From Gemmatimonadaceae bacterium (lineage in GTDB: Bacteria > Gemmatimonadota > Gemmatimonadetes > Gemmatimonadales > Gemmatimonadaceae), in the NCBI GenBank assembly GCA_037721215.1, contig JBBJNV010000030.1, positions 1 to 40,530 on the forward strand: a stretch of 40,530 bases of DNA, written 5' to 3'. The position numbers were made by a program, and so were the translations under genes. Below, piece by piece: positions 1 to 40,530 of this stretch. Under the pieces are notes generated by a model, which made no database searches, was not told the origin of the DNA, and worked only from the letters and a program-made list of their open reading frames with translations. How positions within the stretch are numbered: position 1 is the stretch's first letter; the number at the start of each line of letters is the position of its first letter.

Positions 1-1362
1 CCGGCTGGTGTGATCGCCGCGCGGGTTACTCCGCGTCAACTGCTCGCGCTCGGCGTAAGCATCGATGTCGATGCATTGCCGGCCGCCATCCGGACTGCCA
101 TCGCCGCTTCGAACGCAGCGGTGCTGGACGATCCAGCGATGACTTTAGCGATTTTCAACGCCAATGCGGTTATCGGCCTGCCGATCAAGGACACGAACGC
201 CGACGGGGTCATGAACGCCGCCGCTGGCGACAAGATTGGAACCAGTTGCGCTCTCTGCCACACCACCGCAATGGACGGCAGGATTTTTAACGTGGAGGGT
301 GGCGGTTCAGTCGGCCGGCGGGAAGATGGGCGGGCCTCGCACAATCTCAATTTCGGGCGCCTGATGGCGGTTGGCACCAATTCCAGAGCGCTGTATCCGA
401 TTCTCCAGCTCGCTCTGAGCGCTAACGGTGGCGGTACGATCGGCCGGGCGCCCACCGGGCTCAATGAGAACTCCACCGAGGCGGAAGTAGACGCGTATCT
501 GTCGAATCCGGCGTTCTATCCGGTCGGAATGTTCGACGACACGTTCGATGGCAATGGCGATCCGATGCACAATACGCCGCTGTTCCGCCAGGACCTGGCG
601 GGCTCGTTCGGCAGCGAGGGAGCGATCGCACGGCTCGACAACTTCAGCAATCTTGTGTACACGGGCCTGCTCGATCCGACAACTCTGACCACCCCCGGCG
701 GCCGCGCCTTCCTGATGAAGCTCGGCGGAGCGGCGGGCATCGAGATCGCAGACGACTATGTCAAGGTCCTCACCGCAACCGGCGTGACCGGATACCCCTT
801 CGTCACCGCGCCGGCGAGCCCCGCCGCCGGTACCGAAGACGCGCCTCTGGGCATACGGGTCGACAACGCCCGCCTCCTCGCGATGAACGCATATCTTGTC
901 AGCCTGCCCGCGCCACCCGGAGTGGGAACCAGCGATCGCGGCCGCACTTTATTTCGCACAACGGCCGGCTGCACTACCTGTCACAACGTCAATCAGGGAA
1001 GGCCCGTTCCGACCACGATTCACGCGATGAAAACCATTTTCCCGGGTGACAACCCAGTGCAGCTCGCGACGCGCATGCCACCACTCAACCCGGTGCTGAA
1101 CACGGTAAACAACATCTTCGATGACAAGATGGTCATCGTAAACGCCAGCATCCGTGGCGAGAAACGCGGGATTGCGATGCCTCTGCTGCTCGACCTGGCG
1201 CGCAAGCCCGTGTTCCTGCACGACAATTCGGTGCCATCCATGGAGCTGTTGTTCAATCCCAGCCGCGGCGCAGATGCTCCGCATCCGTTCTATGTCGCGA
1301 ATGCGGCAGACAGGGCAGCAATTATCTTGTATCTCCAGGGGCTGGACACCAACAGCAGGTAA
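1..1362 (+). CDS. di-haem cytochrome c peroxidase-like protein (5' partial)
   Basis: The reading frame is open to the left window edge, and the first possible start (GTG at 10) gives a 450-residue protein. Counting from that GTG, two haem c attachment sites are visible: CALCH at residues 80-84 and CTTCH at 321-325. Two widely spaced CxxCH sites with a long intervening region resemble the di-haem cytochrome c peroxidase/MauG superfamily, which acts in the periplasm on peroxide or on protein or small-molecule substrates. The visible N-terminus has no signal peptide, although haem attachment requires export, so the true start probably lies outside the window. The gene stops with TAA at 1360-1362 and faces the TPR gene on the other strand. 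The di-haem character is certain from the motifs. Peroxidase activity is inferred, and another di-haem oxidoreductase is possible. Confidence 0.75.
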   Translation, partial: PAGVIAARVTPRQLLALGVSIDVDALPAAIRTAIAASNAAVLDDPAMTLAIFNANAVIGLPIKDTNADGVMNAAAGDKIGTSCALCHTTAMDGRIFNVEGGGSVGRREDGRASHNLNFGRLMAVGTNSRALYPILQLALSANGGGTIGRAPTGLNENSTEAEVDAYLSNPAFYPVGMFDDTFDGNGDPMHNTPLFRQDLAGSFGSEGAIARLDNFSNLVYTGLLDPTTLTTPGGRAFLMKLGGAAGIEIADDYVKVLTATGVTGYPFVTAPASPAAGTEDAPLGIRVDNARLLAMNAYLVSLPAPPGVGTSDRGRTLFRTTAGCTTCHNVNQGRPVPTTIHAMKTIFPGDNPVQLATRMPPLNPVLNTVNNIFDDKMVIVNASIRGEKRGIAMPLLLDLARKPVFLHDNSVPSMELLFNPSRGADAPHPFYVANAADRAAIILYLQGLDTNSR

Positions 1363-1406
1363 CTCGTTCCGGCTCGGTGCAGCGAAATCGTGCCGAGGGA
1401 TGCGCC

Positions 1407-1441
1407 GCGCCCTTCCTGCTGGACGGTGGGAAGGGTAGCGC
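1407..1441. terminator. hairpin between convergent genes
   Basis: A perfect 7-bp stem (CCCTTCC at 1410-1416 with GGAAGGG at 1429-1435, 12-nt loop) is extended by GCG/CGC arms across a two-base TA bulge. It lies 45 bases after the cytochrome stop and one base beyond the minus-strand TPR stop. A second imperfect stem lies at 1373-1397. No T-tract follows on either strand, so a bidirectional terminator role is inferred from position and stem strength only. Confidence 0.45.
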
Positions 1442-1442
1442 A

Positions 1443-2198
1443 TCAAAGCGAGTTCAGTCCCGCCCGCGCCTGCGCCTTGTAATGACCGTCATTTACGTCG
1501 CCGATCGGTAGCCTGAGCGCCGTCTCGAACTCTGCCCGCGCTTTTGCCTTGTTGCCGACATCGCGATAAACCTCTCCCATGTCCACGCGGTGGACGACAC
1601 GGTCGGGTTCTGCCGCTACCGCCTGCTCCATGTAGCGAACCGCGTCCTTCCAGCTCGCTGATCCGAACACCCGGCCGCCAAGAATGTTCTTCGCAACCAT
1701 CCGGGTGATCCCGTTGAGCCGCATAATCTCGGCGTTCCACATTCCCATCACGTGCATGCATCCCGCATGACGCGGATTGGCCTTTAGACAATCGAGTGCA
1801 CGAGCGCGAATCTCAGTCCCGTACTTGACCCGTCCGCGCGCACTCCTGGTCAGCGCTGTCTTGCCGAGTGCCCTTGCGAGCGAAAACTGACCCTCGGCCT
1901 CGGCGGCACGCAGCGCGACCGCCTTCCGCGCGTATCGCTCGGCATTCGCATACATTGCCGAGCGTCGCGATGCATCCGGCAGATATGAACCGATGTCGAT
2001 AGCCGAACGGGACGCCTTCCACTGCGCTTCGTAACTTGCAGGATCGGCTGCGAGCGCTTTTTCGTAGTATGCCAACGCTGAAGGTGCGTCCATCGCCGCG
2101 TAGTCACGATCACCCTTCACGATGTATTCGGCGGCGGTTTGAGCATTGACCGACGCGGCCGTTAACACGATGAACACTGCAGGAAGAAAAAAACGCAT
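1443..2198 (-). CDS. secreted TPR-repeat protein
   Basis: A 251-residue protein of unknown specific function. I chose the ATG at 2198 because it gives a typical Sec signal peptide (MRFFLPAVFIVLTAASVNAQ, cleavage expected after NAQ). The longer frame from 2330 adds 44 residues with no secretion features and would overlap the divergent neighbour. After the leader come helical repeats with the TPR pattern, for example ALAYYEKALAADPASYEAQW and a repeat ending KAKARAEFETALRLP. These suggest a periplasmic protein-protein interaction scaffold. It is divergently arranged with the nucleoside phosphorylase, with 54 bases between the starts. TPR assignment is confident. The partner and role cannot be read from the sequence. 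Confidence 0.8.
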   Translation of the reverse strand: MRFFLPAVFIVLTAASVNAQTAAEYIVKGDRDYAAMDAPSALAYYEKALAADPASYEAQWKASRSAIDIGSYLPDASRRSAMYANAERYARKAVALRAAEAEGQFSLARALGKTALTRSARGRVKYGTEIRARALDCLKANPRHAGCMHVMGMWNAEIMRLNGITRMVAKNILGGRVFGSASWKDAVRYMEQAVAAEPDRVVHRVDMGEVYRDVGNKAKARAEFETALRLPIGDVNDGHYKAQARAGLNSL

Positions 2199-2252
2199 TT
2201 GTCCCCGGATTGAGATGTTATTGCAGCGAATTCTTACACCCCGCCGCCGCCA

Positions 2253-5608
<3,356 letters not shown>

Positions 5609-5677
5609 CTAATCTAAGGCTGAAATGGGATTTACGCAATGGCTGATTGATAGACTAAGCCGTTACGCCAGAATAAC

Positions 5678-5986
5678 TTAGCGTCTCAACAGGAATCGGA
5701 TTTTCCTGATCGGTACCCGCCCCTCGACGCCGTTCAACGCCCCGAGTAGCTCCGGCTCCAGCAGCGACAGCTCAGTCATCCACCCATGGTTGTTAACCGC
5801 AACGAACAACGTTCCGTCCTGCGTCACCGAGATCGGCCAGGTCACCGCCGCAATACTGTCGCCGACCAGCAGCGGCCAGTCCGCTATCGACTCCGCCTGC
5901 TCGACACGCTTCTTCAGGCCGCGCCGCGCCAGGAAGCCCGAGACTGCATCTGACATGGGAACAGGTGCGCCTTTTTTTCTGGTCAC
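5678..5986 (-). CDS. dciA: DciA-like replicative helicase loader (DUF721)
   Basis: A 102-residue protein of the DUF721/DciA family, which loads or assists the replicative helicase DnaB in bacteria that lack DnaC or DnaI. Family features are the ADWPLLVGDSIAAVTWPISV block followed by TLFVAVNNHGWMTELSLLEPELLGALN and a final basic strand (IRKIRFLLRR). The start is GTG at 5986. It overlaps the recF stop in a GTGA (5983-5986), so it is probably translated by coupling. Position between recF and gyrB is the classic location of this family. It is shorter than many DciA proteins and has essentially only the KH-like domain. Confidence 0.85.
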   Translation of the reverse strand: MTRKKGAPVPMSDAVSGFLARRGLKKRVEQAESIADWPLLVGDSIAAVTWPISVTQDGTLFVAVNNHGWMTELSLLEPELLGALNGVEGRVPIRKIRFLLRR

Positions 5987-7101
5987 GCGGCGGCTCTCAG
6001 AACTCCGCCGTGAATTTCTCGCCTCTCCAGGTCCAGCAGTTCGGGGGGAATGTCGCTCTCCCTGGGTACCACGAGAATCGTCTGCCCCAGGCCCGCCACG
6101 CGCAGCAGCTCGAGAATCTTCGCCGACCGTCTCACGTCGAGCTCGGCAAATGGATCGTCCAGCAGTAACAGCGGCTCGATGCCCCGCGCCGTCCGTAACG
6201 TCGCGCCTTCCAGCATCCTGAGCGCAATCGCCGCTGTGCGCTGCTGGCCCGCTGAGCCGAACAGGCGCAACTCGCGGCCGTTCAGCATGAAGGCCAGGTC
6301 GTCCCGGTGCGGTCCCGAATGGGTCAAGCCGCGTTTGATATCCATCTTACGCTGTCTCTCGAACGCGTTCGCAAGCGCCCCTCGTACGTCGGACTCGGCT
6401 GCTGCTGCACTCCTGTAAGTCATCAGCGACTCGCCCGGCTCGCCTACGGATGTAGCCAGCGCCGAGAAGTGGCTGCTTCGCTCGCTGACCCAGCTCGCCC
6501 GCTCGCAAATAAGGGTGGCCCCGTGCTCAGCCAGCGCCGGCTCCCACACCGCGACCGCCGTGCCGTTCCCGTTGCCCCGGCCCGCGTCCCGAAGCGACGC
6601 GTTCCGACGGGCGAGTGCCGCACGGTATTGCTGCAGGGCGCGAAGATAAGGTCTTGAGGAAAGCGCCAGGACCAGATCGAGAAACCGCCGCCGTTCGCTT
6701 GGCGGACCTGCGATCAGCTGAATATCGCGGGGGGAGAACATCACCGACGGCAATGCTCCAAAAGCGTCGCTCAATCGCGTGATCACCGAGCCGTCAATCG
6801 ACACCTTCTTTCTCTTGCCGACACTCTCGAATCCCACCGATAATTCGTGTGCCGACTCCGTGCGGGCCCGAAAGCCAAGGTGAAAACCCCTGGCACCGAA
6901 ACGTATGAGATCGCGGTCTCGGGCACCGCGCACGCTTCTCAACACCTGCATGTAATAGATGCCTTCGAGAAAATTGGTCTTACCCTGGCCGTTTTCGCCG
7001 ATGATTGCCACACCTGCCTCCGGCAGCTCGACCGACATCTTCTCGATATTGCGAAAATCCGTAAACGTGGCCCGGGTCAGCCAGGCCTTGCTGGCCGTCA
7101 C
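5983..7101 (-). CDS. recF: RecF recombination/gap-repair ATPase
   Basis: A 372-residue SMC-like ABC ATPase that recognises single-strand gap junctions and helps RecO/RecR load RecA. The Walker A motif GENGQGKT is at residues 35-42, the ABC signature region GSAGQQRT at 282-289, and the Walker B/D-loop LLLLDDPFAELD at 311-322. The region HSGPHRDDLAF (261-271) is also typical of RecF. The start is GTG at 7101, overlapping the enoyl-CoA hydratase stop by GTGA; the end overlaps dciA in the same way. The order hydratase, recF, dciA, then gyrB forms one minus-strand unit. dnaA and dnaN, common recF neighbours, are not in this window. Confidence 0.95.
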   Translation of the reverse strand: MTASKAWLTRATFTDFRNIEKMSVELPEAGVAIIGENGQGKTNFLEGIYYMQVLRSVRGARDRDLIRFGARGFHLGFRARTESAHELSVGFESVGKRKKVSIDGSVITRLSDAFGALPSVMFSPRDIQLIAGPPSERRRFLDLVLALSSRPYLRALQQYRAALARRNASLRDAGRGNGNGTAVAVWEPALAEHGATLICERASWVSERSSHFSALATSVGEPGESLMTYRSAAAAESDVRGALANAFERQRKMDIKRGLTHSGPHRDDLAFMLNGRELRLFGSAGQQRTAAIALRMLEGATLRTARGIEPLLLLDDPFAELDVRRSAKILELLRVAGLGQTILVVPRESDIPPELLDLERREIHGGVLRAAA

Positions 7102-7877
7102 CTGCCCTTGAAATCCGGAGCTCGCTTCGCGAGAAACGCCGTCATGCCTTCGCGCATGTCATCCGTCGCGGCGAGCAGGCCGAAGTAGTTCGATTCGAGA
7201 ATCAGCGCCTGATCGAGCGGCATGCCCAGTCCGCGATCCACAGCCTCGATACACAGGGCAATCGCCAGCGGGCCGTTGGCAAGAATCTGGCGCATCGTCT
7301 CGGTCGCCGCCGCCATGAGATCGTCCGCAGGCACAATCCGGTTGACAAGCCCGATGCGAAATGCTTCGGCAGCGTCGATCACTTCGGCTGTCAACAGCAG
7401 CTGAAGAGCACGGCCTTTGCCGACCAGGCGCGGTAAACGCTGGGTCCCCCCATAGCCTGGAAGAATTCCGAGCTTGACCTCGGGCTGACCGAACTTCGCG
7501 TGCTCCGACGCGATACGAAAATGGCACGCCATCGCCAGCTCGCAGCCGCCACCTAATGCGAATCCATTGACTGCAGCGATGACCGGCTTCGGCGAACTCT
7601 CGAATCGGCCGAAGACATCCTGGCCTCCGCGTGCAAGGTCTCTCGCGCTCAGTGGGCCCTGACTTTGCAACTCGGAAATGTCCGCCCCGGCAACGAACGC
7701 ACGGCCGGCACCAGTAAGAATCAGGCCCTTGATTTCATTCCGGTTACGTACCTCATCGATGGCGACTCCAAGCTCGGCAATTGTCGCCGCGTTCAAAGCG
7801 TTGAGCTTGTCGGGACGGTTTACGGTCACGGTCGCAATGTCGGCGTTCAACTCGAGCTTGAGAAACTGGTAGTTCAT
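7098..7877 (-). CDS. enoyl-CoA hydratase/crotonase-family protein
   Basis: A 259-residue crotonase. It probably hydrates trans-2-enoyl-CoA in fatty-acid beta-oxidation or acts as crotonyl-CoA hydratase. The oxyanion-hole segments AGADISELQ and AAVNGFALGGGCELAMACHF are present. Both catalytic glutamates are retained (Glu113 in GGCELAM, Glu133 in GQPEVKLGILPGYGGTQRL). I use the ATG at 7877 (MNYQFLKLEL). The upstream in-frame extension to 8033 would run into the divergent topoisomerase gene and lacks family similarity. The stop overlaps the recF GTG start as GTGA, which is an unusual operon partner for a replication/repair gene. Confidence 0.9.
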   Translation of the reverse strand: MNYQFLKLELNADIATVTVNRPDKLNALNAATIAELGVAIDEVRNRNEIKGLILTGAGRAFVAGADISELQSQGPLSARDLARGGQDVFGRFESSPKPVIAAVNGFALGGGCELAMACHFRIASEHAKFGQPEVKLGILPGYGGTQRLPRLVGKGRALQLLLTAEVIDAAEAFRIGLVNRIVPADDLMAAATETMRQILANGPLAIALCIEAVDRGLGMPLDQALILESNYFGLLAATDDMREGMTAFLAKRAPDFKGR

Positions 7878-7948
7878 GGCGTTCGAGTTGAGGTGGTTTG
7901 CCGGAAGCTGTAATGTACGCGGCTGATCTTTCCTTCGCCTGAGGCTGG

Positions 7949-8989
7949 ATGGCAGACAAGTGGATTCTCCGTAAAGGCTCGAAAGACGACGGATTTCGCT
8001 ACACCGGGCCCGACGGCAAGGCGATTCGGGCAAAGGGCAAGCTCGAGCGGATTGATCTGCTGCGGATCCCGCCCGCGTGGCAGGACGTTCATATTGCCGC
8101 CAACCCGCGTGCGGCGATCCAGGTTTGGGGGCTCGACGCGCGCGCGCGCAAACAGTACCGGTATCACGCGCGTGCGGTTCAGAAGGGGCAGCTGCGCAAA
8201 TACTATCGCGTGCGTCAGATGGCCAACGACCTTCCCGGGATCCGGAAAAAGTTCGACAACGATTTCAGCGCACGCGGCTTCACACGCGATAAAGTGTGCG
8301 CCGCGATAATGCTGCTCATCTCGGACTCATTCTTCCGGGTCGGCAGCGAACGCTATGAACGGGAGAACAGCACTTTCGGCCTTACCACGCTGAAAAAATC
8401 TCACGTCTCCGTTTATCGCGACAGGCTGATCTTTGACTATGTGGGCAAGAGAAACATCCCGCAGAAGCAGACCGTCACCAGAGGCGGGATCGCTGAGCTC
8501 ACTTCCGCCGACATGGCGGTATTCATACGCTCGCTGCTGAAAAAACCGGGAGATCGGTTGTTCCGGTACAAGGCAAACGGCGTCTGGGCCGACGTCGACG
8601 CCACAGACGTAAACGACTATTTGCAGGAGATCGCCGGCTTCCCATACACCGCCAAGGATTTTCGCACCTGGGGAGGAACCCTCCGAACCGCCACCGTGCT
8701 CGCCGACATAGGTTCGGCACCTTCCAGAACGGCGCGTAACCGCATCGTCGTCACCGCGGTTCGGCTGGTTGCCAGTGAGCTCGGCAACACGCCGGCAATC
8801 GTGCGCAAATCATACGTTCATCCGGTTGTGATCAGCCGCTTCCTGAAAAGCGGTGAGACGATTGTCGCGCCTCACGCTCCCAAGGCCAGGCGTTCCGCCG
8901 TCGATCAGCTTTTGCCCGAGGAGAAGGCATTGGTGAGGTTTCTCGATACCCACTTTCCAGAACGACGCAGCGAGCGGCGCGAGCGATAA
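7949..8989 (+). CDS. type IB DNA topoisomerase (poxvirus-like)
   Basis: A 346-residue eukaryotic/poxvirus-type topoisomerase IB, which relaxes supercoils through a 3'-phosphotyrosine intermediate without ATP. The catalytic set can be placed by motif: Arg130 (SFFRVGSERY), Lys167 (YVGKRN), Arg239 (TAKDFRTWGGT), Asn280 (ELGNTPAIVRKSY) and nucleophile Tyr289 (RKSYVHP). The fourth position is Asn instead of the His of the vaccinia enzyme, as I recall for other bacterial members. The N-terminal RIPPAWQDVHI and GLDARARKQYRYH blocks are also family-typical. Start ATG at 7949 follows GAGG with a short spacer. It is divergent from the hydratase operon (71 bases between starts). The C-terminal tail is charged (ERRSERRER). 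Confidence 0.93.
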   Translation: MADKWILRKGSKDDGFRYTGPDGKAIRAKGKLERIDLLRIPPAWQDVHIAANPRAAIQVWGLDARARKQYRYHARAVQKGQLRKYYRVRQMANDLPGIRKKFDNDFSARGFTRDKVCAAIMLLISDSFFRVGSERYERENSTFGLTTLKKSHVSVYRDRLIFDYVGKRNIPQKQTVTRGGIAELTSADMAVFIRSLLKKPGDRLFRYKANGVWADVDATDVNDYLQEIAGFPYTAKDFRTWGGTLRTATVLADIGSAPSRTARNRIVVTAVRLVASELGNTPAIVRKSYVHPVVISRFLKSGETIVAPHAPKARRSAVDQLLPEEKALVRFLDTHFPERRSERRER

Positions 8990-9037
8990 ATGGGCTCCCA
9001 TATGATTTGTGAGAACAGTTTCTCTGCGGGCCGATAG

Positions 9038-10531
9038 ATGAAACATGTTCTCGCCATCGACCAGGGGACTACGGGCTCCACCTGTCTGGTTCTGTCCGCT
9101 GACGGACTGATTACCGGCCGCGCGTACAGGGAAATCACGCAGCATTTCCCCCGCCCCGGATGGGTCGAGCACGATGCGACAGAAATCTTAGATCGAACAC
9201 TGGACGCGGCACGGGAAGCCATCCGAGCCAGCGGAGTCACCCCGGATGCGATCGGCATCACCAATCAGCGGGAGACGGTTGTCGTCTGGGAGAAAAGCTC
9301 AGGGAGACCGCTCGCGCCGGCGATCGTCTGGCAGGACCGCCGAACCGCGGAGCGATGTCGGACACTGGCTGATCGCGCGGAATGGATTAGCTCGCTAACC
9401 GGGCTTCCGCTCGATCCATACTTCTCGGCGACAAAGCTGGAAGTGCTGCTCGCACTTCCTGAGGTCAAGGCCCGCGTGTCCGCGGGTGACGCGCTTGCCG
9501 GAACGATCGATTGCTGGATGACATGGAAACTCACTGGCGGGAAGGTGCATGCTACAGACCCGACCAACGCGTCGCGAACGATGCTGTTCGACATCGGCGA
9601 GCGGCGCTGGAGCGAAGAGCTCTGCTCGCTGTTCGGGGTCCCGATGGAGATTCTTCCTGAGGTAAGGCCGTCCAGCGGGGATTTTGGCGCAACAGTACCA
9701 TGGTGCTTCGGGACTGAGATTCCCATCCGGGGTATTGCGGGCGACCAGCAAGCGGCGCTGTTTGGCCAGGGATGTGTCAATGCCGGCGAGGCGAAGAACA
9801 CCTATGGTACTGGTGCATTCCTGTTACTCAACACTGGCGACGTACGGCCAGAGCCGGGTGACGGCCTTCTCTCGACCGTCGCATGCGATGCAGGCGGCGA
9901 GTACGCGTATGCACTCGAGGGCTCGATCTTCATTGCTGGTGCTGCCGTACAATGGCTGCGTGACGGGCTTGGAATCATCGACGCTGCCTCCGACGCGGAG
10001 CCATTGGCGCGCAGTCTCGAATCGAATGATGGAGTTTATTTCGTCCCCGCTCTGGCCGGCCTCGGCGCACCGCATTGGGAACCCGAGGCCCGGGGCATGA
10101 TCACTGGTCTTACACGGGGCACTTCACGCGCGCATCTCGTACGTGCGGCGCTTGAAGCGATGGCCTGCGGAACTGCGGACGTGTTCGATGCTATGAAGGA
10201 GCGCAGCGGTGTGCCATTCACGCGATTGAGGGTGGACGGCGGTGCTGCAGTGAACGATTGGCTGATGCAATTTCAGTCGGACATGTTGAGAGTGCCGGTG
10301 GAGCGTCCGGAGATGGTAGAGACAACCGCGTTAGGTGCTGCGGCACTTGCAGGCCTTGCGGCAGGGGTCTGGAGCAGCGCCGCCGACTTCATGGCGGTGA
10401 AGCGCTACACCGTATTCGAGCCAGCCATGGACGACGTAGCCGCCAGCGCCGTACGTTCCGGCTGGGACCGTAGCGTCAACGCCGCGCTGTACTGGGCGCG
10501 CAACCCTCGCATCAGAGAGGATCATTCGTGA
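9038..10531 (+). CDS. glpK: glycerol kinase
   Basis: A 497-residue FGGY-family sugar kinase that phosphorylates glycerol to sn-glycerol-3-phosphate in the cytosol. The phosphate-binding DQGTTGST is at residues 8-15, the early block FPRPGWVEHDATEI follows, and later come TNQRETVVVWEK, NTYGTGAFLLLNTG, the FGGY-type segment PHWEPEARGMITGLTRG, and DGGAAVNDWLMQFQ. Length equals the usual 495-505 residues. The gene starts 48 bases after the topoisomerase stop and ends in a GTGA overlap with the next gene. No glycerol facilitator or glpD is adjacent in this window, so regulation by glycerol cannot be read here. Confidence 0.95.
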   Translation: MKHVLAIDQGTTGSTCLVLSADGLITGRAYREITQHFPRPGWVEHDATEILDRTLDAAREAIRASGVTPDAIGITNQRETVVVWEKSSGRPLAPAIVWQDRRTAERCRTLADRAEWISSLTGLPLDPYFSATKLEVLLALPEVKARVSAGDALAGTIDCWMTWKLTGGKVHATDPTNASRTMLFDIGERRWSEELCSLFGVPMEILPEVRPSSGDFGATVPWCFGTEIPIRGIAGDQQAALFGQGCVNAGEAKNTYGTGAFLLLNTGDVRPEPGDGLLSTVACDAGGEYAYALEGSIFIAGAAVQWLRDGLGIIDAASDAEPLARSLESNDGVYFVPALAGLGAPHWEPEARGMITGLTRGTSRAHLVRAALEAMACGTADVFDAMKERSGVPFTRLRVDGGAAVNDWLMQFQSDMLRVPVERPEMVETTALGAAALAGLAAGVWSSAADFMAVKRYTVFEPAMDDVAASAVRSGWDRSVNAALYWARNPRIREDHS

Positions 10532-11805
10532 TCTACCGTGTTTTCCGTACGCTGGCCGCACCATGCTGCCTGGTTGCAGGCGCGTGCGCGACGCAAGCTC
10601 CGTCCGTTGTGACGGCGCCAGCGCCTGTAGCCGCAACGCAGAATTCCGTCACCCTCTCCACTGCGACCGGGGGCATTGTCGGCACACTCAATCTGCCAGC
10701 GGCAAGTCTGCCCGTACCGGTGGTGCTTATTATCGCCGGGTCCGGACCAACCGACCGGGATGGCAACAGCCCCGCGCTTCCGGGCAAAAACAACAGCCTC
10801 AGGATGCTTGCCGACGGCCTTGCCTCGAGCGGCATCGCTTCGGTGCGTTACGACAAGCGGGGAATCGCTGGCAGTAAGGCGGCAGCCGGGGCAGAGCAGG
10901 ACCTTCGCTTTACTCATTACGTCGAGGACGCGACTGCCTGGGCCCAAAAACTCCGGGCGGACTCCCGGTTCTCGAGCGTGACAATCGTGGGCCACAGCGA
11001 AGGCTCGCTTATCGGAATGGTGGTTGCCCGCGAAGCAGAGGCCGACGGATACGTTTCAATTGCCGGTGCCGGCCGAAAGCCCGCGGAAATAATCATTGAA
11101 CAGCTTTCGGGGCAGGTCCCGCCGGAAATGCTGCGACAATCACAGCGGATTCTTGATCAGCTATCGCGCGGGGAAACGCCCGACTCCGTGCCTCCCGCTC
11201 TGTACGCTCTCTTCAGGCCGAGCGTTCAGCCGTACATGATGTCGTGGTTCGGGTACAGTCCGACTGACGAAGTCGCCAAACTGACCATCCCCGTTTTGCT
11301 GCTTCAAGGCTCGACCGATCTCCAGATTACCAGGAAGGATGCGAAGCTCCTTTCAGCAGCGATTCCCGCCGGCCGGTATGTATTGATCGACGGAATGAAT
11401 CACGTTCTGAAGAGTGCGGCAGCAGATCGCCAGGAGCAGATGAAGCTGTACAGCGACTCGACGGCCCCCGTCGTGCCGCTCCTTGTTGAAGAAATCGCGA
11501 CCTTCGTGAACGGCCTGCCCAGGCGCGTAGCAGTACATCGTTCGCCGCCGCTGTTTGGGCCGGACAAGATCAAGCATTTCTTCATCTCGGCGTTTATCGG
11601 AGCAGCTGGCTTCGGCGCACTCCAGGCCGTTGGCGCGGGCCGGGACCTGGCGCTGGCCGGCGCGCTTGGAGCGACTGCGGCTGCGGGCCTCGGCCGCGAA
11701 GTTTACGACCGGCGGACAAAGGGCGATTTCAGCATCGCCGACCTCGTATGGGATGCGGCGGGCGCCGGGGCCGCCCTGCTCGTAATCAACAAAACACAGC
11801 GATAA
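10528..11805 (+). CDS. lipoprotein: alpha/beta hydrolase fused to YfiM-like domain
   Basis: A 425-residue predicted lipoprotein with two parts. The leader ends in a lipobox-like LVAGAC with Cys20. Residues about 60-330 form an alpha/beta hydrolase with oxyanion-type IAGSGPTDRDG, nucleophile elbow GHSEG (Ser157), Asp264 (LLQGSTDLQI) and His292 (DGMNHVLK), so the triad looks intact. Residues about 345-425 resemble the E. coli lipoprotein YfiM (DUF2279-like): DKIKHFFISAFIGAAGFGA, GREVYDRR and DLVWDAAGAGAAL. GTG start at 10528 overlaps the glpK stop (GTGA). The substrate is unknown. A membrane-proximal esterase or lipase is an inference. The fusion is unusual. The hydrolase call is firm and the YfiM relation is from recognised motif order. 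Confidence 0.8.
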   Translation: MIYRVFRTLAAPCCLVAGACATQAPSVVTAPAPVAATQNSVTLSTATGGIVGTLNLPAASLPVPVVLIIAGSGPTDRDGNSPALPGKNNSLRMLADGLASSGIASVRYDKRGIAGSKAAAGAEQDLRFTHYVEDATAWAQKLRADSRFSSVTIVGHSEGSLIGMVVAREAEADGYVSIAGAGRKPAEIIIEQLSGQVPPEMLRQSQRILDQLSRGETPDSVPPALYALFRPSVQPYMMSWFGYSPTDEVAKLTIPVLLLQGSTDLQITRKDAKLLSAAIPAGRYVLIDGMNHVLKSAAADRQEQMKLYSDSTAPVVPLLVEEIATFVNGLPRRVAVHRSPPLFGPDKIKHFFISAFIGAAGFGALQAVGAGRDLALAGALGATAAAGLGREVYDRRTKGDFSIADLVWDAAGAGAALLVINKTQR

Positions 11806-11858
11806 AGGCCGATTGTGCGCCCTGTGACTTGCCTGTGCCACGCCCTATATTCCTCTCC

Positions 11859-12305
11859 GTGAAAGCGCGCTCGAAATTTCTCCTTGGCGGCGTCGTCGTG
11901 CTTGGATCGGCCGGCTACCTCATGGCCAGCTCCATTCGCGACACGGCGGTCTATTACCTGACGCCCGCAGAACTTTCGGCCAAGACAGTCGCTGACCCTA
12001 CTTTCTTCGGGACCGGTGTCAAAGTCGGAGCGCGAGTCGTTCCGGGCTCGATTGTCCGCGAAGCCGGCGGTCGTCAGGTTGCGTTTGTAATGACCGACGG
12101 AGCCACCAACTACAACGTCGTGTACCGTGGGATCACGCCGGACACGTTTACTGATGGAGTAGATGTGGTCGTCGAAGGCAGGCTCGGCCGCGACGGTATT
12201 TTCCACGCAACGACACTTCTCGCGAAGTGCGCTTCGCGATACGAAAACGCACCAGAAAAATACAAGTCCACCCCCGGCTACCGCGCGGCGGCTGACAGCG
12301 CGTGA
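11859..12305 (+). CDS. ccmE: cytochrome c maturation haem chaperone CcmE (Cys variant)
   Basis: A 148-residue membrane-anchored haem chaperone of System I, which holds haem covalently in the periplasm before handing it to CcmF/CcmH. The GTG start at 11859 gives a short basic N-terminus, one membrane helix (residues 7-23, LLGGVVVLGSAGYLMAS) and then the OB-fold beta domain (VYYLTP, VPGSIVRE, VVVEGRL, FHATTLLAKCASRYE). Canonical CcmE binds haem through His in an HxxxY motif; here the position is Cys124 in CxxxY (Cys124, Tyr128). This variant is known from some archaeal and sulfate-reducer CcmE proteins. The stop overlaps ccmF by GTGA. The longer frame from 11748 has no family similarity and overlaps the previous gene. 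Confidence 0.9.
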   Translation: MKARSKFLLGGVVVLGSAGYLMASSIRDTAVYYLTPAELSAKTVADPTFFGTGVKVGARVVPGSIVREAGGRQVAFVMTDGATNYNVVYRGITPDTFTDGVDVVVEGRLGRDGIFHATTLLAKCASRYENAPEKYKSTPGYRAAADSA

Positions 12306-14350
12306 TCCTGGTCGGCGAGCTGTCGCTGTGGGTCGCACTCCTCATGGCGATCTGGGCGGCAACAGTATCCTTCGCCGGCGGTGCACTTAATCGGCGTGAC
12401 CTTGTACTGAGTGGCGAGCGCGCTGTTTACGCCACACTCGGCATGGTCGTGCTCGCATCGGCGGGCCTCTGGACGGCGCTGTTCACTCACGATTTTTCGA
12501 TCAAGTACGTCGCGTCGTTCTCGAGCGCGAACCTCCCGAAGATCTACACTTTTACGGCGTTCTGGGCGGGGCAGGCCGGGTCGATGCTGTTCTGGTGCCT
12601 CATCCTCGGCATTTATGCGGCGCTGGCCGTGTACTCGAACCGCACGCGCAACCGGGCGCTGATGCCCTATGTGTCGGGCACGATGGCGGTGGTCCTCGTT
12701 TTCTTTCTGGCCACGATGTGCCTCGGCGCGAATCCATTCGAGCGGCTGGACTGGATTCCACCCGATGGTCGCGGAATGAATCCGCAGTTGCAGAATCCCG
12801 GTATGGCGATACATCCGCCGACTCTTTATCTGGGCTACGTGGGGACCACGGTTCCGTTCGCGTTTGCCATTGCGGCGCTGCTCACACGGCGGCTCGACGC
12901 CGAGTGGCTGGCTGCCGTCCGGCGGTGGACGCTTTTCTCATGGTTCTTCAATACGATAGGAATTCTGCTCGGCATGTGGTGGGCCTACGTCGAGCTCGGA
13001 TGGGGCGGCTACTGGGCTTGGGATCCGGTCGAAAACGCATCGCTCCTGCCGTGGCTGGTCAATACCGCATTCCTGCATTCAATCATGGTGCAGGAAAAAC
13101 GGGGAATGCTCAGGAAGTGGAACGTGACGCTGGTGGTTTCGACGTTTCTTTTGTCGATTTTCGGCACCTTCATTACGCGTAGTGGAATTATCTCGAGCGT
13201 GCATTCCTTCGCCCAGTCGCCGGTGGGCAACTGGTTCGCGGTTTTCCTGGTGTTCGCCATCGCCGTCACCGCGTATCTCGTCACGACCAGACTCAAGGAT
13301 CTCGAATCCAGGGCCAATCTCGAGAGTATGGTCAGCAGGGAAGCGGCATTTCTGTACAACAATCTGATTCTGGTCGGCATCGCGTTCTCGGTGCTCTGGG
13401 GCACCGTGTTCCCGATCATCACCGAAGCTGTTCGCGGCGAGAAGATCACGGTGGGGCCGCCGTTCTTCAATGCGGTCAATGTGCCACTCGGTCTGTTGCT
13501 GCTTCTCCTCACCGGTATCGGGCCCCTCATCGCCTGGAGGCGCGCTTCAATCGGCAACCTCCAGCGCCAGTTCGCGGCGCCGGTGATTGCCGGCGCGACA
13601 ACCTGTTTCATCGTGCTGGTGTTTGGAATGCGTGACGTCACCGCGATCCTGGCCTACAGTTTCGCCGGGCTGGTGACGATGACGATTACGCAGGAGTTCT
13701 ACAAGGGAGTCGGTGCGCGTCGGAGGATGTACGACGAGCAGGTAGTGCCGGCGTTTGCGCGATTGATTGCCCGGAACCGTCGGCGCTACGGCGGCTACAT
13801 CGTACACATGGGGATCGTTGTGATCTTCGCCGCGTTTGCAGGCCTGGCGTTCAAGAAAGACTACGACGTGACGATGAGGGCGGGTGATGTAAAGGAGCTC
13901 ACCGACCCGTTCGGGAGGAAGTGGCGGTTCGTGAGCCAGGGCGTATCCCGGTATGACGTGCTCAACCGGCAGGTAACGGCGATTGCTCTGGATGTCAGTC
14001 GCGATGGGGAACGGCAAGGCGTACTGACGAGCGAGAAAAGACAGCATGTCGACAGCCGTGGCGCTCCTACCTTCGAGCCGTCGACTGAAGTTGGAATCAT
14101 GGAGTCGTTCAAGGAAGATCTGTATGTGGTGCTCGCTGGTGTCGGTGCAAGCGACACGGCGGAGATGCGGATTACGTTCAACCCACTCGTGCGATGGGTC
14201 TGGATCGGTGGTGCGCTGATGGCGATTGGTGGCCTGATCGTGATGTGGCCGCAAGCCCGGCGGCTCCGCCCGGAAAGCGGATACGCGGCCGTGATGCCAT
14301 CGTTCGATGCGGGTGAGCCGGCGCCGGCGAGAGAGCTGGTCGAGGCGTGA
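12302..14350 (+). CDS. ccmF: haem lyase subunit CcmF
   Basis: A 682-residue polytopic membrane protein that attaches haem to apocytochrome c with CcmH, receiving haem from CcmE. The tryptophan-rich WWD motif lies at residues 226-251 (WWAYVELGWGGYWAWDPVEN), bracketed by the periplasmic haem-ligand histidines His171 (MAIHPPTLY) and His259 (FLHS). The two histidines expected for the internal b-haem are in SGIISSVHSF and GGYIVHMG. Length is normal for the family. GTG start at 12302 within a GTGA overlap with ccmE; the end overlaps the next gene by GTGA too. ccmA, ccmB, ccmC and ccmG are not in this window. Confidence 0.95.
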   Translation: MILVGELSLWVALLMAIWAATVSFAGGALNRRDLVLSGERAVYATLGMVVLASAGLWTALFTHDFSIKYVASFSSANLPKIYTFTAFWAGQAGSMLFWCLILGIYAALAVYSNRTRNRALMPYVSGTMAVVLVFFLATMCLGANPFERLDWIPPDGRGMNPQLQNPGMAIHPPTLYLGYVGTTVPFAFAIAALLTRRLDAEWLAAVRRWTLFSWFFNTIGILLGMWWAYVELGWGGYWAWDPVENASLLPWLVNTAFLHSIMVQEKRGMLRKWNVTLVVSTFLLSIFGTFITRSGIISSVHSFAQSPVGNWFAVFLVFAIAVTAYLVTTRLKDLESRANLESMVSREAAFLYNNLILVGIAFSVLWGTVFPIITEAVRGEKITVGPPFFNAVNVPLGLLLLLLTGIGPLIAWRRASIGNLQRQFAAPVIAGATTCFIVLVFGMRDVTAILAYSFAGLVTMTITQEFYKGVGARRRMYDEQVVPAFARLIARNRRRYGGYIVHMGIVVIFAAFAGLAFKKDYDVTMRAGDVKELTDPFGRKWRFVSQGVSRYDVLNRQVTAIALDVSRDGERQGVLTSEKRQHVDSRGAPTFEPSTEVGIMESFKEDLYVVLAGVGASDTAEMRITFNPLVRWVWIGGALMAIGGLIVMWPQARRLRPESGYAAVMPSFDAGEPAPARELVEA

Positions 14351-14931
14351 AGGTCACGCGGCGTGAATTTGTTGGTGCACTGGCCGGAGGAGCAGCGTCT
14401 TTTGCGGCCACCCGCAACGTTACTGCGATGCAGATCACGCAGCCGGTCGTCGGTCCTCCAATGCAGCAGGACGCGTACCGGCCGGTGAAGCTCGAGGCGC
14501 GAGCAGGCGCCGGTCCGTCGATGACTGCTGAACAGCGCGATGACCTCGAGCACGACATCAAGTGTCAGTGCGGATGCGTGCTCGATATCTATACGTGTCG
14601 CACCACGGACTTCACGTGCGGCGTGTCGCCGGCCATGCACACCGATGTCATGGGGCTGGTCGCTGGCGGGTTCGGGGCGCAGGAAATCCTCAACGCGTTT
14701 CAGGCGGTTTATGGGGAACAGGTTCTGATGGCTCCGCTGAGGCAGGGGTTCAACTGGGTGGGATATCTGATGCCATTTGCGGCGCTGATCACTGGCGGCG
14801 TGACGATCGCCGCGCTGATCAGACGCTGGGGTGCGCGAGGCAAGCTGCATGCGTCGGCCCCCATTCCGGCCCTGGATGCAACTCCTGCGGAGATGGAGGC
14901 ATTGCAGGCCGCAATACGTGACGACCGATGA
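14347..14931 (+). CDS. CcmH/CycL-like cytochrome c biogenesis protein with Tat-like leader
   Basis: A 194-residue protein at the position of CcmH, the thiol-reducing partner of CcmF that keeps apocytochrome cysteines reduced. A cysteine-rich segment DIKCQCGCVLDIYTC (Cys73, Cys75, Cys77, Cys84, then Cys91) replaces the usual LRCxxC motif and is followed by VAGGFGAQEILNAFQAVYGEQVL, which matches the CcmH helical part (IMxxYG-type). A C-terminal membrane helix spans about 137-158. The N-terminus TRREFVGALAGGAASFA looks like a twin-arginine leader, which is unexpected for a CcmH. GTG start at 14347 overlaps ccmF (GTGA); the stop overlaps the next gene as ATGA. Confidence 0.82.
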   Translation: MKVTRREFVGALAGGAASFAATRNVTAMQITQPVVGPPMQQDAYRPVKLEARAGAGPSMTAEQRDDLEHDIKCQCGCVLDIYTCRTTDFTCGVSPAMHTDVMGLVAGGFGAQEILNAFQAVYGEQVLMAPLRQGFNWVGYLMPFAALITGGVTIAALIRRWGARGKLHASAPIPALDATPAEMEALQAAIRDDR

Positions 14932-15272
14932 CGGCACTTATCGTTGGAACGTTGCTCGCGCTGACGGCGCTGTCGTTTGTGCTGTATCCGATGCTGACAA
15001 GCGCCGGCGAATCGGTGACAGTTCCCGAAGCGCGCCCGATGGTTTCCAGCGATACAAGCCAGGCTGCGGCGGTCGATGCGCTGCGCGAGATCGAATTTGA
15101 TCGAGCTACAGGCAAGCTTTCGGATTTCGACTACGATTCGCTCAAGGCTTCGTATACGCAGCGCGCTTTGACGGCGATGCGCGGCGAAAAAGGGAGTGTT
15201 TGCGAGAACTGCGGTCCGCGCTCCGAGACTGGCGCCATCTTCTGCTCGAATTGCGGGACAGCTCTGAGCTGA
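14928..15272 (+). CDS. small membrane-anchored CcmI-like protein with zinc ribbon
   Basis: A 114-residue protein with an N-terminal membrane helix (residues 2-22) and an acidic helical part containing ALREIEFDRATGKLSDFDYDSL. This pattern is typical of the CcmI/CycH N-terminal segment, an apocytochrome chaperone. It ends in a zinc-ribbon-like CxxC...CxxC (Cys92/95 and Cys106/109). The TPR domain of full-length CcmI is absent. ATG start at 14928 overlaps the ccmH-like stop by ATGA, which places it in the ccm operon. The role in apocytochrome handling is inferred from operon position and the short helical motif. The zinc ribbon is seen directly from the cysteine spacing. Confidence 0.7.
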   Translation: MTALIVGTLLALTALSFVLYPMLTSAGESVTVPEARPMVSSDTSQAAAVDALREIEFDRATGKLSDFDYDSLKASYTQRALTAMRGEKGSVCENCGPRSETGAIFCSNCGTALS

Positions 15273-15291
15273 TTCCGCAACAGCTCGGAGC
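15261..15291. terminator. 11-bp hairpin between convergent genes
   Basis: GCTCTGAGCTG (15261-15271) pairs with CAGCTCGGAGC (15281-15291), with ten Watson-Crick pairs and one G-T pair around a 9-nt loop. The stem includes the stop codon of the ccmI-like gene and lies 22 bases from the stop of the minus-strand ABC permease. No T-tract follows. It is a likely bidirectional transcription end by position. Confidence 0.5.
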
Positions 15292-15313
15292 ACTACTCAC
15301 GATCCACGTCTGG

Positions 15314-16977
15314 CTACAGCTCCAGGCTTTCCAGCCTCCGCTTGGCCAGACGAAGCGGAACGACCGTAGCGACGACACAGACCACGGCCGCCAGCCCGAA
15401 CCCGATCCACATCTCACTCGGGTTTTGCGGCGTGCCGAACGTGCGTGACGCCAGATAGCTGAACACCGGCCTCGCCTCGAGCGTGATCGCGGCACCAATC
15501 ACCACGATTGCCGCCATCATGAACAACAGCCCCCCGAACGACGTAGGAATCTGCGCTGCGTTCTCCGAATCGAATCGGGGAAACAGTGTTCCGAATCCCA
15601 CCGCGAGGCCGGCAATCGCAAAAGTCATCATGGTGATCGTGAAAACCGACACCGCCATGATGAACTCGGTCACCTGCATCAGAATACTGGTGATCAGCAC
15701 GAGACCCACGGCGAATATGAGCAACGGCAATGTTCCCACCCAGAACTTGGACCAAAGGAGCTCACGCATCTCCAGCGGACTTGACCGCAACAACCACATC
15801 GTCCGGCCTTCGAGACTCACTCCCGGGAAGATGAATCGCGCCGCGATCGAGGCCAGCACGAATCCGGAGAGTACGAGATTGAGAAACGGTATCAGGTTGG
15901 ACACGAAGAACGTCACGCCCTCGCCTCGGAGCGGCAGAAACTTGATGTTGAAGATGTACACCACGACCAGTACCGCCAGCAGAATGAGCTGAGACCATTG
16001 GGTGGTGTCGCGGAAGAAAAGCCTTACCTCCTTGAGCACCAGCTCCCGCCGCACCAGTCCGAGCGGTGTCAGCATTTTCGCGAAGATGCGGGACATCAAT
16101 CCGGTTCTGATCCCCTGGCCGGCGCCTTCCTGTGCTTTGGTAAACCCCTTGGAAAACAGCGAGTTGTGCAACGCCGCTCCGATAACCAGGAACGCAGCCG
16201 CGGTTGACCAGAGCAGATAAAACGGCAGGGCATCAGGTTCTTCCCGTAGCCAGCTCATCACGCCGGTCTGCACCCACTCGCTCGGCAGCCACGGAGACGT
16301 GGGAGTCTTGAGCAACGAGACGAACTCGATCAGCGACGTGAATCCCTCCGGACGCGCGAGCGGTTCGGGACGCATGAGGCGGAATAGCAATACCACTCCA
16401 CCGGCTGCAAGCACGGCGATCACGCTCAGGATGTCCTTTGTGCGGCGCGCCGGAAAAATGTTGACGAGCAGCATCGTCAGCGCCGTGCCGATAACTGACG
16501 GCAGCAGCAGAAACGGAATGAACGTGCAATCACCACCAGCAGAAAAACCGGCTCGCCGTCGTACGCAATGCCATATGCCAGGAACATCGGCACCGCCATC
16601 AGCACCACCATCCAGCTCGAGAGAAGACACGTCTCGGCCAGCTTCGCAAAGTAGAACCGCAGCCAGTCCACCGGTCCGGCGACGATCATGTCCAGATCTT
16701 TCGCCAGGAAAAAAGTCGCCAGCGAGCTGATCACATTCGACAGCAGCAGCATTCCGAAAAAGCTGATGAGGATGAGACCGAGAAGCTTGCCAGCGAGGAG
16801 GGGTCCGATCTCCGGTATCCCCTTGAAATAGCTGAGCAGCCGATAGAGCACGACGAACACGAATCCCCAGAAGAACACACCGACCCCGCCAAGCACAAGG
16901 GTACGTCCAGCGGTCCCGGAGTCCTTTTTTGCGGAGCGTGCACGCATGCTGTTCCATTTCGGCGACAGCAGGTGCAG
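15314..16977 (-). pseudogene. ABC-2-type exporter permease with frame break
   Basis: A large polytopic ABC permease (about 550 residues if intact) is split between two frames. The N-terminal part (RTLVLGGVGVFFWGFVFVV to GEPVFLLVVIA) reads in one frame up to about 16526. The rest (FIPFLLLPSVIGTALTMLL to LRLAKRRLESLEL) reads in another. One base appears to be missing in the minus-strand run ATTGCACGTTC at 16520-16530; adding one base would restore the join VVIATFIPFLLLP. The family-like N-terminus LLHLLSPKWNS precedes the first ATG (16947), so translation may begin at CTG 16977 or the start is also damaged. It is paired with the ATPase gene upstream. It could be a true pseudogene or a sequencing error. 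Confidence 0.75.
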
Positions 16978-17058
16978 TAAGGTCGCGCCCTAGGCAGCTA
17001 TCGGCTGTGTGGGCGTTTCTGTCGCAGAAACGGTCACCACCGCCGCAGGCAAGACACA

Positions 17059-17817
17059 TCAGGCATCAAGCACACCCACGAACTCGCGAGCTGCGTTCTC
17101 CCCGGTAAGCTTGAGGAAGATTTCTTCGAGGCCATCGTTGCCGGTTGCGGAAGCGGCGCGAAGCTCATCCATCGTGCCGAGTGCCCGGATCGTCCCACCC
17201 TGAATGATGCCGATGCGGTCACACATCGTCTCGGCCACTTCGAGCGTGTGGGTGGACATCATGATCGTGTTGCCGCGCCGCGTATACTCGGCGAACAGAT
17301 CCTTCAGAATCCGCGTCGCTTTCGGGTCGAGCCCGACCATTGGCTCATCGACGACAATGACAGCGGGTTTGTGAATGAACGCGCTGGAGATGATGAGCTT
17401 CTGCCTCATGCCATGGCTGTAACTCTCAACGAGCTCGTCCCGCCATTCATCGAGGTCGAAGAGAGCGAGAAGCTCGCGACCTCGATGCTCGATGGCCTTG
17501 CCATTCTGACTGTAAAGCCCGGCAACAAACCGCAGGAATTCTGCGCCGGTAAGCTTTTCATAGATGAACGGTCGGTCCGGGATGTATCCAAGCATTGCCT
17601 TGGCGGCCATCGGGTCGACAGCGACATCGATACCGGCAATGCGCGCGGTGCCCGCGGTTGGCCGGAGAATTCCGGCGATCATCCGTAGCGTGGTCGTTTT
17701 TCCGGCGCCGTTGGGGCCCAGAAAACCAAAGAGCTCGCCTTTGGGGACTTTGAGGTCGATCGCGTTGACGGCCGTAAACGTACCGTAGCGCTTCGTGAGT
17801 GCGTTGAGTTCTATCAT
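17059..17817 (-). CDS. ABC transporter ATP-binding protein
   Basis: A 252-residue nucleotide-binding subunit (260 if the ATG at 17841 is used). I prefer the ATG at 17817 because MIELNALTKRYG is the usual family start. Walker A GPNGAGKT, Q-loop region (GYIPDRPFIYEKLTG), a signature YSHGMRQK in place of strict LSGGQ, Walker B VIVVDEP and H-loop STHTLE are all present, so the protein should hydrolyse ATP. It is the partner of the membrane gene that follows on the same strand after an 81-base gap. The family resembles ABC-2 type exporters of drugs, lipids or proteins. The substrate cannot be told. It is divergent from the multicopper oxidase. Confidence 0.9.
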   Translation of the reverse strand: MIELNALTKRYGTFTAVNAIDLKVPKGELFGFLGPNGAGKTTTLRMIAGILRPTAGTARIAGIDVAVDPMAAKAMLGYIPDRPFIYEKLTGAEFLRFVAGLYSQNGKAIEHRGRELLALFDLDEWRDELVESYSHGMRQKLIISSAFIHKPAVIVVDEPMVGLDPKATRILKDLFAEYTRRGNTIMMSTHTLEVAETMCDRIGIIQGGTIRALGTMDELRAASATGNDGLEEIFLKLTGENAAREFVGVLDA

Positions 17818-17952
17818 GGCGGTACCATAGGACGAACGCATGGTGCAAAGGGTAAGCGCACTGCCCCCCGTGCCGTCGTAGACCGCGTTGCTCCACCAAC
17901 GTCAGGGACTCGATCCGGTCAGCGAGTCACAAATGTATTGTCGCCGCGGCTG

Positions 17953-17979
17953 GGTATTGCAATGGATTCCTGGTATTGC
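17953..17979 (+). promoter_or_regulatory. direct repeats GGTATTGC upstream of multicopper oxidase
   Basis: Two copies of GGTATTGC (17953-17960 and 17972-17979), 19 bases apart from start to start, sit 49-75 bases before the oxidase ATG in the 210-base divergent region shared with the ABC genes. Spacing near two helical turns is compatible with a regulator binding site. No regulator is known from the sequence. Confidence 0.3.
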
Positions 17980-18027
17980 CATCTTGGCCCCTGAAAATCT
18001 TCCACCTCTGACACGATTCAGACCCCA

Positions 18028-19464
18028 ATGACCCGTAGCGTCACATTGTCAAGCGTGTTGGCACTGAGTTTGTGGCCCGGACTTCTCGCTGCTCCAAATA
18101 CGCGCGAACTCCACGCGGGCGCTTCGCCGCTCGAGGCGAGCCGGTTTGAGAATCCGCCGGCGATGGTCAATCTGTCCAGGGTTCCCCGGACTGTCGAAGT
18201 GAAGCTCGCCGCCGCGGAAACGAAGCTGTCGATCCTTCCCGGTACATCCACTGATGCGTACACGTACGAAGGGAAGCTGCCCGGTCCGACGCTTGAGGTG
18301 CGGGAGGGCGACCGGGTAATTGTGCACTTCACGAATAACCTGCCGGTCGAGACAACTGTGCACTGGCACGGACTGCACCTCCCGTACGAATCAGACGGCA
18401 GCCCTTTTCATCCGATCCCGCCAGGTGGGAAGCGTGATTATAGCTTCACGCTGCGGCCAGGCAGTGCGGGCACCTACTGGTATCACCCGCATCCCGATCA
18501 CAAGACAGGATACCAGATAGCGAAAGGACTTTACGGCGCGATCATCGTGCGCGCAAAGGACGATCCGCTCCCGGCGACACTCACCGAAAAGCTGATCGTC
18601 CTTTCCGACAACCGGTTCGACGAGGCCAGCGGCGTCGCCATTCCCGAGCCGCACACCGTGCAGGGGCTGATCGATCGCGAGAACGGCCGGGAGGGCGCCG
18701 TCATTCTCGTGAACGGGCGCGTGACTCCGACCATCGACATCCGGCCCGGCGAAGTGCAGCGATGGAGGGTTGTAAACGCGTCGGCCGCGCGGGTGTTCCG
18801 GCTTGCCATTCCGGGGCACACCCTTACACAGGTCGGCACCGATGGCGGGTTGTTCGAGAAACCGGTGGAGATGAAGGAGATCGTCATCGCGAACAGCGAG
18901 CGAGTAGAGCTGCTCGTTAGAGGCACGGGGAAGCCCGGCGAGACCGCCGTTCTTCAAACGCTTCCGTACGACCGCTACGTGCCGCAGACGCGTCCCGCTG
19001 ACTGGAAAAATTCGCGCGACGTGCTGACGCTTCGCTACACGAACCAGCGGGCCGCGGCTGCGTTCGTGATCCCTGCGACGTTGCGCCGGATCCCCGCTCT
19101 CGACACAACGAAGGCCACCGTGCGGCGGACGATTACGCTCTCGCAGGGGCTCATCAACGGCAAAACGATGGACATGAACCGGATCGACGTCAGCGCGAAG
19201 CTGGGCGCGACAGAGATCTGGGAGATCGAGAACATCGTCGGCATGGACCACCCGTTCCACCTGCACGGATTTCAGTTCCAGGTGCTCGACCGAAATGGCA
19301 TTCCGGAAAAGGACAGGCGGTGGAAGGATTCGATCAACCTGCCGAAGCACGAAACTGCGCGATTCATAGTGAGGTTCGACAACTACCCGGGAAAGTGGAT
19401 GTTCCATTGCCACATTCTGGATCACGAAGATCATGGAATGATGGGAATTCTCGAAGTCAAATGA
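18028..19464 (+). CDS. multicopper oxidase
   Basis: A 478-residue periplasmic multicopper oxidase with three cupredoxin domains, which couples one-electron oxidation of a substrate (metal ion, phenol or protein) to four-electron reduction of oxygen. All four copper-binding segments are present: HWHG (112-115), WYHPH (151-155), HPFHLHG (408-414) and HCHILDHEDHGM (460-471) with type-1 Cys461, His466 and axial Met471. The leader (residues 1-22, LALSLWPGLLAA) is Sec-like without a twin arginine, unlike many CueO-type enzymes. No Met-rich copper-tolerance insert is evident. The stop overlaps the next frame by ATGA (19461-19464), and the downstream tandem cytochrome is a candidate electron donor. 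Substrate is open: laccase-like, cuprous or manganese oxidase. Confidence 0.93.
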   Translation: MTRSVTLSSVLALSLWPGLLAAPNTRELHAGASPLEASRFENPPAMVNLSRVPRTVEVKLAAAETKLSILPGTSTDAYTYEGKLPGPTLEVREGDRVIVHFTNNLPVETTVHWHGLHLPYESDGSPFHPIPPGGKRDYSFTLRPGSAGTYWYHPHPDHKTGYQIAKGLYGAIIVRAKDDPLPATLTEKLIVLSDNRFDEASGVAIPEPHTVQGLIDRENGREGAVILVNGRVTPTIDIRPGEVQRWRVVNASAARVFRLAIPGHTLTQVGTDGGLFEKPVEMKEIVIANSERVELLVRGTGKPGETAVLQTLPYDRYVPQTRPADWKNSRDVLTLRYTNQRAAAAFVIPATLRRIPALDTTKATVRRTITLSQGLINGKTMDMNRIDVSAKLGATEIWEIENIVGMDHPFHLHGFQFQVLDRNGIPEKDRRWKDSINLPKHETARFIVRFDNYPGKWMFHCHILDHEDHGMMGILEVK

Positions 19465-19478
19465 CAAAGGGAGGCAAC

Positions 19479-20672
19479 ATGATGAGACGGCTTAACAACG
19501 CGTGGCGGGTGTGCGGATCATCGGGCGTTGCTGTTCTGTTCGCGGGGTGCACGGGGCAGACCGCTGTGCCGGAACCGGCCGCCACGGCCATCGCATCGAG
19601 CCAGGCACCGATGGACCAGGTTCGGCGAGGCAGGGCAGCCGTCCTGTCGAGCGCATGCGGAGACTGCCACGGACCTGGCGTGTCGAACCCGTCGCGTGCC
19701 GGCTGGCTTGCGGGTTGGGCGAGTCCGCAACAGGATATGCCCGTGGGGCCTTTCATGACCCGGCCGCGCAATCTCACGCCAGACAACGCCACTGGTACTG
19801 GGCATTACACCGAGCGCCAGATCTTCAACGCATTGCGCTACGGGCTTCGGCCCAGCGCAACGCCTGACCTCGAGATTACCTCGAGCACTCCCGGCCAGGG
19901 CAACCACCCCGCAAAACCGAACTACCTCGCTCCGACCATGCCGTGGCTGGAGTGGAGGCACAAACCCGATGAGGAGCTGCGCGCAATTGCTGCATATCTC
20001 AAGCGTGGTCTCGCACCAGTCACGAACAAGGTGCAGGACAGTCAGGCGCCTCCGGATCTCTGGGCAAGCGAGTTCACGGTTGCCAAACATGGTCCTTATC
20101 CCGCACTCCCGTTCCCCACAGCGAACGAGGCGGCAGGCCGTGGGGATCAGGCAAAGGTGACCCGGGGTCGAGCGGTATTAATCAAGAGTGGTTGTGGGGG
20201 TTGCCACGGTGGCGGGGGAAATCCGGCCGCCACTGGATGGCTTGCAGGGATCAAAGACTCGACCGGCGATTTCGCGATTGGTCCCTGGAAGACCCGGCCA
20301 CGCAATCTCACTCCTGACAACACGACGGGGATGGGGCGCTTCAGCGAGCGGCAGATCTTCAACTCGCTGCGATACGGGCTTCGCCCGGGAGAAACGCCTG
20401 ATGTGGAGATCACTTCGACCACACCCGGCCAGGGCAACTTCCCGGCGGTTCCCAAATATCTCGCGGTGCCCATGCCGTGGCCCTCGTGGCGCCACATGGC
20501 TGACGAAGACCTTTGGGCTATCGCAGCCTACCTCAAACACGGCGTCAAGCCAGTTAGCAACCGAGTCGCGGACAGTGAGGGGCCGCCAGACTTCTGGGCC
20601 GGCGAATATACCGTTGCGAAAATCGGAACTTATCCCGCGCAACCGTTTCCAAGCGTGAACGAACGGAAGTGA
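19479..20672 (+). CDS. lipoprotein with two tandem cytochrome c domains
   Basis: A 397-residue predicted lipoprotein (lipobox VLFAGC, Cys24). Two homologous halves follow, each with a haem c site (CGDCH at 60-64; CGGCH at 239-243), GWLAG, the block RPRNLTPDN and the run ERQIFNALRYGLRP or its near copy, a probable axial Met in PTMPW or VPMPW, and a shared end (AIAAYLK). The offset between halves is 179 residues. I place the start at ATG 19479 (or 19482), behind the Shine-Dalgarno GGGAGG at 19469-19474; the ATG at 19461 overlaps the oxidase stop but precedes that site. The gene is coupled to the multicopper oxidase, so electron transfer between the two in the periplasm is likely (inference). 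It resembles the c-type subunits of membrane-bound dehydrogenases only loosely. Confidence 0.88.
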   Translation: MMRRLNNAWRVCGSSGVAVLFAGCTGQTAVPEPAATAIASSQAPMDQVRRGRAAVLSSACGDCHGPGVSNPSRAGWLAGWASPQQDMPVGPFMTRPRNLTPDNATGTGHYTERQIFNALRYGLRPSATPDLEITSSTPGQGNHPAKPNYLAPTMPWLEWRHKPDEELRAIAAYLKRGLAPVTNKVQDSQAPPDLWASEFTVAKHGPYPALPFPTANEAAGRGDQAKVTRGRAVLIKSGCGGCHGGGGNPAATGWLAGIKDSTGDFAIGPWKTRPRNLTPDNTTGMGRFSERQIFNSLRYGLRPGETPDVEITSTTPGQGNFPAVPKYLAVPMPWPSWRHMADEDLWAIAAYLKHGVKPVSNRVADSEGPPDFWAGEYTVAKIGTYPAQPFPSVNERK

Positions 20673-20690
20673 ACCGAAGTCGATGAGGTG

Positions 20691-20741
20691 ATGGCTGGAG
20701 CCGCATGCGTCGTACGCAGTTTCGGCATGCGGCGCCATTTT
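20691..20741 (+). terminator. long stem-loop after tandem cytochrome gene
   Basis: GCCGCATGC (20700-20708) pairs perfectly with GCATGCGGC (20725-20733). ATGGC (20691-20695) and GCCAT (20734-20738) extend the stem across a 4-nt bulge, and TTTT ends at 20741. It lies between two convergent genes, 18 bases after the cytochrome stop. This is the best terminator candidate of the convergent junctions in the window. Confidence 0.6.
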
Positions 20742-20757
20742 GCTGCGAGAGGTTGTG

Positions 20758-21630
20758 CTACCTGCCCGGCGTCCTGGCCGGAAACGGACTGCTACCGCGC
20801 CCCTTGCCCGCATTGGCGAGCCTCCAGTTCTCGAACGAGAGCTCGAATGTCGTTCGCACCAGGGAAATGCCCCCTGGCTCGCTCGCGGCGAGAAGCCGAC
20901 CCGAAGCATCCACCCACGCTGTGATAGGCGCTTCGGGCGTGGTGATTCGCCATCCGCGCACAGACGCCTGACGCGCTCTCACCCAGCGGCCGGTCGGGGA
21001 GTGAAATCTGGCGCTGTCGGAGACGAGAAAAAGCGAATCGGCCTCAATTCGCATGGTGACGTCACGAATGCGGCGCGAGACCGGGTCGAAGATCGCGACC
21101 TGCGCCGTGTCGCCAATGCGCGGTGTACCACGCAGCAACAGCGGAAGTGGTGACATCGTCGGCACAAATAGCGCCCGTGAGACGATCATCTCCTGAGTAA
21201 TGGCGCGATCGCCTTCATTTTTGGAGGTCAGGAGGAGAGTATTATCCTCCCCTTTCTGCATCACGCCCCGGAGGGCAAGAGGAGCGAGATCGCCGGTCGC
21301 GCGAACGTTGAAGTCGCGGAGCCTCAACCCTCTCGTGAAGCTCGCTTCCGATCGTGCCTCGAGTCGCAATGTATCGGGCCCGACCGGCACCGCGCCACGG
21401 AGAAAATCGCTCGACAGGATCATCGACGTAGTCGTGTCGATTGCCGAGGACGCTGCGCCCACCTGATTCCCGTTCTGCTCCAAGATGTAATACCATGTTG
21501 CCGGCGAAATGCGGAGCGCGGCCTCGGCGAGAATCTGCTCGGGGGTACGCAGCGTGTTGCGGCGGTAGAGCCACCCAATACCGACGGCCCAGATTGCGAG
21601 AACTGCCAGCGCTATAACGCGTCGATTCAC
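20758..21630 (-). CDS. membrane-anchored protein of unknown function
   Basis: A 290-residue protein that I cannot assign. The GTG at 21630 is chosen because it overlaps the cutA stop (GTGA, 21627-21630) and begins a basic N-terminus followed by one membrane helix (residues 5-20, VIALAVLAIWAVGIGWLY). The longer frame from 21765 lies over cutA. The remaining part is predicted to face the periplasm and is rich in beta-strand patterns, including TWYYILEQNGNQVGAASSAI, DTAQVAIFDPVSR and a final VDASGRLLAASE. This reminds me of proteins with a secreted beta-sandwich found beside transglutaminase-like domains, but the catalytic triad of those is not visible. Treat as hypothetical. Confidence 0.7.
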   Translation of the reverse strand: MNRRVIALAVLAIWAVGIGWLYRRNTLRTPEQILAEAALRISPATWYYILEQNGNQVGAASSAIDTTTSMILSSDFLRGAVPVGPDTLRLEARSEASFTRGLRLRDFNVRATGDLAPLALRGVMQKGEDNTLLLTSKNEGDRAITQEMIVSRALFVPTMSPLPLLLRGTPRIGDTAQVAIFDPVSRRIRDVTMRIEADSLFLVSDSARFHSPTGRWVRARQASVRGWRITTPEAPITAWVDASGRLLAASEPGGISLVRTTFELSFENWRLANAGKGRGSSPFPARTPGR

Positions 21631-21962
21631 GCGAGCGTCAAGCTGGTTTCGCTGTTTATCCAGCCGAGGTAGCGTTCGAGGCCTCCAGTGACTGGGATGG
21701 CGAGCAGCTCGGGCACCTTGTAGGGATGAAGCTCGGCGAACGCGCGCCGCAGACCTTCGATGCATCCGGACCGCGTCTTGAGCATGACAACCGCTTCTTC
21801 CTCGTCGGCAATCTTGCCTTCCCAGCGGTAAATAGAACGAGCACCGCCCGTCACCGTTCCGCAGGCGATAAGCCGCCGGTCGAGGAGCGCGCGAATGAGT
21901 GCGACCGCTTCGTCAGTGGTCGCGATGGTGGTGAGAACTACGACTGCATCGGTGTGCGACAA
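21627..21962 (-). CDS. cutA: CutA divalent-cation tolerance family protein
   Basis: A 111-residue member of the CutA1 family, small trimeric cytosolic proteins linked to divalent metal tolerance, with an uncertain biochemical role. The conserved blocks are LLDRRLIACGTVTGGARSIY, RWEGKIADEEEAVVMLKT, and HPYKVPELLAIPV with GLERYLGWI at the end. The start appears to be TTG at 21962 (peptide MSHTDAVVVLTT), because no in-frame ATG or GTG gives a full N-terminal strand. Its stop is interleaved with the start of the downstream membrane protein (GTGA), so the two are co-translated. Confidence 0.92.
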   Translation of the reverse strand: MSHTDAVVVLTTIATTDEAVALIRALLDRRLIACGTVTGGARSIYRWEGKIADEEEAVVMLKTRSGCIEGLRRAFAELHPYKVPELLAIPVTGGLERYLGWINSETSLTLA

Positions 21963-22148
21963 GCGGGTGCCCCGGAAAAAAGTCTGGTCAAGATAATACC
22001 GCGGCTGATGGTTGGCTGGCGGAATTTGCTCGCTTCCCTACATTGGACTGCCGAGGACTAACCAGCTTCGCGACCAGCCGGAGCCACCTCCGGTAACATA
22101 GGATGCAGGGTGGAGAGAATCGCGGCAAAATCGGCATCGGACGGGGAC

Positions 22149-23117
22149 ATGATACCAACGTCAGTTCGCATATGTTGTGGCCTCGTCGTAGCGCTATCGG
22201 CCTGCGCGCCATCGCCTCGCACGACCCCTGAACCGCTTTTGTCTCCAGGGGTGGAGGCAATCTCATTCCTTGGCGATTCTCTTCGCACTTTCCCGCTGGC
22301 GGCCGATACGCGCGCGCGTTACGAAGCACTGCTCGCGGAGGCGCGTGCATCATCCGACCGTGCGCCAACAAATGCCGATTCCATCGTGTGGCTCGGCCGG
22401 CGCCTTGCGTACCTCGGCCGCATTCGCGAGGCAATCGGCGTTTACACTCGCGGGATCGCCATCCATCCAGACAATGCGTGGCTGTATCGTCACCGCGGGC
22501 ACCGGTACATTACGGTGCGCGGCCTTCCCCGCGCCATCGCCGATTTCGAACGCGCGGCCGACCTCGTTCGCGGCGCACCTGACCAGATCGAGCCCGACGG
22601 GCAGCCGAACGCGCGCAACACGCCGATAGGCACCCTTCACTCGAACATCGACTATCACCTCGCGCTCGCGTATTACCTCTCCGGCGATTTTGCACGCGCC
22701 CTTCCCGTGTACCAGCGCGAGCTTGCCGGCCGAATCAACGACGACCGCCGCGTGTCGATCGCGCACTGGTATTACATGGCGCTCCGCCGGCTCGGCCGCG
22801 TCGATGAGGCCGCTCGTATTCTCGTGCCGATCAGCCGTGAGATGAAAGTGATCGAGAACGAGACATACCTGCGTCTGCTTCTGATGTACAAGGGCGAGCT
22901 TCCCGCGGATTCGGTGCTCTCCATGAATGCTTCCGGCGAAATGTCTGTCACCGACGCGACCGCGGCCTACGGCATCGGGAACTGGCATCTATATAACGGA
23001 CGCGCGGCTGAGGCGGAGCGGATTTTCGGGCGGATACTTGCCGGTGGCCAATGGGGCGCATTCGGATATATCGCGGCGGAGGCGGACCTCGCGCGCATGC
23101 GGTCAGGTTTACGATGA
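22149..23117 (+). CDS. TPR-repeat lipoprotein
   Basis: A 322-residue protein. The ATG at 22149 (upstream GGGGAC is a weak Shine-Dalgarno) is preferred over 22110 because it gives a lipoprotein leader, with a lipobox ending LSAC and Cys19. Helical TPR-type repeats follow: IREAIGVYTRGIAIHPDNAW, LPRAIADFERAADLV, a third with DYHLALAYYLSGDFARALPV and two more towards the C-terminus (YGIGNWHLYNGRAAEAERIF). It is likely a lipid-anchored scaffold of the periplasm or outer membrane. The partner is unknown. A GC-rich inverted repeat (CCGGAG/CTCCGG, 22078-22093) lies upstream. Confidence 0.85.
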   Translation: MIPTSVRICCGLVVALSACAPSPRTTPEPLLSPGVEAISFLGDSLRTFPLAADTRARYEALLAEARASSDRAPTNADSIVWLGRRLAYLGRIREAIGVYTRGIAIHPDNAWLYRHRGHRYITVRGLPRAIADFERAADLVRGAPDQIEPDGQPNARNTPIGTLHSNIDYHLALAYYLSGDFARALPVYQRELAGRINDDRRVSIAHWYYMALRRLGRVDEAARILVPISREMKVIENETYLRLLLMYKGELPADSVLSMNASGEMSVTDATAAYGIGNWHLYNGRAAEAERIFGRILAGGQWGAFGYIAAEADLARMRSGLR

Positions 23118-23366
23118 ATTTGGTGGAAGGCGAAAAAAGCGAGTTTTTAGGTCGCCCAGAGTCCCGAACAGCCGTTTCGTCCCGCTAAGTCGTTTAGGTG
23201 GCGCAGCGCGCGGAGTCCGCTAAACCTGCGGACTTCGCATGTTCTTTCGCTAAAAATGGTTGATATTTCGCGAAATCCGCTGAGAATAGATGGGAATCGC
23301 GCCTGCAAAACCCGAATCCGCTGTGCCGCAAGGTTGTCTTCCAAAATCGTCGGCGTATGGTGAGTC
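23118..23366. other. 249-base intergenic region with hairpins
   Basis: No convincing gene. It contains two inverted repeats. GGCGA plus an A-run pairs with TTTTT and TCGCC (23129-23156), just after the TPR lipoprotein stop and possibly its terminator. A perfect 7-bp stem AGTCCGC/GCGGACT (23214-23234, 7-nt loop) follows. The right half presumably held the promoter of the receptor gene. I see no clear -35/-10 pair. Confidence 0.4.
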
Positions 23367-26129
23367 TTGTCTGATCCAAGGTCTATCCGCGGGGTGACCG
23401 CATTTTTTCTCGCCCTAATGGGCGCGATTTTTCCGCGGTCGAGTCCTGCGCAAGGCATCACGGGTGCATCGGTTCAGGGACGTATCGCGAGCGCTTCGGG
23501 AGCGGCAATGCCAGGGCGGCAGCGCGCTGTCAGTGAGCGGTCAACATTCACGGTTCAACGCGATTCAGATCGGCGGCGGTTCCAGCAACGATTTAGTAGG
23601 GATCAGTGCTACGCCCGGAGCAAGTGTGGGCGGAAAAATGATTTCGCTCGAAGCTCTGGAGGAGATTCGCGTCCTGGTCGCGCCCTTCGATGTAAGGCAG
23701 GGTGGATTCTCCGGCGGGCTGATCAACGCCGCGACGCGATCCGGAACAAATCAGCTTCGCGGGTCGGCATTCCTTTCTCATTCCCGTGCGGCGCTGGTTG
23801 GCCGGGACACGGCGGGCGCCAGTACGCCGACGTTCAATATTCTGCAATACGGATTGAGTCTCGGCGGGCCAATTCTCCGGGACCGTGCCCATTTTTTCGT
23901 TGTAGCCGACCTTCAGGCACGCGATGCAACGTTTGCCGGCCCGTCGACTGCCGATCCGTCAACAGGTATCAGCGACTCCACGGCAGCGCGCGCCAGGAAA
24001 GTATTCAGGGATACCTACGGATTCGACCCAGGGGGTAGCGAGTCGCCTGTAATCAACCAGCCAAACCGTAATATCTTCGTCAAGCTGTCGGCTCAACCCG
24101 CTCAAAATCACTGGCTTGAGCTTAGCCACAGCCGCGCCAATGCCAGCAGCTACGTGTTTAACCGGCTGGTTCGCAATCTGGAAGATCGGCAGGGCTGGCA
24201 GCTCTCCAATAGCGGCATCACGCAGCGGTCGAGCAGTGCGACCACGCGGCTGCGAGTGACCAGCGGTTTCGGCGAATTCACAAATGAACTCATCGCGAGC
24301 GCTGGAAGCATCGATGACAACCGGGATTCGCGCATCCGCACCCCCCTTTTCCTCGTGCAGGGCGATCTGTCTGGCAGGTACCTCGCGGCTGGTTCCGAAA
24401 AGAGCGCTCAGCGCACTGCCATCGAACAGCGCAGTATCGAGCTGACCGACAACGTGTCGTGGCACTACGGCAATCACATGATCACGGCTGGAACCCAGAA
24501 CCAGTTTCTCAGGGACAACTTCTTCCTGGGTGCCTGGGGGGTATGGACGTTTGCAAACGTCGGCGCACTTGAGCGTCGCGAGCCGTCGCGTTACGAGGTC
24601 GCACTCCCACTCCGCGAGGGAGGGCCACTCGCGGACTACTCTGCCAATCTGCTCGCAGGGTATCTCCAGGACAGGTGGAGCGTGACGCCACAGTTTACGC
24701 TGACAGGGGGACGAGGATCGACGTCCCCATCATGGATTCACCTCTTCGCAACCGGGCGCTCGCTAATAACGCACCCCTCGGCAATATCGACACGGGCGCG
24801 TTTCCATCGGGAAATCGTGTCATCTCGCCGAGGGTTGGATTCTCATGGCATAATCGAAGCTCGATGCTCCGGGGCGGGGTGGGTGGGTTTGCCGGCCGAC
24901 CACTTTTCGCGTGGCTTACGAATGCCTATGCAGGCACCGGGATGGAGCAGACTGTATTGATCTGTAATGCGCCCGGCACCGCGCCCGCGCCAACAACGGA
25001 CATTGCGCGGCTTCCACGAAATTGCATAAACACGCCCGCGGTGCCTGCCCCACCGCGAATCACATATTTTGCGTCAGACTTTCGCTTCCAGCAGGCCATC
25101 AAGTACGTGCTAGGCGTGGACCATCAGCTGGGCCTCGGTTTCACGACTTCGCTCGATGTGATTCATACGAGGACGAGAAATCACCTTCACGTGGGTGACG
25201 TGAATCTGGTAGAGCGTGGAGTTAATGCCGAAGGCCGGATGGTCTATGGAACGCTCTCGACTTCTCAGGGTGGTGTCGTCTCGCACCCAACCCGTGTCGA
25301 CAGTCTGAACTTCGGGCCGGTTTATCGCTTTGGCAATATCTCGGCCGACCGGTCGACCTCGGTTGCGGCAGAGGTCCAGAAGCACTGGACCGGCGGGGGG
25401 CAGTTGCAGTTTGGATACAGCTGGTCGCGGTCGGAAGACGTCATGAGTCTCTTGGGGTTTAACGGACTCGTAATCCTGACAACCAATCCCATCGACGGCT
25501 CCATCGCGAAACGCAACCTCCGTCGGTCGGCGCGGGACATCCCTCACAATCTTGTCGCCACGGCTGTTGTGCCCGTCCGCTACGGACTCACGGCATCGAT
25601 ATTTTTTCGCGCGCGCTCGGGAACCCCTTACGCCTATGTGAATAACGGTGACGCCAATGCCGACGGTACCCAGGGCAACGACCTTGCTTACATACCACAT
25701 GACGCGGCTGATGTCAGCCTGGCGAATCCGGCGGACTATGCGCTGCTGGATGCCTTCATAGACACCGAGTCATGCCTTCGGAATCAGCGCGGTCACATCA
25801 TGTCACGCAACTCGTGCCGCAATCCAGCCGTGCAAAGCCTCGACCTCCGACTTGCAAAGAGTTTTGGTACGCGAAGGGAAGAGAGGTTGGAGGTCAGCGC
25901 CGATGTTTTCAATCTTCCCAATCTGTTGAACCATGGCTCGGGGCTGGTGCGGGAGACGACCGGCCGGGAAGAGACGCAATTGCTGACGGTCGTTGGCTGG
26001 GACGGGGCCGCGAATCGCCCGCGGTATCGAATTCCCACGGCCAGCGGCCAACTCGCCGTGAGAAGGAACGGAATCGTGGTCGATGCGTCCCGGTGGAGAA
26101 TGCAGCTCGCCGCCAGATACAGCTTTTGA
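23367..26129 (+). pseudogene. Oar-like TonB-dependent receptor, broken by internal deletion and frame changes
   Basis: A remnant of a large outer-membrane receptor with an N-terminal carboxypeptidase-regulatory-like domain. A TTG at 23367 starts a secretion leader (FFLALMGAIFPRSSPAQG) and the first strand of that domain (VQGRIASASGAAMPG). At about 23517-23525 the sequence jumps directly, and in another frame, into the late plug domain (LSVSGQHSRFNAIQIGGG, then FDVRQGGFSGGLINAATRSG). Roughly 120 residues are missing there. The barrel continues to the G-run at 24706-24710, where the frame shifts again; one added G would restore LTGGTRIDVP. The last frame runs to the terminal aromatic motif (AARYSF). 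The receptor is thus probably non-functional, unless the assembly is wrong. Substrate unknown. Confidence 0.8.
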
Positions 26130-26161
26130 AGGATGTCGCGGGGCAGTTTCAGAATGCCAGA

Positions 26162-26201
26162 AGCCTGCGATCCGGCGTCTGCCGTTGCCAGATCGCAGGC
26201 T
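26162..26201. terminator. 11-bp perfect hairpin between convergent genes
   Basis: AGCCTGCGATC (26162-26172) pairs perfectly with GATCGCAGGCT (26191-26201). The loop contains a further CGGC/GCCG pairing. It lies 32 bases after the receptor stop and 61 bases from the minus-strand beta-helix gene stop. No T-tract follows on either side, so the terminator role is inferred from position. Confidence 0.5.
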
Positions 26202-26262
26202 CCACTCACCATCTAAAGTCCTTTATATCACCCGAATGGGTAGCCCTCGAGTGATTTGATTG

Positions 26263-27789
26263 TCATGGCGGGCAATTTCGCGCGGCATCGTAGGCTACGC
26301 GGGAGCCATTCGGCATCGTTTGCCCATCGACAAGCAGCGTGTTCCCATTCCCTGCAGGATGAGCGAACCACGCATCTTTCCAATCGAGGTCTCCACCCAA
26401 CTTGAGAGAATAAGTGGAATTGCGGAGGTACGCACTGCTCTGAAAACCAGCCGACGAGGCTACGCCGAGGCCCGTCGAGTTCCTGGCGAAAGAAACGAGC
26501 AGGTTATTCTGACAACTGCCACTGATCGTGTTGCCCTGTAGTGTAACATCGATGTCGCCCCTGAGAGCTGTATTGGCAACAGGGAAGGCCGCTTCGACCA
26601 TTACCCCGAATGTGTTGTTGACGAAAGTGTTGTCGCGTGCAGTCACCCGTGAAGATCCGATTACATCAGGTGCACCGGGTCCCACTCCCCCGACCCGAAG
26701 CCCTGCCCCCACCGGTTTCTGCTGGTGATTTCGAACTTCGTTGTTGATCACAGTGGCTGTAACGGTGGCCGTGGCCGGAAGTACGAGCGGCTCAACGATT
26801 GCAGGAACGCGGTAAAAACCCATTGGCAGAACAATGATGCCAGGGATGCCACCCGGTCCTATCAGCCGGTTGCCGGATACCTGATAATCGCCGGGGCCGT
26901 CGAGGCAGATCCCGCACGATCCGCCGCGGCCGCTGAAGTAGTTCTTGTCCACGCGTCCGCTGGCTGCCTGCAAATGTATCGGTTCGCTGAATCCTCCCTC
27001 GAACCGATTGCCCTGGATCACGAGATCCTGTGCCCGCAATGCGATCACCCCCTTTCCGGCGGGTACAGCATCAGCGCTGCCATTGCCTGACTGGAAAACG
27101 AAGCCTTCGATAACAATCCCATGGCCCTTGGGACCATCGGGGTGCGCGTTGACGATTATCATCGGTTCAATGAGGTGACTCTGAGGTCCGGTAGTCCCCC
27201 TTTCAACTGCAAGGCCGGGACTCGCGACGAGTGTTGTAACTTCAGCCGCTTCGCCCGTACCGGTCGCCCTTCCGCCGGCGTCAATCTGCATCTTGAAGGA
27301 TCCCTGCAGCGTTATACCGGGAACGTCGAAAACCAGCGGGAAGCGCTCGAAAGCAGGGTCTGATGACTCCTTTGTGCTTCCCTGAAAAACTCCCGGGCCT
27401 ACCGCGATGGTGATCCGACAGGATGCAAGCGCACCTTCGTTCCGCGCCAGGCGAATGGTGCGTGCCGCCGCAATCGCATCGCCGATGCGGGTAAAGCGGT
27501 TGGAGTCGGGAATCGCGCTGGCCTGCTTGTCCACAACCAGGCGGGTAACGTAGTCACCGTGGCTTCGATGGGTCGAAAGCTCTGAAGAATAAATCTCGAG
27601 AAGGCTTCCGGTCGTGCCCGAGAGGTGGCACACGGTGAGCTGGTCTCCTGTCGGGCCGACGGGCTCGCTGCACGAAACCACTGCTGCGGTGACGATCGCC
27701 GAGCAAAGCACTGCGACTACCTTTCCTGGGCGGGCGTTGAAGGTTGGGGGAGAAGGGGCAGGTGAGTAAGGAGCAGGCGGATGATTCAA
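26263..27789 (-). CDS. secreted right-handed beta-helix lipoprotein
   Basis: A 508-residue protein with a late lipobox-like VVSC (Cys40) after a hydrophobic stretch (VVAVLCSAIVTAAVV). Just after it comes VCHLSGTTGSLLEIYSSELS followed by HRSHGDY, the CHxxG...HxxHGD segment found in many secreted bacterial proteins. The remainder has the short repeating turns of a parallel beta-helix (GHGIVIEGFVFQSGNG, DLVIQGNRFEGGF, GDYQVSGNRLIG, VTARDNTFVNNTFG, VTLQGNTISGSC), as in NosD or pectate-lyase-like proteins. It is probably a surface or periplasmic protein that binds polysaccharide, but catalytic residues cannot be assigned. The start at 27789 is a proline-rich stretch before the hydrophobic core; a shorter start is possible. 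It follows the regulator gene on the same strand with a 146-base gap. Confidence 0.8.
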   Translation of the reverse strand: MNHPPAPYSPAPSPPTFNARPGKVVAVLCSAIVTAAVVSCSEPVGPTGDQLTVCHLSGTTGSLLEIYSSELSTHRSHGDYVTRLVVDKQASAIPDSNRFTRIGDAIAAARTIRLARNEGALASCRITIAVGPGVFQGSTKESSDPAFERFPLVFDVPGITLQGSFKMQIDAGGRATGTGEAAEVTTLVASPGLAVERGTTGPQSHLIEPMIIVNAHPDGPKGHGIVIEGFVFQSGNGSADAVPAGKGVIALRAQDLVIQGNRFEGGFSEPIHLQAASGRVDKNYFSGRGGSCGICLDGPGDYQVSGNRLIGPGGIPGIIVLPMGFYRVPAIVEPLVLPATATVTATVINNEVRNHQQKPVGAGLRVGGVGPGAPDVIGSSRVTARDNTFVNNTFGVMVEAAFPVANTALRGDIDVTLQGNTISGSCQNNLLVSFARNSTGLGVASSAGFQSSAYLRNSTYSLKLGGDLDWKDAWFAHPAGNGNTLLVDGQTMPNGSRVAYDAARNCPP

Positions 27790-27935
27790 AGGGCTCTCGC
27801 AGAAAAAGGATAAGCCGAATGTGGCGTGGCCGGGTGATTTGCCCGTGATTCTGCCGTCCTACGGGTGTTTTCCCCTCGAAGTATCTATTGCATCGGGGTT
27901 AAGCAAGCATCCCGGCGGCGGTTCCAGGGTCGACT

Positions 27936-30353
27936 TCATCTCAAAGGCATCGGACCTACGCGCGCCATTATCGCCTCAAAGCGGGGTGTGCCTCGCACAA
28001 CATCTACTCCAGGCATGCAGGGGAGACGGAATAGATTTGGATCTTTCTCGGCGGCAAGAAGCTCGAGCTCTCGGTATCCGCCGTAGATATCACCCGATTC
28101 GAAGCGAAGCTGCATGAGCTTCAGCGGAGACGTCCACCCACGCTTTCCTTGCTCCTGAAGCTTCTCGAGCTTTCGGCGTCCGTCCAAACGCTTAGCGCTC
28201 CAGTATCCCTCATCGCCACTCGCACGGGCGAGTGCCCTCGCAAGCGCGGTATCGCCGGCATCCGATGCCAGAATTCGCCAGGCAACGATTGCGTCATCGT
28301 ACCGGCTCATCCGCGCGAATGAGCGGATCTGTCCCGCGCGCGCGATCGTGTCCGAGGGATTCAGTACAAGCTCGGCTTCGTACAGCTTGAGTGCTGCGTG
28401 CGGCAGCCCGGCGCATAGCTCGGTGGCAGCTTCCCTGTCCAGATAGTAAGAATTGAGGGGATCAAGCTGGCGGACGAAGCGAATGGCGTCTCTGGCCGAA
28501 TCCCATCGCCACGCACTCCTATAGAGAGAATTTTCGACCTCAAAGATTTGGGCATTGCCAGGCTCAACGGCCTTTGCTTTTTGAATCAGCTCGAATCCGA
28601 TTGCGAGATTTCGGTAGCGCATGGCTCGAAGGAGACCGAGACTCGCCCATGCTGTCCCCTCGAGACTGTCAAGAGCGAGCGCCCGTGCCCCTGCCGCCGA
28701 AGCACGGTTGTATCCTACGTCAAAGGGAATCCTCTCGCCGGCCACGTGGAACGTCCACGCCGCGGTCAATCCCGCCCAGGCCCTGGAGTTCGACGGGTCA
28801 ACGGCGACAGCCTTTTCGAAGAGTCGCTTTGCAGCGGCATGGTTCCGTATGGTCATTTGCTGGTAGAATCCTTCGAGCATCAGCCTATACGACTCGGGAT
28901 TGATCGCGCGCTCCGATACGCGGGGGACAGCCGGCATGGGAACGCGAAAAATTTCTCCGGCTACGGCCGCCGCCAGCTCACTCTCGACGGTGCGGAGCCC
29001 AGCGATGGTAAAGCGGCGCGGCGGTATGTGCTTCTCACCAGACGTTTCAACGTCCAACACTGCGGCTCGCACTTCGAAAGAGCCTCCTCTCCGGGCTAAC
29101 GTGGTTTTCAACAGGATATTGGACCCGAACTGCCGTCCGACCGCCTTAAGATCATGACGAGTCGCCGCCGGCCATTCGGACCGAGCGCCCGAGCGGACGG
29201 TGAGCCCTCCCATTCCTTCAAGGCGGCGCGCCACTCCCTCTGCGAGACCAGCGGCAAGGTAGGCCTGCTTTGGGTCGCCTGTTTCGTTCTCCATCGGCAG
29301 CACTACAAGGCTTCGTGACGAAGAAGCAACTTCGGCGGCCGTACCCGCGGTGTTCTCCACGCGCACGGTGTTCTCCGCGCGCGCCGTGTTCGCTTGACGC
29401 CGGAGCCCGGCAAACACCACAATCGCCGCGGCGAAGCCCGTGACCACGACGGCAAACCACAACCGCGGACGCGCTTGCCTTCCGGTTGTACTCGATGGGG
29501 CAGGCGCAGCGAATGGAAGGACCCCGCCACCGGCTTCGGTTTCGGCGATTGGACGCGAGGCTGCCGACGAGTGTTGCGGCGAAGAGGAAACACCCTTTGA
29601 CGATGAAGCGCCTGCCGGCGTGGTCTGTAAATCCCTCCGCGTCCGCACGGCGTCCAGCAGCGCGACGGTCTCTGCAGATGGTCTTACGCCAAATTCTTCA
29701 GCAACATGATCCCTGAACCGCTCGTAAACCGCGAACGCCTGTGAGCGATCGCCGGCACGATCGAGCAGCGTGATCCATCTGCGCGCCGCTACCTCATCGT
29801 CCGGGTTCAGCTCGGAGCAGCGGCGTGCGGCGTCGACAGCACCAGCAATATCGCCTGAGCGCTCCCGACTCTCGGCGAGTAGAACGGCCGCGTTGAGAGC
29901 TTGCTTTTTCAACCGGCTGCGCTCATTGCCGAGCCACTTCTCGAACTCCTCGGCGTCCGGTATGTGAAGGCCAGGCAACAGGTCTCCGGCATATCGCGCG
30001 AGAGCATAAGCATGACGGCCGGCGGAAAGATCTTCCGCCAATGCCGCCACGTCTGTCGTGATCAGCGCCGGATCGAGGCTTACCTCGTCGTCGCCGCGGC
30101 TTCGAATTGCTCCATCGACTAGATGCCCGCGTAGAACGTAAAGAGCGCGACGAAGCGCAGGTCGAGCCTTACCCTGATCGAGCTCGGGCCAGAATGTGAC
30201 GAGCAGGGAATCGCGACGATGCCAGGTTCCTGGCCGAGGCATCGCGAGATATGAAAGAAGGGCCAGATGCTTCGGCTGCCGAAGCAGCGCGTCCAACTCT
30301 CCACCTTCCGCGTCGGACAGGCCGATGCCGCCAAGCATCCGCAACGTATACAT
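27936..30353 (-). CDS. membrane-anchored BTAD/TPR transcriptional regulator
   Basis: An 805-residue regulator. The N-terminus (LRMLGGIGLSDAEGGELDAL, RQPKHLALLSYLA, RALYVLRGHLV) is the winged-helix DNA-binding part of SARP/BTAD activators. Residues about 100-240 form the bacterial transcriptional activator helical domain, with the typical YERFRDHVAEEFGVRPSAET. A low-complexity linker leads to a membrane helix at about 298-317 (LWFAVVVTGFAAAIVVFAGL). The outer part starts with VVLPMENETGDPKQAYLAAG and VRSGARSEW (a FlgO/TolB-like sensor fold) and continues into TPR repeats to the end. I use ATG 30353 (MYTLRMLGG) rather than 30521, which would run into the uvrA upstream region. It probably signals from the periplasm. 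The target genes are unknown. Confidence 0.82.
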   Translation of the reverse strand: MYTLRMLGGIGLSDAEGGELDALLRQPKHLALLSYLAMPRPGTWHRRDSLLVTFWPELDQGKARPALRRALYVLRGHLVDGAIRSRGDDEVSLDPALITTDVAALAEDLSAGRHAYALARYAGDLLPGLHIPDAEEFEKWLGNERSRLKKQALNAAVLLAESRERSGDIAGAVDAARRCSELNPDDEVAARRWITLLDRAGDRSQAFAVYERFRDHVAEEFGVRPSAETVALLDAVRTRRDLQTTPAGASSSKGVSSSPQHSSAASRPIAETEAGGGVLPFAAPAPSSTTGRQARPRLWFAVVVTGFAAAIVVFAGLRRQANTARAENTVRVENTAGTAAEVASSSRSLVVLPMENETGDPKQAYLAAGLAEGVARRLEGMGGLTVRSGARSEWPAATRHDLKAVGRQFGSNILLKTTLARRGGSFEVRAAVLDVETSGEKHIPPRRFTIAGLRTVESELAAAVAGEIFRVPMPAVPRVSERAINPESYRLMLEGFYQQMTIRNHAAAKRLFEKAVAVDPSNSRAWAGLTAAWTFHVAGERIPFDVGYNRASAAGARALALDSLEGTAWASLGLLRAMRYRNLAIGFELIQKAKAVEPGNAQIFEVENSLYRSAWRWDSARDAIRFVRQLDPLNSYYLDREAATELCAGLPHAALKLYEAELVLNPSDTIARAGQIRSFARMSRYDDAIVAWRILASDAGDTALARALARASGDEGYWSAKRLDGRRKLEKLQEQGKRGWTSPLKLMQLRFESGDIYGGYRELELLAAEKDPNLFRLPCMPGVDVVRGTPRFEAIMARVGPMPLR

Positions 30354-30360
30354 GTGAGTG

Positions 30361-30389
30361 AAGCTAGGGGCGTTCCGCAAATGTCGCAA
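30361..30389 (-). promoter_or_regulatory. possible promoter of BTAD regulator (near-leaderless)
   Basis: On the minus strand TTGCGA (30389-30384) and TAGCTT (30366-30361) are separated by 17 bases. The -10-like box lies only 7 bases before the chosen ATG at 30353, so the transcript would start at or next to the start codon. Both hexamers are imperfect, so this is a weak prediction. Confidence 0.3.
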
Positions 30390-30479
30390 AAACGGGCGAG
30401 CATCAGCTGCTAAGACCCGGGATCCGCTCCGACTCCGCTGCGCTTGTATCTCATTGGTGAATCCGTCACCTTGAGAGCT

Positions 30480-33317
<2,838 letters not shown>

Positions 33318-33330
33318 AAACCAAGGGATC

Positions 33331-33342
33331 CCATATATATGG
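33331..33342. promoter_or_regulatory. palindrome over the sdaAB start codon
   Basis: CCATATATATGG is a perfect 12-base palindrome whose right end contains the ATG start (33339-33341) of the serine dehydratase beta gene. Eight bases upstream is AAGGGA, the likely ribosome-binding site. The palindrome is AT-rich in a GC-rich region and could be a protein binding site or melt easily. The function is unproven. Confidence 0.35.
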
Positions 33343-34010
33343 TATCACTGCTGGATATCATCGGTCCGGTGATGGTGGGCCCCTCGTCGTCGCACACGGC
33401 GGGCGCTTGCCGACTGGGGTTGCTTGGCCGCGGACTCGTCAGCGGTACTCCGCACTCCGCGCTGCTCCAGTTGCATGGTTCGTTTGCACGCACCGGTGAA
33501 GGACACGGGACCGACAAGGCGCTGGTCGCCGGTCTGCTGGGCTTTCGGCCCGATGACGACAGGATCCGCACCGCGCTGCAGATTGCCGAAAGGGAAGGGC
33601 TTGACTACCGGTTCGAGAAGATCACGCTCTCCGATTCGGCACATCCGAACACCGTCAGGATGACGCTCGAGCAGGGGGGAATCACCGCTACCCTGGTGGG
33701 TTCGTCGCTCGGAGCGGGGCGCGTGCTGGTGACGGAGATCGACGGTTATCCTGTCGAGATCTCGGGAAACTTCCACACGATCGCGCTCGTAGCGGAAGAC
33801 AGGAAGGGCTCGATCGCACGTATCACCGGCATTCTCGCGGAACATGAAATCAACATTGCGACCCTCAAGTTGACGAGGAAGCAAAAGGGAGGCGACGCAT
33901 TCATGGTCATCGAGTGCGACGAGTCGCCGGGCGAAGGAGTGCGCGACGAGATTCGCACGCTCGACTGGGTACGCTGGGCAAGACGCCTCGACCGGGTAAG
34001 CGGAGGCTAA
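33339..34010 (+). CDS. sdaAB: L-serine dehydratase (Fe-S dependent), beta subunit
   Basis: A 223-residue beta subunit of the iron-sulfur L-serine deaminase, which with the alpha subunit turns serine into pyruvate and ammonia. The family start VSLLDIIGPVMVGPSSSHTAG is present. The C-terminal part is an ACT domain (NFHTIALVAEDRKGSIARIT, ILAEHEINIATLKLTR), presumably sensing an amino acid. The ATG start at 33339 is 22 bases after the uvrA stop. The next gene starts two bases after this stop, with its Shine-Dalgarno (GGAGG, 34002-34006) inside this gene's last codons. The symbol follows Bacillus naming for the two-subunit form. Confidence 0.93.
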   Translation: MVSLLDIIGPVMVGPSSSHTAGACRLGLLGRGLVSGTPHSALLQLHGSFARTGEGHGTDKALVAGLLGFRPDDDRIRTALQIAEREGLDYRFEKITLSDSAHPNTVRMTLEQGGITATLVGSSLGAGRVLVTEIDGYPVEISGNFHTIALVAEDRKGSIARITGILAEHEINIATLKLTRKQKGGDAFMVIECDESPGEGVRDEIRTLDWVRWARRLDRVSGG

Positions 34011-34011
34011 A

Positions 34012-34890
34012 GTGTACCGCGCGCTTGGAGACGCAATTCGTGATGCCGAAACCCGCGGCCAGAAACTCGCGCAGGTTGCCCTCGAGCAGGAGGCCGCCGA
34101 TCAGGGGCGAACGGTGGCCGATATCCGCGCGGCGCTTGCACGCGCACTTGATGTGATGAGGAGCGCAATTGGCGACGGGATGACGGGTGATCTCATGTCT
34201 TCGTCCGGTCTGGTGGGCGGTGATGCCGCCAAGCTGCGCACCGGCCCTGCCGGCCCTCTCGCCGACACCCCGTTCCGCGATATCCTTGCAAGAGCACTGG
34301 CAGTGCAGGAAGTCAACGCCGCAATGGGTGTGATCGTCGCGGCGCCGACCGCTGGCGGTGCAGGCGTGCTCCCGGCGGTGCTCACCGGGCTCGCCAAATC
34401 GCGATCGTTGCCCGACGATGTAGTCCTCGACGGGCTTGCCTGCGCTGGTCTGATCGGGGCAGTAATCGCCGAGCGCGCGTCACTCTCGGGGGCCGAGGGC
34501 GGATGTCAGGCGGAGACCGGGGCGGCGGCCGGAATGGCAGCAGGTGCGGCAACCGAGATGCTGGGAGGCAGCCCGTCACAGGCGGGGCATGCAGTCGCGC
34601 TTACGATGCAAGGCATGCTCGGACTAGTCTGTGACCCGCTTGGCGGACTGGTGGAGCTGCCGTGTGTTTTCAGAAATGCAACTGGCTCCGCAATCGCGCT
34701 GGCGGGGATCGAGATGGCAATGGCGGGCATCACTTTCGCGATTCCTGTGGATGAAGTGATAGACGTGATGGGTGAGATCGGCAGAGAAATGGATGTGCGG
34801 TATCGCGAGACGGCGGGCGGTGGTCTGGCGGCGACGCCAACCGGCAGACGGCTTGCGAAAGAGCGGCTGTATCAGATCAAGCGGTCGTGA
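34012..34890 (+). CDS. sdaAA: L-serine dehydratase (Fe-S dependent), alpha subunit
   Basis: A 292-residue catalytic subunit carrying the [4Fe-4S] cluster that polarises the serine hydroxyl. Cysteines expected as cluster ligands appear in GGCQAETGAAAGM, VCDPLGGLVELPC and CAGLIGAVI. The active-site-like APTAGGAGVLPAV block is also visible. GTG start at 34012, with GGAGG at 34002-34006 as ribosome-binding site. It is the second gene of a clear two-subunit operon after sdaAB. Length matches the family (about 290-300). Confidence 0.93.
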   Translation: MYRALGDAIRDAETRGQKLAQVALEQEAADQGRTVADIRAALARALDVMRSAIGDGMTGDLMSSSGLVGGDAAKLRTGPAGPLADTPFRDILARALAVQEVNAAMGVIVAAPTAGGAGVLPAVLTGLAKSRSLPDDVVLDGLACAGLIGAVIAERASLSGAEGGCQAETGAAAGMAAGAATEMLGGSPSQAGHAVALTMQGMLGLVCDPLGGLVELPCVFRNATGSAIALAGIEMAMAGITFAIPVDEVIDVMGEIGREMDVRYRETAGGGLAATPTGRRLAKERLYQIKRS

Positions 34891-34972
34891 ATCGAACGCG
34901 GGTTCAACTGGTCAACATTGGTCCATTCAAGTATCTTCGCGACGTAGTTCACTCCCGAGGCAACAGGTACAA

Positions 34973-35758
34973 ATGAGCATCTTCGATCGCATAGCACGTT
35001 TATTCAGGGCAAACGTCAATGACATGATCGCTCAGGCTGAGCAGCCTGAGAAAATGTTGAATCAGATCATCATCGACATGCGCTCGCAACTGGTGAAGGC
35101 GAAGCAGCAGGTGGCAGCTGCGATCGCCGATGAGAAGCGGCTTCAGGATCAAACCGCTCAGGAGTTGCGTGAGGCCGAGGAATGGGAGCATCGGGCGATG
35201 CTTGCTGTAAAGGAGGGGCGCGATGATCTCGCCAAGCAGGCGCTGATGCGACGCGGCGAGCATGTGTCGCGGGGACAGCAGATGCAGCTCACCTGGGAAG
35301 CGCACAAACAGGAAACTGACAGGCTCAAAGACTCGCTGCGCGGCCTCAACGACAATATCGAAGAGGCGGCGCGCAAGAAAAATCTGCTTCTCGCGAAGCA
35401 GCGCCGCGCCGATGCCCAAAAGCGAATCTCCGAGACGATGTCGTCGATGTCCGAGAAGTCGGCGTTCGAGGCATTCGCCAGGATGGAGGAAAAGATCGAT
35501 CAGAACGAAAGGCAGATACGTGCGCACTCGGAGATCAACGAGGAATTTTCCGGCGACAAGCTGTCGAACGACTTCAAGCGCCTCGAGTCGACGGCCGGAA
35601 CTGCCACCGCCGATGCTCAACTCATATCGCTCAAACAGAAGATGGGGTTGCTGGCCGCTCCGTCCGAGGACGCGAATCGCCAGCTCGCTGCTGGAGATCT
35701 GGCGCCCGGGGAGATTCCTGACGCTGAGGAAGTTTCCGATGAGAATTCAACGAGATGA
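34973..35758 (+). CDS. PspA/IM30 family membrane-stress protein
   Basis: A 261-residue coiled-coil protein of the PspA/Vipp1 (ESCRT-III-like) family, which coats the inner face of the cytoplasmic membrane and stabilises it. The N-terminal amphipathic segment MSIFDRIARLFRANVNDM and the block AEQPEKMLNQIIIDM are typical, followed by long heptad-rich helices through about residue 200 and an acidic C-terminal tail. The upstream frame to 34772 overlaps the serine dehydratase gene and is a shadow, so ATG 34973 is used. The stop is interleaved with the AI-2E permease start (ATGA, 35755-35758), which suggests that the two proteins act at the membrane together. No pspBC or pspF neighbours are present. 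Confidence 0.9.
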   Translation: MSIFDRIARLFRANVNDMIAQAEQPEKMLNQIIIDMRSQLVKAKQQVAAAIADEKRLQDQTAQELREAEEWEHRAMLAVKEGRDDLAKQALMRRGEHVSRGQQMQLTWEAHKQETDRLKDSLRGLNDNIEEAARKKNLLLAKQRRADAQKRISETMSSMSEKSAFEAFARMEEKIDQNERQIRAHSEINEEFSGDKLSNDFKRLESTAGTATADAQLISLKQKMGLLAAPSEDANRQLAAGDLAPGEIPDAEEVSDENSTR

Positions 35759-36963
35759 CTGACGCTGTAGCGGTAGATCGCCCGAAGTTGGGCAGCGCGC
35801 TCACCACGGTCGTTCTCACTGTCCTGATTCTTTGGATGGTGGGAAAGACGGCCAGCATTTTCCTGCTGCTTTTCCTCGCAGTAATTCTTTCGCTGTACCT
35901 CGGTGCGCTTCGCGATTTTCTGGTAGAGCGCGGTCACATGAACGATCGCCTTGCATTTTTTCTTGCCGTCGTCGGCACTCTCGTCGGCATCGTGGGGCTG
36001 GTTGCGCTGCTGGTTCCACCGGTTCTCGATCAAACCCGCCAGTTGGTGCAGGTGCTGCCGGCGACGATAGCCAACTGGGAAGGCGGCATCGACAAGTTTG
36101 TGGCACGGTTCCCGGCGATGCGCGATTTCTGGGAGCCGGGCCAGCACCAGGTTCTCAAGGCTGTGTACGATCGTGTCTCGACATCGGCCGGTGACGTCGT
36201 GCCCAAGGTGTTTTCGCTCGTCCACGTCATGATAGAGATTTTCGCGGTAATGGTGATGAGCATCTACATGGCGCTGCAGCCGGGCATCTACCGCGAGTGG
36301 ATGATCGCGCTGTTTCCGCCAGTACACCGGGACTTCATTCGCGACGTTTTGCGCGATATTGCCGATGCACTCCGGTCGTACATCGTGGCGCAATTGCTGG
36401 CGATGACGGTGCTGGCGGCGTTTACCGCAATCGGGCTTTATCTCCTGAACGTCCCGTACTGGCTCACATTCGGGATCTTCACCGGTGCGGTTGCCATTGT
36501 TCCATTTTTCGGAACGTTGCTCTCTACTCTTCTGCCGGCGCTTTTTGTACTCGGCGGCCCCGATGGCGGCACACGGTCGCTGCTGGTGGTACTGCTTGGC
36601 GTCGTCGTCCATTTGTTCGAGGGCAATGTCGTAGCGCCGCTCGTGATGTCGCACAAGGTCGAGTTGCCGCCGGTGCTTACGATCATGGCGGTGCTGGTTA
36701 TCGGAAAATTGCTCGGTCCGCTCGGGCTGGTGATTGCGGTTCCGACACTGGCGATGATAATGGTGATCGTGCGTCGGATTCTCATCAGCCGCATCTATGA
36801 GGGCAAGGGATTCCGCAAGGCGACGCGAGACAGGATGTTCGTGCTCAGGGTGCCGGCACCGGATGGGGGTGTATTGTTGCCTCGGGCACCGGCCACCGAC
36901 ATGCTGGCGCTCGGACAACGGGGTGCTGTGGCGATTCCGCCGGTGGTCGTCAAGACTGCCTGA
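35755..36963 (+). CDS. AI-2E family (PerM/YdiK-type) membrane protein
   Basis: A 402-residue polytopic membrane protein of the AI-2E/PerM (DUF20) family, whose members export small molecules or act as sodium/proton-coupled permeases. The N-terminal helices (TVVLTVLILWMVG, IFLLLFLAVILSLYLGALRD) and the region VGLVALLVPPVLDQTRQLV are family-typical. The conserved C-terminal part includes FGIFTGAVAIVPFFGTLLST, HLFEGNVVAPLVMSHKVELP and LGPLGLVIAVP. Six to eight membrane segments are visible. ATG start at 35755 overlaps the PspA-like stop. The substrate cannot be inferred. The real AI-2 specificity of the name is doubtful for most members. Confidence 0.88.
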   Translation: MTDAVAVDRPKLGSALTTVVLTVLILWMVGKTASIFLLLFLAVILSLYLGALRDFLVERGHMNDRLAFFLAVVGTLVGIVGLVALLVPPVLDQTRQLVQVLPATIANWEGGIDKFVARFPAMRDFWEPGQHQVLKAVYDRVSTSAGDVVPKVFSLVHVMIEIFAVMVMSIYMALQPGIYREWMIALFPPVHRDFIRDVLRDIADALRSYIVAQLLAMTVLAAFTAIGLYLLNVPYWLTFGIFTGAVAIVPFFGTLLSTLLPALFVLGGPDGGTRSLLVVLLGVVVHLFEGNVVAPLVMSHKVELPPVLTIMAVLVIGKLLGPLGLVIAVPTLAMIMVIVRRILISRIYEGKGFRKATRDRMFVLRVPAPDGGVLLPRAPATDMLALGQRGAVAIPPVVVKTA

Positions 36964-37060
36964 GAGGAATATTCCGATGCTGACCGGCTGCATTTGGTCA
37001 GTGGCGTCGGCGTTGGCAGGGATAGTCTGAGGTAAGCCCTAAGGCTGCGATTGTTCCCCG

Positions 37061-37870
37061 ATGCCCCGTTTCGCAATGGCCTGCAATCTCAGAGTCGCCG
37101 ACAGCCCCGATCGTTCACCCGTGTTGCGCATTCGCTCGCTCCACAAGTCGTTCGCCCGCGGTCCCGCAACCTCACCCACGCGTTCTGCGGCCCTGGTTGA
37201 TGTCAGTCTCGACCTGATGCGCGGAGAAGTGCTTGGTATTGTCGGAGCGGCGGGTGCGGGGAAGACAACCCTGCTTCAGTGTGCGGCCGGCATTCTGCGC
37301 CGCGATCGTGGGTTTGTCGACTGGTTCGGGGAGCCGTTCGCCGGAGGCGGATGCTTGCCCGACGTCGCCTTCGTTCCAGCTATGCCAGTGTACTATCCAT
37401 TCCTGACGGTGCGTGATGTGCTGGAGTACCGCCTCGCGAAAACCGGGATGACGCTTCTGCAGCGGAACCGGGCGATCGAGTCGGCGCTCGACCGCCTCGA
37501 CCTCAGCGCCAGTTCTGCGGCCAGCGTCAGCGATCTTGCGCGCGAGGCAGTGAAGCGGCTTGCGATCGCCGAAGCACTGACCGAAGAACCGAAAATCATT
37601 TTCCTCGATAGTACGCCGGCTGACATGCCTTCTGTGTGTCCACCTCCCGTACTGAGCGCGCTCGCATCCGAAGCAGCAGGCGGCAGAGCCGTCGTTGTTG
37701 CTGTTCGCGATGCAGGGGTGATAGCGCCAATTGCATCGCGCATTCTTCTGCTGGAGAAAGGAAGGAACGCCGGAGTTTTCTCCAGCGAGCAACCCCGGCT
37801 TGAGGCGGCTTTTCCGCAGTTCCCGGTGATTGAGACGCGAATCCGATTTGTAGCTGAACGCATGCATTGA
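37061..37870 (+). CDS. degenerate ABC ATPase-like protein without intact catalytic motifs
   Basis: A 269-residue single nucleotide-binding domain with no permease partner next to it. Walker A is good (GAAGAGKT, 62-69), and the overall order of an ABC domain is kept (VLRIRSLHKSF, VYYPFLTVRDVLEYRLA). Other motifs are lost: no Q-loop glutamine (FVPAMPV at 105-110), the signature LSGGQ position reads VSDLAREA (156-163), Walker B LDSTP has Ser184 instead of catalytic Glu, and the H-loop histidine is replaced by Arg216 (VAVRDAG). It likely binds but hardly hydrolyses ATP. It sits between the AI-2E permease (97-base gap) and cysS (downstream gap about 50). The ATG at 37061 is chosen; one at 37076 is also possible. 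Confidence 0.7.
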   Translation: MPRFAMACNLRVADSPDRSPVLRIRSLHKSFARGPATSPTRSAALVDVSLDLMRGEVLGIVGAAGAGKTTLLQCAAGILRRDRGFVDWFGEPFAGGGCLPDVAFVPAMPVYYPFLTVRDVLEYRLAKTGMTLLQRNRAIESALDRLDLSASSAASVSDLAREAVKRLAIAEALTEEPKIIFLDSTPADMPSVCPPPVLSALASEAAGGRAVVVAVRDAGVIAPIASRILLLEKGRNAGVFSSEQPRLEAAFPQFPVIETRIRFVAERMH

Positions 37871-37922
37871 AACCGGTCAGTCTGTGTTGCCCTGTTTCGG
37901 GGAGCGGTCTAGCTTCCCGATG

Positions 37923-39344
37923 ATGTCCGATTTCCGGCTTTACAATACGGTGTCACGCACTCTCGAGTCTTTCGAGCCCGCGGACGGAAAAACCGTGCGG
38001 ATGTACACGTGCGGCCCGACTGTCTACAACCCGGCGCATGTAGGTAATTTCCGCACGTTTCTGTTCGAGGATCTCCTGCGGCGGACGCTACGCTTGCGTG
38101 GCTGGGAGGTTCAGCAGGTCATGAACCTCACCGATGTCGACGACAAGATCATCAAGCGGGCCAGCGAGCGCGGGCTGACAATTACCGAAGTAACGGAGCC
38201 GATCGTCGACGTGTTCCATGCCGACCGGAATTTTCTCCGCATTCAGGATGCCGAGGAGTATCCGAAAGCCACCGATCACATTGCGGGGATGATTGCGCTC
38301 GTTTCGACGCTCATCGAAAAGGGCATTGCCTATCTCGCCGAGGATGGCTCTGTTTACTACGCAATCGACCGATTTGAAGGTTATGGACGGCTGTCGCGAC
38401 TTGACACTCGTGAGATCAGAGCCGGCGCCCGCGTCGCGCAGGACGAGTACACGAAGGAAAACGCACAGGATTTCGCCCTCTGGAAAGCGGCGAAGGATGA
38501 GGATGAGCGCGCCGGTGCTGCGTGGGATTCACCATGGGGACGCGGCCGTCCCGGCTGGCATCTCGAATGCTCAGCAATGGCGATGCACTACCTCGGCACA
38601 ACGATGGACATTCACTGCGGCGGGGTGGATCTCGTGTTTCCGCATCATGAGGATGAGATCGCCCAGTCAGAAGGTGCGACGGGAGAAACTTTCTCCCGCT
38701 TCTGGTGCCACGGGGAATTTCTGCTCACCGATGGCAGCAAGATGGCGAAGCGGGTCGGAAATGTTGCGACTGTTGCGGATTTGCGGGATCAGGGCGTGTC
38801 CGCGGCGGCGTTCAGGCATTTCGTTTTTTCGACTCATTACCGAAAGCAGCTCAACCTGTCGCCCGAGGCGCTCGAGGCCTCTGTAGAGGGAGTGAGGCGT
38901 GTAGGGGAGTTCGCCGAACGGCTCGCATCGGCCACCGCCGGAACTCCGGAGCTGGCGACAGTTGCAGAAGAAGCTATTCGCGATGCAACGAACGCGCTGT
39001 TTGATGATCTGAACGCGCCGATTGCGATGGGCGCGTTGTTCACTTTCATAAGGAAGGCGAATGCGGAGCTCGATCGTGGCTCGAGCGGCAATTTCCGAGG
39101 AGATACGGAGTCGGTCGAGAAGGCGAGAACGGCTTTCGCTCGCATCAATGGGGTTCTGGATATCGTCCCCGAAGGAAACGCCGCGGACAACGCCGCTGAG
39201 GTAGAGGCGATGCTTGCTGAGCGCCGCGAAGCCCGGGAACGGCGCGATTTCGCGCGTTCAGACGCAATCCGGGGTGAGCTGGAGGGGCGGGGGATCGAGA
39301 TCAAGGATGGGCCATCCGGCACGACGTGGAAAAAGGTGCGATGA
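37923..39344 (+). CDS. cysS: cysteinyl-tRNA synthetase
   Basis: A 473-residue class I aminoacyl-tRNA synthetase charging tRNA-Cys. The HIGH-type motif appears as PTVYNPAHVGNFRT (residues 32-45), with zinc ligand Cys30 before it. The other ligands are in WHLECSAMAM and VFPHHEDEIAQSEG. The KMSKS loop reads DGSKMAKRVGN. The C-terminal anticodon-binding part ends in LEGRGIEIKDGPSGTTWKKV, as expected. I prefer ATG 37923 (MSDFRLYN); the ATG at 37920 is equivalent, and the frame from 37884 adds an unsupported leader. The stop overlaps the next start by ATGA. Confidence 0.96.
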   Translation: MSDFRLYNTVSRTLESFEPADGKTVRMYTCGPTVYNPAHVGNFRTFLFEDLLRRTLRLRGWEVQQVMNLTDVDDKIIKRASERGLTITEVTEPIVDVFHADRNFLRIQDAEEYPKATDHIAGMIALVSTLIEKGIAYLAEDGSVYYAIDRFEGYGRLSRLDTREIRAGARVAQDEYTKENAQDFALWKAAKDEDERAGAAWDSPWGRGRPGWHLECSAMAMHYLGTTMDIHCGGVDLVFPHHEDEIAQSEGATGETFSRFWCHGEFLLTDGSKMAKRVGNVATVADLRDQGVSAAAFRHFVFSTHYRKQLNLSPEALEASVEGVRRVGEFAERLASATAGTPELATVAEEAIRDATNALFDDLNAPIAMGALFTFIRKANAELDRGSSGNFRGDTESVEKARTAFARINGVLDIVPEGNAADNAAEVEAMLAERREARERRDFARSDAIRGELEGRGIEIKDGPSGTTWKKVR

Positions 39345-40150
39345 GTTTGCGCTCGGCACGGGGGCGATGGGCGGGTCTGCGATGCTTGTGTCTGTCTGTT
39401 GCTGCCCCAATTCTGGCTGCGTTCCCGGCAGATGCACAGGCACGGACCCCTCGCCAGGTCGCCGAGGCGTTTTTCTCCAACGTTGCTGAAGGGCGATGGA
39501 ACGCGGCGGCGGGCCTTCTCGATCTGGACTCGTTCGACGCGTATCGAAAGTCGGTCATCGCCTCATCGCGGAAGCCACAAGCGGAGTACGGGATCACCGC
39601 GGAAAGGTTGATGCGTGATGACCCGAAAATGCCGCGCGCCGTGGCAGAGTATCGCGTGAAGGAATTTGAGGAGGCGGTGAAAGGCACGGGACAGTTGACG
39701 AGATATGAGTTCGCGCGTATCAGCTCACCTGATTCCCTGGCAGCGCTGACCGTAACTGACGCGGCAGCGAGGTGGATCGAGGCGCAGGACTTCCGATATC
39801 AGGTGTGGCTGGCCGACAAAAATTCTGTTGCTCGCGGCTGTCCTGTAACCGCTGCATCAGCGGATTCCCCGGGCAAGGTGCAGCCCCACCGCATTGTTGG
39901 CGTGGTGGTCGCCGATTCGACCGCGTACATAGTGCACACGGATCCTCGACATGAAATGACAGGGACCGACCCTCGATCCTCAAACGAGGCGAAAATGGAC
40001 CCGGTAAGTTCGGGATTGGCCCAGTGGTATGCGGCTTCCCCGTCGGTGATGCGCCTCCGCCGGGTAAACGGGAGCTGGCTCATCATTGGCGGACATGCGC
40101 TGCTGAGCAGCGGCTTCGGTGTTATGGTATCCTGCGATCCCACACCGTAA
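39341..40150 (+). CDS. secreted protein of unknown function
   Basis: A 269-residue protein of no family I recognise. ATG 39341 overlaps the cysS stop (ATGA) and starts a long Sec leader (CLCLSVAAPILAAFPADAQA), so the product should be periplasmic. The mature N-terminal segment TPRQVAEAFFSNVAEGRWNA looks like an alpha-helix followed by a small alpha+beta fold of the NTF2/DUF4878 type, and a later block (VMRLRRVNGSWLIIGG) fits such a fold. It may be a scaffold or ligand-binding domain, but no catalytic residues are evident. It is followed by the tRNA promoter, so its transcript should end here. Cysteines remain in the mature part (Cys at ARGCPV and VSCDP). Confidence 0.7.
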   Translation: MSLRSARGRWAGLRCLCLSVAAPILAAFPADAQARTPRQVAEAFFSNVAEGRWNAAAGLLDLDSFDAYRKSVIASSRKPQAEYGITAERLMRDDPKMPRAVAEYRVKEFEEAVKGTGQLTRYEFARISSPDSLAALTVTDAAARWIEAQDFRYQVWLADKNSVARGCPVTAASADSPGKVQPHRIVGVVVADSTAYIVHTDPRHEMTGTDPRSSNEAKMDPVSSGLAQWYAASPSVMRLRRVNGSWLIIGGHALLSSGFGVMVSCDPTP

Positions 40151-40162
40151 CGCGTTCGCCGG

Positions 40163-40192
40163 TTGACGCACCTGACGAAACTCGGCTATTAT
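40163..40192 (+). promoter_or_regulatory. promoter of the tRNA cluster
   Basis: TTGACG (40163-40168) and TATTAT (40187-40192), with an 18-base spacer, match a sigma-70-type promoter well. Transcription would start at about 40199, some 20 bases before the first tRNA (40219). This is the best promoter match in the window. Confidence 0.7.
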
Positions 40193-40218
40193 TACGGGCT
40201 TATGTAAAATCGCTGTTT

Positions 40219-40291
40219 GCTGACGTAGCTCAATTGGCGGAGCAGCTGATTTGTAATCAGCAGGTTGCGAGTTCGATTCTCGCCGTCAGCT
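40219..40291 (+). tRNA. tRNA-Thr (anticodon TGT)
   Basis: A 73-nt cloverleaf. Acceptor GCTGACG (40219-40225) pairs with CGTCAGC (40284-40290), discriminator T40291. Anticodon stem GCTGA/TCAGC surrounds TTTGTAA with TGT at 40252-40254 (reads ACA). The TTCGATT T-loop is normal. The 3' CCA is not encoded. Confidence 0.95.
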
Positions 40292-40358
40292 CTGTCCGGC
40301 TGGTGGTCGGGCGTGTCTCGTTCCGGGTTGTGCCAGCCTGCCGCGTGAGCGGAAACTG

Positions 40359-40441
40359 GGTGGGGTACCTAAGTGGCCAACGGGAGCAGACTGTAAATCT
40401 GCCGGCTTACGCCTTCGAAGGTTCGAATCCTTCCCCCACCA
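40359..40441 (+). tRNA. tRNA-Tyr (anticodon GTA)
   Basis: An 83-nt class II tRNA. Acceptor GGTGGGG (40359-40365) pairs with CCCCACC (40434-40440), discriminator A40441. Anticodon stem GCAGA/TCTGC encloses CTGTAAA with GTA at 40393-40395. The long variable arm is visible between the anticodon stem and the T-arm (TTCGAAT). CCA is not encoded. Confidence 0.96.
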
Positions 40442-40466
40442 TGTAGTTCGATGGGGCGGGTTTTTT
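40433..40466 (+). terminator. possible stem with T-run after tRNA-Tyr
   Basis: CCCCCACCAT (40433-40442), the 3' end of tRNA-Tyr, can pair with ATGGGGCGGG (40451-40460) in eight of ten positions, followed by TTTTTT (40461-40466). The stem competes with the tRNA acceptor fold. It could attenuate readthrough into the next tRNA, or be chance. Confidence 0.35.
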
Positions 40467-40475
40467 GTTTGTAGT

Positions 40476-40530
40476 GCGGGAGTAGCTCAGTTGGTAGAGC
40501 ACTAGCCTTCCAAGCTTGTGGTCGCGGGTT
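40476..40530 (+). tRNA. tRNA-Gly (anticodon TCC), cut by window end
   Basis: The first 55 nt of a tRNA. Acceptor GCGGGAG (40476-40482), D-arm GCTCAGTTGGTAGAGC and anticodon loop CTTCCAA with TCC at 40509-40511 are seen, ending in the T-stem. The anticodon stem CTAGC/GCTTG has one T-T mismatch. The 3' half lies beyond the window. A Thr-Tyr-Gly run commonly precedes tuf; that is expectation, not seen here. Confidence 0.9.

Follow-up and report, generated by a model that had tools for sequence, protein, structure and literature searches.

Several bacteria are known to carry clusters in which a multicopper oxidase (MCO) gene is accompanied by genes for c-type cytochromes. This arrangement is found in mofABC of Leptothrix discophora and in the ompB clusters of Geobacter, and MofC has been proposed as a putative electron carrier for MofA (PMC5566968). 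In Nitrosomonas and Nitrobacter, the ncgABC-nirK cluster likewise unites an MCO gene with cytochrome c genes (PMC3603346, PMC5080386), and cytochrome c is able to act as an electron bridge that links electrodes to the MCO bilirubin oxidase (PMC6472588).

The locus described here lies in a window of 40,530 nucleotides that constitutes contig C30 of the 45-contig genome of a Gemmatimonadaceae bacterium. The Gemmatimonadota are a phylum of soil bacteria of which few have been cultured; to our knowledge, the natural electron donor of most bacterial laccase-like oxidases is not known. The original prediction for this DNA had coupled an MCO to a lipid-anchored cytochrome with two heme domains. We found that many soil Gemmatimonadota carry an MCO-cytochrome pair as a two-gene unit and that the cytochrome is well supported by comparative genomics as being the putative dedicated electron partner of the oxidase. 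A gene pair of this kind, with one partner retained throughout a phylum, offers a specific and testable donor (or acceptor) for one MCO clade.

RESULTS

The multicopper oxidase

The locus comprises the following features.

18028..19464, forward strand: MCO open reading frame of 478 amino acids, encoding a three-domain protein of the laccase/metallo-oxidase type with a probable Sec signal peptide
18361..18498, forward strand: MCO copper-ligand motifs 1 and 2, HWHG (residues 112-115) and HPH (residues 153-155)
19249..19441, forward strand: MCO copper-ligand motifs 3 and 4, HPFHLHG (from residue 408) and HCHILDHEDHGM (from residue 460)
19465..19478, forward strand: intergenic stretch of 14 nt with the ribosome-binding site AGGGAGG for the cytochrome gene
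19479..20672, forward strand: tandem diheme c-type cytochrome lipoprotein of 397 amino acids from the likely start, with the lipobox FAGC and Cys24
19614..20141, forward strand: cytochrome domain 1, with CGDCH, TRPRNLTPDN, and TMPW; the extra, divergent copy in the genus of the window
20142..20669, forward strand: cytochrome domain 2, with CGGCH, TRPRNLTPDN, and PMPW; the core copy, which groups with single-domain relatives

The product of the first gene is a member of the three-domain MCO superfamily: Cu-oxidase_3, Cu-oxidase_1, and Cu-oxidase_2 each scored above the Pfam cut-off, and inspection of the sequence located all four predicted copper-ligand segments, including the HCHxxxHxxxxM motif, so that the set of T1, T2, and T3 copper ligands is complete. 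The fourth segment, HCHILDHEDHGM, includes the type-1 Cys461 and the axial Met. Copper-ligand His residues were invariant across 24 aligned members of the clade, and Met406, close to the T1 ligands, was nearly so. A clade-specific loop, PYDRYxPQTRPxxW (residues 313 to 326), is also nearly invariant, occurs in members that lack the cytochrome as well, and could possibly form a docking or substrate surface.

The structure of the MCO was predicted with a pLDDT of 87. By phmmer, profile, and fold comparison, its closest solved relatives were the Campylobacter jejuni metallo-oxidase McoC (3zx1), which was the best match by fold and profile, and the Thermus laccase, with the Sulfurimonas protein 8z59 ranking just after them. 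Identity as CueO was rejected, with a score of 261.4 against the NCBIfam equivalog cut-off of 525, and the sequence contains no Met-rich segment such as that of CueO. These relationships bear on what we regard as the main rival reading of the pair, in which Fe(II), Mn(II), or Cu(I) would be oxidized at the type-1 site of the MCO, with part of the electrons passing through the cytochrome to the respiratory chain. The kinship with the C. jejuni metallo-oxidase and the near invariance of Met406 are in keeping with metal oxidation, as is the proposal of MofC as an electron carrier in Mn(II) oxidation (PMC5566968), but the MCO has neither the Met-rich segment nor the score of a CueO, the MofB and SCO partners are missing from the conserved neighborhood, and an extra electron acceptor is unneeded because an MCO normally delivers its electrons to O2. 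We consider this reading to be rather unlikely.

The cytochrome

The stop codon of the MCO gene overlaps an ATG (position 19461), and the original prediction drew attention to this ATGA junction. The overlap is present, but the cytochrome probably starts at the ATGATG at 19479, behind AGGGAGG and 14 nt past the MCO stop. We rejected the ATGA as the true start because no ribosome-binding site precedes that ATG and because the closest relative (L010) has no overlapping ATG but keeps both the ATGATG and the ribosome-binding site. A GTG-A overlap is used by four relatives (L024, L027, L053, and L074), and most relatives have a Shine-Dalgarno-like sequence and similar spacing between the two genes.

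Assignment of the second product as a heme c protein was made at the sequence level, from its CxxCH motifs, a Pfam cytochrome c match (PF00034, above the cut-off), a distal Met, and the Ccm genes of the genome. That its two halves are near copies was confirmed: 109 of 171 aligned residues are identical, CxxCH occurs at residues 60 and 239 of the 397 (offset, 179), and RPRNLTPDN occurs at residues 95 and 273 (offset, 178, reflecting a gap of one residue). In alignments, the probable axial Met in TMPW and PMPW corresponds to the Met of PAMPY in dehydrogenase cytochrome subunits of solved structure. All 59 family cytochrome domains have CxxCH and 57 have MPW, with the Met retained in the remaining two.

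Two of the predicted attributes did not generalize to the family. A single heme domain was found in 41 of 50 distinct cytochrome loci, and single-domain forms thus prevail to a degree that rules out tandem hemes as a defining feature of the pair; a lipobox was present at just 25 of the 50. The window protein is itself a lipoprotein by its FAGC sequence. Several of the cytochromes with no lipobox begin with a hydrophobic segment, so membrane anchoring may be frequent, though not in every case through lipid. Export of both proteins, also predicted, is probable. A subset of single-heme members (e.g., L018, L021 to L025, and L027 to L031) carries two additional cysteines in an insert that precedes RNLTPD (GPCxxxPGAxPCF-like), possibly forming a disulfide.

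The predicted structure of the cytochrome was of modest confidence (pLDDT, 67). Sequence, profile, and fold comparisons all placed its domain nearest to the cytochrome subunits of membrane-bound alcohol, fructose, glucose, and aldehyde dehydrogenases (profile E value of 2e-14 against 7w2j; fold Z score of 10.8 against 8gy2, with an rmsd of 2.9 over 127 residues). The domain is homologous to those subunits, but the three heme domains and the associated dehydrogenase gene that characterize them are absent.

Conservation of the pair and its exceptions

A search at the family level with the cytochrome as query yielded more than 20 strong matches, and for nearly all of them tblastn placed an MCO of 57 to 81% identity directly upstream on the same strand. 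We then sampled 395 Gemmatimonadota genomes, in which MCO and cytochrome were counted by hand on one draw of genomes. Full-length MCO matches formed a single block at an identity of at least 58%, clear of the next MCOs at no more than 44%. The MCO clade was present in 42 genomes and the cytochrome in 39; 37 genomes had both, 5 the MCO only, and 2 the cytochrome only (Fisher P value of ~4e-44, which overstates certainty because related genomes are not independent and kinship was left uncorrected). Adjacency was read directly in the 37 genomes with both genes except G256, in which the contigs are broken at this point, and the cytochrome follows the MCO wherever contigs allow; in G402, the cytochrome contig opens with the final 30 MCO codons (L105). 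The pair therefore recurs across the Gemmatimonadota in the predicted order and is not a peculiarity of this genome. Control MCOs from the same phylum, 35 to 44% identical, had no such cytochrome nearby.

A wide scan with two peptide patterns, covering 84,980 bacterial and archaeal species that were each represented by a single genome, returned 42 loci, nearly all from Gemmatimonadota; more-distant relatives would be missed by patterns of this kind. The outliers were L094, labeled Rhodothermaceae and possibly a misplaced metagenome-assembled genome (MAG), and L123, from an unclassified bacterium, which encodes a single-heme lipoprotein of the cytochrome family at 5845-6543 with an MCO absent nearby. 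Spread by plasmids was discounted, as plasmid records hold only distant cytochromes, with identities of ~41% or less over half the domain. The single-heme form occurs in Roseisolibacter sp. H3M3-2 (L097), whose RefSeq genome is not marked as a MAG and whose pair may make the partnership testable. Conserved order and strand, co-occurrence, and a phylum-restricted spread are thus properties of the pair.

Some of the unpaired genes reflect incomplete or decayed sequence: the cytochromes without an MCO were at a contig end (G085) or a fragment (G334), and two of the MCOs without a cytochrome were at a contig end (G326) or decayed (G037). The other three (G211, G212, and G283) group in a single MCO clade with full support (100/100), and no cytochrome of the family was found anywhere in these genomes, which indicates that retention of the MCO does not require it. 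Compared with paired MCOs, the cytochrome-less clade (L069 and L071) differs near the type-1 site, with GMDHSFHLHG in place of GMDHPFHLHG and PKRS in place of PKHE, and these changes could mark a lost docking surface.

Evolutionary history

Apparent assembly chimeras were excluded from the trees: L115, a fragment without CxxCH that is joined to an unrelated frame, and L127/L075, where a contig ends in an MCO fused with part of a cytochrome. Distances between MCOs and between core cytochrome domains were correlated (Mantel r of 0.54, reached in 0 of 2,000 shuffles), and many small groups were common to the two trees, as expected for joint inheritance. Both trees mix families in some groups, for example L019 (f1) with L042 (f6), which suggests that the pair has been transferred as a unit. 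In the cytochrome tree, domain 2 of the window protein grouped with single-domain cytochromes and domain 1 was a divergent extra copy. The domains of G195, G398, and G269 were placed the other way around, so the tandem form probably arose at least twice; the deep forks of this tree are weak, and the divergent copies may have been drawn together by long-branch attraction.

Loss has also affected both genes. In G037 (L142, G037:C26, about 4590-6200), the MCO is split between frames and the cytochrome has a stop and a large deletion. G111 has, besides an intact pair at another site (L140), a lone tandem cytochrome (L139, G111:C111, 6880-8111). The lone cytochrome is preceded by a brief segment that aligns with the end of the MCO gene, and this second copy appears to have lost its MCO and kept its cytochrome. 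The latter case and the sub-clade of G211, G212, and G283 with the MCO alone are what might be expected if the MCO were an ordinary laccase or copper tolerance enzyme whose cytochrome is merely coregulated with it, for example by copper or oxygen, with no direct electron exchange. Strict adjacency, joint decay, and correlated divergence in most carriers exceed what coregulation needs, however, and no regulator or copper gene was conserved near the pair at 38 loci and the window; we judge coregulation alone to be improbable.

Genomic surroundings

Clustering of open reading frames around the 38 loci and the window revealed no third conserved gene family; the remaining clusters were antisense or frame-shifted shadows or were confined to a few loci. 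Genes for cytochrome c maturation lie a few kilobases upstream of the pair.

11748-15272, forward strand: ccmE, ccmF, ccmH, and a ccmI-like gene; placement not conserved in relatives

These genes make the attachment of heme c possible in this organism. The neighbors of the pair in the window (ccmF, ccmH, and genes for an ABC transporter, CutA, and a TPR protein) are not near it even in genomes of the same genus, so the proximity of ccm is probably due to chance, and a wider operon that includes ccm, the ABC transporter, and CutA was rejected. A scan for promoters and terminators yielded nothing above chance that would help to define the transcript.

Two other genes of the window deserve mention. 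An open reading frame at 10-1362 on the forward strand, apparently cut at the left end of the window, has CALCH and CTTCH motifs and a weak Pfam cytochrome c match and may encode another diheme protein unrelated to the pair. An outer membrane beta-barrel gene (PF25183) at 23464-26129 on the forward strand is divided between two frames that overlap (23464-24960 and 24675-26129), which suggests a frameshift or sequencing error.

The surroundings also bear on whether the pair might handle nitrogen oxides, with the MCO acting on these compounds or supporting a nitrite reductase. The precedent is ncgABC, in which an MCO and cytochromes c affect nitrite tolerance (PMC3603346, PMC5080386), but with no third conserved gene there is no conserved nirK beside the pair, a search of the window genome found no NirK that passed the curated cut-off, and the MCO itself scored 70 with the NirK model against a cut-off of 296. 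We regard such a role as very improbable.

DISCUSSION

The reading that we prefer, and which we hold to be about evenly balanced between right and wrong, is that the pair is a bicistronic Gemmatimonadota unit in which an exported laccase-type MCO would exchange electrons through its type-1 copper with a heme c carrier of its own, likely toward O2. A narrower version, in which the unit would be a soluble-side, nonpumping cytochrome c oxidase branch whose two genes are inherited and lost together, with the MCO fed by the dedicated heme c protein rather than by a small molecule, is tentative and somewhat doubtful. For the electron transfer role that was originally predicted, the conserved, ordered, and coinherited pair makes a partnership probable; the direction of flow and the substrate are still matters of inference.

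Under the preferred reading, both proteins would be exported, and the cytochrome, tethered to the cell envelope through lipid or an N-terminal hydrophobic segment, would dock on the MCO and exchange electrons with the type-1 copper of that enzyme. Electrons could reach the cytochrome from periplasmic dehydrogenases or from another cytochrome donor, and the cytochrome would hand them to the T1 copper and thence to the trinuclear copper center and O2, yielding water; the tandem form of the window genome would carry two such hemes. The dehydrogenase cytochrome subunits serve their periplasmic enzymes as electron relays, and an MCO supplied with O2 acts as a strong sink for electrons, which makes cytochrome to T1 copper to O2 the most natural, and we infer the most likely, direction. 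The pair is not the main terminal oxidase, since the window genome has a canonical heme-copper oxidase (COX1; no bd oxidase was found in it), and a route through the MCO and cytochrome would therefore be a side branch. It might burn electrons for redox relief or O2 removal or might keep the MCO reduced. If the cytochrome does feed the MCO, the pair would constitute an oxygen-consuming branch apart from the usual heme-copper and bd oxidases.

Each component has described relatives. The C. jejuni MCO (3zx1) and the Thermus thermophilus laccase (2xu9 and 9cpm) have the same copper ligands as the window MCO, at ~34 to 38% identity, but the Met-rich hairpin of the Thermus enzyme is absent from the window MCO, and we know of no dedicated heme partner for either enzyme. 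The cytochrome domain has CxxCH, N-[LI]-TPD, and axial MP(W/Y) in common with dehydrogenase cytochrome subunits (8gy2, 7w2j, 8hdd, and 8gy3). Those subunits are multiheme and dehydrogenase bound, whereas the cytochrome of the pair has one or two domains and is encoded next to an oxidase, in a neighborhood that has no conserved dehydrogenase gene.

At the level of the gene cluster, the original suggestion that no system with such a pair had been described proves too strong, given mofA-mofC and ncgA-ncgBC (PMC5566968, PMC3603346), but both are differently built. The pair resembles mofABC in joining an MCO to a c-type cytochrome and lacks the adjoining MofB peptidyl-prolyl isomerase; MofA and OmpB are extracellular or outer membrane MCOs of a different subfamily, and the peptidyl-prolyl isomerase or SCO1/SenC chaperone of their clusters is not conserved at the 38 loci and the window. 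The ncgABC-nirK cluster has nirK and two cytochromes, whereas the pair lacks nirK and joins a single cytochrome gene to that of an MCO of the three-domain laccase type. We found no description of the Gemmatimonadota pair in the open-access literature. Clusters of MCO and cytochrome c genes are an established theme, on which a lone laccase-type MCO joined to a cytochrome that resembles a dehydrogenase subunit appears to be a previously undescribed layout.

Follow-up and report, generated by a model that had tools for sequence, protein, structure and literature searches.

A putative membrane-tethered SARP-type regulator and its likely target, an adjacent beta-helix lipoprotein gene, in a Gemmatimonadaceae bacterium

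SARPs are known chiefly as cytoplasmic activators of antibiotic clusters in actinomycetes, and the DNA-binding head of CadC is built without a BTAD domain. In the available portions of PMC10936776, SARP promoters are described as carrying direct repeats 11 or 22 bp apart, the 3' repeat lying 8 bp from the -10, and the NOD/TPR part of AfsR is described as inhibiting its head. No description of membrane-tethered SARPs, or of a BTAD/beta-helix pairing in Gemmatimonadota, was found in the accessible portions of the open-licence PMC literature. We analysed computationally a stretch of 40,530 nt (contig JBBJNV010000030.1 of assembly GCA_037721215.1, from a Gemmatimonadaceae bacterium), referred to below as the window, which encodes a BTAD protein. 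The most likely interpretation is that this protein is a regulator in a soil-type bacterium that is apparently anchored in the membrane and switches on the neighbouring lipoprotein gene. More fully, we assign a probability of roughly two in three to its being a membrane-tethered SARP-type activator that acts on the downstream beta-helix lipoprotein gene by way of direct repeats, is gated by its tail and belongs to a family with adjacent exported targets. This reading builds on results obtained by computation, namely the domain layout, the TM segment, the gene pairing, the 11-bp repeats, the subset with an 8-bp gap that faces the divergent neighbour and the box in the window's own promoter. Coordinates are collected in Table 1.

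Table 1. Positions in the window of the regulator, its parts, the candidate operator and the neighbouring genes.
Feature	Position	Strand	Details and basis
Predicted membrane-anchored BTAD (SARP-type) regulator	27936..30353	-	805 aa from ATG 30353; coordinates include the stop
SARP-type head, winged helix + BTAD, residues 1-243	29625..30353	-	Pfam BTAD, structure model, Foldseek
Predicted single TM helix, residues 299-317	29403..29459	-	Kyte-Doolittle; hydrophobic helix at the same place in 24/35 family rows
TolB-like alpha/beta segment, about residues 346-470 (label weak)	28944..29318	-	alignments A5/A6; not confidently modelled
TPR solenoid, about residues 484-768	28050..28904	-	model, Foldseek, sub-threshold Pfam TPR_19
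Candidate operator, two 11-bp direct repeats AATCACGGGCA / AATCACCCGGC	27829..27850	-	repeat search, promoter comparison
Weak -10-like hexamer CACATT	27818..27823	-	8 bp after second repeat (heptamer ATCACCC)
Beta-helix lipoprotein, 508 aa, lipobox Cys at residue 40; proposed target	26263..27789	-	Pfam Beta_helix E=1.7e-7
OMP_b-brl_4 outer-membrane barrel gene	23367..26129	+	spread over more than one frame

The BTAD DNA-binding head proposed in the initial annotation is present. Pfam places the domain at residues 115-237 (E=3.9e-14, above the cut-off), and in an AlphaFold model of the 805-aa regulator, built on 3 sequences, the head has pLDDT values mostly between 70 and 90. When this model was compared with the PDB by Foldseek, the head resembled AfsR (8k60 and 8hvr, ranks 14 and 20, 24-25% identity) and EmbR (2ff4 and 2fez, ranks 26 and 34); these are outranked by TPR superhelices, which align to the other half of the protein. 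There is no Pfam winged-helix match in the regulator, and the winged helix is based on the structure match. The regulator begins, as SARPs do, with an OmpR-type winged helix followed by BTAD at the N-terminus, whereas a head of the CadC/ToxR type would lack the BTAD that is present here.

The single TM helix annotated at about residues 298-317 is likewise borne out by one strong hydrophobic segment, the top 19-mer of the protein with a Kyte-Doolittle value of 2.33 (the runner-up reaches 1.02); the AlphaFold model places a helix at 305-324 with low confidence. Our family alignment has 39 rows, of which 4 without any tail were left aside, and a hydrophobic helix directly after the head occurs in 24 of the remaining 35, all of which hold some tail. 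K+R is higher in the N-flank than in the C-flank of this helix in 20 of these 24 members, with 3 ties and 1 reversal, and this positive-inside count favours a cytoplasmic head. The sole reversed case is the window regulator itself, with three K+R before the helix and four after it, so that the predicted topology of cytoplasmic head and outer tail is sustained by the charges of its relatives and not by its own. These ambiguous flanks, together with relatives that have no TM helix and yet adjoin the same kind of neighbour, are what might suggest a SARP of the soluble type, whose TPR part would lie in the cytoplasm and, as in AfsR, read a signal from there, with the hydrophobic segment serving only as a peripheral anchor. 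Both the hydrophobicity of the 19 residues and the recurrence of the helix and of its charge balance in the family argue against this alternative, which we consider unlikely, and membrane tethering is retained as the preferred reading.

For the tail, which had been annotated as TPR/TolB-like, the TPR solenoid stands, by the model and by Foldseek. A helical solenoid is modelled at 486-779 (ten-residue mean pLDDT mostly 58-89, with one at 44 and the last at 36), and the top two PDB matches of the regulator model are TPR superhelices; the C-terminal TPRs, TPR_19 included, fall below the Pfam threshold, and TPR_14 passes the cut-off only within BTAD (residues 154-194). The alpha/beta segment may be of the kind named TolB-like/COG5616. 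The label is weak because a FlgO match was obtained in only 1 of 9 relatives (Pfam, E=1e-3), TolB_N in L058 was sub-threshold, the window regulator gave no Pfam match in this part, and a search for PDB relatives returned 4 matches at E<=10, the best at E 0.087, to unrelated molecules and with no CadC chain among them. The same tail module lies behind Ser/Thr kinase heads, in L065 of the window's own genome and in L051, beside a beta-helix gene.

The beta-helix gene lies 146 bp downstream of the regulator gene on the same strand. Its lipobox cysteine is present in 13 of 13 aligned members and also in G434; the structure model of the protein (pLDDT 42.5) was too poor for use. At residues of about 54-79 there is an N-terminal C-H ... 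H-x-x-H-G-D motif, which is retained in approximately half of the relatives, with CEPG...GGY in its place in the others; as a guess, this region resembles a metal-binding module. On the far side of the lipoprotein gene, the OMP_b-brl_4 sequence consists of overlapping ORFs in different frames (23367-24038, 23464-24960 and 24675-26129) and is for this reason either a pseudogene or affected by sequencing errors. Its homologue in L054 is in one frame, between regulator and beta-helix gene. A general partnership with this barrel was set aside, since OMP_b-brl_4 lies within two genes of a family head in just 3 of 20 cases in 6 genomes, which is no more than suggestive. On the other side of the regulator gene lies uvrA in divergent orientation, the two ATGs being separated by about 126 bp (30353-30480); a near-repeat at 11 bp, CGCAGCGGA/CGGAGCGGA, occurs in this gap, without the box defined below. 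A simple promoter and terminator scan of the window gave nothing above chance.

Relatives of the BTAD protein at E<=1e-10 were found in 56 of 61 genomes searched (the window's own included), often many per genome; no homologue came up when named genomes were scanned with the BTAD protein. The beta-helix protein is rarer, with 14 places in 13 of 288 genomes of the order; a phylum sample, in which 12 of 395 genomes carry it, added one genome, G434. The beta-helix alignment A2, run against named genomes, matched a Gemmatimonadales MAG (UBA4718) and a Gemmatimonadetes MAG (2013_60CM_65_52). One place, in G025, was dropped because it is partial, no regulator being detected in its 12 kb, and 14 near-full-length loci were kept. 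Co-occurrence of the two genes had been set beforehand as the test by which the proposal could fail, and the pairing was found: in 10 of the 14 loci in the phylum a BTAD-type regulator adjoins the beta-helix gene or lies within two genes of it (the window, L048, L049, L052, L053, L054, L044, L056, L058 and L079), although in L052, L053 and L056 the regulator has no Pfam BTAD and was assigned by the head model. One gene intervenes in L053 and two in L054; the arrangement is tandem in the window and divergent in L048, L049, L044, L058 and L079. If only Pfam BTAD matches are counted, 6 loci have one within 5 kb of the beta-helix gene, where 0.19 would be expected, one of the six (G222) being just under the family cut-off, and in G030 the lone Pfam BTAD match adjoins the lone beta-helix gene, the A7 head model adding one weak head in that genome.

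Among the other four loci, in L051 the beta-helix gene is followed not by a BTAD regulator but by genes for an ECF sigma factor and a Ser/Thr kinase-TM-TPR protein (1 of 14); this regulator swap (G283:C1, 9040-13770) occurs in a genome whose other copy, L054, does have a BTAD regulator. In L050 and L055 no regulator is in view, the contigs ending close upstream of the beta-helix gene, and in L057 (G039) the beta-helix gene is kept with no regulator within about 8.5 kb on either side. Big_5 proteins adjoin beta-helix genes that have no visible BTAD neighbour (L057, 7105-14500; L055, 1541-3064), and L057 additionally encodes a CHAT-TPR protein of 1426 aa. Placing the 10 linked heads on a tree of 38 heads takes 4 changes, against 9.1 in shuffles, and the starred branches force 4; the bootstrap is not settled and losses are indistinguishable from gains. 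Because the linked heads require at least four changes, we read the beta-helix gene as having probably been recruited repeatedly by different regulators, and a single ancestral pairing is disfavoured.

The TM helix is not conserved among the linked regulators. Four have it (window, L048, L054 and L079), five have no TM-like segment after the head (L049, L052, L053, L056 and L058), and the one in L044 is truncated. Membrane anchoring is therefore dispensable for control of the beta-helix target, and the term "CadC/ToxR-like" in the initial annotation describes a layout and not a family. Beyond layout that relationship gained no support, the head being like those of SARPs, AfsR and EmbR; nor did homology of the tail to CadC, as the tail profile aligned with K-12 CadC (hhalign) at a probability of 0.3 per cent (E 0.22), which is not significant. 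The absence of a TM helix in five of the ten linked regulators also bears on whether the lipoprotein is a physical sensor partner of the periplasmic tail and not (or not only) a target, as in a co-component of the CadC/ToxR type. In the window the neighbour is indeed conserved, exported and on the same strand, and VtrA/VtrC and ToxR/ToxS pairs follow such a logic in the accessible portions of PMC9214523. However, an exported lipoprotein is out of reach of the TPR part in the five proteins without a TM helix, the head tree requires four or more changes for the linked heads, a kinase/sigma pair can substitute for the regulator, and the promoter box described next accounts for the linkage as control. 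Physical partnership is therefore a doubtful alternative, slightly less probable than the soluble one. The lipoprotein had been put forward as target or partner, and it is the target half of that proposal, preferred here, that survives: the TM-less linked regulators make it better viewed as a target, and the SARP-type direct-repeat box in the promoter of the beta-helix gene makes that role likely.

The lead to an operator came from the repeats listed in Table 1, in the gap before the beta-helix gene of the window. On their own they agree at 7 of 9 positions, which is not significant (shuffle p about 0.09), and the repeats were then compared across the family. In the upstreams of 38 BTAD genes, identical 5-mers 11 bp apart occur at 10.7/kb, the background being 1.6/kb; seven of the 8 other spacings compared stay near background, the exception being 22 bp (6.6 vs 1.6/kb). 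In 29 unlinked BTAD upstreams spacing 11 is the first of 33 (z 3.5-4.2), and the most enriched repeated tetramer in BTAD upstreams is GTGA/TCAC (8 vs 0.34). Upstream of the 10 BTAD-linked beta-helix genes spacing 11 again comes first, once tied (z 2.2-3.3; without the window 2.0-3.0). In the 4 other beta-helix upstreams it ranks only 5-10, yet two of these, L050 and L055, carry the box. Compared with 148 control upstreams, the beta-helix upstream repeats have p values of 0.002-0.043. These 148 upstreams, like the 105 control neighbours used below, derive from genes that we called ourselves in the fetched loci; BTAD genes were left among them, so that the control sets should err on the conservative side.

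We define the box as SAC-N8-SAC-N10-YANNNT, that is, SAC repeats at 11 bp, an 8-bp gap and a -10-like hexamer, its SAC core and YANNNT having been chosen on some loci that were counted later. It is present in 6 of all 14 beta-helix start-codon upstreams, the window and L055 included (the others being L048, L049, L050 and L044), compared with 2 of the 148 control genes. The background rate amounts to 0.0058 per region, and when the spacing or the gap is shifted the count is 0-1 of 16. In L079 a box lies about 300 bp ahead of the beta-helix start, and the strict box is absent from L051, L052, L053, L056, L057 and L058. The L054 operon and the L060 Big_2 promoters are also boxed and were added after repeats had been noticed there. 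In L054, whose regulator is an orthologue (42% identity over 808 aa), TCAC occurs four times at 11-bp steps and is followed after 8 bp by TAGGCT, ahead of the Big_2 and beta-helix genes; this box lies between the OMP_b-brl_4 and Big_2 genes if Big_2 starts at ATG 7688. L060, also with an orthologue (43%), shows two TCAC pairs. One stands ahead of a Big_2 lipoprotein gene and is followed after 8 bp by CACCCT; the other, with CACTCT likewise after 8 bp, falls within the first part of the following Big_2 ORF, as that ORF was called.

The box has a direction. Of the 38 BTAD upstreams, 10 have it pointing towards the divergent neighbour and none towards the BTAD gene, five of the 10 being beta-helix-linked loci, at least three of which (L012=L048, L028=L049 and L044) share the box already counted for the beta-helix genes; shifted controls give 2 at gap 6 and otherwise 0. 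Without the SAC core, TANNNT was found in 7 of these 38 regions at gap 8 and in 10 at gap 11, and gap 8 is not singled out, but all 7 cases at gap 8 are on the divergent strand. We therefore turned to a held-out set of 60 further BTAD loci, none of them in the earlier repeat or box counts. Here 5-mers at 11 bp occur at 11.2/kb, against 1.2-3.7/kb at 13 other spacings, and spacing 11 is first of 33 (z 4.7-4.9). The box occurs in 8 regions in the divergent sense and in 0 in the BTAD sense, none of 34 other spacing and gap settings gives more than 1 on either strand, and the core-free test gives a broad peak at gap 8 (6, 8, 6 and 6 at gaps 7-10 on the divergent strand; 0-2 in the BTAD sense at any gap). 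The held-out set answers the bias in choosing the core for the family, and not for the site in the window. At the family level the SARP pattern of repeats at 11 or 22 bp is thus observed, the 8 bp to the -10 being kept in a subset (10 of 38; 8 of 60). By a simple signal test the divergent neighbour is exported in 20 of 39 BTAD loci and in 25 of 58 held-out ones (two short loci omitted), compared with 13 of 105 controls; without the near-copies L008 and L015 the first comparison becomes 18 of 37 vs 13 of 105 (p 1.5e-5). The window is not among the 20, for its divergent neighbour is uvrA, which is not exported, and its exported neighbour lies downstream.

Within the window the only intergenic TCACN7TCAC precedes the beta-helix gene, the other lying inside ORF 22110-23117. 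In the whole genome TCACN7TCACN10YANNNT has 4 matches, and by our own gene calls only that of the window is intergenic and faces a gene start. ATCACN6ATCAC has 9 matches, of which 7 are inside called ORFs and 1 is the window's; the remaining one (L094) falls into the 10 bp that separate two ORFs of the same strand. A wider regulon in this genome was rejected on these counts (7 of 9 matches inside ORFs; 1 of 4 boxes with a -10 intergenic). The genome holds just one other head of the SARP family by the A7 model. Upstream of a paralogue, L002 (G000:C10, about 17.5-18.3 kb), AGAGTT occurs three times at 11-bp steps, and an OMP_b-brl_4 gene adjoins this paralogue. That the neighbourhood arose by chance or by generic clustering of envelope genes, the box belonging to another regulator, is improbable: L057 without a regulator and the degenerate box in the window would fit, but the Pfam-BTAD adjacencies far exceed the number expected, the sole other head in the genome has different upstream repeats (AGAGTT), and the family rule was replicated in held-out loci.

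As preferred here, activation of the lipoprotein gene by a tethered SARP would proceed as follows. The TM helix would keep the head at the inner membrane, and the winged helix and BTAD, in the cytoplasm, would bind as a dimer to the two 11-bp repeats. The bound head would then recruit RNA polymerase to the beta-helix gene, whose -10-like box is 8 bp downstream. The C-terminal alpha/beta and TPR part would face the periplasm and sense some signal there, and it most likely gates the head, like the NOD/TPR part in AfsR. The regulator would belong to a large Gemmatimonadota family, many members of which may control an adjacent gene for an exported protein. On a broader proposal our opinion is evenly divided: that Gemmatimonadota possess an expanded, mostly membrane-tethered SARP family of one-gene routes, each activating its own adjacent exported-protein gene through an 11-bp-repeat box, with a tail exchangeable between SARP and Ser/Thr kinase heads and with one beta-helix lipoprotein placed several times under different such regulators. 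If this is true, a SARP head is used where Proteobacteria use CadC/ToxR, and signalling in Gemmatimonadota, a little-studied phylum, would become directly testable through a large membrane-tethered SARP branch whose operator can be read and whose exported target lies next to it. The operator rule would also allow sequence-based prediction of targets for many unannotated BTAD proteins.

Compared with known systems, the regulator shares with AfsR and other SARPs and with EmbR the N-terminal winged helix and BTAD, the direct repeats at 11 or 22 bp with 8 bp to the -10, and the C-terminal TPR. It differs from AfsR in having a TM helix and an alpha/beta segment in place of the NOD module, and from SARPs in that it would act on an adjacent lipoprotein gene and not on antibiotic genes, and in its phylum, Gemmatimonadota. 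With CadC, as described in the accessible portions of PMC9214523, it has in common a winged-helix head, one TM helix and a possible alpha/beta and TPR layout at the C-terminus; unlike CadC it has a BTAD between winged helix and TM helix and a SARP-type direct-repeat operator. VtrA/VtrC and ToxR/ToxS likewise combine a membrane regulator with a neighbouring gene for an exported protein, but here the neighbour is a beta-helix lipoprotein, the TM helix is absent from five of ten linked regulators and the pairing observed is one of genes. Finally, the Ser/Thr kinase-TM-TPR proteins found with an ECF sigma factor carry the same tail module, with a kinase output where the SARP head would bind DNA directly.
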